Of a stretch of DNA of 64,000 nt, positions 1 through 64,000 are shown in pieces; position 1 is the stretch's first letter; each line of letters begins with the position of its first letter. The notes below the pieces were generated by a model, which saw only the letters and a program-made list of their open reading frames with translations, did not search any database and was not told the origin of the DNA. The translations under genes were made by a program, and so were the position numbers. The DNA is from Brachybacterium sacelli (lineage in GTDB: Bacteria > Actinomycetota > Actinomycetes > Actinomycetales > Dermabacteraceae), in assembly GCF_017876545.1 (NCBI RefSeq), contig NZ_JAGIOD010000001.1, positions 1,488,001-1,552,000 on the forward strand, in the 5' to 3' direction.

Positions 1-126
1 GAGCTGCACGTGTGGCCGCTGCGCACGATCGAGCACATGCGCCGGGCCGTGGCACTGGGCGCCGACGGCACCACCTCGGATGATCCGGCGACCGCCCAGC
101 AGTGGCTGCGCGAGGTCGGCCCCTGA
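1..126 (+). CDS. Glycerophosphodiester phosphodiesterase, C-terminal end (partial)
   Basis: The first 41 codons are an open frame entering from outside the window and ending in TGA at 124-126. The peptide (ELHVWPLRTIEHMRR, then ALGADGTTSDDP) matches the last barrel strand and helix of the GDPD family, where a Trp-containing strand is followed by a 'G-x-DG-x-x-(T/S)D-x-P' segment. The family hydrolyses glycerophosphodiesters to glycerol-3-phosphate and an alcohol. The catalytic His/Glu residues lie upstream and cannot be seen. Another TIM-barrel phosphodiesterase is possible. Confidence 0.6.
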   Translation, partial: ELHVWPLRTIEHMRRAVALGADGTTSDDPATAQQWLREVGP

Positions 127-138
127 AAGCTTTCCAGG

Positions 139-167
139 GGTGCACATATGCGGCGTTAACATGCACC
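139..167. promoter_or_regulatory. Inverted repeat overlapping the start of the SorC-type regulator gene
   Basis: GGTGCA (139-144) and TGCACC (162-167) are perfect inverted arms 17 bp apart, so their centres are about two helical turns apart. The right arm ends one base before the GTG start at 169. Such placement would suit autoregulation by the SorC/DeoR-type protein encoded downstream. No binding data exist, and short arms can occur by chance. Confidence 0.35.
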
Positions 168-168
168 T

Positions 169-1107
169 GTGAGCGCATCGTTGTCCCTGGACCAGCAGAT
201 TCTCCACGTCTACGTCGCCGTGCAGAACCTCGCCCATGGCCGCACGGTCAACGAGATCGCTGCGGAGATCGGGAAGTCGCGCTTCGTGACCGCCCGTATG
301 GTCCGACGGGCTCGCGATCTCGGCCTCATCGAAGTGCGGGCGACGGTGGAGGACCCGATCGACGTCGAGCTCTCCACGCGGCTCGCCCAGAGCTATGGCC
401 TTCAGTCCGCCCTCGTCGTGGCCTCCCGGTCCGCTCAGGTGCTCGAGGTGCGCAGGGCGATCGCCTCCATCACGGCGCGGTACCTCCAGGACACGGTGGT
501 CGAGGACGACGTCCTCGGCTTCACCCCGGGCCGGACGCTCGTGCTCGCCTCCCGGGCGGTCCCGTCACTGCCCTGGGCCGATGTGGTGCAGCTGACGGGG
601 GTGGGCTGGTCCCGTCTGGAGGACGGCGTCGAGGTGATCTCGAACATCGGCCGTGCCACCGGGGGCGCCACCTACCCGCTGTACGTGCCGATCCTCATCG
701 ACCCGGAGGCCCGGCCGATCCTCAGGCATCCGGTGATCAAGGAAGCGATGGGGCGGTTCCGCCACGCCACCAAGGCGTTCCTCACCATCGGCGGCTGGCC
801 GGATTCCTCGCTGCTGGCGCAGATCCTCACGGAGAGCGGGGAACGGGAGGCGTTCGAGGCGCGCGGCGTGGTGGCCGAGATCGGCACCAATCTGCTCGAC
901 ATCGACGGGAACTCCGTCAGCGGCCTCGAGAACCGATTCATCGGCATCTCGGAGAAGGATCTGCTCGACGTGCCGCTGCGGGTCGCGATCGGTGGCGGGG
1001 CAGGCAAGGAGCGCGCGGTCCTGGCCACCCTGCGCTCCGGGCTGGCCCACGTGGTCATCACCGATGTCCGCTCCGCCGAGCTGGCCCTGGTGGCGCAGGA
1101 GGGGTGA
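169..1107 (+). CDS. SorC/DeoR-type sugar-binding transcriptional regulator
   Basis: 312 aa. The N-terminal ~60 residues form a sigma-70 region 4-like helix-turn-helix (EIAAEIGKSRFVTARMVRRA). The rest is the SorC C-terminal phosphosugar-binding domain, with the family's 'GxTL', 'VVQLTGVGW' and late 'RVAIGGGAGK' segments. The family binds phosphorylated sugars as effectors. The GTG start has no Shine-Dalgarno sequence and directly follows an inverted repeat, so a leaderless or autoregulated start is likely. It lies 61 bp before the promoter of the LacI-headed ABC operon but has no obvious target of its own; the target may lie left of the window. Confidence 0.85.
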   Translation: MSASLSLDQQILHVYVAVQNLAHGRTVNEIAAEIGKSRFVTARMVRRARDLGLIEVRATVEDPIDVELSTRLAQSYGLQSALVVASRSAQVLEVRRAIASITARYLQDTVVEDDVLGFTPGRTLVLASRAVPSLPWADVVQLTGVGWSRLEDGVEVISNIGRATGGATYPLYVPILIDPEARPILRHPVIKEAMGRFRHATKAFLTIGGWPDSSLLAQILTESGEREAFEARGVVAEIGTNLLDIDGNSVSGLENRFIGISEKDLLDVPLRVAIGGGAGKERAVLATLRSGLAHVVITDVRSAELALVAQEG

Positions 1108-1167
1108 CGGCGCAGGCGGCGGGGTATTGCGTGCCGTCTGTGGATCCGACCTTTCTGCATGTGGTCC

Positions 1168-1196
1168 TTGTCACACCCGGCGAGGCGTCGTAGTGT
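1168..1196 (+). promoter_or_regulatory. Sigma-70 promoter of the LacI / ABC / nucleoside hydrolase operon
   Basis: TTGTCA (1168-1173), 17 bp, then TAGTGT (1191-1196), a good vegetative-type promoter. Transcription would start near 1203, and the LacI-type palindrome at 1213-1226 lies just downstream, a typical repression position. A half-site TCTACGCG sits at 1200-1207. Confidence 0.6.
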
Positions 1197-1212
1197 CGGT
1201 CTACGCGCAGCG

Positions 1213-1226
1213 TCTACGCGAGTAGA
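1213..1226. promoter_or_regulatory. LacI-family operator TCTACGCGAGTAGA
   Basis: Perfect 5-bp arms TCTAC/GTAGA around GCGA. On the opposite strand this reads TCTACTCGCGTAGA, identical to the site at 60759-60772 in front of the second LacI-headed ABC operon. Location just after the predicted transcription start supports repression by the LacI protein encoded next. Confidence 0.65.
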
Positions 1227-1265
1227 TGCGAGGGGCGAGCACAATCGCTATCGAGGAAGTGGCCC

Positions 1266-2381
1266 ATGTCCAGAGCCCTCAGGGCTACAGACGATCATGA
1301 TGTCCCCCAGGGGCCTGCGGAACCCGACCTTGCCTCCGGTCGTCCCGTCCGTGGCGCGCGGAGGGTGACTCGCGCCGACGTGGCCCTCGCTGCAGGGACG
1401 TCCACTGCCGTGGTCAGTTATGTGCTCAATGACGGTCCTCGGCCGGTCGCTCCCGCGACGCGGCGCCGGGTGCTCGAGGCGGTTGCGGCCACGGGGTACA
1501 GACCGGACAGCATCGCCAGGGCTCTCGCGTCGGGAGCAACGCGGACACTCGGACTCATCGTCCCGGACCTGTCCAACCCCTTCTTCACCGCGCTGGGCCA
1601 CTCCTTGGAGGACGTGGCCTCGAATGTCGGGCTGGTCTTCCTGCTCGGCGATTCCGCCGAGGATGCGGTGCGCCAAGAGGATCTCATCCAGAGCTTCATC
1701 AGCCGTCGTGTCGACGGCCTGGTCGTGGTGCCGGTCGACGAGGAGACCGAACTGTCCTCCGCGCGGGATGCCGGAATCCCTGTCGTACTGCTCGATCGGA
1801 CTCTGGCGGAACCCGAGATCAGCACCGTCGGCATCGACAACGTGGAAGCTGCCCGCGTCGCCACCGAGCACCTCATCGGCCATGGGCGTACGGACATCGG
1901 CCTGGTGAGCGGACCGAGCTCCCTCGTCACTGCCGAAGCTCGTGCACAGGGTTGGGAGGTCGCTCTTCGCAGCGCCGGACTCCCGGTGGATCCCCGCCGG
2001 GTGCATCGCACCGGGTTCGACCGTCGGGGCGGCTACCTCGCCGGCCTCGAGCTGTTCTCTTCGGACGTCCCCGTCGACGCGGTGTTCGTCGCGAGCGAGC
2101 AGCAAGCCGTCGGCCTTCTCCGTGCTGCCCATGAGAGGGGCACTCGGGTACCCACTGATACCGCAGTGGTGGCTGTCGACGGCACCGAGGCCTCGGAATA
2201 CTGCGTGCCGTCGCTGTCGACCATCTCGCAACGGTTCGACGAACTCGCTTCCCACGCACTCGAGTTGGTCCGGGTCCCGCGGAGTCGGGCACGCAGCATA
2301 GTCTGCGATTTCGATCTCGTCCGTCGCGCTTCGTGCGGGTGCACAGAAGCCACCTCCGACCAGGGAGGTTCCGACCGATGA
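1266..2381 (+). CDS. LacI-family transcriptional repressor of the first ABC / nucleoside hydrolase operon
   Basis: 371 aa. The HTH begins near residue 34 (VTRADVALAAGTSTAVVSYV) with the LacI hinge after it, and the periplasmic-binding-protein-like effector domain runs to the end, closing with the usual 'RRxSCGC'. The ATG at 1266 has GAGGAAG upstream, giving a ~33-residue N-terminal extension; the internal GTG at 1365 is a less favoured start. It is the first gene of its operon and its TGA overlaps the next ATG (ATGA). The HTH is almost identical to that of the LacI protein at the right end of the window, and both have the same operator, so cross-regulation is likely (inference). Confidence 0.9.
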   Translation: MSRALRATDDHDVPQGPAEPDLASGRPVRGARRVTRADVALAAGTSTAVVSYVLNDGPRPVAPATRRRVLEAVAATGYRPDSIARALASGATRTLGLIVPDLSNPFFTALGHSLEDVASNVGLVFLLGDSAEDAVRQEDLIQSFISRRVDGLVVVPVDEETELSSARDAGIPVVLLDRTLAEPEISTVGIDNVEAARVATEHLIGHGRTDIGLVSGPSSLVTAEARAQGWEVALRSAGLPVDPRRVHRTGFDRRGGYLAGLELFSSDVPVDAVFVASEQQAVGLLRAAHERGTRVPTDTAVVAVDGTEASEYCVPSLSTISQRFDELASHALELVRVPRSRARSIVCDFDLVRRASCGCTEATSDQGGSDR

Positions 2382-3682
2382 CCATTGGCCGCAGGACAGT
2401 GCTCGCAGCGCCCCTCGCGGCGACAGGTCTGCTCGCCGGGTGCTCCTCAGGGGCCGGCGACGAGAACACGCTGACCTTCCTGAACGCCCACAGCGGTGCC
2501 TACGACAACGTCGTCGAGGCCTTCGAGGACGCGCACCCCGGAGTGCGCATCGAGCTCCAGAGCGTTCCCTTCGAGCAGCTGGTCGAACAGATCCAGGCGC
2601 GCCTGGCATCCGGCGACTCGAGCATCGACGTGATGTCGGTGGACCCTCCGCGCCTCGCCGGGATGGTGGAGCAGGGATTCCTGACCGATGAGTCTGCGCA
2701 CGTGGACGCCATGCGCGAGAACGCGAGCGACGTCGGCATCAACTCGATCACGGCGCAGGACCGTCAGTGGGCCTACCCCCTGTGGACCAGCGACAACTTC
2801 CTCTTCTATCACCGGGGCGTGCTGGAGGCCGCAGGCGTGGACCTGCCCGGACGCTCCTCGGAGGACCGACTCACCTGGGAGCAGGTCCTGGACGTGGCAC
2901 GAGCGATGATCGACGGTGGGCAGACTCGTTACGGCCTCGCGATGGATCAGGTCAACCGGTACTACGCCGTGCAGCCGATGATCGAGTCCTTCGGCGCGAG
3001 CCCGGGACTCGTAGGCGAGGACAGCCTCTCTCCAGCCGTCGACGCGCCCGAGTGGATCGCCTTCGGGCAGTGGTACGCAGATCTCTTCGCCTCCGGTGTG
3101 ATGCCCCGCGGAGTCGACCCCGCGCAGATGGTGGACCTGTTCCGCTCGGGACAGTCGGCTTTCCTGCTCGGCGGCGCCTCGGGCATCGGGGAGCTCGCCG
3201 AGGGGGACTTCGCCTCCGCCTGGGACATGGCGCCCCATCCGTACTTCGAGGACGGTCCGATCGTCACTCCCACCGACTCCTGGGCCATCGGTATCAGCTC
3301 GTTCAGCACGAAGCAGGACCTCGCCCGAGAGTTCGTGCAGTTCGCGACCCTCGACCCGGAAGGGGCGCGCCTCTCCTCGAGCATCCTGAGCCTTCCGCCC
3401 GTGAACCCGACCGCCTTCGAGTTCTACGTGGAGGACCTCACCGCCCTCGCGCCCCATCAGACGAAGGGCTTCGCTGAGCTCTTCCGGACGGACAGCGACG
3501 AATACGCCCGCCACCGCCCGACGAGCGTGGGCTACGTGCAGTTCGAGAACACGATGAACGACGCCTTCACCGACCTGAGCACCGGCGCGGACGTCACTCG
3601 GGTCCTGACCGATGCACAGCAGACGCTCGAGCGACAACTCGCACGGCAACGAGAGCTCGCCAAGAGCGACGACAACCGCTGA
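2378..3682 (+). CDS. ABC transporter solute-binding lipoprotein (CUT1-type, family 1)
   Basis: 434 aa from the ATG at 2378, chosen because GGGAGG lies nine bases upstream and the start makes an ATGA overlap with the LacI gene. The N-terminus is a lipoprotein signal ending in LLAGC (Cys22), preceded by twin Arg (GRRTVL). The body is a type-1 extracellular sugar-binding fold. It would capture the ligand outside the membrane and deliver it to the two permeases downstream. Ligand unknown; the co-encoded nucleoside hydrolase points to a nucleoside-like compound rather than a plain sugar (inference). Confidence 0.88.
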   Translation: MTIGRRTVLAAPLAATGLLAGCSSGAGDENTLTFLNAHSGAYDNVVEAFEDAHPGVRIELQSVPFEQLVEQIQARLASGDSSIDVMSVDPPRLAGMVEQGFLTDESAHVDAMRENASDVGINSITAQDRQWAYPLWTSDNFLFYHRGVLEAAGVDLPGRSSEDRLTWEQVLDVARAMIDGGQTRYGLAMDQVNRYYAVQPMIESFGASPGLVGEDSLSPAVDAPEWIAFGQWYADLFASGVMPRGVDPAQMVDLFRSGQSAFLLGGASGIGELAEGDFASAWDMAPHPYFEDGPIVTPTDSWAIGISSFSTKQDLAREFVQFATLDPEGARLSSSILSLPPVNPTAFEFYVEDLTALAPHQTKGFAELFRTDSDEYARHRPTSVGYVQFENTMNDAFTDLSTGADVTRVLTDAQQTLERQLARQRELAKSDDNR

Positions 3683-3696
3683 GCGAAGGAGCTCCC

Positions 3697-4593
3697 ATGT
3701 CCACGAACACCTCGGTGACGGGCGCCGTCCGTGCCGCGACCCGGCGCCGGCGGGCCGCTCGGAGATGGCGGGCCGCGATCCCGTTCCTGCTTCCCGCGAT
3801 CGTCCTCCTGCTGTTGCTCCGCGTCGTGCCCACCATCCAGGCATTCGGTGAGGCCGTGCCGCTGGGCAGCGAACGCTCCCCGCTGTCCAACTTCGCCTAC
3901 ATCTTCAGCGACCCGTCGTTCTGGAACTCGGTCCGGGTGACGCTGCTGTTCGCCGTCGTCATCAATCCGCTGCAGATCGCTCTGGCCCTCGGCCTCGCGG
4001 TGCTCCTGACGCGACAGTTGCCCCTCGCAGGTCTCTGGCGCACTCTGCTGCTGCTGCCGATCGCGGTACCGCAGGTCGTCTCGGCGATCGTGTGGCTGGT
4101 CCTGCTCCGGCCCGACGGTCCTCTCAACGGCATCGCCACGGCGCTCGGGCTCCCGTCGGTCCCCTGGCTCACCGAACCCGGCTGGTCCCTGGGGTCGGTC
4201 ATCATCGTGTGCTCGTGGGTGGGCGTCGGCTACTGGATGACGTTCCTGGTGACCGGGATCCGGGAGATCCCGGAGTCTCTTTACGAAGCGTCCGCGATCG
4301 ACGGGGCGGGACCTTGGCGCCAGTTCTGGAACATCACGATCCCCGGATTGCACAGACCGCTCCTGTTCGTCCTCGTCGCGGACACCGTCTCCAACTTCCT
4401 CGTCTTCGCTCCAGTCCGCGTCCTCACCCAGGGCGGACCGCAAGGCAGCACCGACCTGATCATGTACAACATCTCCGAACGTGCGTACGCGTTCGGAGAC
4501 ACGCAAGCCGCGTCCGCGGCGACGATCGTGCTCATCGTCATCGTGGTCGCCGTCGTCGCCGTCCAGTTCCGCCTGCTCCCGGGGAACGAGTGA
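3697..4593 (+). CDS. ABC transporter permease, MalF-type
   Basis: 298 aa integral membrane protein with about six hydrophobic helices. The cytoplasmic EAA loop 'EASAIDGAGPWRQFWNITIPGL' region is present (EAA-x3-G-x9-I-x-LP class). AAGGAG lies just before the ATG. It belongs to the CUT1 carbohydrate-uptake family and should pair with the following permease. No ATPase gene is nearby, as is usual for actinobacterial CUT1 systems that share an MsmK-like ATPase encoded elsewhere. Confidence 0.88.
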   Translation: MSTNTSVTGAVRAATRRRRAARRWRAAIPFLLPAIVLLLLLRVVPTIQAFGEAVPLGSERSPLSNFAYIFSDPSFWNSVRVTLLFAVVINPLQIALALGLAVLLTRQLPLAGLWRTLLLLPIAVPQVVSAIVWLVLLRPDGPLNGIATALGLPSVPWLTEPGWSLGSVIIVCSWVGVGYWMTFLVTGIREIPESLYEASAIDGAGPWRQFWNITIPGLHRPLLFVLVADTVSNFLVFAPVRVLTQGGPQGSTDLIMYNISERAYAFGDTQAASAATIVLIVIVVAVVAVQFRLLPGNE

Positions 4594-4595
4594 TC

Positions 4596-5447
4596 ATGAC
4601 CGACTTCGCCACCACTCGCGAACGCCGCACGGGCCGGCGGTCGCTGCTCATCGCGATCCCCGTCGCCCTCGTCTCGATCGCCCCGCTGCTGTGGGCGGTG
4701 ATCTCCTCCGTGCGTCCCGGGGAGGACGTGTTCCGCTACCTCTCGCCGATCAGCTGGCGCACGGTCGTCCCCGAGAACTTCACCCTGTCCAACTACCTCG
4801 AGGTCCTGTCCGGGTCGTTCTCGCTCGCGCTGCTGAATTCCGTGGTCGTCGCCTTCTTCAGTGTGACCTTGGGACTCGGAGTCGCCGCTCTGGCAGCCTT
4901 CGCGCTCGCGTGCCTCGACTTCCCGGGGCGCTCTGTCGTCTTCGCCGTCATGGTGGTCTCGTTCCTGGTGCCGTTCGAGGCGATCGCCATCCCTCTGTCC
5001 ACGACCTTCCGTGACCTGGGCCTGTCGAACACGTATGCGGGCCTGGTCCTCCCGGCTCTCGGCAACGGATTGTCGATCTTCCTGCTGCGTCAGTTCTTCC
5101 TGGGTATCCCCGCCTCCCTCGGCGAGGCTGCACGCCTCGACGGCCTGAGCTGGTTCGGGGTGTTCCGCAGGATCTACCTCCCGCTCTCGCGCGGGCCGCT
5201 GATCGGCGCCGGCCTCATCCTGTTCGTCTTCCAGTGGCAGTCCTTCCTGTGGCCGCTCCTGGTCGCCCCCGCGCCGGACGTCCGCGTCGCTCCGGTCGCG
5301 ATCGCCGACTTCGCCCAGGAGACCGGGGTCGACTTCGGCCAGATGTTCGCCGCCGCGATCCTCACGGCCGTCATCCCCCTCCTCCTGCTGCTGTTCTTCC
5401 AGCGCCACTTCACCGGATCCGCCTCGACCTCAGGGAGCAAAGAATGA
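4596..5447 (+). CDS. ABC transporter permease, MalG-type
   Basis: 283 aa with about six membrane helices and the EAA loop (GEAARLDGLSWFGVFRRIYL). Two starts are possible: GTG at 4590, overlapping the previous stop, or ATG at 4596; the ATG gives the better spacing from GGGGAA. The stop overlaps the ATG of the nucleoside hydrolase gene (5444). It forms the transmembrane channel with the preceding permease. Confidence 0.87.
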   Translation: MTDFATTRERRTGRRSLLIAIPVALVSIAPLLWAVISSVRPGEDVFRYLSPISWRTVVPENFTLSNYLEVLSGSFSLALLNSVVVAFFSVTLGLGVAALAAFALACLDFPGRSVVFAVMVVSFLVPFEAIAIPLSTTFRDLGLSNTYAGLVLPALGNGLSIFLLRQFFLGIPASLGEAARLDGLSWFGVFRRIYLPLSRGPLIGAGLILFVFQWQSFLWPLLVAPAPDVRVAPVAIADFAQETGVDFGQMFAAAILTAVIPLLLLLFFQRHFTGSASTSGSKE

Positions 5448-6475
5448 CCCCCACGACCACCACCGACCGCGTCATCCTGGATTGCGACCCCGGTAACGGA
5501 GTGCCGGCCACCGATATCGACGACGGTCTCGCCCTGGGCCTGCTGCTGGCGTCCCCACGGATCCGCGTGGAGGCGGTCACGATCGTCACCGGCAACACCC
5601 ACCGCGACGTCGGCTACCGGGTGGCCCGGACGATGCTCGAGGACATCGGGGTCGACATCCCGGTCCACGCCGGCTCCGCCGAAGCGCTCGTCGAGCCGTC
5701 CGGACCCTGGGCGATCCGACGTGAGGAGAACAGAGCCTCCGAGGAGGCGGCGGCCCTGTGGGACGGCGTCGATCAACCGAGGAACTTCGAGCCGGCGCAC
5801 CGGTACGACGCCGCGGCGGAGATCGTGCGTCGCATCAGCGCGGAGCCCGGGGAGATCACGCTCGTGGCCGTGGGCCCGCTGACGAACATCGCCCATGCGC
5901 TGCAGCTTCGCCCGGAGATCGCGCGCGAGGCGAAGCGCATCGTCATCATGGGAGGGGCGTTCGATGTCCCCGGTTTTCTGCAGGAGCTCAACTTCGGCAT
6001 CGACCCGGAGGCCGCGCGAATCGTCCTGTCCAGCGGCGCGGACATCACCCTCGTCCCGCTCGACGTGACGATCCGTACGACGCTGACTCTCGAGGACATC
6101 GCCCGGCTGCGCAAGGTGCGGACGCCTCTGGCGCAGTACCTCTCCGCCACGACGGAGCCCTGGATCCGGTACTGCGAGATGGCGCGCGACCTGCCCGGCT
6201 GTCGCTTGCACGATCCGTTGGCCGCGGCCTTCCTCCTCGAGCCGGGACTGGTGAGGACCGAGAGCTGCTCGGTCGACGTGCAGTTGGGGGGAATCGTGCG
6301 TTCGCGACCGGTTCGGTGGAACGCGGACGAGGTCAAGCTGGCGACGGGCATCGCGCTCCCGGAGACGCCGGAGATCTCGGTCGTGGTCGACGTGGACAAC
6401 GCCCGTCTCGTCGACCTGCTCCTGGACGTGCTGTCCCAGGACGATGCGGCCCTCCACCGCGCAGCGGATCGGTGA
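5444..6475 (+). CDS. Nucleoside hydrolase (inosine-uridine preferring family)
   Basis: 343 aa, the normal length for the family that hydrolyses the N-glycosidic bond of ribonucleosides to ribose and base using a Ca2+ held by an N-terminal aspartate cluster. The cluster is split: D13-C-D15-P-G is followed by an eight-residue loop (NGVPATDI) before D26-D27, where the classical motif is a continuous DxDxGxDD. The 'VGPLTNIAHAL' strand and a late 'HDPLAAAFLL' (His/Asp) are also present. No signal peptide, so it is cytoplasmic and would act on the compound brought in by the ABC transporter encoded just upstream. Confidence 0.87.
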   Translation: MTPTTTTDRVILDCDPGNGVPATDIDDGLALGLLLASPRIRVEAVTIVTGNTHRDVGYRVARTMLEDIGVDIPVHAGSAEALVEPSGPWAIRREENRASEEAAALWDGVDQPRNFEPAHRYDAAAEIVRRISAEPGEITLVAVGPLTNIAHALQLRPEIAREAKRIVIMGGAFDVPGFLQELNFGIDPEAARIVLSSGADITLVPLDVTIRTTLTLEDIARLRKVRTPLAQYLSATTEPWIRYCEMARDLPGCRLHDPLAAAFLLEPGLVRTESCSVDVQLGGIVRSRPVRWNADEVKLATGIALPETPEISVVVDVDNARLVDLLLDVLSQDDAALHRAADR

Positions 6476-6820
6476 ATCTCGCCGAGCCGCCGGTCCGCGG
6501 GGTCCCGGCGCCGGGCTGAGCGGTTCGGGCTCCGTGCGGGCAACTGGCCCCCTGAGCCGCGGTGCCCGTGCTCGGGAAATTCCGGCTCCGACCATTCCTC
6601 CACACGACACGCCGCAGGTCTTCGCCGGATCTGCGCACCGGTCGTGAAGGTCGGCACGAGGGCCCGGCCGAACCCGCTTTCCCAGGTGATATCGCATTAC
6701 AGTGCGGACTCGGCACGGTGGTGACCGACGGCGGAGGCGAGGCGAGCGCTCGCGAGCGCTGCTCCGGGTCCCACAGCGCCGATCAGTTGGCAGTGATCCG
6801 GCCGTTCGTGAGGAGTCTCC
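6476..6820 (+). other. Intergenic region without a gene (345 bp)
   Basis: No coding region is supported. It starts with GC-rich dyads (e.g. CCCGGCGCCGGG near 6505) that could act in termination but have no T-run. A weak -10-like TACAGT lies at 6698-6703, without a convincing -35. GAGGAG precedes the next ATG. Confidence 0.4.
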
Positions 6821-7792
6821 ATGGAGTCCGCCCCGCCTTCGCAGGCACCGTCCCCGGACGTCCAGCCCGCGCCAGCGCCCGTGCCGGCTCGCTCACCCGG
6901 GTGGCGCGGACTGGTGGTGATCGGTCTCGCGGTGGTGATGCTCGCGCTGATCGTGAGCAACTGGGTCCCGGGCGTGGTGGGAACCATCGGCTCGGTCCTG
7001 CTTCCCTGGCTGGTGATCCCGCTCGTCCTCACCCTGGTCATCGCGCTGTGGACGGCGCGTCGCAGCGCGGCAGCGCTGTTGGTCCCGGCGCTGGTCTGGG
7101 GCGTGGCGATGGCTCCGGCCCTGCCGCACCCTGGCCCGGATGCGGGGGACGAGTCGATGGTCGTCATCGCGCAGAACGTGCGCGCCGAATCCGGGACGGC
7201 CGCCGAGTCCGCCCGGGCCGCCGTCGAGGCCGGTGCGGCGGTCATCGCCCTCACGGAGCTCGACGCCGACAGTCGTGATGCGGCGCGCGCAGCCCTCGAT
7301 GAGGCCTACCCGTACCAGTACGGGGTCGGGACGGAGGGGGTCTGGAGCCAATATCCGCTCGGGGAGGGAGAGCCGCTCTCACTGGGGCTGGGGTGGAAGC
7401 GGGCCGCGCGCGTCACCGTCGAGGCCCCCGCCGGGGACGTCGCGCTGTACCTGGTGCACGCCGCGTCCGTGCGCCTCGGTGAGCAGGAGGGCCGCGACAC
7501 CATGCTCTCCGAGGTCGCCGACGTGGTCGCCGCGGATTCCTCGGAGCGGATCCTCGTGGTCGGGGATTTCAACGCCGCCCCCACGGATCCCGCGCTGCGC
7601 CCGCTGCGCGCCGCTGCGGACTGGGTGCGGCCGACGGGGATCTCGCCGGGGTTCACCTGGCCCGCGGAGGCGCCCGTCGCCCGGATCGACCACGTCTTCG
7701 TCAGCGGTCTCGACGTCACCTCCGCGACCTCCTTCCGGGCCGGCCAGAGCGACCACCTCGCGACGAGGACGGCCCTGACCTTCCCGGCGTGA
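6821..7792 (+). CDS. Membrane-anchored endonuclease/exonuclease/phosphatase (EEP) family protein
   Basis: 323 aa. A Pro-rich cytoplasmic N-terminus is followed by three membrane helices (about residues 27-95) and then an EEP domain outside the membrane. EEP signatures seen are 'VIAQNVRAE' (Asn), 'ALTELDAD' (metal-binding Glu), 'VVGDFNAAP' (Asp/Asn) and the final 'RIDHVFVS' and 'QSDHLATR' (catalytic Asp/His). The family cleaves phosphodiester or phosphomonoester bonds in DNA, inositol phosphates or sphingolipids; the substrate cannot be told from sequence. GAGGAG lies six bases before the ATG. It is outside the preceding operon. Confidence 0.8.
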   Translation: MESAPPSQAPSPDVQPAPAPVPARSPGWRGLVVIGLAVVMLALIVSNWVPGVVGTIGSVLLPWLVIPLVLTLVIALWTARRSAAALLVPALVWGVAMAPALPHPGPDAGDESMVVIAQNVRAESGTAAESARAAVEAGAAVIALTELDADSRDAARAALDEAYPYQYGVGTEGVWSQYPLGEGEPLSLGLGWKRAARVTVEAPAGDVALYLVHAASVRLGEQEGRDTMLSEVADVVAADSSERILVVGDFNAAPTDPALRPLRAAADWVRPTGISPGFTWPAEAPVARIDHVFVSGLDVTSATSFRAGQSDHLATRTALTFPA

Positions 7793-7858
7793 GGTGCCGC
7801 GCGGAGGTGGGGTCCGGGAGCGCTGTGTGAGGCGGCTGCCCGTGAGCAGAGCGCGATG

Positions 7859-8120
7859 CGGGACTGCCGGCGTGACGTCGTGAAAGGTACCGCGATTGTG
7901 GAACTTTCTGCGTCGCGGGGTGGGGTGCGCGGGGCCGCGGGTGCTCGGTCACGGGCTGCCTGCGCGACGTCGTGAAAGGTGCCGAGATACTGGAACCTTC
8001 TGCGTCGCGGGGTGGGGTGCGAGGGGCTGGGGGCGCTCAGTCACGGGCTGTCGGCGCCACGTCGTGAAAGGTGCCGCGATCGTGGAACCTTTTGCGTCGT
8101 GGAGTGGGGTGCGCCGGGCC
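7859..8120. repeat. Tandem array of a 92-bp unit (about 2.8 copies), each with a long imperfect palindrome
   Basis: The sequence GTCGTGAAAGGT recurs at about 7877, 7969 and 8061, an exact 92-bp period. Each copy contains a ~40-bp imperfect dyad (AAAGGTnCC ... GGAACcTTt) centred on CGAT(C/T)G. The array fills the gap between the convergent EEP and ribokinase genes (7793-8183), and no gene is supported there. It resembles intergenic hairpin repeats of the REP type or a bidirectional terminator. The third copy loses similarity after about 8120, where a short GTGGAGAGGGGTG direct repeat follows. Confidence 0.8.
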
Positions 8121-8183
8121 GCGGAGAGGGGTGCCGAGTCGTGGAGAGGGGTGTGCGTCGAGGCCCGGAGCGGGGTGTTCGCC

Positions 8184-9119
8184 TCACCCGGGCAGGACGT
8201 CGCTCGGCCGCGGGTACGACGGCTGCGCCCCGCCCCGCGTCACGGAGTACGCCCCCACCCGCACCGCCAGACGGCACGCATCCTCCACCCTCTCGCCGCG
8301 GGCGAGCCCCAGGGCGAGTGCGCCGACGAAGGCATCGCCCGCCCCGGTGGTGTCCACAGCGTGGACCCTCGGGGAGCTGATCTCCGTGGTCGTGGCGTCG
8401 ACGCTCACCAGTGCGCCGCGCGCGCCGCGGGTCATGACGACGGATCGCACACCGGCCTCGCGCAGTCCGCGCACGGTCCCCGCATCCTCCTCCGGGGCCG
8501 TGTCGCCCGTCAGCGCGGTCAGCGCGAGGCGCCCCTCCGGCTCGTTGACGACCAGGGGATCCGCCGTGGCGAGCGTGCTCACGGCGACGTCGATCACCGG
8601 GGCGAGGTTCAGCAGGAACCGCGTGCCGGTGGTCGCGCAGAGCTGTGCGATCTGGTCCACGGCCAGCGCCGGGATCTCCCCCTGGGAGACGACGAGGTCG
8701 CTCGCGGCCACGGCATCTCCGAGCTCGCGCACGTGCTCGGGGGTCCAGGAGCCGTTCGCCCCCGGGATGATCACGATGCTGTTCTCGCCGGCTTCGTCGA
8801 CGGTGACGACCGCCAGCCCGGTCTCGACGTCCGGCATCTGGTCGGTGGCGCTGAGGTCCGCCCCGGCGTCCCGCAGCAGGTCGAGGGCGAGGTCCGCGTC
8901 CGCCCCGATCCCGGTGCGGCCCGCGAAGCGGACGTCACCGCCCAGTCGGGCGGCGGCGCAGGCCTGGTTGGCGCCCTTCCCGCCCGGTGAGCGGCGCGAT
9001 CCGGTGCCGGCGAGGGTCTCGCCCGGCTCCGGATGCCGGACCACGCTCAGGACGAGGTCGACGTTCACGGAGCCGATGACGAGGATCCAGCCCTCGGCCT
9101 CCTCGTTCCGCGCGGTCAC
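8184..9119 (-). CDS. rbsK: Ribokinase (PfkB family)
   Basis: 311 aa. It shows the PfkB signatures: 'VIGSVNVDLVLSV' at the N-terminus, 'GGKGANQACAAARLGG' near residue 45, and the C-terminal 'DTTGAGDAFVGAL' with the catalytic Asp and anion hole. It transfers phosphate from ATP to the 5-OH of D-ribose or a related sugar. The GTG start (9119) overlaps the TGA of the upstream hydrolase gene (GTGA), with GGGAG upstream. It is the last gene of the four-gene operon facing a LacI regulator, so the pathway probably ends in a pentose or similar sugar. The exact sugar is uncertain. Confidence 0.85.
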   Translation of the reverse strand: MTARNEEAEGWILVIGSVNVDLVLSVVRHPEPGETLAGTGSRRSPGGKGANQACAAARLGGDVRFAGRTGIGADADLALDLLRDAGADLSATDQMPDVETGLAVVTVDEAGENSIVIIPGANGSWTPEHVRELGDAVAASDLVVSQGEIPALAVDQIAQLCATTGTRFLLNLAPVIDVAVSTLATADPLVVNEPEGRLALTALTGDTAPEEDAGTVRGLREAGVRSVVMTRGARGALVSVDATTTEISSPRVHAVDTTGAGDAFVGALALGLARGERVEDACRLAVRVGAYSVTRGGAQPSYPRPSDVLPG

Positions 9120-10174
9120 TGCCGCTCCCTTCCGCCGAGGTATCGCTGGGGGTTGCTCGTGATGAGCTGCTCGGCCCGAGCCCGCTCGACGCCGCGCGCC
9201 GCCAGCAGCTCGAGGAACACCGTCGGCACGGGGAGGAACCCGTTGCCGCCCATGCCGGCCCACATCTGCTTGAGGAACAGGTCGTGGCTGAGCAGGATCT
9301 GGTCGCCGTACCCGAGCTCGACCAGCCGGGCGACGGCGTCGGCGGTGTCGGTGATTGCGGGGGAGGCGCCCTCGCCGGGGAAGGTGATGTCCAGCCCGAT
9401 CATGTCGAACTCGAGCCACACCCCGCGATCCAGGAGGCGTCGCTGGTAGTCGACGTCGGCCCCGGAGGGATCGCTGTGGGCGAGGGAGAGCTGCGAGGGA
9501 TCCGCGCCCATCTCCGCCACGGCGATGTCGAGCACCTCCTCGCCCCGGCGCTGCCAGCCGGGCAGATGGATGTTCAGCGCGGTGCCGGGGCTGTCGTGCT
9601 GGGCGAGCGCCGCGGCCCGGAGGCTGCTGCGCTCGCCGTCGGTGAAGCCGGGGGAGACGCCGACCTCTCCGATCATGCCGGCGCGCACGCGCTGGTCGCC
9701 GACGCCGTCGCGCAGCTCGGTGAGGATGAGCTGTGCCTGTTCGTCGATCCCGGAGGCCGAGATCCGGTCCCCTTCGAACTTCTCCAGGTAGGGGCCGGTG
9801 GACATCACGACATGCAGGCCCGTCTGCTCGGAGAGACGGACGAGGTCGGCCGGGGAGCGTCCGATCGCCGGGGAGCCCGTGGCGTCGACGATCGTGCCTC
9901 CGCCGACGCCCTGGAAGGCGACGACCTCGGCGCGCACCTCCGCGAGATCCTTCGGGGCGACGTTGTCCGCGCTGCAGTACGGGTCCTGCCTCAGCGCCCA
10001 CTGCAGGGATGGTTCGACGGCGCGGCCGGGAAGGATCCGGCTGAAGGGATAGGACGGGTCGACGAGGCATCCGCTGAGGTCGTTGAACAGATGCTCGTGG
10101 GGGAGGACCACGCCGAGATCCTCGGCCGCCACGGCACCAGTCACCGTCTGCACGGAGCGGGGCGCGGCCGTCAT
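9116..10174 (-). CDS. Phosphotriesterase-family metal hydrolase (probable lactonase/esterase)
   Basis: 352 aa amidohydrolase-type TIM barrel. H26-E-H28 (metal-binding HxH), 'GMIGEVGVS' (usual place of the bridging carboxylated Lys; here a Glu-containing strand), 'LNIHLPGW' (His), 'LAHSDPS' (His) and 'LLSHDL' (final Asp) match the order of PTE metal ligands. Most bacterial members are lactonases or sugar-lactone/phosphosugar hydrolases rather than true phosphotriesterases. It starts four bases inside the end of the transporter gene (ATGA). Its neighbours suggest that it opens or deacylates an imported sugar derivative before ribokinase acts (inference). Confidence 0.8.
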   Translation of the reverse strand: MTAAPRSVQTVTGAVAAEDLGVVLPHEHLFNDLSGCLVDPSYPFSRILPGRAVEPSLQWALRQDPYCSADNVAPKDLAEVRAEVVAFQGVGGGTIVDATGSPAIGRSPADLVRLSEQTGLHVVMSTGPYLEKFEGDRISASGIDEQAQLILTELRDGVGDQRVRAGMIGEVGVSPGFTDGERSSLRAAALAQHDSPGTALNIHLPGWQRRGEEVLDIAVAEMGADPSQLSLAHSDPSGADVDYQRRLLDRGVWLEFDMIGLDITFPGEGASPAITDTADAVARLVELGYGDQILLSHDLFLKQMWAGMGGNGFLPVPTVFLELLAARGVERARAEQLITSNPQRYLGGRERQ

Positions 10175-11229
10175 GAGCGGACCTCCTGGGACTCGGGCTC
10201 GGAGTCCGGCTCCTGACCGTCGTGCGCGCCCATCTGGCGCGGTGCCTCATCATCCCGCACGTGCTTCGAGGGGATCATCGCGATCGCGGAGGCGCACAGG
10301 GCCACCAGGGCGCCGAGGACCGTCACCACGTGGACGACCCCCATGCCGGGCAGCAACGAGTCGATGAGGATCGAGCCGACGAGCTGGCCGGCCGTGGAGG
10401 CGAGGGCGAGCAGCAGCAGACCCAGTCGTCGCACCAGGAGCGCCATCAGGGCGATCGAGGCGAGGCCGAGCGGCCCGCCGAGGTACATCCACCAGGTGTC
10501 CGGCAGGGCGAAGCTCGCGTGACCGGTGCTCATCCGGATCAGGAACGCGACCGTGAGGAATGCGAAGCCGATGAGGAAGTTCCAGGTGATCGAGACCAGC
10601 ATCGAGCCGGCCAGCTTCCCGATGTTCGAGTTGCCGGCCGGCTGCCAGCCGGCGAGCAGTCCGCCCGCGAAGGGCAGGACGATCAGGGCCAGCGCATGGG
10701 GGGTCTGGAAGTTCGGCGAGACGACCAGGACGGTCGCGACGACGGCCAGCAGGGCTCCGACGAGGCGGAAGACGCTCAGCGCCTGCTTGAACGGGATGCC
10801 GATTCCGAGCCGGTCGCACACCACGCCGGAGATGACCATGCCGGAGATCAGCGCGGTCTGGAAGGTCGCGACGCCCAGCGCTCCCACGGAGATCCCCTCG
10901 GACAGCACGATCATCGCGCCGCACAGGCCGGCGAAGAAGTTCGGCCACGGGATCGTGCCGCGACGGAGGTGACCCGGCAGGGCCAGGAAGGCGCGACGGG
11001 TCGAGGGGCGCGGCAGGATGATCACCAGCATCAGCAGCAGACCGCTGCCGAAGGAGACGATCGAGGCCAGGTGCCCGTCGCCGAGGTCGGCGCCGAGACG
11101 TCCGTTGACGGCGGACTGCATCGGCCCGAGCGTCCCGGCCAGCACCGTGAACAGCACGAAGAGGCCGACGGAGGCGGTCTTCGCCACCGGCGGGCGGTCG
11201 TGGACGACGTTGTCCGGGGAGGTGGTCAT
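10171..11229 (-). CDS. DMT-superfamily transporter, tandem YdcZ (DUF606) type
   Basis: 352 aa with about ten hydrophobic helices in two similar halves. Each half begins like a YdcZ/DUF606 unit ('LAGTLGPMQSAVNGRLG'; 'GWQPAGNSNIGKLAG'). The ATG at 11229 has GGAGGACTGACC before it; longer versions lack a ribosome site. The C-terminal tail is hydrophilic and acidic. As the only transporter of the operon it probably brings in (or exports) the substrate of the phosphotriesterase-like and ribokinase enzymes; no substrate is known for this family layout. Confidence 0.78.
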   Translation of the reverse strand: MTTSPDNVVHDRPPVAKTASVGLFVLFTVLAGTLGPMQSAVNGRLGADLGDGHLASIVSFGSGLLLMLVIILPRPSTRRAFLALPGHLRRGTIPWPNFFAGLCGAMIVLSEGISVGALGVATFQTALISGMVISGVVCDRLGIGIPFKQALSVFRLVGALLAVVATVLVVSPNFQTPHALALIVLPFAGGLLAGWQPAGNSNIGKLAGSMLVSITWNFLIGFAFLTVAFLIRMSTGHASFALPDTWWMYLGGPLGLASIALMALLVRRLGLLLLALASTAGQLVGSILIDSLLPGMGVVHVVTVLGALVALCASAIAMIPSKHVRDDEAPRQMGAHDGQEPDSEPESQEVRS

Positions 11230-11231
11230 GG

Positions 11232-11993
11232 TCAGTCCTCCGTGTCCTGGGTCCCGGCGAGCCATGTCATGGCCTGGCCGAACAGGGAAGCGTAGCCGTC
11301 CCACTCCATGAATTCCGAGGGCGCCCAGTGCGGGGAGACGTCCGAGGCGAAGGCGAGGGTGCGGCCGGCGCCGACGGCGCGGACCGTGAGCAGCGGGTCG
11401 CCGTCGACCTCGGCCAGGACGGTGGCGTCGGGCTTCGCCACCAGCTGCTGGTAGCCCAGCAGGATCGGCCAGGTCTGATCGAGGCCGGCCACGACGGGAT
11501 GGTCGCTGCCGGTCAGGCGGCCGTGGACGCCCTGCGGCGCCTCGATGCGGTCGTCCCAGCGGTGGATGTCCACCGGCAGGATCTCCTCGATCGCGGTGCC
11601 CGCGTAGTTCGCCTTCGCACCGAACCCCTGGAAGGAGAGGTAGCCGCCGGCCATCATCAGTCCGCCGCCGTCGCGGACCCAGTCGCGCAGCAGGTGCAGG
11701 CGGTTGGGGGCCGGCCTGCCCCCGTCGAAGACCTGGGGCGGCAGCAGCAGCGTGTTGGAGCCGACGTCGGAGAGCAGGACGACGTCATAGGCGTCGAGCT
11801 CTTCGCGGCTGAGCGGGAACTGCTCGGCGACGTCGTGGGAGCGCAGGTGCGTGACGTCGTGGCCACCGTCGCGCAGCACCTCGAGGAGCTGTGCGCAGCC
11901 GATCTGCACCTGGGTGTGGGGGAAGGGGTCGTACCCCTTGTGGTCGATGGTGGCGCTCACCCATGACTCCCCGGCCAGCAGAACCTGTGCCAT
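11232..11993 (-). CDS. Class I glutamine amidotransferase-like protein (ThuA-related fold)
   Basis: 253 aa. The flavodoxin-like strand order, 'YDVVLLSDVGSNTLLLPP', 'GGGLMMAGGYLSFQGFG' (nucleophile-elbow region with Ser instead of Cys) and 'ILLGYQQL' fit the putative GATase1-like family found near sugar-catabolism genes. Without a catalytic Cys in the elbow it is unlikely to be a true glutaminase. GAGGAGG precedes the ATG at 11993. It is the first gene of the operon and is adjacent to the LacI-type operator at 12025-12043. The role is unknown; a sugar-binding or isomerase-like role is possible. Confidence 0.65.
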   Translation of the reverse strand: MAQVLLAGESWVSATIDHKGYDPFPHTQVQIGCAQLLEVLRDGGHDVTHLRSHDVAEQFPLSREELDAYDVVLLSDVGSNTLLLPPQVFDGGRPAPNRLHLLRDWVRDGGGLMMAGGYLSFQGFGAKANYAGTAIEEILPVDIHRWDDRIEAPQGVHGRLTGSDHPVVAGLDQTWPILLGYQQLVAKPDATVLAEVDGDPLLTVRAVGAGRTLAFASDVSPHWAPSEFMEWDGYASLFGQAMTWLAGTQDTED

Positions 11994-12024
11994 GTGTTCC
12001 TCCTCGAACTCGCGATACGGTGTG

Positions 12025-12043
12025 TTGCGCAACGATTGCGCAA
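12025..12043. promoter_or_regulatory. Double TTGCGCAA operator between divergent operon and LacI gene
   Basis: Two perfect 8-bp palindromes, TTGCGCAA at 12025-12032 and 12036-12043, sit 3 bp apart in the intergenic space between the minus-strand GATase-like gene and the plus-strand LacI gene. LacI proteins bind such central-CG palindromes, so this is the likely operator for both directions. A further GCGCAA half-site lies near 12115. Confidence 0.6.
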
Positions 12044-12134
12044 AGCTTGTGCGGGTCGACGATAGGCCCCCGGCGTTCTGAGGGCAAGCCGTTCCCGCGT
12101 ACCCTGTCGGCGCAGCGCAACTGGAAGGGGCCCC

Positions 12135-13133
12135 ATGTCGATCTCCGCCGTCGCCCGCGAGGCGGGCGTCTCGACGTCGACCGTCTCGCGCTTCGTGAAG
12201 GGGCAGCTGCAGCTGAGCGCCGAGACCGAGGCGCGCATCCGCGCAGCCATGGAGGCCACCGGGTTCTCGGCGCCGCACAGCGAGGTCAAGAACCTCGCGC
12301 TGATCATCCCCGAACTGGCGAACCCGTACTTCGCGCAGTTGACGCAGGCCCTCACGGACGCTGCTCACCACCGCGGGCTGGAGGTCTCCGTGTTCGTCTC
12401 GGACGGTCTCGAGACCCGTGAACACAGGATCGTGGCGCAGTGCGCCCACGGCGGCGGCACGGGTGTCGACGCCGCCGTGTTCGTCTCGATGACCGGCAGC
12501 AGCGCCGTCCTCGTCGACGTCCCGGAGGACTTCCCGTTCGTCGTGCTCGACGAAGGGCTCGACGGCTCTCTCGCCGAGCGCCGGGCCTTCGTCGGGGCCG
12601 ACAACTTCGAAGGCGCCTACCAGGCCACGACCTTCCTGCTCAGCCGTGGCCACCGGCGCATCGCGCACGTCGCCGGCCCCGGTGAGCTGGGGTCCGCCCG
12701 CGACCGGCTGCGCGGATACCTGCGGGCGCTGCGCGACGCCGGTCTCGAGACGGATCCCCAGCTGGTGCTCGAGGGGCCGTACTCGCAGTCCTTCGGAGCG
12801 AGCGCCCTGTCGCGGGTGCGGCGACTGGCCGATCCACCGACGGCGGTCTTCGCCGCGAGCGACATCGTGGCGGTCGGCATGGCCGCGGCCGCGCCCATGC
12901 ACGGCGTGCGCCTGCCGGAGGATCTCTCGCTGATCGGCTTCGACGGGATCGAGCAGGGGGCCTGGGTGACCCCGCGGCTGAGCACGGTCGTCCAGCCGCT
13001 CGCCGAGCTGGCCCGCACCGCGCTCGACCTGGTGGATGCGGTGAGCGCAGGCGCCGAGCCGACGACGCGACTGCTGCCGATGGAGCTGCGGATCGCGGAA
13101 TCGGTCGCGGGGCCCCTGCCCTCAGCGACCTGA
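12135..13133 (+). CDS. LacI-family regulator of the GATase / DMT / phosphotriesterase / ribokinase operon
   Basis: 332 aa. The HTH is at the very N-terminus (ISAVAREAGVSTSTVSRFVK), followed by the hinge and the ligand-binding core (LALIIPELANPYF ... IGFDGIEQGAWVTPRLSTV). GGAAGGGG lies before the ATG. It is divergent from the four-gene operon and the operator lies between them. Its effector is probably the imported compound or its sugar product. The 3' end overlaps the convergent M20 peptidase gene by 12 bp. Confidence 0.88.
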   Translation: MSISAVAREAGVSTSTVSRFVKGQLQLSAETEARIRAAMEATGFSAPHSEVKNLALIIPELANPYFAQLTQALTDAAHHRGLEVSVFVSDGLETREHRIVAQCAHGGGTGVDAAVFVSMTGSSAVLVDVPEDFPFVVLDEGLDGSLAERRAFVGADNFEGAYQATTFLLSRGHRRIAHVAGPGELGSARDRLRGYLRALRDAGLETDPQLVLEGPYSQSFGASALSRVRRLADPPTAVFAASDIVAVGMAAAAPMHGVRLPEDLSLIGFDGIEQGAWVTPRLSTVVQPLAELARTALDLVDAVSAGAEPTTRLLPMELRIAESVAGPLPSAT

Positions 13134-14189
13134 GAGCAGCACCTGGGCGAACAGGTCTGCGGCCTCCGTCAGCTGGTCGATCTCGAGGTGCTCGTCCACG
13201 GAGTGCATCTGCGTCGGATCGCCCGGACCCCAGACGACGACCGGCACGTCCGGCCGGAAGCCCTGCATGACCGAACCATCGGTGAAGTAGGTGACGGGGG
13301 AGGGGTCCGCGAGAGCGGGCAGCTCGCGCACGAAGGGATGATCCGGGTCGGTGCGCAGCGCCGCGAGATCGAGGATCGTCTCGACCTCGTCGATCCCGTC
13401 CACCGCGCGCCAGTGCGCGAGCAGCGGCGCCGAATCGGCGATGGTGCGCTGGTCCAGGGTCGCGACCGCCGTCGCGGGCACGATGTTCGTGGCGTCGCCG
13501 CCGTCGAACGTGCCGATCGAGGCGGTCTCCGCCCCGAGCACCTCGTCGCGGCGCAGCGGCACCGACGCCGCGGCGGGGCCCAGCGCCCCCGCGAGTCGGA
13601 GCACGGCGTTCACCCCGCGCTCCGGGGCGGAGCCGTGCGCCGCCCGCCCGCGGGAGATCAGCCGCAGCCAGCAGGCCCCACGATGGCTGCAGCGCACGCT
13701 GAGCCCCGTGGCCTCGGGGATGATGATGCCGCTCAGGTCGAGTTCTGCCAGGATCCCGCCGGTGCGCTGGGCACCGAGCGAGCCGATCTCCTCGTCGGCC
13801 GTGAGCAGCAGATGCCCGCTCGCGCCCTCCGTGGCGGCGCGCACCAGGGCGGCGGCCGCCGCGGCGAGCCCGCCCTTCATGTCCACGCTTCCCCGTCCGT
13901 GCAGCAGGCCCTCCTCCTGGTCGCCGCCGAGCGGGTCGCGCGACCACCGCTGGGCATCGCCCACCGGCACGGTGTCGGTGTGGCAGGCGAACAACGGAGC
14001 GGGGCCGCCCGGGCCGACGGTCAGCAGCGTCCACGGACGCTCCTCGCCCCCGGTGCGGATCCGGGCGTCGGGGACGTGCTCACGGACGACCTCGGCGACG
14101 TGCCGCTGGACCGCGCGCATCCCGTCGCCGTCGGCGGACGGGCTGGGGATGCGGATGAGGTCCGACGCGAGGGTGAGGGGGTCGATCAA
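13122..14189 (-). CDS. M20-family metallopeptidase (ArgE/DapE/carboxypeptidase G2 type)
   Basis: 355 aa from a TTG start at 14189, supported by GGGAGG five bases upstream. Metal and catalytic motifs are intact: 'FACHTDTVP' (His, Asp), 'HGRGSVDMKGG' (Asp), 'TADEEIGS' (catalytic Glu and metal Glu), and a C-terminal 'MHSVDEH' His; the dimerisation domain lies between. The family hydrolyses amide bonds of N-acylated or C-terminal amino acids in the cytoplasm. It is transcribed toward the LacI gene and shares no operon, so its substrate cannot be inferred. Confidence 0.85.
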   Translation of the reverse strand: MIDPLTLASDLIRIPSPSADGDGMRAVQRHVAEVVREHVPDARIRTGGEERPWTLLTVGPGGPAPLFACHTDTVPVGDAQRWSRDPLGGDQEEGLLHGRGSVDMKGGLAAAAAALVRAATEGASGHLLLTADEEIGSLGAQRTGGILAELDLSGIIIPEATGLSVRCSHRGACWLRLISRGRAAHGSAPERGVNAVLRLAGALGPAAASVPLRRDEVLGAETASIGTFDGGDATNIVPATAVATLDQRTIADSAPLLAHWRAVDGIDEVETILDLAALRTDPDHPFVRELPALADPSPVTYFTDGSVMQGFRPDVPVVVWGPGDPTQMHSVDEHLEIDQLTEAADLFAQVLLSGR

Positions 14190-14331
14190 CGGTGCCTCCC
14201 GGCTGGGTGAGGGGTGGGGCGGCGGATCGTGCCGGGCGGTGTCGCCCGGACGTATGCAGCGAGGGTACCGGCGTGACGGCTGCGTAAGCGTGGGGCTCGG
14301 GCGAGGAACGAGGGCCTACACGTAGCGGCGC

Positions 14332-14371
14332 GATAAATTTATCAAGCCTAGCCAGCCGTGATAAATTTATC
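14332..14371. promoter_or_regulatory. Twin AT-rich palindromes GATAAATTTATC before a lone AAA+ ATPase gene
   Basis: Two identical perfect 12-bp palindromes lie at 14332-14343 and 14360-14371, 28 bp apart from start to start, in otherwise GC-rich DNA. The second ends three bases before the ATG at 14375. A -10-like AAATT core in the second copy would place transcription initiation at the ATG itself (leaderless mRNA), with the first copy near the -35 position. This arrangement suggests tight self-repression or a specific regulator. Confidence 0.55.
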
Positions 14372-14374
14372 GTC

Positions 14375-15613
14375 ATGCGCACCCCTCTCGATTCCCCCTT
14401 CAGCCCTGGCTCGGACACGGTTCCGCAGGTGTGGGCGGGTCGCATCGCCCAGCTCAGCGACTGGCGTGACGTCGTGCGTCCGCGTCGAGTGGCGGGGATT
14501 CACGAGCGCGGCCGCACGATTCTCGGTGAGGCGGGTCTGGGGAAGTCCTCCCTGGTGCGCCGGATCGCCGGTACGGCTGCGGCGTCGGGTGACTGGGTCA
14601 CTCCGCAGCTGAGGATCCCGTCCGGTGCTGACCCCTTGAAGAGGGTCGCGGAGGCACTACTGCAGTTGGCCGACCGGGCCGGTCTGCCGAGCGCACGCGA
14701 GCGGAAGATCGCCGAGATCATCGGTCGTGTCGAGGCGGTCGCGGCGGCGGGGCTCTCGCTCTCGTTGCGCCGTCAGGACGGGCCCGAGCCGTACACGGCA
14801 CTCACCGCGCTCCTGATCGAGATCGGTCGTGCTGCGGTTGCCCGCGGAGACGTCGTCGCGCTGATCCATATCGACGAGATGCAGAACATCACCGATGACC
14901 ATGCTCTGTCGCAGCTCCTCGTCGCGCTCGGTGACGCGCTGACCCATGACGAAGCGGTGACCGCGCCCGGCGGGGCGGAGTTCCATCGGGCGCTGCCCAT
15001 CGCCGTCTACCTCACGGGCCTCTCGGAGTTCGCAGACATGGCCGGCGCGCGCAAAGGGGCGACCTTCGCGCGGCGGTTCCAGACCACGACGCTCGGGCCG
15101 ATCGAAGACGAAGACTTGACGGTCGCGCTGCAGGAATTCGTGAGCAATGGTTGGGAGGTAGCAGATCGGAGGGGAGGGGTCAGTCGGATCGTCATGGAAC
15201 CGGCCGCAGTAGAAGCGATCGTCGGTCTCTGCTGCGGCGAACCTTTCCTGTTCCAGCTCGCCGGCGAACGTGCTTGGTATGCGGGTACAGGAGACGTCAT
15301 CACCGCCGAGCACGTGTTCATCGGCTGGGAAGGTGCCCGCGGAGAAGCGGAGGCTCACGTCGAACGGATCCTCTCCCGTCTGCCGACGAGAGAGCGTGAG
15401 TTCGTCGAGGCGATGGCCGAGCTCGATCAGGAGGAGCGGACGCTTACCCGCATCGCAGACGCGATGGGCCACAGGCGAGCCTCCGACGCCGGCCCGACGT
15501 CGCAGCGCCTGGACTCGACGCGCGGCATCATCAGGCGCGGGCGGCCGTACAGCTTTCGTCATCGCGCCGTTGAGGCGTACCTGACGAGCGCGTGGCCGGA
15601 AGTCGTGCAATGA
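14375..15613 (+). CDS. Solitary AAA+ ATPase with C-terminal winged-helix-like region
   Basis: 412 aa. Walker A is GEAGLGKSS (residues 51-59) and Walker B is LIHIDEMQ (about 163-170). A sensor-like 'YLTGLSEF' and a 'RRFQTTTLGPIEDEDL' segment follow, then a helical lid and a basic C-terminus (IIRRGRPYSFRHRAVEAYL) that looks like the winged-helix end of Orc1/Cdc6- or STAND-like ATPases. There is no ribosome site; the ATG directly follows two palindromes. No partner gene is adjacent (the upstream peptidase is divergent and the downstream LtrA gene is convergent). Function unknown; it may be a defence, regulatory or mobile-element ATPase. Confidence 0.75.
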   Translation: MRTPLDSPFSPGSDTVPQVWAGRIAQLSDWRDVVRPRRVAGIHERGRTILGEAGLGKSSLVRRIAGTAAASGDWVTPQLRIPSGADPLKRVAEALLQLADRAGLPSARERKIAEIIGRVEAVAAAGLSLSLRRQDGPEPYTALTALLIEIGRAAVARGDVVALIHIDEMQNITDDHALSQLLVALGDALTHDEAVTAPGGAEFHRALPIAVYLTGLSEFADMAGARKGATFARRFQTTTLGPIEDEDLTVALQEFVSNGWEVADRRGGVSRIVMEPAAVEAIVGLCCGEPFLFQLAGERAWYAGTGDVITAEHVFIGWEGARGEAEAHVERILSRLPTREREFVEAMAELDQEERTLTRIADAMGHRRASDAGPTSQRLDSTRGIIRRGRPYSFRHRAVEAYLTSAWPEVVQ

Positions 15614-15688
15614 CCGAGTCCCACCCGTGCGGAGCGCTCTGCCCCGAGCGTCACGACGCGATCCACCGCTCATCGGCCGCCACCCGCC

Positions 15689-16858
15689 TCACGCGTCGAG
15701 GGCGGCGCGATTCTCCGAGACCCGGCGCGCGTGGACGGTGGTCGCGGCGAGGGTCGCGGTCACGGCGAGCACGGCGACGCTGAGCGCGATCACCGGGATC
15801 GTGTGCTGCAGGAGCAGCGCGATCACGGCGATGACCACGAGCGCCCCGGCGGCGAGGAAGCGCGAGCGCGCCAGACGCCCGAAGCGCGAGCGGAGGAAGA
15901 ACAGGTTCCCGGCCAGATAGACCAGCGGGCCTGCCGTGGTGACGAGGATGGTGGCCGGGGTCAGATGGTCATGGGTCAGCCGGAGCTCGATGGACACGGC
16001 GACGAGGATCGCCCCGAGCACCATGAGGGCGTGCGCGTAGGCGTAGGCGGAACGGAGGGCTCCGGTCGAGGAGTCACCGCCCACCGTCTCGGGGCCCGCG
16101 AGAGCGAAGTAGTTCCACCACAGCACGAACAGCGAGGCGAAGCCGACGACCAAACTCAGCGTCAGAGCTCCGGTGAGGTGACCGTGATCGACGATCGATC
16201 CGCCCATGAGCAGGATCGACTCGCCCAGGGCGATGATGAACACGAGGCGATTGCGTTCGGCGAGGTGCTCGGGGTCGGCATCCCACAGATGCATCGGGGC
16301 GGAGCCGATGCCGGGGAGGCGATAGTGGGCCAGCGGCGCCGCATAATCGACGAGGACCGCGATCAGCCAGAGCAGCAGTCGCCAGTGCTCCGGAAGGGCC
16401 GCCCCGGCGACCCAGAACACCCCCGCCAGGAGCGTCCACAGCAGCAGCATGCGGTAGTTCGTCGCGAGCTGCTGGCCGCGGAAGGCCACCATCATGAAGA
16501 CGGGCCGCAGGATGCCCATGGCGAGATAGCAGCCGACGAACAGCCATGCCCCGCCGCCGAACGCGCTGGGGATCGCGATCGACATCCCCAGCGCCGCGAG
16601 CATGAGTGCCGCAGTGAGCAGCTGCACCGGGGTGCGGGAGGGGTTCAGCCAATTCATCGCCCAGGCGGTGTAGTTCCACCCCCACCACACGGCGGCGAAG
16701 ACGATCACGGTCTGCGCGGCGCCGATCCAGCTGAGGTGCTCGATGAGCAGATGGGACAGCTGGATGATCGCGAAGACGTAGACGAGATCGAAGAACAGCT
16801 CGACGGGCGCGACCTCGGAGCGGTGCGGGCCAGTACGAGCCACGGATGCGGAACTCAT
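15689..16858 (-). CDS. ltrA: Low temperature requirement protein A (LtrA) family membrane protein
   Basis: 389 aa with about ten to twelve membrane helices. The family hallmark 'VELFFDLVYVFAIIQLSHLL' is near residue 19, and 'NRLVFIIALGESILLMG' is in the middle. LtrA was named from Listeria growth at low temperature; the biochemical activity is not known. It is transcribed toward the AAA+ ATPase and stands alone. Confidence 0.88.
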   Translation of the reverse strand: MSSASVARTGPHRSEVAPVELFFDLVYVFAIIQLSHLLIEHLSWIGAAQTVIVFAAVWWGWNYTAWAMNWLNPSRTPVQLLTAALMLAALGMSIAIPSAFGGGAWLFVGCYLAMGILRPVFMMVAFRGQQLATNYRMLLLWTLLAGVFWVAGAALPEHWRLLLWLIAVLVDYAAPLAHYRLPGIGSAPMHLWDADPEHLAERNRLVFIIALGESILLMGGSIVDHGHLTGALTLSLVVGFASLFVLWWNYFALAGPETVGGDSSTGALRSAYAYAHALMVLGAILVAVSIELRLTHDHLTPATILVTTAGPLVYLAGNLFFLRSRFGRLARSRFLAAGALVVIAVIALLLQHTIPVIALSVAVLAVTATLAATTVHARRVSENRAALDA

Positions 16859-17020
16859 GGTCGGTACCTCGTGGTGGGAAGGGCGTGCGGGCAGGCGCCG
16901 GCGCCGGGGGCCCGCTCAATATGCGCGGTGACGCGCTGCAGGAGCGGGGCCACGGGCTCGGGACCTCTCGGCGTCGACAGGAGCCATTCCTCGGGGTCGA
17001 CGGGAGATTCTCTGCGGCGG

Positions 17021-17776
17021 TCAGCGGGTGGTGTAGCCGCCATTGGCGAAGATCGTCTGGCCGGTGATCCACCCGCCCTCGGAAGCCAGGAACCGCACGA
17101 TCGGGGCGATGTCCTCGATCTGTGTGAGCCGGCCGCCCAGGCCCTGGGACTTGTGGAACTCCACTCGCTCCGGGGTCTCCTGGCCGTAGAAGAACGGCGT
17201 GTCCATCGGGCCCGGTGCCACTGCGGTCACCGAGAGGCCCCGGCCCGCGAACTCCTTGGCCGCGGCGCGGGTGAAGTGTTCGACGGGGGACTTGCCGCCG
17301 GCATAGGTCGAGTAGCCGTCGGTGAAGGCGGCCAGCAGGGCGGTGACGATCGTGATGATCCTGCCGCCGTCGGCCAGGCGCTTGCCGGCCTCCTGGATGA
17401 AGAAGTAGGCCGCCTTGGAGTTGATGTCGAACATCGCGTCGTACTCGTCCTCCGTGGTCTCCACGATGGGCTTGCGCAGGACCTTGCCGGCCGTGTTGAC
17501 CGCGATGTCGAGGGTGCCGAGCGCGGCCTCGGCCTCGGCGAACACGCGGGTGACCTCGGCGGGCACCGTGAGATCTCCCTGGAGGATCGTCCCCGTGGCG
17601 CCAGCGGCCTCGACGGCGGCCAGCGTCTGCTCGGCCTCCGCGCGGGAGGAGTCCGAGTGGACGTGGATCGCGACGTCCGCACCGGCCCCGGCGACCTGCC
17701 GGGCGATCAGCCCACCGAGGTTCTTCGCCCCACCGGCGATGAGGACCTTCTTGTCTTCGAGCGTGTGCTCACTCAT
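17021..17776 (-). CDS. Short-chain dehydrogenase/reductase (classical SDR)
   Basis: 251 aa. The Rossmann motif is 'IAGGAKNLGG', 'VNTAGK' stands in the place of NNAG, and the catalytic pair is in 'YAGGK' (YxxxK). The residue 13 positions before the Tyr, normally Ser, is Thr in 'IVTALLAAF'. The C-terminal 'GQTIFANGGYTTR' is typical of 3-oxoacyl-ACP-reductase-like SDRs. It should use NAD(P)H to reduce or oxidise a small ketone or alcohol. GGAGGTA lies before the ATG at 17776. It is divergent from a TetR gene, which probably controls it. Confidence 0.83.
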   Translation of the reverse strand: MSEHTLEDKKVLIAGGAKNLGGLIARQVAGAGADVAIHVHSDSSRAEAEQTLAAVEAAGATGTILQGDLTVPAEVTRVFAEAEAALGTLDIAVNTAGKVLRKPIVETTEDEYDAMFDINSKAAYFFIQEAGKRLADGGRIITIVTALLAAFTDGYSTYAGGKSPVEHFTRAAAKEFAGRGLSVTAVAPGPMDTPFFYGQETPERVEFHKSQGLGGRLTQIEDIAPIVRFLASEGGWITGQTIFANGGYTTR

Positions 17777-17781
17777 GTCAC

Positions 17782-17829
17782 TACCTCCATATCAGTGGTA
17801 TGCATCGCCATAGCAACGATACGGAGGTA
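17782..17829. promoter_or_regulatory. Inverted repeat in the SDR/TetR divergent promoter
   Basis: TACCTCCATATC (17782-17793) and GATACGGAGGTA (17818-17829) are 12-bp arms with one mismatch. Part of the symmetry arises because each arm contains the GGAGGT ribosome site of one of the two divergent genes, so only the ATATC/GATAC part argues for a TetR operator. Confidence 0.3.
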
Positions 17830-17839
17830 CTGTAGCAGT

Positions 17840-18526
17840 GTGACAGAGCGTGCGGGAAGCGATACACGAGAGCGGCTGATCTCGGCGGCCGCGGATCTCA
17901 TCGCGTCCGCTCCCGGGGAGGACTTCTCGCTGCGCGCCGTGTGCGATGCCGTCGGCGTCAAGATGCCGACCCTGTACCACTTCTTCGGCTCGAAGCAGGG
18001 CCTCATCGACGCGGTCATCGAGTACGGCTTCGACGTGTATCTCGGCGAGAAGGTCGCGATGGAGTCTTCCGGGGACCCGATCCAGGACATCCGCGCCGGC
18101 TGGGACGCCCACGTCGCCTTCGGCCTCGCCAATCCCGGCTTCTACACCCTCATGTACGGCACGATCCGTCCCGGCCACTCTCCGGCGGCGCAATCACGAC
18201 CGAGCGAGCTCCTGCGCGCGCTCACCGCCCGCGCCGCCGCGCAGGGACGGCTCGTCGTGCCCTCGGAGCAGGCCGCAGCCCATGTCCTGGTGACGAACAT
18301 CGGCGTCACCCTGCGCCTGATCATCCTGGCGGCACCGGACCCGGAGCTCTCCGAGGCCGTGCGCGAGGGGACGATCGCGGCGATCACCGGCACGGACGTC
18401 GGCCGGGACGATCCGCTGGCCGCAGCGATCGAGATCGCGGCCGCTCACCCCGAGACCCTCGGCCGACCCCAGACGCAGCTGCTCATCGAGTGGCTCACCA
18501 CGCTCGGCGGCCAGCAGCCGCGCTGA
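17840..18526 (+). CDS. TetR/AcrR-family transcriptional regulator
   Basis: 228 aa from a GTG start at 17840 (GGAGGT eleven bases upstream). The TetR HTH (FSLRAVCDAVGVKMPTLYHFFGSKQGLIDAVI) is at residues ~28-58, and the rest is an all-helical ligand-binding domain. It is divergent from the SDR gene and likely represses it in the absence of a small hydrophobic effector. Confidence 0.87.
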   Translation: MTERAGSDTRERLISAAADLIASAPGEDFSLRAVCDAVGVKMPTLYHFFGSKQGLIDAVIEYGFDVYLGEKVAMESSGDPIQDIRAGWDAHVAFGLANPGFYTLMYGTIRPGHSPAAQSRPSELLRALTARAAAQGRLVVPSEQAAAHVLVTNIGVTLRLIILAAPDPELSEAVREGTIAAITGTDVGRDDPLAAAIEIAAAHPETLGRPQTQLLIEWLTTLGGQQPR

Positions 18527-18652
18527 CCGGTCACCTGGACCGCAGGGTGCGACCGCCGCGTCCGCGCCGAGGTTCGCTGGGCCGCCCACGTCGATCGCGG
18601 TCGTCCGGGCGGACGGCGCCGACGCCGGGCGGCCGCTCGATACGCGCCGCGG

Positions 18653-19327
18653 TCACTCCTGAAGCGCGAGATCGAAGTCCTCGAGCACCTGCAGGATGTG
18701 CGCCCTCATGCGCGCCTCGAGGTCGCTCGGACTCGTCTCGATCAGATCGATGACCTCGTGGTGCCGGTCGGCGGCGACGTTCTGTCGCGCCTTCTCCGCC
18801 CCGGCGAACATGATCGACATGCGCACCACCCCGGAGATCTGCTCCCAGGACTGCAGCAGCGGCTGATTCCCCGAGACCCGGCACAGGGTGCGATGGAACT
18901 CCACGTCGGCCTCCAGGCTCGCGTGGAGCGAACCGCCCTCGGCCTCGCGCATGGCCTCGAGCGCCCCGCGCAGGGCACTGAGTGCCGCGTCCCTCTCCGG
19001 ACGAGGGAGGTCTGCCGCGGTCTGCACGGCCAGGGTCTCGAGGCTGGCGCGGACGCGGAAGGCATCGCGCACCGTGCGCGCATCCAGGGAGCGCACGTGG
19101 AGCCGCCCGCGGCCGTCGGTCACGGCGAGGCCCTCCTGCTCGAGCTGTCGCAGAGCCTCGCGCAGCGTGCCGCGGCTGATCCCGAGATCGCCGGCCAGGC
19201 GCACCTCCGCGAGATGCATGCCCGGCTCGAAGGTCCCCATCACGATCGCCTCGCGCAGAGCGACGAGCGCCTGGCTGCGGAGGTTGCTGACCTGGAGCGA
19301 GGGGAGTGCTGCTGCGGAGGAAGCCAT
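18653..19327 (-). CDS. GntR-family regulator, FadR subfamily (FCD domain)
   Basis: 224 aa. The N-terminal winged helix (MHLAEVRLAGDLGISRGTLREALRQLEQEGL) is followed by an FCD domain with metal-binding His residues ('FHRTLCRVSGN', 'DRHHEVIDLI', 'MRAHILQV'). FCD regulators bind organic acids, often sugar acids. It is divergent from the TRAP transporter operon, whose promoter carries nested inverted repeats, so it is very likely the local repressor. Confidence 0.87.
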   Translation of the reverse strand: MASSAAALPSLQVSNLRSQALVALREAIVMGTFEPGMHLAEVRLAGDLGISRGTLREALRQLEQEGLAVTDGRGRLHVRSLDARTVRDAFRVRASLETLAVQTAADLPRPERDAALSALRGALEAMREAEGGSLHASLEADVEFHRTLCRVSGNQPLLQSWEQISGVVRMSIMFAGAEKARQNVAADRHHEVIDLIETSPSDLEARMRAHILQVLEDFDLALQE

Positions 19328-19372
19328 CTGCGCATTGAATCGCGGCCGACCCGTTCTGGCAACTGTCGACAG

Positions 19373-19409
19373 ACTGTTGTTGACAGTCCAACAGTTCGAC
19401 TCGTAGGGT
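19373..19409 (+). promoter_or_regulatory. Promoter and overlapping GntR-type operator of the TRAP operon
   Basis: ACTGTTG (19373-19379) and CAACAGT (19389-19395) are perfect inverted arms. They flank a consensus -35 TTGACA (19380-19385), followed by 18 bp and a -10 TAGGGT (19404-19409). A second dyad, ACTGTCGACAG, lies just upstream at 19362-19372. A repressor here would block the -35 box. A ~220-base leader (19410-19631) separates this promoter from the first gene; no gene or clear riboswitch was recognised in it. Confidence 0.6.
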
Positions 19410-19631
19410 CCTGATCACCGCCGGGCGCCATCGCCATACCGGACGGACACAGAAGTCCTCGACGTCTCAGAGACGCACCGCCTTCCGCCGGCGATCCCGC
19501 GCGCAGGGCGCCCGTCATCGATCGGGCGTCATCGCAGCGCAACGGCCACGAGGTCGCCTACATCACCGGCACGCCCCAGATCGCCCAGGGCAGTGCCTAC
19601 ATCACCAGACGGAGCCGACGGAGGTGCCGGC

Positions 19632-20150
19632 GTGCAGTGGCAGTCGAACATCGTCAGGAAGGTCCTCGACGCGGTCGAGAAAGTGGTCATGGTCGCCGCG
19701 GTGATCTCCCTCGGAGTCATCGTCCTCACGGTGGTGTGGCAGGTGGTCGCCCGCTACGTGACCTCCCAGTCCACCGCGTGGGCGCCGGAGCTCTCGCAGA
19801 CCGCCTTCGTCTGGACGGCTCTGCTCGCGATCCCCCTGGGAGTGCGCAGCGGACGTCACATGCTCGTCGACATCTGGCGGAGTCGCCCCGAGCGGCTGCA
19901 GAAGACGATGTTCACGGTCGCCTCACTGGTGGTGCTGGTGATCTGCGGGACGCTCGTCGTCCACGGTGTCGAGATGCTCGGAACCTCGTTCCAGCGCAGC
20001 CTGCCCAGTCTCGGCATCTCCTCGGGGTGGCAGATGCTCGCCGTCCCCGTCGGCTTCGGTCTCAGCTTCCTGTTCCAGCTCGAGGTGCTCGTGCGTCGAT
20101 TCGTCGCGCCGCGCACCGTCGAGGTCGACCCCGCCGAGCAAGCGCTCTGA
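19632..20150 (+). CDS. dctQ: TRAP transporter small permease (DctQ)
   Basis: 172 aa from the GTG at 19632, chosen because GGAGGT lies six bases upstream (an in-frame GTG at 19593 has a poorer site). Four membrane helices with the DctQ pattern 'RYVTSQSTAWAPELSQTAFVWTALLAIPLG' and 'SGWQMLAVPVGFGLS'. It is the small membrane subunit of a sodium-driven tripartite uptake system for organic or sugar acids, with DctM and DctP encoded next. Confidence 0.87.
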   Translation: MQWQSNIVRKVLDAVEKVVMVAAVISLGVIVLTVVWQVVARYVTSQSTAWAPELSQTAFVWTALLAIPLGVRSGRHMLVDIWRSRPERLQKTMFTVASLVVLVICGTLVVHGVEMLGTSFQRSLPSLGISSGWQMLAVPVGFGLSFLFQLEVLVRRFVAPRTVEVDPAEQAL

Positions 20151-20171
20151 ACCAGGAAGGGAACGACTGAC

Positions 20172-21485
20172 ATGGGTGGAATGCTCCTGGGGTCATTCGG
20201 GGCGGGGATGCTCGCCCGCATCCCCATCGGCTTCGCATTGGCCGGTGCCTCGCTGATCACGCTGTACCTGATGACCACGAACGACCTCGCGATCGGTGCC
20301 CAGCGGATCGTCGCCGGCATCATCCCGTACCCGCTGCTGGCCGTCCCGCTGTTCATCCTCGCCGGCGGGCTCATGAACGTCGGTGGGATCTCCAAGCGCC
20401 TGCTCGGCCTCGCCGACGCGATCGTCGGCAGGCTCACCGGGGGCCTGGCCCATACCAACATCCTCTCGTCGGTGTTCTTCGGCGGGCTGTCGGGCTCGTC
20501 GGTCGCCGACGTCTCCTCGCTCGGCCGGATCCTCATCCCGGCCATGAAGGAGCGCAACTACACGGCCGCCTACGCCGCGGGAGTGACGGCCGCCTCCGCG
20601 ATCATCGCGCCGATCCTTCCTCCCTCGATCACTCTGATCCTCTTCGGCGTCGTCACCGGCACCTCGATCGGCCAGCTCTTCTTCGCCGGAATCGTCCCCG
20701 CCGTCATCTACATGGCGGTGCTCATGGTGACCGTGCTCCTGACGGTCAAGCGCCGAGGATTCGACCAGACGTCGCGGGCGACGGTGGATCCCCGGGAGAT
20801 CGGAAGGACACCCAAGGAGGACATCCCTGCCTTCCTTCCTGCGCTCTGGAGCGCGATCCCGGCGCTCATGCTGCCCGTCCTGATCCTGGTCGGCATCAGG
20901 GGCGGCATCTTCACGCCCACCGAGGCGGCGGGAATGGCCGTCGCCTACTCCCTGCTCGTCGGGGTCTTCATCTATCGGGAACTGACCCCTGTGAAGATCT
21001 ACGAGGCCATGAAGGATTCGATCGGTCTGATCGGGCTGATCCTGCTGGTGATGGCCACTGCGCAGCTGTACTCGTGGGCATTGACCTCCGGCGGGGTGCC
21101 GCAATCGATCGCCGGGGCGCTGCTCGAGCTCTCGGGGAACCCGATCGTCATTCTCCTGCTGATCAACGTGCTGCTGCTGATCGTGGGGATGTTCATCGAG
21201 GCCAACGCCGCGATCATCATCCTGATCCCGATCCTGTTCCCGGTCGCGATGGAGCTCGGGATCGACCCGCTGCATCTCGGCGTCGTGATCGTGGTGAACA
21301 TGGGCCTCGGACTCGTGACCCCGCCGGTGGGGCTGAACCTCATGCTCGCCTCGGAGATCGCCGAGGTGGACATCTTCGAGGGCATCAAGGGCGTCTGGCC
21401 GTTCCTCGTCTCCGGGATCGCGTTCCTCCTGTTGCTGACCTTCGTCCCGGCGCTGTCGACCTGGTTGCCCGGCATCACCTTCTGA
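20172..21485 (+). CDS. dctM: TRAP transporter large permease (DctM)
   Basis: 437 aa with about twelve membrane helices. Family signatures include 'RIPIGFALAGASL', 'PLLAVPLFILAGGLMN', 'GGLSGSSVADVSSLGRI' and 'GLVTPPVGLNLMLASEI'. GGAAGGGA precedes the ATG. It forms the main sodium-coupled channel of the TRAP system. Confidence 0.92.
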   Translation: MGGMLLGSFGAGMLARIPIGFALAGASLITLYLMTTNDLAIGAQRIVAGIIPYPLLAVPLFILAGGLMNVGGISKRLLGLADAIVGRLTGGLAHTNILSSVFFGGLSGSSVADVSSLGRILIPAMKERNYTAAYAAGVTAASAIIAPILPPSITLILFGVVTGTSIGQLFFAGIVPAVIYMAVLMVTVLLTVKRRGFDQTSRATVDPREIGRTPKEDIPAFLPALWSAIPALMLPVLILVGIRGGIFTPTEAAGMAVAYSLLVGVFIYRELTPVKIYEAMKDSIGLIGLILLVMATAQLYSWALTSGGVPQSIAGALLELSGNPIVILLLINVLLLIVGMFIEANAAIIILIPILFPVAMELGIDPLHLGVVIVVNMGLGLVTPPVGLNLMLASEIAEVDIFEGIKGVWPFLVSGIAFLLLLTFVPALSTWLPGITF

Positions 21486-21544
21486 CCCCCAGCGCTGGAC
21501 GTCTTCGTCCGGTGCGCCCTCACCCTCACAAGGAGTGTTCGACG

Positions 21545-22561
21545 ATGATTACTCGCAGGCAGTCACTGACCGGGCTCGCCGCACTCGGCGCAGGAACCTT
21601 CGGCCTCGCCGGCTGTTCCGGCCTCCGCCCCAACAGCACCGCGAGCGACGGCGGGGGCGCGCAGAACCTCGTGCTCGGGCATGCGGGCTCCGAGACCGAT
21701 CCTCGCCAGCAGGGCTCCGAGAAGCTCAAGGAGCTCATCGAGGAACGCACCGAGGGCCGTCTCACGGTCGAGATCAATGCCAACTCGACTCTCGGTTCCT
21801 GGGAGCAGATGGTCGAAGGGTTGCAGCTCGGGACCACGCACATCGTCATCGAGTCGATCCTCGCGCTCGAGGCATACAGCGACCTCGCCGCGGTGGAGAC
21901 CGCTCCGTTCCTCTACGAGTCCGACGAGCAGTTCTTGGGCGTGTGGGACGGAGCTCTCGGTGACGAGATCAAGACGACGCTCACGGAGGAGACCGGCTTT
22001 GAGCTGCTGGGGAACATGTTCCGCGGGGCTCGCAACCTCACCGTCAGCCAGGAGGTCGCGGTCCTCGAGGACCTCCAGGGGCTCACGATCCGCACCCCGT
22101 CGACACAGACCATGGTCGACACCTGGCAGATGCTCGGCGCCCGCGCCGAGGCGATGGCGTGGGACGAGGTGTACTCCGCGCTCGAGCAGGGTGTGATCGA
22201 TGGTCAGGAGAATCCTCTGGACGTCGCCACCTTCAACGCCCTGTACGAAGTGCAGCCCCGCTGCACCCTCACCCAGCACATGTACGCCAACTATCACTTC
22301 CTCATGTGGGGCGAGGCGCTGGCGAAGTTCTCGCAGGAGGATCAGCAGATCATCCGTGAGGCCGCCGACGAGGTCGGCTCGTCCTACACCGAACGCACCG
22401 TCACCAACCTCGAGGAGTACCGCACCACCCTCGAGGACGAAGGCATGACCTTCGTCGAGCTCGAGGACCGCGACGCCTGGGTCGAGAAGGTCGAGCCCAT
22501 CATCGAGGAGCTCCCGGACCAGGTCACCGCTTGGGTCGAGCAGATCCGCGGTGGAGCATGA
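21545..22561 (+). CDS. dctP: TRAP transporter solute-binding lipoprotein (DctP)
   Basis: 338 aa. Lipoprotein signal with twin Arg and LAGC (Cys24). DctP features include 'GTTHIVIES', 'GNMFRGARNLTVS' (the conserved Arg that salt-bridges a ligand carboxylate), 'LEDLQGLTIRTPS' and 'VIDGQENPLDVATFNALYEVQ'. The conserved Arg implies an acidic ligand such as a sugar acid. AAGGAG is nine bases upstream. Third gene of the TRAP unit. Confidence 0.9.
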   Translation: MITRRQSLTGLAALGAGTFGLAGCSGLRPNSTASDGGGAQNLVLGHAGSETDPRQQGSEKLKELIEERTEGRLTVEINANSTLGSWEQMVEGLQLGTTHIVIESILALEAYSDLAAVETAPFLYESDEQFLGVWDGALGDEIKTTLTEETGFELLGNMFRGARNLTVSQEVAVLEDLQGLTIRTPSTQTMVDTWQMLGARAEAMAWDEVYSALEQGVIDGQENPLDVATFNALYEVQPRCTLTQHMYANYHFLMWGEALAKFSQEDQQIIREAADEVGSSYTERTVTNLEEYRTTLEDEGMTFVELEDRDAWVEKVEPIIEELPDQVTAWVEQIRGGA

Positions 22562-22730
22562 GTCGACCCGGGGCGGACTCCATGGCGCGCAGGCCATCGC
22601 GTCCGCCGCCCTGAGCTCGACGTCGAGGGCACGTTCCGGGCCGAAGACCATTCCCGACCGTTCACCATCCCCACAGCACGCGCCCGGCGCCACCGGCCGG
22701 GCCGCCCCTCCCGTCTGAAAGGACATCTCC

Positions 22731-24089
22731 ATGAACCTGCACGAACTCCTCCGGGCCCGCGCGGATGTCGGCACTCCCCTCAAGATCGGCCTCATCGGGG
22801 CCGGTCGCTACGGCACCATGTTCCTCGCCCAAGTGCGCAACACTCCGGGGATGCACGTCGTCGGCATCGCCGACATCAACACCCCGCGGGCCGAGGGCGC
22901 ACTGGAGCTCGTCGACTGGCCGGCCGACCAGGTCGCCACCAGCGTCGAGCACGCGCTGTCGGGCGGAGGCACCGCAGTGGTCGGAGACGCCGGGCAGCTG
23001 CTGGAGGCCGATCTCGACGTCGTCGTCGAGGCGACCGGCAACCCGATCGTCGGCACCGACCACGCCCTGCGGGCGATCCGCAGCGGCAAGCACATCATCA
23101 TGGTGACCGTCGAGGCCGATGCCCTGTGCGGCCCCGCCCTCGCCCTCGAGGCGAAGAAAGCTGGCGTCGTCTACTCCCTCGCCTACGGTGACCAGCCGGC
23201 GCTGATCTGGGAGCTGGTCGACTGGGCACGCACCTCGGGCTTCACCGTCACCGCCGCCGGCAAGGGTGCGAAGTACCTCCCGCACTACCACCAGATGAAC
23301 CCCGACACCGTGTGGGACAACTGGGAGTTCTCGAAGGAGCTGACCGACTCGGGCCAGCTGAATCCTTACATGCACACCTCCTTCCGTGACGGCACGAAGG
23401 CTGCGATCGAGATGGCCGCAGTCGCCAACGCCGCCTCCCTGTTCCCCTCCGACGACGGTCTGTCCTTCACTCCCGGTGATGTCGAGCAGATCGCCACGAT
23501 CTGCCGCCCGGAGAAGGACGGCGGCGTGCTCGCCCACAACGGCTCCGTGGACGTGATGAGCTCGGTGACGCGAGAGGGCCACTGGATCGACCACAACATC
23601 CAGGAAGGCGTGTTCGTCGTCGTCGAGGCCACCAACGATTACGTCGCGGGATGCTTCACCGAGTACCCCTGGCATCCGGACCCCTCGGGCCGCTACGCCG
23701 CGCTGTACCGCCCGTACCACTACGTCGGCCTCGAGCTGGGGATCTCCATCGCGAACGCCGCCCTGCGCGGGGTCGCGACCGGCAGCCCCGCCGGGTTCTA
23801 CGCCGACGTGGTCGCCACGGCGAAGAAGGATCTCACCGCGGGCGAGGTCCTGGACGGTGAGGGCGGCTACTGCGTGTACGGCAAGCTCATCTCCGCCGAG
23901 GGCTCGGTGGTGCGCGGTGCCCTGCCCGTGGCCCTCGCCCACAGCGTCCCACTGACGCGCAACGTCGCCGCCGGGGAGATCGTCACCTGGGAGGACGTCG
24001 AGATGGTCGAGGGGATGGAGACCGTGCTGGAGATGCGGGAGGCGACGGTGGCGCTGATGGCGCGGGCGGGGAGTTCCGTGGGGATCTGA
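22731..24089 (+). CDS. NAD(P)-binding oxidoreductase with C-terminal SAF domain (COG4091-type, homoserine dehydrogenase-like)
   Basis: 452 aa. The N-terminal Rossmann fold (IGLIGAGRYGTMFLAQV) resembles homoserine dehydrogenase. A central catalytic-like region follows ('EATGNPIVGTDHALRAI', 'MVTVEADALCGPALA', 'GKGAKYLPHYHQMNPDTVW'), and a SAF domain closes the protein ('VPLTRNVAAGEIVTWEDV'). The family is annotated as predicted dehydrogenase, with no activity assigned here. It follows the TRAP transporter by 169 bp on the same strand, so it probably oxidises or modifies the imported acid. A close relative begins at 63849, next to tetronate genes. GAAAGGAC precedes the ATG. Confidence 0.78.
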   Translation: MNLHELLRARADVGTPLKIGLIGAGRYGTMFLAQVRNTPGMHVVGIADINTPRAEGALELVDWPADQVATSVEHALSGGGTAVVGDAGQLLEADLDVVVEATGNPIVGTDHALRAIRSGKHIIMVTVEADALCGPALALEAKKAGVVYSLAYGDQPALIWELVDWARTSGFTVTAAGKGAKYLPHYHQMNPDTVWDNWEFSKELTDSGQLNPYMHTSFRDGTKAAIEMAAVANAASLFPSDDGLSFTPGDVEQIATICRPEKDGGVLAHNGSVDVMSSVTREGHWIDHNIQEGVFVVVEATNDYVAGCFTEYPWHPDPSGRYAALYRPYHYVGLELGISIANAALRGVATGSPAGFYADVVATAKKDLTAGEVLDGEGGYCVYGKLISAEGSVVRGALPVALAHSVPLTRNVAAGEIVTWEDVEMVEGMETVLEMREATVALMARAGSSVGI

Positions 24090-24146
24090 GGTCTCCGCTG
24101 CGTCCAGGCCATTGCCGCTCGAGCGGCCGCGTGCCAGCCTTGCGGC

Positions 24147-24428
24147 ATGTGCCGGAACATCAGACCCCTGTACAACTTCGCCCCGGAGACCACCTCCCAG
24201 GAGGTGCACGACGCCGCCCTGCAGTACGTGCGCAAGGTCAGCGGGATGACCAAGCCCTCGCAGGCGAACACCGAGGTGTTCGAACGGGCGGTCGCCGAGA
24301 TCGCCCACGCCACCGATCACCTGCTGGCGGACCTGGTCACCTCCGCGCCCCCGAAGGACCGCGAGATCGAACGGGAGAAGGCGCGAGCGCGGAACGAGAA
24401 GCGGTTCGGGCAGGCGGCCGCGTCCTGA
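24147..24428 (+). CDS. DUF2277 family protein
   Basis: 93 aa. The start 'MCRNIRPLYNFAPETTSQEV' and the centre 'QYVRKVSGMTKPSQAN', ending in 'PPKDREIEREKARARNEKRF', match the small soluble DUF2277 family very well over its full length. No function is known for the family. It stands alone, 57 bp after the oxidoreductase gene; CCGCTCGAGCGG lies in the gap. Confidence 0.85.
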   Translation: MCRNIRPLYNFAPETTSQEVHDAALQYVRKVSGMTKPSQANTEVFERAVAEIAHATDHLLADLVTSAPPKDREIEREKARARNEKRFGQAAAS

Positions 24429-24542
24429 GCCGAGCCGAGAGGCGCCGGGCCACCGTGCTCTCCGACTCCGGGATGAGCCGACGCAGGCGGAATCGGTCCG
24501 CGAGCTGATGTGCGGAGCCGACGGTCTCGTGACGATGGCACC

Positions 24543-25589
24543 ATGACCGACTCCACCTCCTCGACCCTTCCGACGGCGTCGCCTTCGGCGTCGCCCGCGG
24601 ACTCTGCCCCGCGCCCTCAGCGCCTCCTGGTGCTGGACGTGGTGCGTGGGGCCGCCCTGTGCGGAATCCTCTTCGCGAATGTCGGGACCATCCTCGGCGT
24701 GAGCGTGCCGTGGACGGATGGCCGTCCGCCGTTGTCCTCCACGCTCCAGCAGCTGCTGGTCCAGCAGCGATTCTTCCCGATCTTCTCGCTCCTGTTCGGC
24801 GTGGGCTTCGGGATGCTGTGGTCCTCGGCCGTGCGCCGCGCGACCCATCCTCGTGTGGTCCTCCTGCGTCGCCTGCTCGCGCTCGGCGTCCTCGGCTTCC
24901 TGCATCAGATCCTGCAGCCCGGGGAGGCCCTGCTGCCGTACGCGACCGTGGGGATCGTGGTGCTTCTGCCGCTGACCTGGGTGCCGGCGCGGCCGCGAGC
25001 GCTCGTCGCCGGCCTCGGGGGAGCGGTGCTCACCGTGGCGGCCGCACCGCTCGGCGGCGTCAGCCTGATCCCGGGTCTGTTCCTGCTCGGATTCGCGGCC
25101 GCCGTGGCGGATCTGCCCCGCCGCGTCGAGGAGTCCGCCCGGCCCGCCGTGGTGCTCGCGCTCGCCGCGGCGCTTCTCGCAGCACCGTTCATCGTCCTCC
25201 AGCTCCGGAGCCCCGAGTCCGCAGGCTTCGACGCGGTCAGCTCGATCGCGGGCCTGAGCAGCGGCCTGTGCCTGGTCGGGATCCTCGGTGCGCTGCTGCA
25301 CACCCCCGCCCGTCGGGTCCTGGGTGCGTTCTTCGTCCCGCTGGGACGGATGGCGCTGACGAACTACGTGGGCGCCAGCGTGCTCGGCGTGCTGTTCGCG
25401 CTGCCGTGGCTCGCCCCGCTGGGCCAGGAGTACGTCGAGATCACCGATGCGCAGATGGTGGCCCTGTGGGGTGGATGCGTGCTGCTGCTCATCGTGCAGT
25501 CTCTCGCCTCGAGGGCCTGGCTCGCCCGCATCGGTCAGGGCCCGCTCGAGGCGCTGTGGCGACGGGTCACCTGGGGCCGGGCACGCTGA
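24543..25589 (+). CDS. DUF418 (YeiB-like) membrane protein
   Basis: 348 aa with about eight to nine membrane helices. The N-terminal 'RLLVLDVVRGAALCGILFANVG' and 'FFPIFSLLFGVGFGML', and the C-terminal 'PLGRMALTNYVGASVLG', are the hallmarks of the DUF418/YeiB acyltransferase-related membrane family. The function is unknown. The ATG at 24543 was preferred to a GTG at 24510 because the intervening residues are a basic stretch unlike the family; neither has a clear ribosome site. Confidence 0.82.
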   Translation: MTDSTSSTLPTASPSASPADSAPRPQRLLVLDVVRGAALCGILFANVGTILGVSVPWTDGRPPLSSTLQQLLVQQRFFPIFSLLFGVGFGMLWSSAVRRATHPRVVLLRRLLALGVLGFLHQILQPGEALLPYATVGIVVLLPLTWVPARPRALVAGLGGAVLTVAAAPLGGVSLIPGLFLLGFAAAVADLPRRVEESARPAVVLALAAALLAAPFIVLQLRSPESAGFDAVSSIAGLSSGLCLVGILGALLHTPARRVLGAFFVPLGRMALTNYVGASVLGVLFALPWLAPLGQEYVEITDAQMVALWGGCVLLLIVQSLASRAWLARIGQGPLEALWRRVTWGRAR

Positions 25590-25716
25590 ACAGGCGCCGT
25601 CTCCGGACCCGCGCCGAGCCCGCGTGAGCAGCCGTGCGCTCTCGTCTCCGGGCAGATTCTCGCCGGAGGTCATGGGTGCGCCGAGGCCCCGGTCCCGCGC
25701 AGCAGATCGCATGTCA

Positions 25717-27078
25717 TCAGCTCGTCTCCGCGTCGGGGCGACGGACGAGAATGCCGAGGCCCAGGCCGCCGACGGCAGCGATGAGCGCATAGGTGATCGT
25801 GTAGCCACCGGCCGTGAGCGCGACGAGCAGGAGGCCGGTGACGGCGGTCAGGGTGGAGGTGCTGAGCTGCTCGATCGATTGGAGGGCCGAGCTCACATGG
25901 CCGTGGCGCGTAGGTTCGGTGCGGGCGAGAGCTGCGGCGGAGATGCGGGGGTAGGCCATCCCCATTCCGGCGCCCATGAGGGCGCAGCCGCCGGCCGCGA
26001 GGGGCACGGTCGTCAATCCGGTGACGAGGGTGAGCACGGCCAGCGGGCCGATGACGACGAACGCGGCGGCGAGCCCGAGGCGGTCGGGAGTCCCGCTGTC
26101 GCTCGAGCGGTTGTGCAGCCAGGCTCCGGTGAACCATCCCAGTGCACCGACGGCGACCACGACCCCGGCCCCGGTCGGCGAGTAGTCGAGTTCTCGCTGG
26201 AGGTAGTGCGTGAGATAGATGTCCGTCGCTGCGACGGTGGCGCCCAGCAGTCCTCTCACGGCGATGAGCCGGGGTGGCCCGGGGCGGGCCCTGAGGGTTC
26301 CGACGGGCATGAGCTGGTACGTCGCGGCTGCGGTCACCACGACGGCCAGGACAGTGAGGGTGATCGCCCACGTCGTGGCCAGCTGCGCGGTGAGGTGGAG
26401 TCCGACGACGCCGAGGCAGGCGACGGCGGCCCACAGGCCGCGGCGCCCGAGGATCGGAGTGTCGCAGCGGGGGGTCGGGGCGCGACGGGCGACGTGGAGG
26501 AGCGCGATCAGTGCAGCAGCGCTGCCGAGGAGGATGAGGACGAACAACGCCCGCCAGTGCAGTCGGTCGACGACGACGCCCGTCAGCAGCGGGCCGATCA
26601 TCGCGGGCAGCAGCCAGGCGGTCACCAGCAGACCGAACATGCGCGGACGCAGCCGTTCGGGAAGGAGCTGGGCGATCAGGACGTACGTGATCACCGAGTC
26701 GATCCCTCCGCCCAGTCCCTGCAGGAGCCGCCCCGCGATGAACACGCTCATATCGGGCGCGATCGCACTGAGTGCGAGACCGAGCAGGAACATGCTCCCG
26801 CCGACGGCGAGCGGCGTGCGGATGCCGCTGCGGTCGGCCCAGTTCCCGCCGATGATCATCCCGAGCAGCCCGGTGGTGACCGTTGCCGCGAAGGCGAAGG
26901 AGTACCAGGAGTCCGCCTGCAGGTCAGCGGCGATGACGGGCAGGGCGGTGACGATCGCGTACGCCTCGAAGGCGATGAACATCATGAGGCACAGCACCCC
27001 TGCGACCGCGGTCCGGTGGGGCGTGGCCCAGAGCCGCTCCGCGGTCACCGCCGGGGCGGTGGCAGCGCGCCTGGTCAT
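25717..27078 (-). CDS. MFS multidrug-type transporter (DHA family)
   Basis: 453 aa with about 14 hydrophobic segments. MFS motif A-like 'GGNWADRSGIRTPLAVGG', and 'GRLLQGLGGGIDSVITYVLI' is typical of drug/proton antiporters. The ATG at 27078 overlaps the TGA of the oxidoreductase gene (ATGA), making it the last gene of a three-gene unit controlled from the SoxR box. It probably expels a redox-active or quinone-like toxin. Confidence 0.85.
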   Translation of the reverse strand: MTRRAATAPAVTAERLWATPHRTAVAGVLCLMMFIAFEAYAIVTALPVIAADLQADSWYSFAFAATVTTGLLGMIIGGNWADRSGIRTPLAVGGSMFLLGLALSAIAPDMSVFIAGRLLQGLGGGIDSVITYVLIAQLLPERLRPRMFGLLVTAWLLPAMIGPLLTGVVVDRLHWRALFVLILLGSAAALIALLHVARRAPTPRCDTPILGRRGLWAAVACLGVVGLHLTAQLATTWAITLTVLAVVVTAAATYQLMPVGTLRARPGPPRLIAVRGLLGATVAATDIYLTHYLQRELDYSPTGAGVVVAVGALGWFTGAWLHNRSSDSGTPDRLGLAAAFVVIGPLAVLTLVTGLTTVPLAAGGCALMGAGMGMAYPRISAAALARTEPTRHGHVSSALQSIEQLSTSTLTAVTGLLLVALTAGGYTITYALIAAVGGLGLGILVRRPDAETS

Positions 27079-28013
27079 GTCGCGCGGTGCTGGATCCGGA
27101 GGGCGACCTTGCCGCGGCCGTGCCCTGTCTCGACGTCCCGGTGGGCGTCCGCGACCTGGTCGAGTGCGTACTGCGCCCGCACGGTGACGTGGAGCTCGCC
27201 ACGGGAGCACAGGGTGAGCAACTCCGCCAGTCGCTCGGAGGACCGGTCACTGGTGATCCACCGGCAACCGAGTTCGCTCGCGAGCGACGGTTCGACGAGG
27301 GAGCCGATGCGACCACGGTCCTCCACGAGTCCGGTGGCGATAGTCAGGCTGCCGTGGCCGGCCGCGTCGAGGGCGAGGTCGATCCCGTCCGGGCCTGCCG
27401 CCTCCCGGAGACGGTCGAGTTCACCCTCTCCGTAGACGACGGGGATCGCGCCGAGTCGGCGCAGGTGGTCCCGGTTGCTCACGCTGGCGGTTCCGATCAC
27501 GCGCAGCCCTCGTCGGCGCGCCAGTTGCACAGCCATCGTGCCGACACCGCCGGCGGCACCGTGGACGAGGAGTGTCTCGCCGGGCCGGGCCTCGAGCCGA
27601 TCCAGCGCGGTGTGCGCAGTCTGCCCCGAGGCGGACAGGCACCCGGCGGTCAGGAGATCGACATCCGCTGGCAGGACGACGACCTGGTCGGCAGGAGCGC
27701 TGACGTACTCGGCGTAGCACCCCAGCAGGCGGAAGCCGGAGACCTCCTGACCTTCGCGCAGCCCTTCGACCTCGCGGCCCACCTGGACGATCGTGCCGGA
27801 GAACTCGTTGCCGAGCACCTGCGGGAAGGTGATGGTCGCGCCGGGCGGGGTCCATCCGGCACGGATCGCTGCATCGGTCAGTTGGACTCCCGCGACCGAC
27901 ACCCGCACCAGTACGTCGCCGTCCCCCACCTGAGGCAGCGGCAACTCCCTCACATTCAGGTGGTCGGCCGGCCCGAACTCGTCGATCGCTGCCGCCCGCA
28001 TGATCCCCGGCAT
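27075..28013 (-). CDS. Zinc-independent quinone oxidoreductase-like protein (MDR family)
   Basis: 312 aa. The GroES-like N-terminal domain (GPADHLNVRELPLPQVGDGDVLVRV) and the Rossmann motif 'LLVHGAAGGVGTMAVQLARRRG' fit quinone reductases. The zinc-ligand Cys/His set of alcohol dehydrogenases is absent. It reduces quinones or enones with NADPH. The ATG at 28013 overlaps the stop of the FrnE-like gene, so the two are translationally coupled. Position under the SoxR box fits a role in removing redox-cycling compounds. Confidence 0.85.
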   Translation of the reverse strand: MPGIMRAAAIDEFGPADHLNVRELPLPQVGDGDVLVRVSVAGVQLTDAAIRAGWTPPGATITFPQVLGNEFSGTIVQVGREVEGLREGQEVSGFRLLGCYAEYVSAPADQVVVLPADVDLLTAGCLSASGQTAHTALDRLEARPGETLLVHGAAGGVGTMAVQLARRRGLRVIGTASVSNRDHLRRLGAIPVVYGEGELDRLREAAGPDGIDLALDAAGHGSLTIATGLVEDRGRIGSLVEPSLASELGCRWITSDRSSERLAELLTLCSRGELHVTVRAQYALDQVADAHRDVETGHGRGKVALRIQHRAT

Positions 28014-28663
28014 CAGGCCACCGCCCCGGATGCTGCGGAGCGGACGAAGGTCTCCAGCTCGTGGACGCTGCGCGCCCCGGACAGCTGCCGCGCGCCGCAC
28101 ACCACCGCCGGCACCTCACCGACATCTCGGGAACGCGCCTCGTGATGGTCATCGAGCACGTCGGTCACGAAATCATCCGACTCGGCCAGGGCACGTACGT
28201 CCCCGGGGTCCAACCCGGCCTGGACTCCGATGCGCACCAGCTGATCCCAGTCCTCCAGATCGTGGTGGTGTTCCAGATGAGCGGCGAACATCGCGTCCCA
28301 CGCGGCAGCGGTGTCCAGTCCGCGCGCTGCGACCAGGGCGAGGACCCGATGCGCGTCGCGGGAGTCGATGGCGCGCACGGAGTCCATTCGGATCGTCAGG
28401 CCGTCCTCCCGAGCTGAACGCTGGATGCGATCCCGCAGCCCCGCCCACTCCTCGCTGCTCAGTCCCCAGACGGAGAGCGCTAAGTCCCTGACCAGGCGAC
28501 GTCCGGTCGCCGGGCCCTGCGGCTCCAGCAGGTAGCTTCGATGCGCGACCCTGGCGGGCACCCCGGTCCGCGTGATCGCGGCGGCGATCCGACGATGACC
28601 CATCCAGCACCACGGACAGCGGATGTCGGCCCACACATGCAGCTCCGTCCCGGTCGATGTCAT
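28013..28663 (-). CDS. DsbA-family oxidoreductase (FrnE-like)
   Basis: 216 aa thioredoxin-fold protein with a CPWC active site at the N-terminus (DIRCPWCWMGHRR) and a long helical insertion. No signal peptide, so it is a cytoplasmic FrnE-type enzyme rather than a secreted DsbA. The cis-Pro loop is 'EVPAVVCG'. FrnE proteins act in oxidative-stress tolerance or polyketide pathways. It is the first gene of the minus-strand operon facing SoxR. Confidence 0.87.
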   Translation of the reverse strand: MTSTGTELHVWADIRCPWCWMGHRRIAAAITRTGVPARVAHRSYLLEPQGPATGRRLVRDLALSVWGLSSEEWAGLRDRIQRSAREDGLTIRMDSVRAIDSRDAHRVLALVAARGLDTAAAWDAMFAAHLEHHHDLEDWDQLVRIGVQAGLDPGDVRALAESDDFVTDVLDDHHEARSRDVGEVPAVVCGARQLSGARSVHELETFVRSAASGAVA

Positions 28664-28723
28664 GACGTCCTCTTCCTCAGATCTCGGCCGCCCGGTCGGT
28701 GCGGCCGGGTACAGTCGACTTCA

Positions 28724-28744
28724 TCAAGTCGACTTGACGTCAAG
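28724..28744. promoter_or_regulatory. SoxR box in the divergent soxR / FrnE promoter
   Basis: TCAAGTCGACTTGA (28724-28737) is a perfect 14-bp palindrome of the SoxR-box type (CCTCAAGTTAACTTGAGG core in enterobacteria). It overlaps a second perfect palindrome, CTTGACGTCAAG (28733-28744), which holds a minus-strand -35 TTGACG. It lies between soxR and the FrnE operon. Confidence 0.75.
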
Positions 28745-28756
28745 AGGGGAGTGCAG

Positions 28757-29209
28757 GTGTCCCGGATCGCGCCCGAGCTCGTCTGGCTCAAGCCACAGCA
28801 GGTCTCTCAGCGTGCCGGTGTGAGCGTTCCGACCCTGCACTACTACGAGAGCCGCGGCCTCATATCCAGCCGGCGTACCAGCGGTAACCGACGTGAGTAC
28901 CGCAGGGACACACTGCGGGTCATCGCCTTCATCCGTGCCGCTCAACGCGTGGGGGTATCGCTCGAGGAGATCAAGGACGCGCTCGCAGAACTGCCCGATC
29001 AGCGCGTCCCCACCGCACGTGACTGGAAGCGCTTGTCGCGGCGCTGGCACGACGACCTCACCCTCCGCATCGAGGAGCTCACGGCTCTGCGCGACCGGTT
29101 CTCCGACTGCATCGGATGCGGTTGCCTGTCCCTGAAGTCCTGTCCCTACTCCAACCCTGACGATGTCCTCGGAAAGGTCGGCCCCGGCGCCCGGCGTTTT
29201 CCCCACTGA
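28757..29209 (+). CDS. soxR: Redox-sensitive transcriptional activator SoxR
   Basis: 150 aa MerR-family protein. The HTH (QVSQRAGVSVPTLHYYESRGLISSRRTSGNRREY) is followed by the dimerisation helix and the [2Fe-2S] motif CIGCGCLSLKSC (C-x2-C-x-C-x6-C), all four Cys present. Oxidation of the cluster by redox-cycling drugs activates transcription. GTG at 28757 was chosen because GAGGGGA is six bases upstream; an in-frame GTG at 28751 is too close to it. It is divergent from the FrnE / quinone reductase / MFS operon with a SoxR box between. Confidence 0.93.
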   Translation: MSRIAPELVWLKPQQVSQRAGVSVPTLHYYESRGLISSRRTSGNRREYRRDTLRVIAFIRAAQRVGVSLEEIKDALAELPDQRVPTARDWKRLSRRWHDDLTLRIEELTALRDRFSDCIGCGCLSLKSCPYSNPDDVLGKVGPGARRFPH

Positions 29210-29296
29210 CGTCGGCACGCCACCGTTCGACCTCGACCTCGACGTCGGTGTCGTGCTCGAGCGATGGGCCCTGCGATGGCGGGTCGTCGTGAACGC

Positions 29297-30547
29297 TCAG
29301 CAGGGCACCGACACCTCGGGCGTGGCCGACGTGGCAACCGCGGCCCGCCATTGCTGCCGCCGGTGCACAAGGTAGGACCAGCCGGCGACCGCCAGGCCCA
29401 GCACGGCGAGCACGACGCCGGTCCACGCGGGGGCGAGCAGACCCCAGCCCGCGGCGAGCACGGCCGCGCCCAGCGCCGCACCCAAGGAGTTGCCGATGTT
29501 CAGCGCCGAATGGTGCAGGGCCGCGGCGAGGGAGGGTGCATCCGGGGAGGCGTCCAGCAGGAACAGCTGCAGTGACGGGCCCATCAGCTGGGAGGTCACG
29601 GCGATTACGAACAGCAGGAGCATCCCGGCGACGGCCTGGTGGGCGACGAGCGCGAACACGGCGAGGCTGAGCGCCATGCCGGCCAGTCCGAGGAAGATGG
29701 TGCCGTAGATGCTGCGGTCCGCGAGACGACCGGCCAGGATGTTGCCCGCCGTCATGCCGATGCCGAACACGAGCAGCGCGAGCGGCACCGCCTGCTCGCC
29801 GAGCCCCATCACGCCCGGCACGATCTCGCCGATGTAGCTGTACACGGCGAACATGCCGCCGAAGCCGATGGAGCCGATGCCGAGGGCGAACCACACCTGG
29901 GCGCGCCGCAGGGCCCGCAGCTCCCCGCGGATCGACCCGGTGGCCCCGGTGTTCGTGGGTTCCGGCACCAGGCGCCAGATCGCGAGGGTGCTGACCGCGG
30001 CGACCAGCACGACGATCAGGTAGGCCCAGCGCCAGCCCACGCTCTGGCCGAGTGCGGTGGAGGCCGGGACCCCGATCATGGTGGCGATCGTCAGGCCCAG
30101 CATCACCAGGGAGACCGAGCGAGCGCGGCGGCCGGCGGGCGAGAGCCGGGCAGCGACCAAGGAGGCGACCCCGAAGTAGGCGCCGTGGGGGAGGCCGGAG
30201 AGGAAGCGGGCCGAGCCCAGGACCGCGAAGTCCGGTGCCATGGCCGAGAGCAGGTTCCCGAGCCCGATCAGGGCGATCAGCAGCACCAACAGCCGTGAGC
30301 GCGGCATCCGCACCGCGGCGATCGTCACCAGCGGGGCACCGATCACCACGCCCAGGGCGTACAGGGTGATGAGCAGGCCCGCCTGCGGGACGGACACCTG
30401 AAGGGACTGCGCGATCTGCGGCAGCAGCCCCATGCTGGCGAACTCGGTGGTGCCGATCGCGAAGGCACCCAGCGACATGGCCAGGATGACCAGCCGCAGA
30501 CGGCTGGGGGACAGCGGGGCGTGCGGGCTCGGGGAAGGAGAGGTCAC
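29297..30547 (-). CDS. MFS transporter, AraJ/DHA1 type
   Basis: 416 aa with 12 membrane helices. The N-terminal 'LGAFAIGTTEFASMGLLPQIA' and 'GLPHGAYFGVASLVAARL' are typical of AraJ/YdeA-like sugar-efflux and drug antiporters. The GTG at 30547 has GGAG six bases upstream; an ATG at 30577 has none. The gene is convergent with soxR and monocistronic. The substrate is unknown. Confidence 0.83.
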   Translation of the reverse strand: MTSPSPSPHAPLSPSRLRLVILAMSLGAFAIGTTEFASMGLLPQIAQSLQVSVPQAGLLITLYALGVVIGAPLVTIAAVRMPRSRLLVLLIALIGLGNLLSAMAPDFAVLGSARFLSGLPHGAYFGVASLVAARLSPAGRRARSVSLVMLGLTIATMIGVPASTALGQSVGWRWAYLIVVLVAAVSTLAIWRLVPEPTNTGATGSIRGELRALRRAQVWFALGIGSIGFGGMFAVYSYIGEIVPGVMGLGEQAVPLALLVFGIGMTAGNILAGRLADRSIYGTIFLGLAGMALSLAVFALVAHQAVAGMLLLFVIAVTSQLMGPSLQLFLLDASPDAPSLAAALHHSALNIGNSLGAALGAAVLAAGWGLLAPAWTGVVLAVLGLAVAGWSYLVHRRQQWRAAVATSATPEVSVPC

Positions 30548-30638
30548 GAGGGCTCCAGCGCGGGTCGGGCAAGGCATCGCTGCCGACGCTGGAAGCGGTG
30601 AGGACCGTCCGATCCTATAGGTGGGGTGGGACGCCGTG

Positions 30639-31112
30639 TCACCGCAGCCGCTCGAGCGTGCCGTCGAGCAGCGCGGGCGTCGCCCGATCCACGACCTGCA
30701 GCACCCGGGAGGAGTCCACGACCGGCGAGAGGCCGGGGACGTCGGACCCGGTGAGGACCATCCCCGCCAGGTAGACGACGACCAGACCGATCACGAGCCC
30801 GAGCGCTGCGCCGAGGAGCCGGTCGATGATGCCCAGGTGCACGCGGTCGACCCCGCGGCGCACCATCTCCCCGATCCGGCCGCCGATGCCGCTGCCGACG
30901 AGGAGCAGCGCGATGAGCGAACCGAGCACGGCCACCATGCGCCAGGGCGGGTCGACGGCGTCGGAGACGTAGGGCGTCACCCAGACGGCCGCGGCCGCTC
31001 CGGCGGCGAGACCGAGCAGCGCCCCCAAGGTCGCTGCGAACCCCGACCGCAGGCCGGAGGCCGCGGTGCCCAGCAGAATCAGCACGATCACCGCGTCGAC
31101 GATCCAGACCAT
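30639..31112 (-). CDS. CvpA family membrane protein
   Basis: 157 aa. It starts 'MVWIVDAVIVLILLGTAASGLRSGFAATLGALLGL', with the CvpA pattern of Asp in helix 1 and 'G(W/L)xxG' before helix 2, and has four helices in total. CvpA proteins are linked to colicin V production and envelope stress. GAGGTGA lies before the ATG. It is alone; the 186 bp up to 31298 holds nothing recognisable. Confidence 0.8.
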   Translation of the reverse strand: MVWIVDAVIVLILLGTAASGLRSGFAATLGALLGLAAGAAAAVWVTPYVSDAVDPPWRMVAVLGSLIALLLVGSGIGGRIGEMVRRGVDRVHLGIIDRLLGAALGLVIGLVVVYLAGMVLTGSDVPGLSPVVDSSRVLQVVDRATPALLDGTLERLR

Positions 31113-31298
31113 TGTTCACCTCTCTCGCGTGTGGCGGTCACGAAGCGGGCATCGTGCCATGGGGGCCTGAACGGATGACCACCGCGTCCTGGGAGCCGAA
31201 GCCCTGCGGAACGCCCTCGCTCTCGTGGCGACCTCGGGTATCGCCGCGCACCGCATGAGCTGTGGTTCCGCCGCCCGAAACAGGCCGCGACGTGATCC

Positions 31299-33488
31299 TC
31301 AGACCCGCTCGACGGCATGCACCGTCCCCGCGAGGTCGACGAACACGACGCAGTCGCCGAAGGCGACGCCGGGAGCCAGCACGGGAGCGGTGCTGATCCG
31401 GGTGATCTGCTCGATGTCTCCCGTGGCGAGGTGAACGGCGGTGACCAGTCCGGAGTGGCTGGCCGCATAGACGACCCCGTCGACGAGCACGAAACCTTCG
31501 TCAAGGATCCGTTCCGCGGTCGCATGGCGCGCCAGCTCCTGTCCGGTCACGGGGTCGACGCGGACGATCTCCCCGCTCTCAGTGGCCATGACGAGATCAC
31601 CATCGTCGGTGACCGCTTCGCGGGCGTACTGGAAGGACCCCTCGAGGCGCCAGCGAGTGCTGCCGTCCGTCGGCTCGAGGCACCAGGCGTCATCGATGCC
31701 TGAGGCGATCACCCCGCCGTCGGGCAGCACCGTGATCGCATCGTTCCACGGCCCGTAGATGAAGCGCTGGTAGCTTCCGGCCTTCTCCGTCAGCGACGTC
31801 GTCCACAGGGGAGTGCCGGTGCGGCCATCCAGCGCGTGGACGCAGCCGTCGCCGACCCCGAGGAAGACCCGTTCCCCGTCGGATGCCGGGGCTCCCATCG
31901 AGGGGGCCGGGAGCTCGACGGTCCACAGCGGCCTCCCGGACTCCACGTCGAGGGCATGCAGGGTGGAGCCGGAGCAGGCCATGAGCGCTTCGGTGCCTGC
32001 GAGAGGGCCGGCGCCGGGGTCCGCCGCGAACGGGGCGTCGGCGTCGTACCTCCACCGCTGCGAACCATCCGCCGCGAGGAGATGGAGGAATCCGGCGGTG
32101 TCGGGGACCGCCACCGACCGACCGTCACCCAGGGTGAGGAGATCGTGCCGGACCTCGCCGGCCACCTGGCAGGACCACTGCGTCGTGCCGGAGGGATCGA
32201 GACCGAGGACCTGTCCGGAACTGTCGGCGACGACGAGCAGCTCACCGTCGTCCCAGCGGACGCGGGCCGGGCTGCCCTGGATCATGCCCTCGAGACGGGT
32301 CTCCCAGGCGATCCCCCGGTCACCGCGGACGAACGGGACGGTGAGCAGGCGATTTCCCGACTGGTCCTCAGGGCGCACCCGTACCTGCACGCGGTTGTCC
32401 CCGCGTGCGAGGAGCGAAGCCTCCAGCGACCCCGAGAACCGACGTCGGCGGCCCTGCAGCGGTGTCCACCGGAGATCGTCATTGCGTCCGGCGTAGACCG
32501 AGGTGTCGTAGAGGGTGGCGTCGACGGACCCGCGGAACGAGCCGGGCAGCGTCACGTCGAGCGCGAGGGACGCTACGTCGCCGCCCGTGACCACCTCGCG
32601 CGGCATCCAGTCGTCCTTCCCGTGCTCGGGTCGCAGATCATAGGTGGTGACGGGCGTTCGCACCGTCCTCGCCGGCGCCGAGACGTCAGGGATCTCGACC
32701 CGCGTGACCTCGAGGCGGTCGATCCGTCCTGTCAGCTCGTAGTAGGCGGCATCGATCTTCACGGCCGCGGCTTCCAGCTGATCGCGTCGATTCACGCGAG
32801 TCAGCAGCTCACGGTGGGTGTGCCCAGTCAGGTGCAGAGGGATCGGATGCCGGGACAGCACGTCCTCGAACTGCTGCTGATTGGCGACGTAGTAGTACCC
32901 CTCGCCCATCGGGAAATGGGTCACGAGGATTCGCGGCAGGTTCTTCGCGCCCGACATCGCCTCGTCCAGATCCGTCAGGGCCCGGTCCGACCACCAGGCG
33001 ACCTCCTGCTGATGGGTGGTGGTGTCCGCCAGGATGACCCGCACCCCGCCGGCGTCCCGGACCCGCACGTCCTCGCCGATGAAGCGGTGTCGCCTCTGCG
33101 CGGCGGTCGGGTCCCACCGGGTCTCATGATTGCCGGGGACCGCGACGATCCGGTCCCGCAGTGCATCGGGAACGGCGGCGTCGAAAGCTTCGTACTCCGC
33201 GACCGTCCCGTGCTCGGTGACGTCCCCTCCGTGCATCACCAGGTCGGGAGCGAACTGCTCGACGGCGCCTAACACCGCGCCCAGCCGCGTCATCGTCTCC
33301 TCGTTCTCGGGATCCGTGTGCGTATCGGCGAGGAAGACGAAGCGCAGCAGGCCCGTGCCGGAAGGGTCGGCGGGCTGCGGCATGCCGCTCGCCGCGGCGG
33401 CGGGTTCGGCATGGGCGACCGCAGCACCTGCTGCACCGACGGTGGAGAGCGCCGTGAGAGCGGTGCGGCGGGAGAGGCGGTGGGTCAT
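31299..33488 (-). CDS. Exported metallophosphatase with C-terminal PQQ-like beta-propeller
   Basis: 729 aa. A Tat-type signal (LSRRTALTALSTVGAAGAAVAHA) opens the protein. The calcineurin-like phosphoesterase domain has all blocks: 'FLADTHTD' (DxH), 'HGGDVTEHG' (GD), 'VPGNHET' (GNHE), 'LVTHFP' (H) and 'LTGHTHRE' (GHxH). After a linker, residues ~390-729 are repeated 'W...dG.vyv...dg.l.ALd..tG...W' blades as in PQQ/BamB propellers. The ATG overlaps the sulfatase stop by four bases, and it is the last gene of the GlcNAc operon. Substrate unknown; a sugar phosphate or phosphodiester in the glycan is possible. Confidence 0.85.
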   Translation of the reverse strand: MTHRLSRRTALTALSTVGAAGAAVAHAEPAAAASGMPQPADPSGTGLLRFVFLADTHTDPENEETMTRLGAVLGAVEQFAPDLVMHGGDVTEHGTVAEYEAFDAAVPDALRDRIVAVPGNHETRWDPTAAQRRHRFIGEDVRVRDAGGVRVILADTTTHQQEVAWWSDRALTDLDEAMSGAKNLPRILVTHFPMGEGYYYVANQQQFEDVLSRHPIPLHLTGHTHRELLTRVNRRDQLEAAAVKIDAAYYELTGRIDRLEVTRVEIPDVSAPARTVRTPVTTYDLRPEHGKDDWMPREVVTGGDVASLALDVTLPGSFRGSVDATLYDTSVYAGRNDDLRWTPLQGRRRRFSGSLEASLLARGDNRVQVRVRPEDQSGNRLLTVPFVRGDRGIAWETRLEGMIQGSPARVRWDDGELLVVADSSGQVLGLDPSGTTQWSCQVAGEVRHDLLTLGDGRSVAVPDTAGFLHLLAADGSQRWRYDADAPFAADPGAGPLAGTEALMACSGSTLHALDVESGRPLWTVELPAPSMGAPASDGERVFLGVGDGCVHALDGRTGTPLWTTSLTEKAGSYQRFIYGPWNDAITVLPDGGVIASGIDDAWCLEPTDGSTRWRLEGSFQYAREAVTDDGDLVMATESGEIVRVDPVTGQELARHATAERILDEGFVLVDGVVYAASHSGLVTAVHLATGDIEQITRISTAPVLAPGVAFGDCVVFVDLAGTVHAVERV

Positions 33489-34933
33489 GGTGTCGCCCTT
33501 CGACGGTGGAGGAGGGGAGGGGGTCCTGGGGGTGACTGGTCCGGATGCGGCTCGTCGCCGAGCTCGGCCTGCAGCTCCCACAGCCGACGAGTGAGCTGCC
33601 TGCGCACCTCGGCATACGACGGATCGTGAGCAACATTGAGCATCTCGCTCGGATCGGCTCGGAGATCGTAGAGCTCCCATTCCGGGACGAAGCGACGCGT
33701 GGAGGAGCCCGGATGCCCCAGGCCGTCGTTGTAGAAGTAGATGAGCTTGTAGCGCTCGGTGCGCAGCCCGTAGTGCGCGAGCACATGGGATTCGCGGTCG
33801 TCGTTCTCGTAATAGCGGTAGTAGACGGCATCCTGTGTCGGCGTCGTCGCCCCGCACAGCTGCGGGAAGACGCTCACGCCCTGCATGTCCGCATGAGGCT
33901 CGACGCCGGCGGCATCGAGGATCGTGCGCGCGACGTCGACATTGGTGACCAGCTGCTGCATCGGCGGGCCGGGTTCGATGCGCCGTGGGTAGCTGACCAG
34001 CAGCGGCATCCGCATCGACTCCTCGTAGATGAAGCGCTTGTCGAACCAACCGTGATCTCCGAGGAAGAATCCCTGGTCGGAGCTGTACATCAGCAGCGTG
34101 TCGTCGAACTCGTCCCGTTGCTCCAACCACTGCGTGACCCGGCCGACGCTGTCATCGACCGCCGCGACGCAGTCGAGGTAGTCCTCCATGTACCGCTGGT
34201 ACTTCCAGCGGACGAGCTGCTCACGGGAGAGATCCTCGGGAGGGTCGATCTTGAAGTCGTGGGGCGTGAGGTGGTCGGCGACGCGCATGGCGGCCAGGTG
34301 GGCGGCCGACGAGCGAGTCGCGTAATCGTCCTCGAACGTCCGGGGCAGCGGGATCGGCTCGCGATGCAGCCCCGCGTGCGCCCTGTCGGGCTGCCAGTTG
34401 CGATGGGGCGCCTTGTGATAGATGAGCAGGCACCACGGCTCCTCTCCCTCCAGCGACTCGACCCACGCCAGGCCGCGGTCGGTGAGCACGTCGGTGACGT
34501 AGCCCTCGGCGATCTCCACTCCCTCGGGGGAGAGGAGCTGGGGATCGAAGTACTCTCCTTGGCCGCGCAGCACTTCCCAGTGGTCGAAACCCTGGGGATC
34601 GTGCCCCTCGCCCTCCCCGAGATGCCATTTGCCCACGATTCCTGTGCGATAGCCGGCAGCCTGCAGCTGACCGGCGAACGTCGGCAGCGAGGCGTCGAAG
34701 GAGGAGTGGAGCGTGGTGACGCCGTTGCGGTGACTGTGCTGGCCGGTGAGGATCGATGCCCGGCTCGGCGTACAGACCGAGTTCGTGCAGAAGCACGCGT
34801 CCACCCGGCGCCCGCGCTCGGCGATCGCGTCGAGGTGCGGGGTGCTCGTGACGACGGATCCGTAGGCGCTGATGGCGTGGCTGGCATGGTCGTCGGACAG
34901 GATGAGCAGGATGTTGGGTCGGCGGTCGGTCAT
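33485..34933 (-). CDS. Sulfatase (type I, formylglycine-dependent)
   Basis: 482 aa. The active-site signature is C54-T-P-S-R58 followed by ASILTG, in which the Cys is converted to formylglycine by an FGE enzyme. Metal ligands are in 'ILSDDHASH' and 'SSDQGFFLGDHG', and 'GIVGKWHLG' carries the Lys/His pair. No signal peptide is present, so it should act in the cytoplasm. It lies in an operon with GlcNAc kinase and a GH89 enzyme, so sulfated N-acetylglucosamine (or glucosamine/uronate) is the likely target. The C-terminal ~20 residues are Pro/Arg-rich. Confidence 0.9.
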   Translation of the reverse strand: MTDRRPNILLILSDDHASHAISAYGSVVTSTPHLDAIAERGRRVDACFCTNSVCTPSRASILTGQHSHRNGVTTLHSSFDASLPTFAGQLQAAGYRTGIVGKWHLGEGEGHDPQGFDHWEVLRGQGEYFDPQLLSPEGVEIAEGYVTDVLTDRGLAWVESLEGEEPWCLLIYHKAPHRNWQPDRAHAGLHREPIPLPRTFEDDYATRSSAAHLAAMRVADHLTPHDFKIDPPEDLSREQLVRWKYQRYMEDYLDCVAAVDDSVGRVTQWLEQRDEFDDTLLMYSSDQGFFLGDHGWFDKRFIYEESMRMPLLVSYPRRIEPGPPMQQLVTNVDVARTILDAAGVEPHADMQGVSVFPQLCGATTPTQDAVYYRYYENDDRESHVLAHYGLRTERYKLIYFYNDGLGHPGSSTRRFVPEWELYDLRADPSEMLNVAHDPSYAEVRRQLTRRLWELQAELGDEPHPDQSPPGPPPLLHRRRATP

Positions 34934-34963
34934 GATCCTCCTCGGGGGAACCTGGTGGGGGCC

Positions 34964-37207
34964 TCAGGCCTGCGTCGGTCCTCGCGGAGGGTCGTCGGGG
35001 ACGAGGCAGGGCAGTTGGTTCTCGGCGAGGTCGAGAAGATGGTCGACCTGGGACGCGAGATCCCCGCGAGGCGTCACGGGATAGGGGTCCGTCGAGTTCC
35101 GCCAGTTCTCCTCGATCCGTCTGATCTCGACGCGCAACGGTTCGGGGTCGGTCAGTGGTGTCGAGCCGTCCGCGCCGGAGGCGAGCCAGTCCGCCCACGC
35201 GCGCCACCGTGCCAGGTGCAGATCCGTCAGCGATCCGGACCAGTGCCGTGCCGAGTAGTCGTGCAGGCCGCTGTCCTGCTCGCCCCACACGCTGATCAGC
35301 GAGCGCGCATCGCGTTCGAGGGCATCGGCCAGGTCGGCGTCGGATCCGGCCCAGCGGCGAGCGTCGGCGATCCACCGGCCGACGAGCAGCTCCGGGCGAC
35401 TGGCGGCGACGGTGTCCGCGGCGCGGATCAGCTCCTCGAGTGCGCCGGCCTCACCTCGGACGCGGGCGCCGTCCCCGGTCGCAGCTGCGGCGGCCATCGC
35501 GCGCAGCGGGGCGCGCGCCGACTGCGCGGCCACGTGGAGTGCGAGCTGCGCGAGGTCGTGGTGAAGGGCGTCATGGCCATCCGGTCGACCGAGGAGGGGC
35601 AGCAGCCGGCGCACCGCCTGCGCCAGCTCGGGAAGGGCACCCAGCATGTCGTGATCGTTCTCCGCGTCGAGGGTCGCCGAGGGCGGCCCGTCCGCGTCGG
35701 GCAGCCGTTCTCCCGCGAGCCGTTGCGTCGCGAAAGGAAGCTCTCGCGACCACGGGCGGGCGATCAACGGCGACGGGGTGGCCCGGGTCCGACCCGCGCC
35801 GTACAGGGTCCGACCGACGAGGTCCCGGGCCTCGAGAGCCGCGGGAGACCGTGTGCCCCAGCGGCGCGCGAGGTGGTCCTCGCGCCACTGTTCCAGCGAC
35901 GGCATCGGCGACCACAGTGCCCGCGTGGCGAGCTCGTAGACCACCGCATTCTCATCGAGCGCCTCGGAGGTGATCCCGAACCCTTCGAGCCGTCCGCGGG
36001 TCCCCTCGGCTGCGGCACGCCGGAGCCCGGCGAGGTCGTCGGCGAGCGCGGCGAGGTCCCCGAACAGTCCGAAGCGCCCCCCGAAGGTGTGCGTGAGGCA
36101 CCACAGCCACCTCCGGCCGTACATCGCACCGGTGCGGTGCCACATCGGAGCGTGCTCACCCCACAGGTCCAACAGCACCAGGTGATCATCGGGGACGAGG
36201 GAGAGAAGGCTGCGGACGCGCTCCTCGGTCCAGTACTCCGCTCGGTAGTGGAAGGGCCATCCCTGCAGGATCCACACGGCGTCCGGGTCGGCGTCGCGCA
36301 ATGCCGCGTAGATCGCCTCGGCGTGGGCGGCGAGCTCGTCCGGCGACGTGGTCGGAGGCAGCGACTCGATGTAGGGATCGACCGCGTAGAGATGGTCCGT
36401 CCCCAAAAGGTCCCTCTGGTGTCGGTGCAGGGAGGCGGCGGCCGCGGCGAACAGCGGATCGCTCGGGTCGGCCAGGGAGTTCTGCCATCCCTGCCAGTCG
36501 ATGGTGCGGTCCGTGCCGACCAGCTCCTCGGGCAGCTGCCCGCCGAACCCGGGCAGGACCACCGACATGCCGAGCTCGCGCTCTCGCTGCGCGATCCGTC
36601 GCCCCAGATGGGCACGCGCGGCGAGCACCTCGTCGGTCAGCGGGGCGCCGAGGTCATGGGTGATCCCCATCGTCGTCCACGGGAAGAATGCGGGCCCGCC
36701 CACGAACCGTGCCGCGTCCTGTGGATCCATGCCGAGATCGCGGAGCATGCGGACCAGCACCCACTCGTGACCGACGAGGTTCAGCGGTGCCGTGACCCCG
36801 TGCAGGGCCATCCAATCGATGTGGCGTTCCCACTCCTGCCACTCCCAGAAGGCCGTGGTGTACCCGAAGGCCACCGGGTTGAGGTGGTAGCGGGTGCGCA
36901 GGTGCGTCTCGTAGCGCTGCGGGGCCGCCTCGGGCAGGGGCGCGTCTGCCTCGATGATCGGTGCGCCGTTCCAAGAGAGATCGGCGCCGAAGAAGCTCTC
37001 GAGGGCACGGGCGAGTCCGACGGAGGCTGCTGAGGTCGAACTGGCCTCGAGCCTCAGCTCGTCACCGGAGGCGCTGACGGTGACATGCTCGGCACCGGAC
37101 GCGTCTGCCGGGGCGTGATCGATGTGAAGACGGTCCAGGAGCCCGGGCGCGCGTCGGCGCGCCAGGCCACGGAGGCCGTCGAACAGACCCACGGGCTCAG
37201 GGTTCAC
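34964..37207 (-). CDS. Alpha-N-acetylglucosaminidase (GH89, NAGLU-like)
   Basis: 747 aa covering all three GH89 domains. The small N-terminal domain is followed by the catalytic barrel with 'FWEWQEWERHIDWMALHGV' and 'LVGHEWV'. E281 in 'YAVDPYIES' aligns with the human NAGLU acid/base Glu316 region, and E415 in 'GITSEALDENAVVYEL' with the nucleophile Glu446 region. The helical C-terminal domain follows. It removes terminal alpha-GlcNAc, as in heparan sulfate or gastric mucin. No signal peptide: the GTG start at 37207 has GGGAGG seven bases upstream and overlaps the SIS gene, so the enzyme is cytoplasmic. Confidence 0.9.
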   Translation of the reverse strand: MNPEPVGLFDGLRGLARRRAPGLLDRLHIDHAPADASGAEHVTVSASGDELRLEASSTSAASVGLARALESFFGADLSWNGAPIIEADAPLPEAAPQRYETHLRTRYHLNPVAFGYTTAFWEWQEWERHIDWMALHGVTAPLNLVGHEWVLVRMLRDLGMDPQDAARFVGGPAFFPWTTMGITHDLGAPLTDEVLAARAHLGRRIAQRERELGMSVVLPGFGGQLPEELVGTDRTIDWQGWQNSLADPSDPLFAAAAASLHRHQRDLLGTDHLYAVDPYIESLPPTTSPDELAAHAEAIYAALRDADPDAVWILQGWPFHYRAEYWTEERVRSLLSLVPDDHLVLLDLWGEHAPMWHRTGAMYGRRWLWCLTHTFGGRFGLFGDLAALADDLAGLRRAAAEGTRGRLEGFGITSEALDENAVVYELATRALWSPMPSLEQWREDHLARRWGTRSPAALEARDLVGRTLYGAGRTRATPSPLIARPWSRELPFATQRLAGERLPDADGPPSATLDAENDHDMLGALPELAQAVRRLLPLLGRPDGHDALHHDLAQLALHVAAQSARAPLRAMAAAAATGDGARVRGEAGALEELIRAADTVAASRPELLVGRWIADARRWAGSDADLADALERDARSLISVWGEQDSGLHDYSARHWSGSLTDLHLARWRAWADWLASGADGSTPLTDPEPLRVEIRRIEENWRNSTDPYPVTPRGDLASQVDHLLDLAENQLPCLVPDDPPRGPTQA

Positions 37208-37928
37208 GGCTCAGCCTCCCGCGGAAGGGGGCGAGCACGGCCTCGTTGGTCTCGTCCCCGTCGACGCGGTTCATGCTGCGCAGTACGGGCGGGGAGATGC
37301 CTTGGGCCGTGAGATGCTCCATCGCCCCGATGGCGAGCGAATGCAGCAGCAGCGTGGAGAGGATCGTGGAGGTCGGGCCCGTCTCTGTCCCGTCCTCGAG
37401 TGAGAGGGTCACGTCGCCCTCGGGGGCGTGCGTATCGAGAACCGTGTCGGCGACGTCGAGCAGCCGCAGTCCGTCGGGGTGACGGGACCGACTGGCGAGG
37501 GAGTGCTCGCGGCTGGTGATCGCCACCACGGACAGACCGGTCCGGCCGGCCTGCTGTGCAAGCTGGACGGGAACCGGATTGATACCGGAGTGGGAGACGA
37601 TCACGAGGACCTCACCCGGGCGGAGGTCGTGCAGCTCGGCGATCGCCGTGCCGTACCCGGGGAGGCGCTCGATGTGGGAGACGCGGGTCGGCTCCCAAGG
37701 CGCCAGTGCCGGATCGTGGAGGAGGTTCACCGGCGCCAGCCCACCGGCGCGGAAGGTGGCGTCGATCGCCGGGAGCATCGAGTGCCCCGAGCCGAAGACA
37801 TGGAGCACGCCCCCGCCCTGCAGGGAGCGGGCCACCAGACGGCAGACGTGCTCGAGGCAGTCCGTCTCCTCGGCCGTGCGCTGGACGAGCTCCAGCACGG
37901 CGCTGCGGTACGCGTCAACGGCTTTCAT
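37197..37928 (-). CDS. SIS-domain sugar isomerase-like protein (UPF0309 type)
   Basis: 243 aa. SIS phosphosugar-binding pattern: 'VLHVFGSGHSMLPAIDATFRAGG' and 'VLVIVSHSGINPVPVQLAQQAG', with the family's long stretch on UPF0309-like proteins around 'EGDVTLSLE'. It probably binds or isomerises an amino-sugar phosphate (GlcNAc-6-P or its epimer) made by the kinase encoded just upstream (ATGA overlap at 37925-37928). Confidence 0.8.
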   Translation of the reverse strand: MKAVDAYRSAVLELVQRTAEETDCLEHVCRLVARSLQGGGVLHVFGSGHSMLPAIDATFRAGGLAPVNLLHDPALAPWEPTRVSHIERLPGYGTAIAELHDLRPGEVLVIVSHSGINPVPVQLAQQAGRTGLSVVAITSREHSLASRSRHPDGLRLLDVADTVLDTHAPEGDVTLSLEDGTETGPTSTILSTLLLHSLAIGAMEHLTAQGISPPVLRSMNRVDGDETNEAVLAPFRGRLSREP

Positions 37929-38899
37929 GGATCCTCACTTCGGAAGGCACTGGTCAGCAGGTGGGTGATCGGGTCGTGCGGCGTCGCGGCGAGCAGCCTC
38001 CCGCCCTCGAGGGCGTCGCCGGCGCCGTGGAGCATCTTCGCTTCGGGGCAGCGTGCCCGCAGGTGCCCGGCGACGGTGTCGGCGAAGAGGGTGTCGAAGA
38101 AGAGCCCGCCTACGAAGGCCACCGGAAGGTCCCTCAGCTGCGGGTCGCCCAGGCGTCGTCCGGCGGCGAGGGCCATGTCGACCAGCTCGGACACGATCGC
38201 GGACACCACGTCCACGGCGACTCGGTCACCCACGGCGGCGGTGCGCAGCACGCTCCGGGCCAGTGCGGCGACGTCTTTGGTCGGCGTGCTCGAGGCGTAC
38301 AGCTCGCCGATGAATCGCTCGGGATCCGCGCCGGTGAGCTCCGCGGTCAGCGTCGTGGAGGGCCCGGCACCGTCGAGCGCGGAGCAGGCCGCTTGCAACC
38401 CGGCCCTGCCCAGGGCGAAGCCGCTGCCGCGATCGCCGGCGAGATGTCCCCAGCCGTCGAGGTGCACCAGAGGACAGCCTTCGACGGCGCCGAGGACCAA
38501 GGAACCGGTCCCCGCCTGGACGAGGACCCCGGGGCGGGGACCGAGCGCTCCCAGGTATGCCGCGATCACATCGTTGACCACCAGGACGTCGCACCCCGCG
38601 TGCTCGGCGAGGGCGGCCTGGAGGGCGTGCTCGGCCTCTCCGTGGCTGCGGACCCCGGTCGTGGCCAGGACGACCGTGTCGTACGGTCCGTGCTCGAGAC
38701 GGCTCAGGACTTCCCGGACTTTCGCCAGCACCGCCTGCTGCGCTTCGGGTGCTCCCGGATGGAGGAAGCCCTCCTCCTCGCGATGGCGGGCCAGCACGTG
38801 GTCGCCCGCGAAGACCGCCGCGCGCACGGTCGACTTGCCGGCGTCGATGACCGCGATCCGGGGACCGTCGGCACCTCGACGGGAAGCGGCTGCGAGCAT
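37925..38899 (-). CDS. N-acetylglucosamine kinase (BadF/BadG/BcrA ATPase family)
   Basis: 324 aa actin-like ATPase fold: 'IAVIDAGKSTVRAAVF' (phosphate 1), 'VLVVNDVIAAYLGAL' (catalytic Asp), 'VLVQAGTGSLVLGAVEG' (phosphate 2) and 'GHLAGDRGSGFALGRAGL', the GlcNAc-kinase type segment. It phosphorylates the GlcNAc released by the GH89 enzyme. First gene of the minus-strand operon, divergent from the GntR regulator. Confidence 0.85.
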   Translation of the reverse strand: MLAAASRRGADGPRIAVIDAGKSTVRAAVFAGDHVLARHREEEGFLHPGAPEAQQAVLAKVREVLSRLEHGPYDTVVLATTGVRSHGEAEHALQAALAEHAGCDVLVVNDVIAAYLGALGPRPGVLVQAGTGSLVLGAVEGCPLVHLDGWGHLAGDRGSGFALGRAGLQAACSALDGAGPSTTLTAELTGADPERFIGELYASSTPTKDVAALARSVLRTAAVGDRVAVDVVSAIVSELVDMALAAGRRLGDPQLRDLPVAFVGGLFFDTLFADTVAGHLRARCPEAKMLHGAGDALEGGRLLAATPHDPITHLLTSAFRSEDP

Positions 38900-38996
38900 G
38901 CGGCGGATCGTATGTGGTGCGCCGTCACGTGGCCATAGTTACCAGACCGCCGGACCATGAACTCACAGGATGAACGCAGGTGGAGGCATTTTTAGC

Positions 38997-39043
38997 TGGA
39001 CCAAGCGGCACGGATCTCTTGCGATGGGCAGACCGGTGGTCCA
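38997..39043. promoter_or_regulatory. Possible GntR-type operator: TGGACCA ... TGGTCCA
   Basis: TGGACCA (38997-39003) and its inverse complement TGGTCCA (39037-39043) flank 33 bp in the space between the GlcNAc kinase and GntR genes; another CGGACCAT lies at 38951. HutC/DasR-type regulators use GGTCTAGACC-like sites, and these are related but not the same. Weak support. Confidence 0.3.
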
Positions 39044-39081
39044 GGATCTGGGGCATTCGGGACGGGACGAGGAGGTGCCCC

Positions 39082-39816
39082 ATGCGACCGGCACGGATCG
39101 CCCATGAGGTGCGCGACGCCATCGAGGAGCGCTATGTCGCCGGCAGCGAGCCCTCGTCGGTGCTTCCGTCGGAGCGACGGCTGGCCGCCGAGCTGGGCGT
39201 CGCCCGGGCCACGGTCCGCGCCGCGCTGGCGATGCTGCGCGAGCAGCAGCAGATCCAGTCGGGCGCCGGCGGCCCCGCCGTGGTCGTCGACCCCCGTCTG
39301 ACGAAGGCGCCGCAGCTGTCCTCCTTCACGCAGGACGCTCTCGCCCGCGGCTGGCACCCCTCCAGCGAGCTGCTCGAGGCCGTGGAGGAGCCGGCCGACG
39401 TCTCCGTGGCCCGGGATCTGGGGATCACCCCCGGCAGCCAGGTGCATCGGATCCGACGCCTGCGACTGGCCGACCGCAGCCCCATGGCCCTCGAGGAGGT
39501 CTGGCTGCCGCAGGCGCTCTTCCCCGATCTCCTCTCCCACGACCTCTCCGGCTCCCTGTACGAGCTGCTCGAGTCGCGGTACGGCGCCGCCGTCTACCGG
39601 CACGATCGGCGGATCTCCGCCATCAGCGTCGATGCCCCGCATGCGGAGATGTTGGACATGCCGCTCGGCGCCGCGGCCCTGTTCGCCACCCAGGTCGGCC
39701 TCGACCGTCACGGGCGGCGCCTGGAGCTCGGTCGCTCCGTCTATCGCGGCGACCGGTTCGACTTCACCACCGTCACCTTCGCCGCCGTCCGACGAGCGGA
39801 GAGGAGCCGATCGTGA
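39082..39816 (+). CDS. GntR-family regulator, HutC/DasR subfamily (UTRA domain)
   Basis: 244 aa from the ATG at 39082 with GAGGAGGT upstream. The winged helix has 'LPSERRLAAELGVARATVRAAL', and the UTRA effector domain follows ('VHRIRRLRLADRSPMALEEVWLP', 'VDAPHAEMLDMPLGAAALFATQ'). DasR/NagR members respond to GlcN-6-P or GlcNAc-6-P, which matches the flanking GlcNAc genes. It likely controls both the divergent degradation operon and the ABC importer downstream. Confidence 0.88.
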   Translation: MRPARIAHEVRDAIEERYVAGSEPSSVLPSERRLAAELGVARATVRAALAMLREQQQIQSGAGGPAVVVDPRLTKAPQLSSFTQDALARGWHPSSELLEAVEEPADVSVARDLGITPGSQVHRIRRLRLADRSPMALEEVWLPQALFPDLLSHDLSGSLYELLESRYGAAVYRHDRRISAISVDAPHAEMLDMPLGAAALFATQVGLDRHGRRLELGRSVYRGDRFDFTTVTFAAVRRAERSRS

Positions 39817-39919
39817 GCACGTCCCCGGGCCCCGTAGGACCACGACAGGGCTGCGACATCTTCCTCCGCGCATCGGGATGTCACAGCCGGAACACTTCAC
39901 GAACGCAAAGGGGAACGTC

Positions 39920-41212
39920 ATGAGACGACGAGCAGTGCTGGCTGGAATGGGCCTTGCGAGCCTTGGCGCCGCAGGATGCAGCAACGGCGGCGGAGGCGGT
40001 GGCGCCGGTGGCGACGTCGACATCTCCGACACGGAGATGGAGGCGACCATCGAGTTCGCCGCCTGGGAATCCGACTTCGACTGGAAGTCCGTGCTCGAGG
40101 GCTTCACCGCGAAATACCCGAACATCACGGTGGAGACGACCAAGAGCCCCTTCAAGGATTTCTTCACGCGGCTGCAGACCCAGGCCTCCGGCGACAACCT
40201 CCCCGACGCGTTCATGATGAACGGGCCCAGCTTCCAGCTGTACGCCAGTCACGACAAGCTCATCTCTCTCGAGTCCGTCGTCGACGCCGGCGAGCTCGAC
40301 TTCTCGAACTATCCCGAGGCCATGGAGGAGCTCTACACCTACGAGGACGTTCCGTACGGTGTGCCGACCTCGTACGACTCGATCGGCCTCTGGTACAACG
40401 AGGAGCTGTTCGAGAAGGCGGGCGTCGAGGTGCCGACGGTCGAGTGGACCTGGGAGAACCTGCACGAGGCGGCCAAGAGCATCAGCGAGGCGCTGGAGGG
40501 CGAGGGCGTCTACGGCTTCGCGGGAGGCGCCTACAACCAGGAGCTGTTCTACAACCTGATCTTCCAGGCCGGCGGCGCCGTGCTCAACGAGGACGCCACC
40601 CAGGCCGAGTACTCCAGCCCCGGCAGCCGCCAGGCGCTCCAGTTCCTCCGCGACATGGTGGAGGACGGGTCCTCCCCGTCGATCCGGACGACCGCCGACA
40701 CCTCGCCCGACGAGCTGTTCAAGAGCGGGAAAGCGGCGATGGTCTACGGCGGCAGCTTCCGCGTCGCCGGATACGTCGACTCGGCCGTCGGCGACGTCAT
40801 CCAGGTCGTGCCCCTGCCGAAGGGCGAACAGCGCGGCGTGGTCCTGCACGGCGGAGCCGTCGTCGCGCACGCCGACAGCGACAACCGCGAGGCCGCCGCG
40901 GCGTTCGCGGTGTACACCGGCAGTCAGGAGGCGCAGGAGATCATCGGTGGGTCGGGCGCCTCGATCCCGGCGTTCCAGGGCACCGAGAAGGCGTACATCG
41001 AGGCGCACCCGGATTACGACCTGGAGATCTTCCCCGAGTCCGCGGAGGAGTACGGCTTCCCGTACCCGGTATCGGCGAACACGCAGGCCTGGCTCGAGGT
41101 CGAGAGCGACATGATCCCCAAGATCCTCGCCGGTGAGCTGAGCGTGGACGAGGGGACCGCGCAGCTCGACGAGAAGATCGACGCACTCCTCGCGGAGGAA
41201 GCCGAGCAGTGA
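39920..41212 (+). CDS. ABC transporter solute-binding lipoprotein (family 1) for an oligosaccharide
   Basis: 430 aa. Lipoprotein signal MRRRAVLAGMGLASLGAAGC (Cys20) followed by a Gly-rich spacer. The body has the family 1 pattern 'VPYGVPTSYDSIGLWYNEELFEKAG'. The ATG at 39920 follows AAAGGGGAA. The stop overlaps the GTG of the first permease. Its position between the GlcNAc regulator and a sulfatase suggests a GlcNAc-containing, probably sulfated, ligand (inference). Confidence 0.9.
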   Translation: MRRRAVLAGMGLASLGAAGCSNGGGGGGAGGDVDISDTEMEATIEFAAWESDFDWKSVLEGFTAKYPNITVETTKSPFKDFFTRLQTQASGDNLPDAFMMNGPSFQLYASHDKLISLESVVDAGELDFSNYPEAMEELYTYEDVPYGVPTSYDSIGLWYNEELFEKAGVEVPTVEWTWENLHEAAKSISEALEGEGVYGFAGGAYNQELFYNLIFQAGGAVLNEDATQAEYSSPGSRQALQFLRDMVEDGSSPSIRTTADTSPDELFKSGKAAMVYGGSFRVAGYVDSAVGDVIQVVPLPKGEQRGVVLHGGAVVAHADSDNREAAAAFAVYTGSQEAQEIIGGSGASIPAFQGTEKAYIEAHPDYDLEIFPESAEEYGFPYPVSANTQAWLEVESDMIPKILAGELSVDEGTAQLDEKIDALLAEEAEQ

Positions 41213-42156
41213 CGCAACTGGCCGCACCGCGCTCGCCATCGAGCGCGAGCACTCGGGGGCGTCGCGGCGGAGGCCGCCGCGTCGCCAATCCAGACGGTCC
41301 GTGGCCATGGTTGTTCGTCCTGCCGACGCTCATCGGACTGGCGGTCTTCTACTTCTGGCCGGTGATCCAGACCGCGTACTACTCGCTCACGAGCTGGGGC
41401 GTCTTCGGCGATGCAGAGTTCGTCGGCTTCGAGAACTGGATCGACCTGCTGCAGTCCGGAACCGTCCCGCGGGCGTTGATCAACACGCTTCTGTACACGG
41501 CGATGCTGATGCTGGGCCTCCCGATCTCGATCTACATTGCGAGCCTGCTGAACCGGCCGGGGCTGAGATTCGCAGCGTTCTACCGGGTGCTCTACTTCGC
41601 CCCCTTCGTCTCGATGCCGGCCGCGATCGCCCTCGTGTGGGGAATGATCTTCAACAGCCAGTACGGCATCCTCAATCAGTTCCTGGGAGTGTTCGGCATT
41701 CCCGCGGTGTACTGGACCTCGACCGAATGGGTCGCGCTCATCGCGATCGGCATGGTGGGGATCTGGTCATCGCTCGGGTTCAACATCATCATTCTCGGCG
41801 CGGGCCTGCGCAGCATCCCCTCGGACCTGTACGAGGCCGCTCGCCTCGACGGTGCCTCGAACTGGCGGCAGCTCATCTCCATCACGGTGCCGCTGCTGAG
41901 CCCGAGCATCTTCTTCCTGACCGTGCTGAGCGTCATCCACGGCATGGAGCTTTTCGACCTGATCTTCATCATGATCGGCGAGTCGAACCCGATCAAGGGC
42001 GATACGCAGTCCATGGTCTCGCTGTTCTACCGCGAAGCGTTCATCAGCAACGACAAGGGGACGGGAGCGGCGATCGCCATCCTGCTGATGCTGATCATCG
42101 GGGTGCTGACGGCGATCCAGTTCTGGGTGCAGAGGCGGTGGTTCAGCTTTGACTGA
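41209..42156 (+). CDS. ABC transporter permease, MalF-type
   Basis: 315 aa with six membrane helices after a basic N-terminus. EAA loop 'YEAARLDGASNWRQLISITVPLL'. The GTG start at 41209 overlaps the binding-protein stop (GTGA). It pairs with the next permease. Confidence 0.9.
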   Translation: MTQLAAPRSPSSASTRGRRGGGRRVANPDGPWPWLFVLPTLIGLAVFYFWPVIQTAYYSLTSWGVFGDAEFVGFENWIDLLQSGTVPRALINTLLYTAMLMLGLPISIYIASLLNRPGLRFAAFYRVLYFAPFVSMPAAIALVWGMIFNSQYGILNQFLGVFGIPAVYWTSTEWVALIAIGMVGIWSSLGFNIIILGAGLRSIPSDLYEAARLDGASNWRQLISITVPLLSPSIFFLTVLSVIHGMELFDLIFIMIGESNPIKGDTQSMVSLFYREAFISNDKGTGAAIAILLMLIIGVLTAIQFWVQRRWFSFD

Positions 42157-43018
42157 GGTCCGGAAGACGTCCAGCCCGAGGAAGCGCGTCACAGGCGGCG
42201 GGCGCCGGGGGAGCAACGCCTGGGCCCACGTGGTCCTGTCGGCCGGCGGGTTCATCATGGTGTTCCCCTTCCTCTGGCAGATCCTCATGTCCCTGTCCAG
42301 CACGGCAGAGGTCACGTCGGTCCCACCGACCTTCTGGCCGAGCGAACTGCGCTTCGACAACTACGCGGAGGTGTTCCGGCAGATCCCGTTCCTCGACCAG
42401 TTCTGGGTGTCGGTGCGGGTCACCGTGGCGACCGTGGTCGGTCAGGTCGTGCTGTGCAGCATGGCCGGTTACGCGTTCGCACGGATGCGCTTCGTGGCCA
42501 GCGCCGCGATCTTCGCCGTGATGCTCTCGATCCTGATGATCCCGAACCAGGCGTATCTGATCCCGCAGTATCAGATCGTGCAGAGCCTCGGGTGGCTCGA
42601 CACCGTCCCGGGGATCGTGGTCCCGACCATATTCAGTGCATTCGGCACGTTCCTCATGCGGCAGTTCTTCGTGAACCTGCCGGGCGAGCTCGAGGAGGCG
42701 GCGAGGCTCGACGGCGCGAACCCGTTCCAGATCTTCTGGAGGGTGATGCTGCCTCTGGCCCGCCCATCGATCAGCGCGCTGGCGATCATCACCGTGCTGG
42801 CGGCGTGGAACAACCTCCTGTGGCCGCTGGTCGTCACCAGCCGCGCCGAGCATCGACCGCTGTCGGTCGGGATCGCCTCCCTGAACGGGCAGTACGTGAT
42901 CGACTACCCGGTGATGATGGCCGCCTCGTTGATGGCGATGGCGCCGATCCTCATCCTGTTCATCGTGATGCAGCGCCGAGTGATCGAGGGGTTGGCCCAT
43001 TCGGGATTGAAGGGGTGA
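42149..43018 (+). CDS. ABC transporter permease, MalG-type
   Basis: 289 aa with six membrane helices. EAA loop 'EEAARLDGANPFQIFWRVML'. The TTG at 42149 overlaps the upstream permease end by eight bases; no strong ribosome site is present, consistent with coupled translation. No ATPase gene follows; the next gene is convergent. Confidence 0.88.
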   Translation: MTEVRKTSSPRKRVTGGGRRGSNAWAHVVLSAGGFIMVFPFLWQILMSLSSTAEVTSVPPTFWPSELRFDNYAEVFRQIPFLDQFWVSVRVTVATVVGQVVLCSMAGYAFARMRFVASAAIFAVMLSILMIPNQAYLIPQYQIVQSLGWLDTVPGIVVPTIFSAFGTFLMRQFFVNLPGELEEAARLDGANPFQIFWRVMLPLARPSISALAIITVLAAWNNLLWPLVVTSRAEHRPLSVGIASLNGQYVIDYPVMMAASLMAMAPILILFIVMQRRVIEGLAHSGLKG

Positions 43019-43082
43019 AGGGTTCTTCGCCGTGCTGAGGCACCGCCCGAAGGCGCTGAGGGCTCGCAGCCTGCTCGTGAGC

Positions 43083-44528
43083 TCACCGAAAATCCTTCGA
43101 CCAGGTCGCCGTGTGCATCGCGCTCTGCGCCCACCAGCGGTGGATGGCGCCATGGAGGCGATCTCGCTCCTCGGCGTACTCGGGGTCGTTGAAGAGATCA
43201 TGCTCCTCATGCGGGTCCTCCGCGAGATCGAACAGCTGGCCCGTCGCATGATCGCTGAACTCGACGAGCTTGTAGCGCTCGTCACGGACCATGGTCATGA
43301 GCTCGGTGTCGGTGAGGATGAAGTCGCGGGCATGCTCGCTGAACACATACTCGCGAGGAGCATGGTCGGCGTCGCCGCGCGCGGCGGGCAGCAGGGACCG
43401 CGCCTCCATCCACTCCGGCGGCGTGAGCCCCGCCAGCTGCATGATCGTGGGTCCCACGTCCATCAGGCTGACCAGTTCGTCGATCCGTCGGCCCGCGGGG
43501 AGGCGCCCCGGGGCCCATAGGATCAGCGGGACGTGGACGCTCGGCTCGTACATGGTCCACTTCTGGGAGTGGCCGTGGTCGTTGAGCGCGTCCCCGTGGT
43601 CTGAGGTGAACACGAGGACGGTGTTGTCCAGGGCCCCGCGCTGTTCGAGGGTGTCCAGGAGCGCGCCGATCTGTTCGTCGATCAGCGTCACGTTCGCGTA
43701 GTAGTGCTGACGCTGGCGCTGAGTCCGCTCGTGGCCGGGGTCGTCGAGGTGCACGATCGCGTCGTGATCGTTGTCGAAGTGCTGCTGGCGCAGGGCCTGC
43801 AGCGGCTGTGGCTGGGCCTCGATGTCTTCGCGGGTGTCGTGCGGGGCGGGCATCGTGCGGTCCCGATATGCATCGAGGAAGCGACGCGGCGGGTCGTAGG
43901 GAGGATGGGGGCCGGGGAAACCGATCTGGAGCAGAAAGGGGCTCTCATCGATCGGATAGCTCTCCAGCCAGTGGCGGGCGAGATTGCCGACGAAGCTGTC
44001 GGCGTGCATGTCCTCCTCGAGCTCCCACTCGAAGGCGCCCAGGCGATCGGCGTAGTCCTCCCGGGTGCGGTAGCTGACGCGTGAGGGCTTGTTCAGGCCG
44101 CGCACCCAGAGGGCCTTGTCCCACTGGTCGAGGAAGTAGGGCAGGTTCGGGTGGTCGCGATCCTTGTTCTCCACGACGTGTCGTTCGTGGAAGCCCACCG
44201 GGGTCTCGTAGGGGAAGGTATGCATCTTGCCGACGCTCGCGCAGCGGTAGCCGCTGCTGGCCAGGTCCTCCACCCAGGAATGGGACCAACGGTCGTCGTT
44301 GCGGAGCACCCCGGAGGTGTGGGGATAGAGCCCGGTGAACAGGCTCGCCCGCGAGGGCGCGCACGAGGGGGAGGCCACGTAGGCGTTGGTGGCGGCGACC
44401 CCCTCCTGCACCAGGCGGTCGAGGTTCGGGGTGTCCACGTGGTCGTGACCCAGCGCGGCGATCGAGTCGAATCGCTGCTGGTCGGTGATCACGAGGACGA
44501 CGTTGGGGCGGATGTCCTGCTCGGTCAT
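43083..44528 (-). CDS. Sulfatase (type I), second copy
   Basis: 481 aa. Signature C56-A-P-S-R60 followed by ASLFTG; metal ligands in 'VITDQQRFD' and 'TSDHGDALNDHG'. GGAAGGAC precedes the ATG at 44528. No signal peptide. Sequence divergence from the sulfatase at 33485 implies a different substrate. It lies directly behind an MHS-type importer (one base between genes), so the two may form a small sulfate-ester uptake and hydrolysis unit under the SorC regulator. A phosphonate monoester hydrolase is a less likely alternative. Confidence 0.88.
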   Translation of the reverse strand: MTEQDIRPNVVLVITDQQRFDSIAALGHDHVDTPNLDRLVQEGVAATNAYVASPSCAPSRASLFTGLYPHTSGVLRNDDRWSHSWVEDLASSGYRCASVGKMHTFPYETPVGFHERHVVENKDRDHPNLPYFLDQWDKALWVRGLNKPSRVSYRTREDYADRLGAFEWELEEDMHADSFVGNLARHWLESYPIDESPFLLQIGFPGPHPPYDPPRRFLDAYRDRTMPAPHDTREDIEAQPQPLQALRQQHFDNDHDAIVHLDDPGHERTQRQRQHYYANVTLIDEQIGALLDTLEQRGALDNTVLVFTSDHGDALNDHGHSQKWTMYEPSVHVPLILWAPGRLPAGRRIDELVSLMDVGPTIMQLAGLTPPEWMEARSLLPAARGDADHAPREYVFSEHARDFILTDTELMTMVRDERYKLVEFSDHATGQLFDLAEDPHEEHDLFNDPEYAEERDRLHGAIHRWWAQSAMHTATWSKDFR

Positions 44529-44529
44529 G

Positions 44530-45864
44530 TCAGTGTCCTTCCGGGGTGGTGACGGCCTCGCGGGGTGCACGATCGTGCGTGTCGACCAGGTCGCTGAGGT
44601 GCGTCTCCTTCGCGAGGAGCACGCAGAGTGCACTTATCAGGCAGATACCGGCGAGGTAGAGGGCCGGCGGCCAGTAGGAGAAGCCGAAGGCCGCCGCGAG
44701 CGAGAGCGCGATGGCCGGGGTGGGAGCCCCGCCCAGGAGGGCCGAGCCTTGGTAGACGATGCCGAGGCCGGTGTAGCGGGTGTGGGTATCGAACATCTCG
44801 GCGAAGAAGGCACCCTGGATGCCGAACATGCATCCGGTGCCCACGGCGACCATCAGCACGATGGCGAGCCAGACGAGCAGGGTGTTCTGGGTGGACAGGA
44901 TCGGGAAGTAGAGCAGGCCGCCGATGCCACAGAAGATCACGCCGAACAGGTAGACGGGGCGCCTGCCGATCCGGTCCGAGATCAGGCCGATCAGGGGGAG
45001 CAGTACGAACTCGACGGCCGCGGCGATCACGAATCCGGTCAGGATCAGCTGTTTGTCCAGGCCGAGGTGGACGGTTGCGAAGGAGATGGCGAAGACGTTG
45101 ATGACGTTGAAGGTGACCGCGTCCGCCATGCGCGCGCCGATCCCCAACAGCAGGTTCTTCCAGCCGAAGCGGAGCAGGCTCAGCACGGGGACCCGCGCGA
45201 CGGTCCGCACGGTCTCGAAGGCGTTGGTCTCCGGCACCCGGGAGCGCATGATCAGGGCGATCACGACGAAGACGCCGGAGAGCAGGAAGGGGATGCGCCA
45301 GCCCCAGCTGTAGAGCTGCGCGTCCGGCAGCAGGGTGACCAGGGCGATCATGCCGCTGGAGACGAGCAGTCCGGCCGGCGTGCCCATCTGGTGGAAGCTT
45401 CCCATGAAGCCCCGTCGGCCGGTGGGCGCGGATTCGAGGGCGAGCAGGGTGCCACCCCCGAACTCGCCGCCGATGCCGATGCCCTGCAGCAGGCGCAGGG
45501 TGATGAGCAGGCCCGCAGCCCAGGGGCCGATCGACTCATGGGTGGGGAGGACACCGATCACAGCAGTGGCGCCGCCGATGAGCACCACGGTGATCAGCAG
45601 CATCGGTTTTCGGCCGATGCGGTCGCCGAAGTGGCCGAACAGCAGTGCACCGAGAGGCCTGGTGAGGAAGCCGGCTGCGAAGGCGCCGAAGGATTCGATG
45701 GTCGAGACCGTCGGATCGTCCCCGGGGAAGAACAGCACAGGGAAGATCAGTCCCGCGGCGGTGCCGAAGAGATAGAAGTCGTACCACTCGATGAAGGAGC
45801 CGGAGAAGGCTGCACGTACCGCTTGCCAGGGGTTGTGCGTCGGATGTTCGTGAGTTCCAGTCAC
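44530..45864 (-). CDS. MFS transporter, metabolite:H+ symporter (MHS) type
   Basis: 444 aa with 12 helices. The start 'AVRAAFSGSFIEWYDFYLFGTAAGLIF', motif 'GHFGDRIGRKPMLLITV' and 'GIGIGGEFGGGTLLALESAP' are hallmarks of the ShiA/KgtP/ProP group, which imports small organic acids or betaines with protons. The GTG at 45864 was chosen because GGAGG is just upstream; an ATG at 45891 would add nine residues. It is divergent from the SorC gene. Confidence 0.87.
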   Translation of the reverse strand: MTGTHEHPTHNPWQAVRAAFSGSFIEWYDFYLFGTAAGLIFPVLFFPGDDPTVSTIESFGAFAAGFLTRPLGALLFGHFGDRIGRKPMLLITVVLIGGATAVIGVLPTHESIGPWAAGLLITLRLLQGIGIGGEFGGGTLLALESAPTGRRGFMGSFHQMGTPAGLLVSSGMIALVTLLPDAQLYSWGWRIPFLLSGVFVVIALIMRSRVPETNAFETVRTVARVPVLSLLRFGWKNLLLGIGARMADAVTFNVINVFAISFATVHLGLDKQLILTGFVIAAAVEFVLLPLIGLISDRIGRRPVYLFGVIFCGIGGLLYFPILSTQNTLLVWLAIVLMVAVGTGCMFGIQGAFFAEMFDTHTRYTGLGIVYQGSALLGGAPTPAIALSLAAAFGFSYWPPALYLAGICLISALCVLLAKETHLSDLVDTHDRAPREAVTTPEGH

Positions 45865-45891
45865 CGGTCCTCCATGTTCGCCTTTGACCAT

Positions 45892-45907
45892 CCGCTCTTT
45901 AGAGCGG
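45892..45907. promoter_or_regulatory. 16-bp palindrome in the MHS/SorC divergent promoter
   Basis: CCGCTCT-TT-AGAGCGG has perfect 7-bp arms. A second dyad-rich stretch, GAGCGCTCTCGAGAGCTC, follows at 45911-45928, and TTTCGAGCGGT near 45980 repeats part of the arm just before a -10-like TATCCT (45989-45994). These are likely operator sites of the SorC-type regulator. Confidence 0.45.
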
Positions 45908-46000
45908 TCAGAGCGCTCTCGAGAGCTCAGAGAATGTAGCAAGCCGGCAGAAGGCGCACAAGAGTGTCAGGAACGCACTTTCGAGCGGTATCCTGAGACG

Positions 46001-46999
46001 ATGGATCGTCGCCGTCAGCAAGCAGACCCCGAGCTCGTTCTCCGCGTCGCCAAGGCGCACTACGTCGCAGACCGCTCGATGGTGCAGATTTCAGAACACG
46101 AGGGCATCAGTCGTTTCCAGGTGGCGCGCCTGCTGAATCTCGCGCGCGAGAGCGGCATCGTCGAGGTGCGGGTGCATGACGAAGCCGACGAGAACCCTGA
46201 GCTCGCCGAGCGGCTCACTGCGGCGCTCGGGATCTCGCGCTGCATCGTGGTGGGCCGCTCCAGGGCGCTTGGCATGATGCCGACCCAGGACTCGGTCGCC
46301 GGTGCCGTGGCCCGCGAGCTCTCCCGCACCGTGCGGCCCGGTCAACGGATCGGCCTCACCTGGAGCCGGGTCATCGAGAAGCTCCCGGAGCACGTCAAGG
46401 ACCTCGCACCTGGCGACGTGGTCCAGCTCGCCGGCGCGTTGTCCTTCGACGGGGACCGGCTCGGCTCGGTGGAGGTGATCCGCCAGGTGGCGCGGGCCTC
46501 CGGCGGTATCGCCTACCCGTTCTACGCGCCGCTGTGGGTGGGGGATGCGCGCACCGCGGAGTCCCTCAGCGCCCAGCCGGAGATCGCCCGCTGTCTCGAG
46601 CTGATCGCGGATCTCGACGTGGCTGTGGTCTCCGTGGGCCACTGGAGCGAGCGCGGTTCGGCGGTGTACCCGCTGCTGCCGCCCGAGCTCGCCGAGGAGG
46701 TGCGGGGCGAGGGCTGTATCGGCGAGGTGAGCGGACGCCTCGTGGATCGCGACGGCATCTCGATCGACTCACGCCTCGACGACCAGATCATCGGGATCAC
46801 TGCCGAGCAGCTCCGTCACGTGCCCGAACGGATCGCGACTACCTACGGCGAATACCGAGCAGAGGCGACCCTCGCCGCCGTGCGGGCAGGGTTCATCAGC
46901 ACGCTGGTGTTGGATGAGCCGCAGGCTGTGAGGATTCTCGGTGCACTGGGCGAGTCGACGCGGTGCCGGGGCCTGGGCGATGCGCATGCCGCACCATAG
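46001..46999 (+). CDS. SorC/DeoR-type sugar-binding transcriptional regulator
   Basis: 332 aa. The HTH 'QISEHEGISRFQVARLLNLARESGIVEV' is at the N-terminus, and the SorC effector domain follows ('GLTWSRVIEKL', 'VVQLAGALS', 'IAYPFYAPLWV', 'CIGEVSGRLVDRDG'). ATG at 46001; a -10 TATCCT ends six bases upstream, so transcription may start at or near the ATG. It is divergent from the MHS transporter and sulfatase, its likely targets. It is only distantly like the SorC protein at 169. Confidence 0.87.
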   Translation: MDRRRQQADPELVLRVAKAHYVADRSMVQISEHEGISRFQVARLLNLARESGIVEVRVHDEADENPELAERLTAALGISRCIVVGRSRALGMMPTQDSVAGAVARELSRTVRPGQRIGLTWSRVIEKLPEHVKDLAPGDVVQLAGALSFDGDRLGSVEVIRQVARASGGIAYPFYAPLWVGDARTAESLSAQPEIARCLELIADLDVAVVSVGHWSERGSAVYPLLPPELAEEVRGEGCIGEVSGRLVDRDGISIDSRLDDQIIGITAEQLRHVPERIATTYGEYRAEATLAAVRAGFISTLVLDEPQAVRILGALGESTRCRGLGDAHAAP

Positions 47000-47055
47000 G
47001 GTGGTCCCTCGGCTTCTCCAGCGGTTGTCGTGCGTCGGACGGAAGGGATCGACAG

Positions 47056-47130
47056 GTGTTTCTTGCGGCTCGCGCGCTCCAGCATGCGGAGACACTCGGA
47101 GACCTGCTGACCGCGCGGGGTGTGCGATGA
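47056..47130 (+). CDS. Possible 24-residue peptide coupled to the CHY zinc-finger gene
   Basis: GTG at 47056 has GGAAGGG eight bases upstream (47041-47047), and the frame ends in a TGA that overlaps the next ATG (ATGA). The peptide VFLAARALQHAETLGDLLTA followed by RGVR is helical and could be a real small protein, a translational leader, or the tail of a lost gene. Support is limited to the ribosome site and the overlap. Confidence 0.3.
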   Translation: MFLAARALQHAETLGDLLTARGVR

Positions 47131-47441
47131 CCCCGGTGGTGCACGGGCCGACGGTCGACGCGCAGACGCGATGCATCCACTACCGGACCGCACTGGACGT
47201 GATCGCGATCCGCTTCGCCTGCTGCGGCGAGTACTACCCGTGCCACCGGTGCCATGAGGAGACCGCTGACCATGCCTCGCGCCCCTGGCCGGCGGGGTCG
47301 CGGGACGAGCTCGCCATCCTCTGCGGGGTGTGCTGGACGGAACTGACCCTCGACGAATACGTCGAGGCCCCGCAGTGCCCCCACTGCAGCGCCGCGTTCA
47401 ATCCAGTATGCGCGCTGCACCACCCGCTGTACTTCGAGTAG
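47127..47441 (+). CDS. CHY zinc-finger protein
   Basis: 104 aa. Contains the CHY signature in order: 'CIHYRTALDVIAIRFACCGEYYPCHRCHEETADH', 'LCGVCWTEL', 'CPHCSAAFNPVCALHHPLYFE', giving seven to eight Zn-binding Cys/His pairs. Bacterial CHY proteins are small stand-alone proteins of unknown biochemical role; the plant version is part of RING-type ligases. ATGA overlap with the short upstream frame. Confidence 0.85.
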   Translation: MTPVVHGPTVDAQTRCIHYRTALDVIAIRFACCGEYYPCHRCHEETADHASRPWPAGSRDELAILCGVCWTELTLDEYVEAPQCPHCSAAFNPVCALHHPLYFE

Positions 47442-47501
47442 GCGGCAGGTCGACGAGGACCAGGTCGGGTCGGCCGACCCTCGGATGCCGCCGCACGACC
47501 C

Positions 47502-47645
47502 CTACTCCTCCAGCATCACCTCCCTGCGCGGCAGCAGCGGGACGGCCAGGAGGCACGCCGCGGCCATGACGAGGATGACCAGGAGCGTGATGGTCATCGC
47601 TGGGATCGTCCCCGCTGCGAGGTCGCCCGTGAAGATCCCTCCGTC
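47502..47645 (-). pseudogene. Remnant of an MFS-like C-terminal helix, or a membrane microprotein
   Basis: Just after the stop of the MFS gene at 47646, and in the same frame, 47 further codons read DGGIFTGDLAAGTIPA, then MTITLLVILVMAAACLLAVP, then LLPRREVMLEE and TAG (47502-47504). The stretch from the ATG at 47597 is one clear membrane helix with a charged tail, like the last helix of many MFS proteins. Either it is a remnant of another transporter, a lost extension of the upstream one, or a 31-residue membrane peptide. Confidence 0.35.
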
Positions 47646-48956
47646 TCACCGGAACGCCTTGATCGGCAGGATCAGCACCGCGCCCGCCAGGGTGAGCAGC
47701 GAGCCGAGCAGGAACAGGGCCGTGAAATTGTCGCCGCCCCCGCTCAGCAGCGGCACCGCGAGGGCGATCGGAGCGATCGCGGGGACGAGGGTCTGGGGGA
47801 GGGTGTTGCCGATGTTGGAGACGCCGAAATCGCGGGCGGCGGTGGTCGGGTCCGTGACCACCTCGGCGACGACGGCCAGCTCGACGGAGACGTAGAGGCC
47901 CTGGCCCACGCCGGCGATCGCCACGCCGAGGATGAAGGTCTCGAAGGAGCCCGAGAACGCGACGACCCCGAGCCCGGCGGCGAGGAATCCGGCAGCTATG
48001 GCGACGACCTTCTTGCGGCTGCCGATCCGGTCGGAGAGCCAGCCGCCGAAGCCGCTGAACACCACCGCCGTCACCTGCAGGGCCGAGGTCGCGATGAAGG
48101 TCAGGCCCGCCACGACGGAGACCTCGAACCCGAGCCCGTCGGTCAGGAACAGCACCTGGTAGGTCGTGCCGGTGGCATAGCCCCAGTTCATGAACAGACG
48201 GCTGAACCATGCCCAGCCGAAATCGCGGTGACGCAGCGGATTGACCCAGAAGCTGCGCAGGAACTCCCCGAGCCGGTACTCCGGCAACGGATGGTCTCCG
48301 TGCAGCCGACGGTCCTGCAGGGTGAGCCCGAAGACGAAGATCGCCACGAGACCGATGGCCGCGGGCACCAGGAACATCGCCACGATGCTCTGATCCACCC
48401 GGGAGGCGACGAAGGTGCCGGTGACGATGCCGAGCGGGCCGCACAGCCCGAGCAGACCGGACATGCGCCCACGCTGTGCGGAGGGCACCTGGTCGGGCAG
48501 GACCGCGGTGAGGGCTCCGAGCACGGCGTTGTAGGAGCCCTGGGTGATCGCCCAACCCAGTACCAGCAGCGGCACGTTGGGCGCCAGCGCCACGAGGGCG
48601 AGGCCCACGGTCCCGACCATCGCCCCGCCGATGATCCACGGCCGGCGCATGCCCCAGCGGGAGCGGGTGCGGTCGCTGAGCTTGCCGAACAGCGGGTTGC
48701 AGACGATCGCGAGGGCCGAGCCGACCCCGAGCACGAGCGAGAGCAGCTCGGCGGCGCCGTCGGGTGCGACCTGCTTGGTGCGCACACCCAGGGTGAGCGA
48801 CGTCGGGGTCAGCAGCGCCACCCACATCCCGAAGTAGGCGAGGGCGTAGCGGGCCATGAAGCCACGACCGACCGGCGTGGTGGGCTCGGCCAGCCCGGTG
48901 GGAGCGGGGTTGATCCCGAGCTGGTCCGGCTCGAGCGCGGCGTCCGGCGCGCTCAA
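47646..48956 (-). CDS. MFS transporter (sugar/drug type)
   Basis: 436 aa with 12 helices. MFS motif 'NPLFGKLSDRTRSRWGMRRPWIIGG' between helices 2 and 3 resembles the glycoside-pentoside-hexuronide type, and 'GGWLSDRIGSRKKVV' follows in the second half. The TTG start at 48956 is backed by GGGAGG six bases upstream. Divergent from a TetR gene with an inverted repeat between them. Ends normally after helix 12; a same-frame coding-like stretch lies beyond the stop. Confidence 0.84.
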   Translation of the reverse strand: MSAPDAALEPDQLGINPAPTGLAEPTTPVGRGFMARYALAYFGMWVALLTPTSLTLGVRTKQVAPDGAAELLSLVLGVGSALAIVCNPLFGKLSDRTRSRWGMRRPWIIGGAMVGTVGLALVALAPNVPLLVLGWAITQGSYNAVLGALTAVLPDQVPSAQRGRMSGLLGLCGPLGIVTGTFVASRVDQSIVAMFLVPAAIGLVAIFVFGLTLQDRRLHGDHPLPEYRLGEFLRSFWVNPLRHRDFGWAWFSRLFMNWGYATGTTYQVLFLTDGLGFEVSVVAGLTFIATSALQVTAVVFSGFGGWLSDRIGSRKKVVAIAAGFLAAGLGVVAFSGSFETFILGVAIAGVGQGLYVSVELAVVAEVVTDPTTAARDFGVSNIGNTLPQTLVPAIAPIALAVPLLSGGGDNFTALFLLGSLLTLAGAVLILPIKAFR

Positions 48957-49130
48957 CGGGGGCCTCCCGTCGGGGACGCCATCGCGTGCGGGGCCGGGGT
49001 CGAGGGCGAGTGCTGCGTCATTGCGGTCATGCGAACCTCCCGGAACGGGACATCGTCGTCTGTGAAGGGGCCCGCCTCCCTCGAGGTGCCGGAGGCACGT
49101 GCCGGGGCCGCGGGCCGGCGACGAGCATAA

Positions 49131-49157
49131 CCGAAAACATGCAGTCGGAGGTTTTGG
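49131..49157. promoter_or_regulatory. Inverted repeat between MFS and TetR genes
   Basis: CCGAAAAC (49131-49138) and GTTTTGG (49151-49157) face each other across 12 bp in a locally AT-richer stretch. A -10-like TAGGAT at 49168-49173 lies seven bases before the TetR ATG (49180), pointing to a leaderless mRNA. A TetR dimer bound to the repeat could block both genes. Confidence 0.45.
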
Positions 49158-49179
49158 CGTCGATCAGTAGGATCGGGCC

Positions 49180-49803
49180 ATGCCCCCTCGCAGCGAGACC
49201 TCGGACGACGACGCACCGATCGGCCGGCGCGGCTCCTACTCCAAGGGCGTCGCCCGGCGCCAGGAGATCCTCGACCGCGCCCTCGAGGTGTTCCGAGAGC
49301 GCGGCCCGGAGGGGACCTCGCTGCGGCGCGTCGCCGAAGAGATCGGGGTCTCCCACGGCGCGCTGCTGCATTACTTCAGCTCCCGCGAGCAGCTGTTGCT
49401 GGCTCTGTACGAGCACACCGAGAAGCATCGCCACGACCTGCGCGGCCACGAGGAGATGGCGCGCCAGGGCGCGGTGGGGAACCTGGTCGAGGCGGCCGGG
49501 GTCAACGTGAACCTGCCCGGATTCGTCCAGCTCTATTCGACGCTGGTGGCCGGCGCGCTGGAGGAGGAGAGGACGGAGACTCGCGACTACTTCATCCGAC
49601 GATTCGAGCGGGTGCGGGAGCAGACCGCTGATCGGCTGCGCCGCCAGCAGGAGGCGGGGGAGGTGCGCAGCGGCCTCGATGCGGACAAGCTCGCCGCGTT
49701 GCTGGTCGCTGCGTCCGACGGCCTGCAGACCCAGTGGCTGCTGGAGCCCGAGGTCGACCTCGAAGGAACGTTGGGTCTCTTCACGGAGCTGCTGCGTCCC
49801 TGA
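49180..49803 (+). CDS. TetR-family transcriptional regulator
   Basis: 207 aa. HTH 'GTSLRRVAEEIGVSHGALLHYFSSREQLLLALY' near residues 45-78, and an all-helical C-terminal domain with a 'LAALLVAASDGLQTQWLL' segment typical of the TetR_C_6 type. Divergent from the MFS transporter, its probable target. No Shine-Dalgarno sequence before the ATG. Confidence 0.88.
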   Translation: MPPRSETSDDDAPIGRRGSYSKGVARRQEILDRALEVFRERGPEGTSLRRVAEEIGVSHGALLHYFSSREQLLLALYEHTEKHRHDLRGHEEMARQGAVGNLVEAAGVNVNLPGFVQLYSTLVAGALEEERTETRDYFIRRFERVREQTADRLRRQQEAGEVRSGLDADKLAALLVAASDGLQTQWLLEPEVDLEGTLGLFTELLRP

Positions 49804-49932
49804 ACAGCGGTGCGCGGAAGGTTCGTGGCATCGCCCGCGGTTCCCAGTACTGTGCTGACGAGCGGGGCACACTCGCCCGGCAGCGCGCTCGATCGCTCGG
49901 CGCGCAGATCCTCGACATGTTGGGACTCCACT

Positions 49933-50250
49933 TTGGAACAGATCACCGTCGCCGGCCACCCAGAGCCCATCCCTGCCTCCGCCGTCGCCGCAGCCCTTCT
50001 CCAGCAGCGGCTCGAGACCGCCCGGGAGACCCGCGGCACCGAGGCGGCCGAGACACTGGAGGAGTTGGTCGGCGCGCGGATCGGGACCCTCCTCGAGGGC
50101 GGGATGCCCAGTATCGACTTGGCGACGATGCGCTCGATCGTCGACTTCGTGGAGACCCCGGTGGAGGAGGACAACGCCTCGGGCGTCGGGCGTGCGCTGC
50201 GCGGGGTCAAGGAGAAGCTCGCCCAGCGGGGAGGGCCCGTGGGGCGCTGA
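49933..50250 (+). CDS. Hypothetical protein, small and acidic
   Basis: About 105 aa if started at the TTG at 49933 (EQITVAGHPEPIPASAVAAA onward); the frame is open further upstream but the composition there looks non-coding. Contains 'EELVGARIGTLLEGGMPSI' and 'IVDFVETPVEEDNA'. No domain or signal was recognised, and no good ribosome site is visible, so the start is uncertain. It lies between the TetR gene and the convergent GltS gene. Confidence 0.45.
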   Translation: MEQITVAGHPEPIPASAVAAALLQQRLETARETRGTEAAETLEELVGARIGTLLEGGMPSIDLATMRSIVDFVETPVEEDNASGVGRALRGVKEKLAQRGGPVGR

Positions 50251-50349
50251 GGGGTCGACTCCGCAGCCACGAGCTCGTGATGCCGGAACTCGCAGAAGGC
50301 GCGGGCCAGGATGCCCCACTGTTGGTCGGTGAGGGGGTGTCCACGGTCC

Positions 50350-51741
50350 TCATCGAACAGGGACGGACTGCTCACCGCGATCGGCGGCCCGCGCAGAGGG
50401 GCTCTTCCAGACCCCCGTCAGCATGGCGAGGCCGATGAGGAGCGCGCACAGCAGGGCGCAGGTGATCCCGACCCCCAGGTTTCCCCAGTTGGCGACGGCG
50501 ATGGGGAACATCGCGGTGACGAGCCCTCCACCGACGAACGGGCTCGCGAACGGTGCCCGGAGTGCGAACCCCCGGAAGGCCCCTGTTCTGAAATTCGGGT
50601 CCGCGGCGCGCAGGAGGACGAGTCCGATCGACACGACGCCGGTCATGGCGCCGAAGTTCACGATGGAGTTCTCCACCCAGTTCTCGCCGAAGATGCGCGG
50701 TCCGATCCAGTAGAAGATGGCCACGCTCATGACCGCCATCACGGTGAGCGTGATGGCCAGCGCCTGCCAGTTCTCCAGCAGCACCGGCAGCGACAGCGAG
50801 GCGACGGCGGAGACGACGAGGAAGTCCAGGGCCACTCCCGCGATCGAGTTCAGCGTGGCCTTGTCGACCAGCTTCTGCGCGGGCGTGCGCACGATGACGA
50901 GGTGGACGAGGAGGCCGCCGATCATGGCGAGCGGGAAGAGCGGGACGCCGGTGATCACCATGTCGACGACGTACTTCAAGCCGTATCCGAGCAGCACCGC
51001 GACGGCGATCAGTGACAGGTGGAAGGCCAGGTTGTCGAGAGAGGCACGTTGCAGGCGCCCGGTGGATTCGACCTGCGCCTCGTGCTCGGGGAGGATGTCG
51101 CTGGCCACCTCGGTCCCGCCGCCGCTGTAGTTCGCGAGCTGGCCCGTGCGGGCCGCGATGTTGATCATGACCATTCCGGCGACGATGCCGAACACCAGTC
51201 CGCCCGTCGCGGAGCCGAGTGCGACGGATGATCCATCGCCCCAGCCGAGCGCCGTGTACGCCTCCTCCATGCCGGCGGCGGTGCCGTGGCCGCCCGGCCA
51301 GGAGACCTCGAAGATGGTCGAGAAGATCGGGGTGGTGCCGAACAGGGGCGTGAAGACGAAGAACGTCAGCAGCGCGGGCACGGCGACGACGGCGAAGCTG
51401 CTGAAGTAGGAGTAGAAGACGTGCGGGGCGGCTTCCCTGGCCGCTTCCCTCACCTTCGGGAGGTGCGTACCCATCAGCATCGGGGCGAAGACGATGGTGA
51501 TGAGGATGCCCGCGATGCCGGACCACGTCGTGGTGATGCTCTCGGGCACCAGTCCGAGGGCGTGCGGGCCGAGGAGCAGGCCCACAAGGCCGCCCAGCAG
51601 CGCCGCCGGGATGAAGAATCTGCGCAGTAGAGGAACCAGAGCGCGCAGGAGAACGCCCAGCAGGAGCAGCACTCCGAGACCCGCGACGGCAAGGAGCAGG
51701 GAGCCGAGCGAGTTCTCGTCGAGGGGAAGAAGATCAGGCAT
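50350..51741 (-). CDS. gltS: Sodium/glutamate symporter-like transporter (GltS family)
   Basis: 463 aa with about ten to twelve helices. GltS fingerprints: 'RRFFIPAALLGGLVGLLLG', the re-entrant 'WPGGHGTAAGM' (GGHGTA loop), and the repeat half ending 'VNFGAMTGVVSIGLVLLRAADP'. GltS imports glutamate with Na+; here the substrate may be a glutamate derivative because the next gene upstream encodes an amine/amino-acid oxidase. They lie in one orientation, 30 bp apart. Confidence 0.87.
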   Translation of the reverse strand: MPDLLPLDENSLGSLLLAVAGLGVLLLLGVLLRALVPLLRRFFIPAALLGGLVGLLLGPHALGLVPESITTTWSGIAGILITIVFAPMLMGTHLPKVREAAREAAPHVFYSYFSSFAVVAVPALLTFFVFTPLFGTTPIFSTIFEVSWPGGHGTAAGMEEAYTALGWGDGSSVALGSATGGLVFGIVAGMVMINIAARTGQLANYSGGGTEVASDILPEHEAQVESTGRLQRASLDNLAFHLSLIAVAVLLGYGLKYVVDMVITGVPLFPLAMIGGLLVHLVIVRTPAQKLVDKATLNSIAGVALDFLVVSAVASLSLPVLLENWQALAITLTVMAVMSVAIFYWIGPRIFGENWVENSIVNFGAMTGVVSIGLVLLRAADPNFRTGAFRGFALRAPFASPFVGGGLVTAMFPIAVANWGNLGVGITCALLCALLIGLAMLTGVWKSPSARAADRGEQSVPVR

Positions 51742-51771
51742 CGTTGCCTCCGAGGTGTCGGTCGAGGGGTC

Positions 51772-52899
51772 TCACCGGAAACGTTGGGGACTGAAGGGGG
51801 CCAGAAGGGGCGATGGGCTGCCGAGCAGAACGTCCTCGGCGATGAGCCGGGAGACCACGGGGGCGATGGCCCAGCCATGTCCGGACCACCCTGCGGCGAC
51901 GAACAGATGGGGCGCGTACCGGCCAATGATCGGGATCTGATCGACGCTGGCGCTCTCGGCGCGAGAGGCGTCCGCGGCGACGACCTCGAGGTCGTGCAGG
52001 TACGGGAAGATGCGCTGCAGGACCGCGATGTTCCCCTCGAGCCGCTCGGCGACCACCTCGGGCCCGTTCGGGGTCGCCCGCCCACGCCAGCCGCCGCTGA
52101 GCATGACGTCGTTCCCGAGCGTCTTGACCGAGAGCGGACGGGTCTCATGCCCGGTGAGCATCGGGATCCGTGCCGCCGTCGAGGTCCGCAGCTGAGAGGC
52201 GAGCGGGTAGATGGTCCAGATCGGTAGCTCGACGCCCGTCGCGTCGGCCACGAGCTGCCGCGCGCCGCCGTTGGCCAGGAGGATGACCTCACGACGCGCG
52301 GTGATCGTGTCGCCGCCGTCGGTGAGGACCCCCGTGACGCGGCCGTCGGACGCGGTGAGCAGCGACGCGGCCCCGGTGCCGTGCAGGATCTGTGCTCCCA
52401 GACGTCGGGCCGCACCGGCGTAGGACAGTGTGGTCCGCTCGTGCGATGCCACGCCGTCGGTCGGTACGAAGGAGGCCCCCTGGACGTCGTCGCTGATCCC
52501 GGGATACACGCTCCGGACGCGCTCGCGATCCCAGAGCTCGGTCGGCACCCCCTGCGCGGTCTGCATCCGGGCATAGGTCTCGGCGGCATCGATGCCCTTG
52601 AACCCGGTGCTGGCCGGCCCTTCGATCAGGTAGGTGCCGCCGGTGCGGGCGTAGCCGGTCTCGCCCCCGAGCTCCTCGTGGAGCGTCGGCCAGACCCGAT
52701 TGGCCTCGCGCATCAGGGGCAGCTCGCGAAGATCGCGACGATTGGCGCGGACTCCTCGCTGTCCGAGACCGCCGGAGGCGCCGGCGGCCGGCTCGTCCCG
52801 TTCCAGGACGGCCACCGACTCGGCGCCCAGCCGCGCCAGGTGATAGGCCGTCGCCATGCCGTACACGCCGCCGCCCACGATGACGAAGTCGAATCCCAC
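51772..52899 (-). CDS. FAD-dependent amine/amino-acid oxidoreductase (DAO family)
   Basis: 375 aa. N-terminal FAD motif 'FVIVGGGVYGMATAYHLARLGAE' followed by 'VLERDEPAAGASGGLGQRG', where sarcosine oxidase/glycine oxidase-like proteins bind FAD; the C-terminal 'GWSGHGWAIAPVVSRLIAE' completes the site. It oxidises a C-N bond of an N-alkyl amino acid or similar. GTG at 52899 has GGAAGGT nine bases upstream; a GTG at 52908 would be too close to it. Divergent from the RpiR gene. Confidence 0.85.
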   Translation of the reverse strand: MGFDFVIVGGGVYGMATAYHLARLGAESVAVLERDEPAAGASGGLGQRGVRANRRDLRELPLMREANRVWPTLHEELGGETGYARTGGTYLIEGPASTGFKGIDAAETYARMQTAQGVPTELWDRERVRSVYPGISDDVQGASFVPTDGVASHERTTLSYAGAARRLGAQILHGTGAASLLTASDGRVTGVLTDGGDTITARREVILLANGGARQLVADATGVELPIWTIYPLASQLRTSTAARIPMLTGHETRPLSVKTLGNDVMLSGGWRGRATPNGPEVVAERLEGNIAVLQRIFPYLHDLEVVAADASRAESASVDQIPIIGRYAPHLFVAAGWSGHGWAIAPVVSRLIAEDVLLGSPSPLLAPFSPQRFR

Positions 52900-52938
52900 G
52901 CTGTGCACCTTCCGCTCGGATCCTCCAGAGCGTAGGGT

Positions 52939-52968
52939 TTCCTTCAGTCGTCGTCAATATTGAAGGAA
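52939..52968. promoter_or_regulatory. Perfect inverted repeat TTCCTTCA-N14-TGAAGGAA (probable RpiR operator)
   Basis: Arms at 52939-52946 and 52961-52968, centred between the divergent FAD oxidase and RpiR genes, about two helical turns apart. It also encloses the palindrome TCAATATTGA (52954-52963). Placement suits control of both directions by the RpiR protein. Confidence 0.6.
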
Positions 52969-52992
52969 CACTTTCAGTGCCAGGATTGCCGT

Positions 52993-53853
52993 ATGTGGCC
53001 CGTTGATGCGCCTGAGCTGACCAGGCAAGAGGAAGCGATCGCTCACTACGCGCTGGAGGACCCCCTGACGTTCGCCACGTCGAGCGGCTCGGCGATCGCG
53101 ACGCGCACGAAGACCAGCGAGGCGTCCGTGGCGCGCGCCGCGAAGAAGCTCGGGTTCGGGAACGTCAAGGAGATGAAGACGTTCTGCGCGAGTCGGGTGC
53201 AGGAGACGGCGAACCTGCAGAGCGTCCTGAGCGGCCGCCTCGATGCGCTCGACGCGGACGACGGATCACCCGCGGACCCCCCGCACACCACCCGACGAAC
53301 CGTGACGTCGGCGCTGCGCTCCGCCGCGAATCTCGTGCTCGGTGTCGAGGAGAGCGTCGACTGGAGCGCGGTGGAGGATGCGGCGATCCGCCTGGGGGAG
53401 TCGCCGCGCGTGATCGTCTACGGGCTCGGCACGGGATACAGCATCGCGCAGTACGCGGAGATCGAGCTCTCTCGCCTCGGTCTGGACGCGCGAGCGACGA
53501 CGGGTGGGGGTCACGCCAATGCTCAGGCGGCATTCCAGGTCGTCGCCGACGACGTCGTGCTCGTCGTGGCCCCTCGCGCCATCTTTCCGGACATCGAGCG
53601 CTTCCTGGCCGCCGTTCTGCGCACGACCCAGCACGTCTACGTGATCACCCAGGCCTCCCTGCCCTCTGCGCTGCACTCCGCCGGTGCCTGCGCCTTGAGA
53701 CTGCCCAGCTCGGGAGGGAGCGGGGCGACGGATGCGGTGGGCGCCATCGCCCTCCTCGATGCACTGGTGGCGGAGATCGCCCGTCGCCATCCCCGCCGGG
53801 CCTTGGAGGCGCGAACCATCGCGCAGGCGTACCGGGACGAGTTCTCGCGATGA
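52993..53853 (+). CDS. MurR/RpiR-family transcriptional regulator
   Basis: 286 aa from the ATG at 52993 (AGGA seven bases upstream; a frame-compatible start at 52960 lies inside the operator). The RpiR HTH 'FATSSGSAIATRTKTSEASVARAAKKLGF' is followed by a SIS effector domain ('VIVYGLGTGYSIAQYAEIELSRLG', 'VVADDVVLVVAPRA'). RpiR proteins sense sugar phosphates or amino-sugar compounds. It overlaps the next FAD oxidase gene by four bases (ATGA). Confidence 0.87.
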   Translation: MWPVDAPELTRQEEAIAHYALEDPLTFATSSGSAIATRTKTSEASVARAAKKLGFGNVKEMKTFCASRVQETANLQSVLSGRLDALDADDGSPADPPHTTRRTVTSALRSAANLVLGVEESVDWSAVEDAAIRLGESPRVIVYGLGTGYSIAQYAEIELSRLGLDARATTGGGHANAQAAFQVVADDVVLVVAPRAIFPDIERFLAAVLRTTQHVYVITQASLPSALHSAGACALRLPSSGGSGATDAVGAIALLDALVAEIARRHPRRALEARTIAQAYRDEFSR

Positions 53854-55010
53854 CCACGCACGACGGCCTGCACGTCGCCGTGGTGGGAGCGGGATTCGTC
53901 GGGGTCGCTCTTGCGGAGGCACTGGTGCGGCGAGGGTGCACCGTCACGATCGTCGCGCGCTCTCGGGAGCTCTCCGACGCCTCGGAGGTCACCTATGCCT
54001 GGCTCAACAGTCATCGCAAGCGGCCCGAGGTCTACCAGGTGCTCAACCAGCGCGGACTGCGGCACTGGCGGAGCATGTTCGGCTCGGCTCATCCCCAGCA
54101 CGTGCACTGGCACGGACACACGGTCGTGGTCTCGGACCGCGCGAACGTGGACGTCCTGGAAGACCGCGTCGGCTACCTGAGGTCGCTGGGGTACCCGGCG
54201 GAATGGACGACGGTCGAGGTGGCCGGGAGAGAACTGCCGATCCGCGTTCCTGCCGACGCGATCGCCGCGGATTTCCCGGAGGAGGGGCACTGCGAGCCCG
54301 GGCCGATCCGCGCAGCGCTCATCGAGCAGCTGGAACGCAGCGGCCGCTGCACCTGGGCCCTGGACGAAGCCGTCGAGGTGCAGCACCGTTCGATCACCCT
54401 CCGGTCGGGGGCATCGGTCGAGGCCGATCGCCTCGTGATCGCGGCCGGCAACGCAAGCGCCGACCTCCTCGCCACGGCGGGCTTCGACCTGCCCATGGTC
54501 GCCCAGCATGCAGGAGGGCCGGCCTGGGGGTTCCTCGCCGAGGCACGGGTGCCTGCCCACGGGCTTCCTCGACCGGTCACCACGGACCGCATCAACCTGC
54601 GTCCCGTCGGTCCGGACTCCCTGCTCCTCCAAGCGCTCGACGTCGACAGCGCTGCGGGCCCCGCTGCCGAGAGCGGGCCGGCGGTCCACGAGGAGTACCG
54701 GTCGCGGGTGGTCGAGCTGCTGGGCCGGGAGGACGTCGAGATCAGCGGCGTGCGGGTCGGTCATCGAGTGATCCCGGCCGATGGCATGACCGTGGCGGGG
54801 CCCGTGGACGGTGACCCGAGCAGTGACCTGTGGACCGTCGTGACGCACAGCGGGATCACGCTGGCTCCGTTTCTCGCCGAGACCGTGGCGAGGGAGATCG
54901 TCGAGAGCACGCAGGATCCCGTGCTCGATGAGTTCCGGCCGCGGCGCTTCGCCCGGAAAGGCGCCGCAGCCGGTGAGCTCTCGGCCCCGCGGTGTCCCGG
55001 TGAACAGTGA
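53850..55010 (+). CDS. FAD-dependent oxidoreductase (DAO family), second copy
   Basis: 386 aa. FAD motif 'VAVVGAGFVGVALAEALVRRG' with 'EVTYAWLNSHRKRPEVYQ', a segment found in DadA/MnmC-like DAO proteins; 'RLVIAAGNASADLL' and the C-terminal 'VVTHSGITLAPFLAETVAREI' complete the fold. Only loosely similar to the oxidase on the other side of the operator, so the two may act on different steps or stereoisomers. Co-transcribed with RpiR. Confidence 0.83.
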   Translation: MTTHDGLHVAVVGAGFVGVALAEALVRRGCTVTIVARSRELSDASEVTYAWLNSHRKRPEVYQVLNQRGLRHWRSMFGSAHPQHVHWHGHTVVVSDRANVDVLEDRVGYLRSLGYPAEWTTVEVAGRELPIRVPADAIAADFPEEGHCEPGPIRAALIEQLERSGRCTWALDEAVEVQHRSITLRSGASVEADRLVIAAGNASADLLATAGFDLPMVAQHAGGPAWGFLAEARVPAHGLPRPVTTDRINLRPVGPDSLLLQALDVDSAAGPAAESGPAVHEEYRSRVVELLGREDVEISGVRVGHRVIPADGMTVAGPVDGDPSSDLWTVVTHSGITLAPFLAETVAREIVESTQDPVLDEFRPRRFARKGAAAGELSAPRCPGEQ

Positions 55011-55083
55011 TGACGAGAGCGCTCCCGGTGAGGAGCGCGACGACGATCGATGCTCGGGAGGTCGCGGGCACGGAGTGCCGTGG

Positions 55084-55986
55084 TCAGTTCCCTCCGAGGC
55101 CTGAGGAAGTCAGCCCGTCCATGAACTTCCTTTGCATGAGAAGGAACCCGATGATCATCGGTGCAGCCATGATGACGCCGGCAGCGCTGATCAGGCTGTA
55201 GTCCTGCGTGAAGCCCTGCTTGAAGTTGAACATCGCGCTGGAGACCGGCAGGAACTCGTCGGACTGGATGAACGTCACGGCGAGCAGGAACTCGTTGTAC
55301 GACTGCAGTGCCACCGTCAGAGCGACGGTCATCACCCCGGGCCATGCCATCGGCAGGAGTATTCGAGCGAACACCGTCAGCTCGTTCGCCCCGTCGATCC
55401 GGGCTGCTTCCTCGAAGTCCTTCGGGATGTCGATCATGAAGGAGCGCAGCAGAAGCGTCGCGAACGGCGAGAAGACGGCGGCGTGGATCAGGATCAGGCC
55501 GAGGTGGGTGTCGTACAGGTGCACCTGCGCCATCAAGTAGAACAGCGGGACGAGGAACAACTGGATCGGGAGCGATGCTGCGACCAGGAGGTAGACGAAC
55601 ACCCCGGAGGACCCTGCCACCTGGAGCCGGGCCATCGCGTACGCGGCCAGGCTCGAGACGACCACGACCAGTAGCACTGTGCCGGTAACGATGATCAGGG
55701 AGTTCAGCAGTCCACTACCGATGCGGCCCGTCGTCCACGCCTCGGCGAAGTTGCTCCACCTCCACTCCCGGGGCAGTCCGATCGGGTTGGCAGCGAGCTC
55801 CGCCTGGGACTTGAGGGACTCCGTGAGGAAGAGGTAGAGCGGGGTGAGGCAGATCAGGGCCAGGATCACCAGGACGACGTACCGTGCGACGGCGGCGCCG
55901 CTGACGTGGGTCTTCGCCCGCGCTGGTCCTGACTCTGGTGCCGGTGCCGAAGGCACGGCTGCGGCGTGCAAGGTGTCGGTGCTCAT
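55084..55986 (-). CDS. ABC transporter permease, MalG-type (second LacI-headed operon)
   Basis: 300 aa with six helices after a 28-residue polar N-terminus. EAA loop 'FEEAARIDGANELTVFARILLP'. The ATG at 55986 overlaps the upstream permease stop (ATGA). Last gene of the operon that begins with the LacI/ADP-ribosylglycohydrolase gene. Confidence 0.9.
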   Translation of the reverse strand: MSTDTLHAAAVPSAPAPESGPARAKTHVSGAAVARYVVLVILALICLTPLYLFLTESLKSQAELAANPIGLPREWRWSNFAEAWTTGRIGSGLLNSLIIVTGTVLLVVVVSSLAAYAMARLQVAGSSGVFVYLLVAASLPIQLFLVPLFYLMAQVHLYDTHLGLILIHAAVFSPFATLLLRSFMIDIPKDFEEAARIDGANELTVFARILLPMAWPGVMTVALTVALQSYNEFLLAVTFIQSDEFLPVSSAMFNFKQGFTQDYSLISAAGVIMAAPMIIGFLLMQRKFMDGLTSSGLGGN

Positions 55987-56906
55987 CAGATGTCCCATCC
56001 CCTCCACCTGCGAAGGCCGAGGTAAGCGCAGATCACGGTGGTGCTGATCAGAGCGAGCACGATGCCCATCGCTGCCGCGTAGCCGGCCTCGTAGGTCGAG
56101 AAGGCCGTGGTGTACAGCAGTGAGCCGACGACCTCGGTCGAACCGGCGGGCCCGCCTCCCGTCATGATGTAGATGTAGTCGAAGACCAGGAACGACCAGA
56201 TGATCGTCATGAGGCCCATGAACACGAGCGTCGGGCGGATCCCGGGGATCGTGATGTGGAGGAACTGCTGGAACCCGCTGGCTCCATCGAGCTTCGCTGC
56301 CTCGTAGAGGGACGGGTTCACGCTCGCCATGGCGGCGATGAACACGACCATGAGGTAGCCCCACCACTGCCACGTGTTGGCGACGGCGACTCCGGGCAGC
56401 GCCGTCGACGTATTGCCGAGGACATTGATGTCCAGGCCGAGGACCGCGGTGATGCCGTAGACGGGGGAGTAGATGTTCTCCCAGATGGTGGCGACCACGA
56501 TGGTGGCGAGGGTGTAGGGGATGAAGAAGATGACCCGGAAGGCCATTTGCCCGCGGGTCGTGCGGGACAGGAGGAATGCGGCGGCGAGGGCCAGCCCGAC
56601 GGGCACGATGAGGAAGAAGAGCATCCACCAGATGTTGTTGACGAGAGCCTGGAGGAACTTGTCATCGGTGAACAGGCGCAGGTAGTTCTGCAGGCCGACG
56701 AAATGGGCCGGCCCGATGCCCGTCCAATCGGTGAACGAGTAGACCAGGCTCATGACGCCCGGGCCGCCGATGACGAAGACGTTCAGCGCCAGCAGAGGAG
56801 CGAGGAACGCCCACCCGGTGAGGGCCTTTCGCCGGCGGCGGGCCGCCGCGACCCGTCGACGGTCCTCATTCTGCGCGACGGTATGGGGCGGGGCGGTCGC
56901 CGTCAT
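55986..56906 (-). CDS. ABC transporter permease, MalF-type (second LacI-headed operon)
   Basis: 306 aa with six helices. EAA loop 'YEAAKLDGASGFQQFLHITIPGI'. The ATG at 56906 overlaps the binding-protein stop (ATGA); an ATG five codons upstream is less suitable. It pairs with the permease downstream. Confidence 0.9.
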   Translation of the reverse strand: MTATAPPHTVAQNEDRRRVAAARRRRKALTGWAFLAPLLALNVFVIGGPGVMSLVYSFTDWTGIGPAHFVGLQNYLRLFTDDKFLQALVNNIWWMLFFLIVPVGLALAAAFLLSRTTRGQMAFRVIFFIPYTLATIVVATIWENIYSPVYGITAVLGLDINVLGNTSTALPGVAVANTWQWWGYLMVVFIAAMASVNPSLYEAAKLDGASGFQQFLHITIPGIRPTLVFMGLMTIIWSFLVFDYIYIMTGGGPAGSTEVVGSLLYTTAFSTYEAGYAAAMGIVLALISTTVICAYLGLRRWRGWDI

Positions 56907-58279
56907 GGCTCGACCTGCCAATCCGGGATCGGTGGCACCTTGCCGCCCTCGTACTCCTCCTGGAACAGCTCATCCAGACCCTTGCAGTACTCCTCCGGGG
57001 AGAGCTGGCCGATGATGACACGGTCCATCTCCTCGTAGGTGTAGACGCCGCTGCGCGGTGGCCAGAACGTCCACGAGAGGAAACCGATCCGATCCGTCGC
57101 GTCGATGGAGTCGTACAGGCGGCGCACTCTGGCGTCGATGTCACCTGGATAGTCGTCGGGCTCGTAATGGAGGGGGAGAGGCTGGCTGGAGACGTCAGCG
57201 ACACTGCGGAGCTGAGCACGTGGATCTTGGATGAGGAAATCGAGGTACTCGGCGGCCTCGTCGGCTCGGGGGGAGTCCGAGTTGACGGAGATGGTCGATC
57301 CGACGCCCATGGCGTACAGGTCCTTCGTGGTCACGTCCCCGAACTGGGGGATCGGTGCCCAGTCCCACTGGTCGTCATTGCCCGCCTCGTCGTTGAAGTA
57401 CGGGGCCATGGCAGAGAAGGCCCAGCTGCCGATGAACAAGCACCCGACGGTGCCGTTGACGAGTCCGATCCAGAGGTCCGCCTCGTGGTTGGTGAAGTAG
57501 GACTCGACGCCTCCGCCGATCCATCCCTGGTCGAAGTAGTCCTTCAACAGGGCTATCGAGTCGATGATCCGCTGGTCGTCCCAGCCGATACTGCCGGTGA
57601 GAGCGTCATGGACCGCTTCTGGACCCGCGGCGTGGTTCATGAAGGAGCTGACCAGCCATTCGGTGGCTGCGGCCCAGTCGCCGGCGCCGATGCCGACCGG
57701 CATCATGTCAGCGTCCTTCGCCGCAGCCGCGAATGCTTCGAACTCTTCCCGGTTCGTCGGGATGTCCCAGCCCTTCTCCTCGAAGACCGCGGCGTTGTAC
57801 ACCATGATCATCGTTTCGTACGAGGTGGGGACCATGTAATTGTGCCCTTGGAGAACACCGGCTTCGTACGCCCAGGGCAGCACCTTGTCCTGCCAGGAGT
57901 TTTTCTCGGCGTACGAGTCCAGGGACGTGAACCGCTCAGCATTGACGAACTCGAGTCCGTAGGAAGGACCAGCCGTGTACACGAGGTCCGGCCCGGACCC
58001 CGACGCGATCGCTGTGCGCTGGAGCCTCTGGAGGGCGTCGTCGTCGCCCCGGATGGTGAGGCTGAGCGGCACCCCCGTCGTCTGCTCATTGAATGGTGCG
58101 ACGAAATTTTCCTGGTAGTGGTCGCGCTGATTGTTGTCGGTGAAAGTCAGCCACAGTGAAAGGCCGTTCCCGGTGCTTCGCGTGGCGGAGCCCTGCACAC
58201 ACCCGCTGAGGCCGGCGGTGAGTGCCGCGGTGGGAGCGAGTAACGCCAGGCTTCTTCGACTGAACGTTGGCTTGGCCAT
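56903..58279 (-). CDS. ABC transporter solute-binding lipoprotein (family 1), second LacI-headed operon
   Basis: 458 aa. Lipoprotein signal with twin Arg (FSRRSLALL) ending in LSGC (Cys27). Binding-protein features include 'VPTSYETMIMVYNAAVFEEKGWDIPTN'. It begins 11 bp after the glycohydrolase stop. Only weakly like the binding protein of the first operon, so the ligand may differ in its non-ribosyl part (inference). Confidence 0.9.
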   Translation of the reverse strand: MAKPTFSRRSLALLAPTAALTAGLSGCVQGSATRSTGNGLSLWLTFTDNNQRDHYQENFVAPFNEQTTGVPLSLTIRGDDDALQRLQRTAIASGSGPDLVYTAGPSYGLEFVNAERFTSLDSYAEKNSWQDKVLPWAYEAGVLQGHNYMVPTSYETMIMVYNAAVFEEKGWDIPTNREEFEAFAAAAKDADMMPVGIGAGDWAAATEWLVSSFMNHAAGPEAVHDALTGSIGWDDQRIIDSIALLKDYFDQGWIGGGVESYFTNHEADLWIGLVNGTVGCLFIGSWAFSAMAPYFNDEAGNDDQWDWAPIPQFGDVTTKDLYAMGVGSTISVNSDSPRADEAAEYLDFLIQDPRAQLRSVADVSSQPLPLHYEPDDYPGDIDARVRRLYDSIDATDRIGFLSWTFWPPRSGVYTYEEMDRVIIGQLSPEEYCKGLDELFQEEYEGGKVPPIPDWQVEP

Positions 58280-58290
58280 AGGAGTTCACG

Positions 58291-59589
58291 TCACCTTGTG
58301 ATGAGGTCTTCGGTGCGTCGGGCGAGGTCGGGGATCGAGGAGTTCTCGAAGCCGAACACGGCAGAGCGCACGTGGTCATTGATGGGGTCGGTCCACCGGG
58401 AGGGGATGCCGGCGGTGCCGCTCAGCGCGCCGAGGATGCTGCCGACCGTCGCGCCGTTCGAGTCGGTGTCCTTCCCGCCTTGGACCGTGAGTCCGATGCT
58501 CGCGGAGAAGTCGCCCTCGCCCCACAGGAGGGCCGCCGCGATGATCGCGGCATTGTTGACGGTGTGGACCCAGTGGTAGCCGCTCCAGGCGTGATCGGCG
58601 TCGTCGAGGGCCTCCTCCCAGGTACCGCCGTTGTTCCGGATGCGATGGACGCGGGTGAGCGCCTCGTGGATCCTGCTCCCCCGGGGGACGTAGTCGAGGG
58701 AGCGGGCGAAGACCTCGTGGACATCGTCCATGGAGAGGGCGAGGGAGAGGAGGGCGGCAGCCCACTGCTCGCCGTAGATGCCGTTCGCCCGGTGTGAGAG
58801 GTAGGCATCCTTGTAGGAGAGCCGCAGGGCACCGGCCGGGTCACCCGGATTGATGTAGCCGAAGACATCGCCGCGGATGAGCGCACCGATCCACTCCCGG
58901 TACGGGTTGCGGTAGGCGCCGGCCTCCTCGACACCGCGCTCCTCGACGAGGTTGCGGTAGGCGGCACGCTCTGCGGTGTAGGTCTGGTGGAAGGGCAGGC
59001 GCGTCATCCACTCGGTCGCGACGTCGGCACTGGTGAATTCGGTGCCGTACTCCTCGAGGATGTGCAGACCAAGGAGCGTGTAATCCACGTCGTCGTCCCG
59101 GGCGGAGCCGTCGATGCGACCGAGAGTGGTCTGCTCCCAGTTGTCCTCGCGCAGCTCGTACTGCTCGCGCAGACCGTCGGGCGCGGGCACGTAGTCGCGG
59201 AGCGGATAGGCGCCGGCTGCCTCGAGATACTCCTTGATGCGGGAGCGGGTCCAGTACACCCCGTACTCGACGGGCTTGCCGAGCATGTTCCCGCAGACGC
59301 GTCCGCGCCAGGCGGCGACAAGACGATCCGTCAGGTTCCCCGGAATGTCCAGCGTCACCGAGAGATCGGCGTCGAGCTGCTCCTCGATCTGCTTCAGATC
59401 GCTCGGTTCGTCGTACGGGAAGTTGGACTGGGGCAGCTTCTGCGCTTCGTCCATGAATGAGTCCCAGGTCGCGGACGCGAGGTGGGTCTCATCGCTGACG
59501 GTGCGGAGCGCGGCGACGTCATAGCCGGTCTGTTCCAGTTGGTCGAGCTCGTTCAGGATCGAGTCGCGGGTGGTTGCGTCCTCGCTCAT
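58291..59589 (-). CDS. ADP-ribosylglycohydrolase (DraG/ARH-like), translated from an internal start
   Basis: 432 aa from the ATG at 59589, which has AAAGGAGAA eight bases upstream, a very strong ribosome site. Mg2+-binding acid clusters are intact: 'WRGRVCGNMLGKPVEYG' (94-110), 'SARDDDVDYTLLGLHI' with D165-D167, and 'GGKDTDSNGATVGSILGAL' (371-389). The family cleaves N-glycosidic ADP-ribose bonds; members in sugar operons probably act on other ribosides. An upstream LacI repressor is encoded in the same frame with no stop codon, so this protein may be made both free and as part of a fusion. Confidence 0.87.
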   Translation of the reverse strand: MSEDATTRDSILNELDQLEQTGYDVAALRTVSDETHLASATWDSFMDEAQKLPQSNFPYDEPSDLKQIEEQLDADLSVTLDIPGNLTDRLVAAWRGRVCGNMLGKPVEYGVYWTRSRIKEYLEAAGAYPLRDYVPAPDGLREQYELREDNWEQTTLGRIDGSARDDDVDYTLLGLHILEEYGTEFTSADVATEWMTRLPFHQTYTAERAAYRNLVEERGVEEAGAYRNPYREWIGALIRGDVFGYINPGDPAGALRLSYKDAYLSHRANGIYGEQWAAALLSLALSMDDVHEVFARSLDYVPRGSRIHEALTRVHRIRNNGGTWEEALDDADHAWSGYHWVHTVNNAAIIAAALLWGEGDFSASIGLTVQGGKDTDSNGATVGSILGALSGTAGIPSRWTDPINDHVRSAVFGFENSSIPDLARRTEDLITR

Positions 59590-60678
59590 GGCTTCTCCTT
59601 TGGTGCGGGTTCTGGTGGGGGCATGGGTGGAGGCGATATGCGGTGCACGGTCCGGGGTTCGGAGGGGGTAGCACCCGCAGGATTCGCGTCTGACCAGCTC
59701 GTAGGACTCGATCGTGACGGTCTGCGGCGAGTTCGGGTCGAGGATGCGCTCGATGGCGGTGGACGCGATCTGCTCGAACGGCTGACGGATCGATGTCAGA
59801 GCGGGGTAGGTGAACGCCGAGGCGTCGGTGCCGTCCACGGCGATGACGGAGACATCCGCGGGGACGTCGATCCCACGCTCCTGCAGAGCTCGGAGCGCGC
59901 CGATTCCCTGCTCCTCGTTGCCCGTGAACAGGGCGTCGAAGTCCACACCGCCATCGAGCAGGCTCCCGGCAGCTCGATAACCTCCGTCCTTGGTGAATGA
60001 GGCCCAGGAGACGGCGGACTCCCGGACGTCGAGTGCTGCAGCATGGAGCGCGAGGTGCCACCCCGCGACACGGTCCACTGCAGTGGGCAGTTCGCGCTTG
60101 CCGGTGATGATCGCGTGGCGCGAGCGCCCGTGCTCGACCAGGTGCTGTGTAGCGAGCATGGACATGAGGCGGTTGTCCATCGTGACCTCGCCGATCCGCG
60201 CGTCGGTGGCACGGCGATCCAGGATGACGACCGGTGCACCTGCCGCCGATTCGATGATCTTCTCGATGGAGGGCCCGACGGGTGCGACCATCACGCCGTC
60301 CACTCGCCGCTCGACGAGCTTGGCGACGAGCATCGCCTCGTGGTCGGAGGACTCCCCGCTGTTTGCGAGGAGGAGGGTGTGGTCGTTGAGGAGAGCCGTC
60401 GTCTCGAGCTGCTTGGCGAGAGCCGCGAAGAACGGATTCTCGATATCCGGGACGACGAGGCCGAGCGTCCGCGTCTTCCCTGAGGCGAGGGCGCCTGCGA
60501 TGGGGTTCCGGCGGTACCCCGTCTGCTCGATCGCTTCGAGCACCTTCCTGCGGGTGTCGGGGGCGACGGGGCGCGGGCCATCGTTGATGACGTAGCTGAC
60601 GACAGCGGTGGACGTGCCGGCAGCGCGGGCGACATCAGCGCGCGTGGCTCGACGCCGAAGATCCTGTGGTTCGTGCAT
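58291..60678 (-). CDS. LacI-family repressor continuing in frame into ADP-ribosylglycohydrolase (795 aa)
   Basis: From the ATG at 60678 (GAGGA seven bases upstream) the frame stays open for 795 codons. Residues 1-335 are a complete LacI repressor: HTH 'ATRADVARAAGTSTAVVSYV', hinge, effector domain, and the usual end 'ELVRRESCG'. Residues 336-363 are a polar, Arg/Thr/Pro-rich linker without a stop codon, and residues 364-795 are the glycohydrolase, which also has its own start. The HTH closely matches the LacI protein at 1266, and two matching operators lie upstream. A sequencing error or a natural loss of the LacI stop codon are both possible. Confidence 0.8.
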   Translation of the reverse strand: MHEPQDLRRRATRADVARAAGTSTAVVSYVINDGPRPVAPDTRRKVLEAIEQTGYRRNPIAGALASGKTRTLGLVVPDIENPFFAALAKQLETTALLNDHTLLLANSGESSDHEAMLVAKLVERRVDGVMVAPVGPSIEKIIESAAGAPVVILDRRATDARIGEVTMDNRLMSMLATQHLVEHGRSRHAIITGKRELPTAVDRVAGWHLALHAAALDVRESAVSWASFTKDGGYRAAGSLLDGGVDFDALFTGNEEQGIGALRALQERGIDVPADVSVIAVDGTDASAFTYPALTSIRQPFEQIASTAIERILDPNSPQTVTIESYELVRRESCGCYPLRTPDRAPHIASTHAPTRTRTKGEAMSEDATTRDSILNELDQLEQTGYDVAALRTVSDETHLASATWDSFMDEAQKLPQSNFPYDEPSDLKQIEEQLDADLSVTLDIPGNLTDRLVAAWRGRVCGNMLGKPVEYGVYWTRSRIKEYLEAAGAYPLRDYVPAPDGLREQYELREDNWEQTTLGRIDGSARDDDVDYTLLGLHILEEYGTEFTSADVATEWMTRLPFHQTYTAERAAYRNLVEERGVEEAGAYRNPYREWIGALIRGDVFGYINPGDPAGALRLSYKDAYLSHRANGIYGEQWAAALLSLALSMDDVHEVFARSLDYVPRGSRIHEALTRVHRIRNNGGTWEEALDDADHAWSGYHWVHTVNNAAIIAAALLWGEGDFSASIGLTVQGGKDTDSNGATVGSILGALSGTAGIPSRWTDPINDHVRSAVFGFENSSIPDLARRTEDLITR

Positions 60679-60703
60679 GTATGGTCCTCGCCTCACGGAT
60701 GCA

Positions 60704-60717
60704 TCTACTCGTGTAGA
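60704..60717. promoter_or_regulatory. LacI-family operator TCTACTCGTGTAGA (downstream site)
   Basis: Perfect arms TCTAC/GTAGA, 27 bp before the LacI start at 60678 and inside the predicted 5' leader of the operon. Same class of site as 1213-1226. Between it and the next operator lies a separate 8-bp inverted repeat, ACTCCATG (60721-60728) / CATGGAGT (60742-60749). Confidence 0.65.
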
Positions 60718-60758
60718 TCAACTCCATGCAGCCGCTTCGCCCATGGAGTGCCGGTGGT

Positions 60759-60772
60759 TCTACTCGCGTAGA
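60759..60772. promoter_or_regulatory. LacI-family operator TCTACTCGCGTAGA (promoter-proximal site)
   Basis: Identical, on the reverse strand, to the operator at 1213-1226. It starts a few bases after the predicted transcription start of the minus-strand operon. The two operators are 55 bp apart, close to five helical turns, so cooperative binding is possible. Confidence 0.7.
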
Positions 60773-60783
60773 TAGTTCGGAAC

Positions 60784-60812
60784 ACCCTAGGAGCGCTGTG
60801 TGATGTACGCAA
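60784..60812 (-). promoter_or_regulatory. Sigma-70 promoter of the LacI / glycohydrolase / ABC operon
   Basis: On the minus strand TTGCGT (60812-60807), 17 bp, TAGGGT (60789-60784). Transcription would begin near 60777 and reach the first operator at once, the same layout as at 1168-1226. The remaining 60813-60982 up to the DeoR gene holds no recognisable gene. Confidence 0.55.
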
Positions 60813-60982
60813 CCCCCTGAGCGCAATCTGCCCGCTCGGACTCATCGGGCCGCCGGCTGGACGACCGCACTGAGTCCCTGGCCATTGGGGCTCCGCGGGC
60901 ACTCCATGCGACGACGCGACGTCCTGCACTCTGCCGGTGCCGACACTTCGCGTGGCCGTGACGACGCCGGGTCCCGCACCAG

Positions 60983-61765
60983 TCAGCCGCGCGCGATGAC
61001 GACCTCGACACCGAGGTCACGCACGCCGGCCGCGTCCTCTTCCGGCAGCGACGAGTCGGTGATGATCGAGCGGAACTCGCCGAGCGGGGCGACGCGGTAC
61101 TTCGCGAAGTGACCGAACTTCGCGGAGTCGGCGAGGAGCACCGAGGTGGTGGCGCTCGCCATCGCGGCGCGCTTGGCGTCGATCTTCGCCTCCATGGGGG
61201 TGGTGATGCCGTGCCGGGCGTCCCAGGAGCTCGAGGAGATGAACGCGATGTCGACCGAGAGCTCCCCGAGGGTGAGGGCGGCCAGGCGCCCGATCATCGA
61301 CTGGTTCGCGACGTCGACCCGCCCGCCCACACAGATCAGGTCGACGCAGGGATGATCGAGGAAGGCGCCGGCGGTGCCGAGGTCGTTGGTGACCACCGTG
61401 AGGTCGCGGCGGTCCTCCAGCAGTGGCCGCATGGCTTGGATGGTGGTGCCGGCGTCGAGGTAGAGCGTCATCGAGTCCGTGACGGTCTCCGCGGCGGCCG
61501 CGGCGATCGCGGACTTCGCGGCCATATTGGCCTCCGCCTTGGCGGAGCGGGGCGGCTCCTCGAGGAGGCGCGCGAGGGCGGCGACGCCACCCTGGGTGGC
61601 CCGGGCACGCCCTTGGTCGTCGAGCGCGGCGACGTCCCGGCGCACGGTCATCTGGCTGACGCCGAGCTGCTCCGTCAGCTGCCGGTAGCTGAGGACAGCG
61701 TCGGTGCGCAGCAGATCCAGGATGTGCTGTCGTCGCTGCTCGGGTATCAGGGGCGAAGTTCCCAC
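60983..61765 (-). CDS. DeoR/GlpR-family transcriptional regulator
   Basis: 260 aa. N-terminal DeoR HTH 'LSYRQLTEQLGVSQMTVRRDVAALDDQG' and C-terminal DeoRC sugar-phosphate sensor ('LYLDAGTTIQAM', 'VVTNDLGTA', 'ISSSSWDARHGITTP', 'LLADSAKFG'). GTG start at 61765 with GGAGGTGGG upstream. It is the last gene of the kinase/aldolase operon, 16 bp after the aldolase gene, so it likely controls that operon and senses a tetronate or its phosphate. Confidence 0.88.
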   Translation of the reverse strand: MGTSPLIPEQRRQHILDLLRTDAVLSYRQLTEQLGVSQMTVRRDVAALDDQGRARATQGGVAALARLLEEPPRSAKAEANMAAKSAIAAAAAETVTDSMTLYLDAGTTIQAMRPLLEDRRDLTVVTNDLGTAGAFLDHPCVDLICVGGRVDVANQSMIGRLAALTLGELSVDIAFISSSSWDARHGITTPMEAKIDAKRAAMASATTSVLLADSAKFGHFAKYRVAPLGEFRSIITDSSLPEEDAAGVRDLGVEVVIARG

Positions 61766-61781
61766 GGTCCCACCTCCTGCG

Positions 61782-62429
61782 TCAGTCTACGGTCGGCGTC
61801 GTCCACGGGCTCTGCCACCGCTGCGACAGATCCGCCGTCTGCTCGTCGGTCAGTTCGCGGCGCGGGGCACTGGCGGTGAGCAGGGCGATCCGACACGCCT
61901 CCTCCACTTCGACGGCCCGTTCGACGGCATCGGGGAGGCTGATGCCCGCCACCACGGATCCATGGTTCGCCAGCAGTGCGGCCCGGAATTCACCGGGGGC
62001 CTCGAGCACGTCGTCGCCGAGCTGTGGGGACCCCGGCATCCGGTAGGGCAGCAGCGGGGTGCTGCCCACCCGCATGACGAAGTACGGCGTCAGCGGCGGG
62101 ATCGCACTTGCCCGGCTCCACGGCTCGGTGCAGGAGAACGCGGTCGCCTGCGGGGAGTGGACGTGGACCACGGCGTGATTCCCGCTGCTGCGACCGTAGA
62201 AGCCGAGATGCAGCGGCGTCTCCTTGGAGGCTTTCGCGCCGCCCAGGACGGTGCCGCCCAGGGAGACCACGGCGAAGTCCGAGGGGTCGAGCGCGCCGAG
62301 CGGCGCCCCGGTGCCGGAGACGAGGAGGCGGTCGCCGTCGCGGGCCGAGATGTTGCCGGAGGTGCCCGGGCTGAGGCCGGCGTCGACGAGGGCGCGCCCG
62401 GCGGCGATGAGGTCGTCCATCACGGTCAT
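61782..62429 (-). CDS. otnC: Class II aldolase/adducin-type enzyme (OtnC-like 3-oxo-tetronate 4-phosphate decarboxylase)
   Basis: 215 aa. Zn-binding and phosphate-binding segments of the L-fuculose-1-P aldolase fold: 'GLSPGTSGNISARDG', 'VVHVHSPQATA' (HxH) and 'LLANHGSVVAG' (His). In four-carbon acid-sugar pathways this enzyme decarboxylates 3-oxo-tetronate 4-phosphate to dihydroxyacetone phosphate after the DUF1537 kinase. The ATG overlaps the kinase stop (ATGA). Another class II aldolase substrate is possible. Confidence 0.8.
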   Translation of the reverse strand: MTVMDDLIAAGRALVDAGLSPGTSGNISARDGDRLLVSGTGAPLGALDPSDFAVVSLGGTVLGGAKASKETPLHLGFYGRSSGNHAVVHVHSPQATAFSCTEPWSRASAIPPLTPYFVMRVGSTPLLPYRMPGSPQLGDDVLEAPGEFRAALLANHGSVVAGISLPDAVERAVEVEEACRIALLTASAPRRELTDEQTADLSQRWQSPWTTPTVD

Positions 62430-63655
62430 CGCAGGGCCTCCCATGCCGACGTGAACAGGTCGGTGCTCCCGAAGTTCCCACTCTTCAGTGCGAGCGCGAC
62501 GGTGCGGTCGCCGGATGCGGTGAGCGACCAGCACACCCCGGGGGCGATCTCGGGCCCGATGCGCAGTGCGGTGGCGCCCAGTGCGCCGACGACCGCTCCG
62601 CTGGACTCGCCGCCCGCGACGATGAGCGCGGCGCTGCGACCGGAGCCGACGAGCTGCGCAGCTACGGCAGCGATGACGGCTTCGACGGTGGCGGCCGGGT
62701 CGAGACGCTCCTCGGGACGCAGGATGTCGTCGCGGGAACGGGCGGCGCAGACCACGGGGATCGCGTCCTGGGGCTGGTCCTCGATCCAGCCGCTGACCTG
62801 CTTTGCGGCGGCAGCGGTGTCGTCGGCGGCGGCTAGCACGTCGATCACGTGCACGGGCTGGTTGCGGGAGGCGTGCTCGATCTGAGCGAGGCTCCGGGAG
62901 GAGACGCTGCCGCACAGCACGACGCGCCGCCCGGGATCGGGTGCGTGCCAGTCCTCGTCGCTGGCCGTCGGCCCCGGCATTCCCAGAGCCAGGCCTGATC
63001 CGCCGGAGACCAGGACGTCGTCGGCGACCGCTGCGCCGATGGTGCGCAGGTCCTCGTCGTCCTCCGTGTCGAGGACGATGTACGGAGCGTCGGCGGCATC
63101 GAGCGCGGTGCGCAGGGACGCCTCGCCGCCCGCGATGCGGCCGCGATGGATCTCGGTGACGTCGTGGACGCTCTGCGGGCGGAGCAGGTCGGCCACCCGC
63201 GACCGCGTCATGGGAGTGAGGGGATGGTGCCGCATCGACGAGTTCTCGAGCAGGTCCTCGCCGACGTAGAGATATCCCTCGCGGACCCGACGGCCGTTGG
63301 CCGGAAGCGCGGGGACCACGACGCTGCGCGGCGCATGAAGCATCTCGAGGGCGGCGTCGAGGATCGGGCCGATGGTGCCCTGATCGGTCGAGTCGAAGGT
63401 GGAGCAGTACTTCACGTAGAACTGCTCGGCACCCCAGCGCTGCAGCCTGGCCAGGGCGGCACGTGAGCGGGCCACCGCCTCGGCGACCGGTGCGGTGCGA
63501 GTCTTCAGGGCGATCACCACGGCATCGACCGTGCGCAGCTGCTCCGGGGAGAGCTCGGAGTCCTCGATCGTGACGAGCACCCGATGTCCCGAAGCGCGCA
63601 GCATCATCGCCAGATCCGTCGCGCCTGTGAAGTCGTCGGCCACTGCTCCGAGCAT
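62426..63655 (-). CDS. otnK: Four-carbon acid sugar kinase (DUF1537/OtnK family)
   Basis: 409 aa. N-terminal signature 'AVADDFTGATDLAMMLRASG' (DDxTGAxD), central 'VKYCSTFDSTDQGTIGPI', and C-terminal nucleotide-binding 'LIVAGGESSGAVVGALG' are those of the kinases that phosphorylate 3-oxo-tetronates, D-threonate or D-erythronate. GAGGAGA precedes the ATG at 63655. First gene of the operon with the aldolase and DeoR regulator, divergent from a SAF-type oxidoreductase. Confidence 0.87.
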   Translation of the reverse strand: MLGAVADDFTGATDLAMMLRASGHRVLVTIEDSELSPEQLRTVDAVVIALKTRTAPVAEAVARSRAALARLQRWGAEQFYVKYCSTFDSTDQGTIGPILDAALEMLHAPRSVVVPALPANGRRVREGYLYVGEDLLENSSMRHHPLTPMTRSRVADLLRPQSVHDVTEIHRGRIAGGEASLRTALDAADAPYIVLDTEDDEDLRTIGAAVADDVLVSGGSGLALGMPGPTASDEDWHAPDPGRRVVLCGSVSSRSLAQIEHASRNQPVHVIDVLAAADDTAAAAKQVSGWIEDQPQDAIPVVCAARSRDDILRPEERLDPAATVEAVIAAVAAQLVGSGRSAALIVAGGESSGAVVGALGATALRIGPEIAPGVCWSLTASGDRTVALALKSGNFGSTDLFTSAWEALR

Positions 63656-63737
63656 GGCGTCTCCTCTCTGGCGGACTGTGTGCCCGTGAACCATCGGTCA
63701 CTCGAGCCGAGCCGGCTACGAGGTCCCGCCGATCCTC

Positions 63738-63761
63738 TCACACCTCTACGGATCAGTGTGA
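63738..63761. promoter_or_regulatory. TCACAC-N12-GTGTGA inverted repeat between tetronate operon and oxidoreductase gene
   Basis: Arms at 63738-63743 and 63756-63761, in the gap between the divergent otnK and 63849 genes. Possible DeoR operator. Confidence 0.35.
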
Positions 63762-63777
63762 ATCTGCGGTTCGATAG

Positions 63778-63805
63778 TTGACATTCCTGGAATCTCTGCC
63801 AGTGT
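63778..63805 (+). promoter_or_regulatory. Possible promoter for the oxidoreductase gene at 63849
   Basis: Consensus -35 TTGACA (63778-63783), then 16 bp and CAGTGT (63800-63805) as a weak -10. The start codon follows about 44 bases later with GAGGG before it. Confidence 0.4.
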
Positions 63806-63848
63806 TGTCCCGGTCTTGATCCATCCACCACGACAGTGAGGGCCGACG

Positions 63849-64000
63849 GTGCTCCTTCCACATCCCGACCGCGACCGATCGCCGATCCGCGTTGCGCTCA
63901 CCGGCGCGAACGGTGGGTACGGCCGCACCTTCCTCGCCCAGGTCACCCGTACTCCCGAGCTCATCCCGGCGGTGCTGGTCGATCCTGACGTCGACGGGGT
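63849..64000 (+). CDS. NAD(P)-binding SAF-type oxidoreductase (COG4091-type), N-terminal part (cut by window end)
   Basis: GTG at 63849 with GAGGG six bases upstream. The first ~50 residues (IRVALTGANGGYGRTFLAQV, then TRTPELIPAVLVDPDVDG) align with the start of the oxidoreductase at 22731 (GLIGAGRYGTMFLAQVRNTP). The glycine motif differs slightly (GANGGYG). Divergent from the tetronate kinase operon, which suggests a role as the dehydrogenase that makes the 3-oxo acid; this is inference. The rest lies outside the window. Confidence 0.75.
   Translation, partial: MLLPHPDRDRSPIRVALTGANGGYGRTFLAQVTRTPELIPAVLVDPDVDG

What the first reader, a model, noticed from the sequence alone, without database searches (positions are those of the whole stretch)
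58291..60678. LacI repressor and ADP-ribosylglycohydrolase share one open frame with an internal ribosome site
The LacI coding frame reaches its normal end (RRESCG) but has no stop codon. It continues through a 28-residue Arg/Thr-rich linker into a complete ADP-ribosylglycohydrolase with all acid clusters. The junction also holds a very strong ribosome site (AAAGGAGAA before ATG 59589). One gene could therefore make a DNA-bound, enzymatically active repressor plus the free enzyme. A repressor fused to the enzyme that destroys its likely inducer would be an unusual feedback design.
Basis: partly seen in the sequence, partly recalled or inferred. Interest (0 to 1): 0.75.

Follow-up and report, generated by a model that had tools for sequence, protein, structure and literature searches.

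The report
Sugar-type repressor joined to hydrolase enzyme
One bacterial gene encodes a gene-switch protein joined to a hydrolase and also carries a second internal start signal, and the same joined gene survives in distant relatives, so it is a real and rare arrangement, although nobody has shown what the joined protein does.

Summary
Minus strand 60678-58291 is one stop-free 795-residue frame: LacI-type repressor (1-336), 27-residue linker, ADP-ribosylglycohydrolase-fold (ARH) domain (364-795). A sequencing error is excluded: the six best hits in a 5.8-billion-protein set (75-88% identical over residues 300-795; one from Microlunatus soli) are all fused, whereas the best listed separate ARH is 63% and the best listed separate LacI 50% identical. 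The linker varies, but stays 27, 28 or 37 residues long, so frame is kept. Its ends are conserved as protein above a neutral model, strongly in the anchored ends, weakly in the most cautious count. The internal ribosome site and start codon persist (ATG here, GTG in M. soli). Two palindromic operators lie 55 bp apart before the gene in both genomes; the exact motif occurs otherwise only once, before a LacI paralogue here. Most likely this is an autoregulated uptake operon whose first gene makes a fused repressor-hydrolase plus free hydrolase. That the fusion destroys its own inducer at the promoter is unproven. Two other kinds of LacI in-frame join (to a lipoprotein, to an oxidoreductase), with internal starts, make tolerated stop loss a serious rival.

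The parts
58291..60678 (-). fused lacI-arh reading frame, 795 aa plus stop
   Evidence: 795-805 aa fused homologues P0002-P0006, 646-aa fragment P0007
59671..60678 (-). LacI/GalR-type repressor part, residues 1-336 (HTH 15-58, sugar-binding 70-334)
   Evidence: Pfam
59590..59670 (-). linker, residues 337-363; predicted disordered
   Evidence: pLDDT below 50 for 317-367; lengths 27, 27, 27, 37, 28, 27, 27 in seven fusions; codon comparison
59593..59601 (-). internal Shine-Dalgarno AAAGGAGAA (codes K-G-E)
   Evidence: AAGGGAGAA in the M. soli gene
59587..59589 (-). internal start codon ATG, residue 364
   Evidence: GTG in the M. soli gene; within one residue of the start of 25 of 34 separate ARH proteins; for the other 9 the aligner put N-terminal residues on the LacI part, so they are not scored
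58294..59589 (-). ADP-ribosylglycohydrolase-fold domain, 432 aa
60703..60718 (.). predicted operator, copy near the start codon: ATCTACTCGTGTAGAT
   Evidence: counterpart in L118
60758..60773 (.). predicted operator, promoter-proximal copy, 55 bp from the first
   Evidence: same 55-bp spacing in L118
60784..60812 (-). possible promoter TTGCGT-17-TAGGGT, kept as TTGCGT-17-TAGAGT in L118
   Evidence: sequences, alignment; not called by the sigma-70 consensus scan
56903..58279 (-). extracellular solute-binding protein, second gene of the operon
   Evidence: Pfam PF01547; 79% identical, same order in L118
55986..56921 (-). ABC permease 1
   Evidence: PF00528; 85% identical in L118
55084..56010 (-). 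ABC permease 2 (start approximate)
   Evidence: PF00528; 85% identical in L118

Best explanation
This is an established gene fusion at the head of an autoregulated ABC-transporter operon (lacI-arh, sbp, permease, permease). A LacI-type repressor binds two palindromic operators (ATCTACnCGnGTAGAT) 55 bp apart behind its promoter and shuts the operon off. Translation from the first ATG runs through a flexible linker and makes a repressor tethered to an ARH-fold hydrolase; ribosomes that enter at the internal site make additional free hydrolase from the ancestral arh start codon. The operon probably imports a riboside-like or ADP-ribose-like compound, which the hydrolase cleaves. Shown: the frame, its conservation, the operator motif and its placement, the conserved internal start, the fold (predicted) and the intact acid residues. 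Inferred: that both products are made, DNA binding, substrate, inducer, and any benefit of the tether.
For: The six best hits (75-88% identity over residues 300-795) are fused; the next is a separate ARH at 63% (120 of 2378 listed). The best listed separate LacI is 50% identical (120 of 1038 listed). Linker length is 27, 27, 27, 37, 28, 27, 27 aa. Window versus M. soli linker: in the ungapped ends 13 of 17 residues are identical, null probability 0.0004 or less; without the ribosome-site codons 10 of 14, 0.0003-0.006; 9 of 14 base differences in those 17 codons fall on the third position. The ribosome site uses GGA and GAA codons that are 8-9% and 20-35% of their sets in the two genes. Residue 362 (E, D or A) has a codon beginning with G after an invariant G361 in 7 of 7 fusions, and residue 364 is M in 6 and a GTG-coded V in 1. 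Operators: 3 in this genome, 2 in the M. soli genome, each with the 55-bp pair before this gene. The operon order is kept at 79-85% identity. Fold and acids.
Against: No expression or activity data. Only two DNA sequences of the fusion were available; the rest are proteins. If all 27 linker residues are counted without gap search, identity is 14 of 27 (null 0.001-0.04), and without the ribosome-site codons 11 of 24 (null 0.02-0.2). Six stop-free lineages alone would arise by chance with probability 0.05-0.29. LacI-SBP joins, in which a secretion signal follows the linker, show that an in-frame join need not mean a working fusion. P0007 has T-G-A-I-M at the junction, so its ribosome site may be weaker. 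In the M. soli gene the internal site is not the best anti-SD match.
Confidence: 0.6

Rival explanations
1. Tolerated stop loss. LacI proteins of this kind have free C-terminal tails; a lost stop let ribosomes run on in frame into arh. The long protein works as a plain repressor carrying a harmless passenger, and the enzyme that matters is the free form from the internal start.
For: Tails after the SCG(C) motif vary freely in the 32 separate LacI proteins printed. Same layout (in-frame join with a likely internal ribosome site) in LacI-SBP P0122/P0123, seen as protein only, where a lipoprotein-type signal follows the linker, and in LacI-GFO/MocA in L120 (AGGGAG then GTG in the DNA). The internal start is conserved.
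Against: Kept in 7 of 7 members down to 75% identity with frame-keeping length changes; linker ends conserved as protein; no separate version listed closer than 50% (LacI) or 63% (ARH).
Confidence: 0.3
2. Fusion only: the internal site is a remnant of the old arh start and is little used; the enzyme acts mainly as part of the repressor.
For: The junction K-G-E could be kept for other reasons; in P0007 it is changed; the site ranks only 5th of 27 in-frame starts in the M. soli gene.
Against: ATG to GTG change that keeps a start codon, and less-used GGA-GAA codons kept in both genes.
Confidence: 0.08
3. Sequencing or assembly artefact: a missing stop or frameshift joins two ordinary genes.
For: None found here.
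Against: Six further fused proteins from several source databases, one from a 6.7-Mb contig whose DNA was read here and matches the protein exactly.
Confidence: 0.01

Closest known systems
LacI/GalR-family repressors (RbsR, CcpA, PurR)
   Same: HTH plus periplasmic-binding-type sensor; palindromic operator with central CG; predicted autoregulation. Best NCBIfam score RbsR 199.1 bits.
   Different: Below the cut-off of every NCBIfam model listed (RbsR 199.1 against 382); carries a C-terminal enzyme domain.
ARH/DraG family of (ADP-ribosyl)hydrolases (ARH3, ARH1, DraG, MJ1187, Tri1)
   Different: 14-21% identical; D-D-D at 528-530 where family members as recalled have T/S-D-D; far below DraG and Tri1 equivalog cut-offs (24.4 against 337.05; 26.5 against 490). 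Substrate unknown.
Unfused LacI / ARH / SBP / permease / permease / ribokinase / UgpC operon of Mycolicibacterium arabiense plasmid pJCM18538 (as annotated)
   Same: Same gene order; ARH 48%, permeases 52%, SBP 37% identical.
   Different: LacI 28% identical, and a separate gene annotated 191 nt before arh (the ARH similarity begins 45 nt before the annotated start).
Trigger enzymes and enzyme-derived regulators (PutA, BirA, NadR; BzdR, PMC3602430)
   Same: Regulator and enzyme fold in one polypeptide. Named from memory; BzdR from title and start of abstract in a search listing.
   Different: Here the regulator is a complete LacI protein with its own sensor, and an internal start can release the enzyme part.
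ARG-centred gene neighbourhoods with Nudix or WYL regulators (Viruses 2022, PMC9503650; section 3.8 read whole, other passages by search)
   Same: ARH-fold enzyme paired with a one-component repressor thought to sense ADP-ribose.
   Different: Those neighbourhoods are proposed as antiviral, with phosphatases and chaperones; this one is an ABC-uptake operon with a LacI repressor fused to the enzyme.

Membership tests
LacI/GalR repressor family | LacI-type HTH plus sugar-binding sensor domain above curated cut-off | tested here: met
   PF00356 40.1 (cut-off 27); PF13377 95.2 (26.5)
LacI/GalR repressor family | palindromic operator near its own promoter | tested here: met
   CTACNCGNGTAG, exact matches: 3 sites in the 4.87-Mb genome, two before this gene, one before a LacI paralogue; 2 sites in the 6.7-Mb M. 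soli genome, both before the gene. The reversed control pattern occurs 15 and 4 times, so the motif is not frequent; the evidence is its placement. Sequence only, no binding data.
LacI/GalR repressor family | binding to DNA and release by an effector | not testable with these tools
   needs purified protein
RbsR equivalog (NF047341) | score at or above 382 bits | tested here: not met
   199.1 bits
ADP-ribosylglycohydrolase fold family (PF03747) | profile match above cut-off over the whole domain | tested here: met
   150.7 bits, cut-off 26.2, profile 1-287 of 287
ADP-ribosylglycohydrolase fold family (PF03747) | acid residues for a two-metal centre | tested here: met
   E471, D528-D530, D737, D739, S740 identical in 41 of 41 rows; first motif is DDD, not T/S-D-D. 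E471 matched by alignment to DraG and MJ1187, D737-S740 region to these and 6dre; D528-D530 assigned from recalled motifs
DraG (TIGR02662) and Tri1 (NF041672) equivalogs | score above the equivalog cut-off | tested here: not met
   24.4 against 337.05; 26.5 against 490
ADP-ribosyl hydrolase activity | cleavage of an ADP-ribosyl or ribosyl bond | not testable with these tools
   needs enzyme assay
Genes with a second in-frame translation start | conserved internal Shine-Dalgarno and start codon | tested here: met
   two DNA sequences; the other five known as protein only: G361 and a following G-codon residue in all, P0007 the least like the rest
Genes with a second in-frame translation start | both products detected | not testable with these tools
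   needs Western blot or ribosome profiling

The most novel reading that the evidence does not exclude
A repressor that carries the enzyme for its own inducer: the DNA-bound fusion erases inducer at the operator and so sets a local threshold, while the same messenger releases free enzyme through a conserved internal start, the ratio of the two forming the feedback. The tether might also join two dimers across the two operators 55 bp apart, taking the place of LacI's tetramer helix. More broadly, stop-less LacI genes joined in frame to the next gene with an internal start (ARH, SBP, GFO/MocA) could be a recurrent, unrecognised operon-head design in actinobacteria.
Probability: 0.25. Interest if true: 0.75.

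Novelty: new variant of a known kind. Interest (0 to 1): 0.5.

Why it matters
LacI repressors are the textbook switch, and the inducer's fate is normally left to separate enzymes. A conserved fusion of switch and enzyme with a built-in second start would let one gene set both sensing and removal of the signal, and offers a simple laboratory system to test whether tethering an enzyme to its repressor changes induction thresholds. It also gives the poorly understood ARH subfamily with the RDDD(V/I)DY motif a regulatory and transport context, with an unfused relative in the same genus beside NAD-salvage-type genes.

Tried and rejected
Sequencing error: rejected by independent fused copies. Chance open frame in high-G+C DNA: 0 of 33 scored LacI homologues read on past 101 residues (34 given, L007 not scored). 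Fusion common in the group: 53 ARH loci were tested for LacI by tblastn within their 1.5-kb flanks: 30 of the 31 matches listed (E up to 1e-40; one had no locus), and 23 of the 23 matches (E up to 1e-60). Two are fused (this one and G509), one has LacI just upstream in another frame (L075, G336), one has a LacI downstream (L116). Same genus: 5 of 38 genomes match at E 0.001, only 2 strongly, and the other strong one (G015) has ARH separate. LacI further away than the flanks was not looked for in most of these.

Conserved RNA fold at the junction: none seen (z -1.45 and -0.07). Consensus sigma-70 promoter or terminator in 59450-60980: none found, so the promoter in parts rests on conservation alone. 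The genome-contig scans gave no fused locus. Literature searches for LacI with ADP-ribosylglycohydrolase and fusion, ribokinase/ABC/operon, DraG/nucleoside/transporter, LacI fused enzyme domain, internal translation initiation, LacI bifunctional, NrtR, ARG domain with LacI showed no report of this fusion in that library; subscription papers are not covered. Public databases do name two of the fused proteins as such or by the enzyme. PMC11833690 was seen in passages only and not used. The LacI half of the model is poor (many residues under pLDDT 60), so its fold rests on Pfam and Foldseek matches.

The neutral tests depend on the neutral distance (NG86 dS 0.65-0.87 over four segments; 47% of 183 four-fold sites differ) and on where gaps are put; favourable and unfavourable versions are both given. 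The null simulations use a simple F81 model and, a star tree. In one search the M. soli slice ran past its stop (its self-check printed False); the ORF was re-cut and matched P0004 exactly.

Full report
What is there. The minus strand from 60678 to 58291 is one open frame of 795 codons. Pfam places a LacI HTH at 15-58, a sugar-binding sensor at 70-334 and a full-length ADP-ribosylglycohydrolase domain at 455-761. The linker is residues 337-363. AAAGGAGAA precedes an in-frame ATG, residue 364, at 59589. The frame starts a likely four-gene operon: the next gene, 11 nt on, is a solute-binding protein, followed by two ABC permeases.

It is real and conserved. In a search of 5.8 billion proteins with residues 300-795, 120 of 2378 hits were listed; the first six are fused LacI-ARH proteins (75-88% identical; one, P0007, a fragment) and the other 114 are 437-488 aa long with only the ARH domain, best 63%. 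A second search with residues 1-345, which by its length limits (437 aa or more) cannot return ordinary separate LacI proteins, gave 12 hits: the same six, two LacI-SBP proteins and four proteins with diguanylate-cyclase domains. In a third search the best of 120 listed (of 1038) separate LacI proteins is 50% identical, from Georgenia halophila, on a contig of the same length as that of its 63% ARH. All three searches score only the candidates that share most five-residue words, so remote independent fusions could be missed. One fused copy is Microlunatus soli; its protein equals the translation of DNA from genome G509 letter for letter. M. soli belongs to Propionibacteriales; that this genome is of another order is inferred from its relatives, not told by a tool. 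In G509 the whole operon is in the same order at 79-85% identity, and the ORFs on either side look different by eye (not annotated), so the four genes may be a module that moved; in this genus only 2 of 38 genomes have a strong ARH match.

Is the linker translated? Seven linkers are 27, 27, 27, 37, 28, 27 and 27 residues long although their letters differ widely: frame is kept. Freedom from stops alone is weak evidence (chance 0.05-0.29). Comparing this gene with M. soli, the ungapped linker ends keep 13 of 17 residues, 10 of 14 without the ribosome-site codons, well above a neutral model (0.0004 or less; 0.0003-0.006). With all 27 residues and no gap search it is 14 of 27 (0.001-0.04), and without the ribosome-site codons 11 of 24 (0.02-0.2). 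I read this as good but not overwhelming evidence that the linker is made as protein. As a control, 33 scored LacI homologues (of 34 given) all stop within 101 residues of the same point, 32 of them within 37.

Is the internal start used? AAAGGAGAA-GCC-ATG here is AAGGGAGAA-ACC-GTG in M. soli, kept with codons that are less used in both genes. In the seven proteins G361 is invariant and the next residue (E, E, E, E, E, D, A) always has a codon beginning with G, compatible with GGAG; residue 364 is M in six and V in one. The residue lies within one position of the start of 25 of 34 separate ARH proteins; the other nine could not be scored because the aligner placed their first residues on the LacI part. 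The site pairs best of 22 in-frame starts here, but 5th of 27 in M. soli.

The repressor half probably works on its own operon. CTACNCGNGTAG occurs three times in the 4.87-Mb genome: two copies 55 bp apart between a conserved TTGCGT-17-TAGGGT element and the gene, and one before a 48% identical LacI paralogue at the other end of the window. In G509 (6.7 Mb) it occurs exactly twice, again 55 bp apart before the fusion. The reversed pattern occurs 15 and 4 times, so the motif is rare in both and its placement is the point.

How it most likely works. Without ligand the fused LacI dimer sits on two operators and represses the operon. Imported compound induces, giving more transporter, fusion and free hydrolase; hydrolysis removes the compound or its derivative and repression returns. 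The steps after operator recognition are inferred.

Results against. Two LacI-SBP proteins have K-E-E-P-S-M or K-E-E-S-T-M at the join and then a lipoprotein-type signal, so a functional fusion is hard to imagine there, and genome G123 has a LacI-GFO/MocA frame with AGGGAG and an in-frame GTG at the join. Such joins may therefore arise by stop loss and be tolerated because the second gene keeps its own start. For the ARH case, persistence in seven members and constrained linker ends speak for more than tolerance, but only experiment can decide.

Verdict. Real, conserved, rare architecture; new variant of a known kind. The feedback story is plausible and untested.

Noticed in passing
window 1214-2381 and 2378-3682 (+): A 48% identical LacI paralogue with one copy of the same operator before it, joined to a solute-binding protein gene by an ATGA overlap; metagenomic proteins P0122/P0123 have a similar LacI fused in frame to such a binding protein.
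   Followed up: partly
L120:10083-12152 (-): LacI joined in one 690-aa frame to a GFO/IDH/MocA oxidoreductase, with AGGGAG and in-frame GTG at the join, about 0.9 kb from a separate ARH gene.
   Followed up: partly
L124:6259-14061 (-): In a genome of the same genus, a separate ARH gene lies between ABC permeases and a PRPP-synthetase-like gene, a nicotinate/nicotinamide phosphoribosyltransferase and a weak NrtR-like match: a possible NAD-salvage operon.
   Followed up: partly
L077, L081, L082, L084-L086, L090, L091, L093, L094, L108, L109, L111, L113-L117: A second, short ARH-like match lies just upstream of the ARH gene, mostly in another frame (same frame in L114); possibly tandem ARH genes.
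   Followed up: no
residue 736 of the fusion (58471-58473): All seven fused proteins have K beside D737, where the separate relatives aligned mostly have W or L; possible change of substrate.
   Followed up: no
window 60983-63655 (-): Neighbouring genes upstream: DeoR regulator, class II aldolase, 3-oxo-tetronate kinase (394.3 bits, cut-off 350).
   Followed up: no
P0124-P0127: LacI-type sensor domains without a listed LacI HTH joined to diguanylate cyclase (GGDEF) domains.
   Followed up: no
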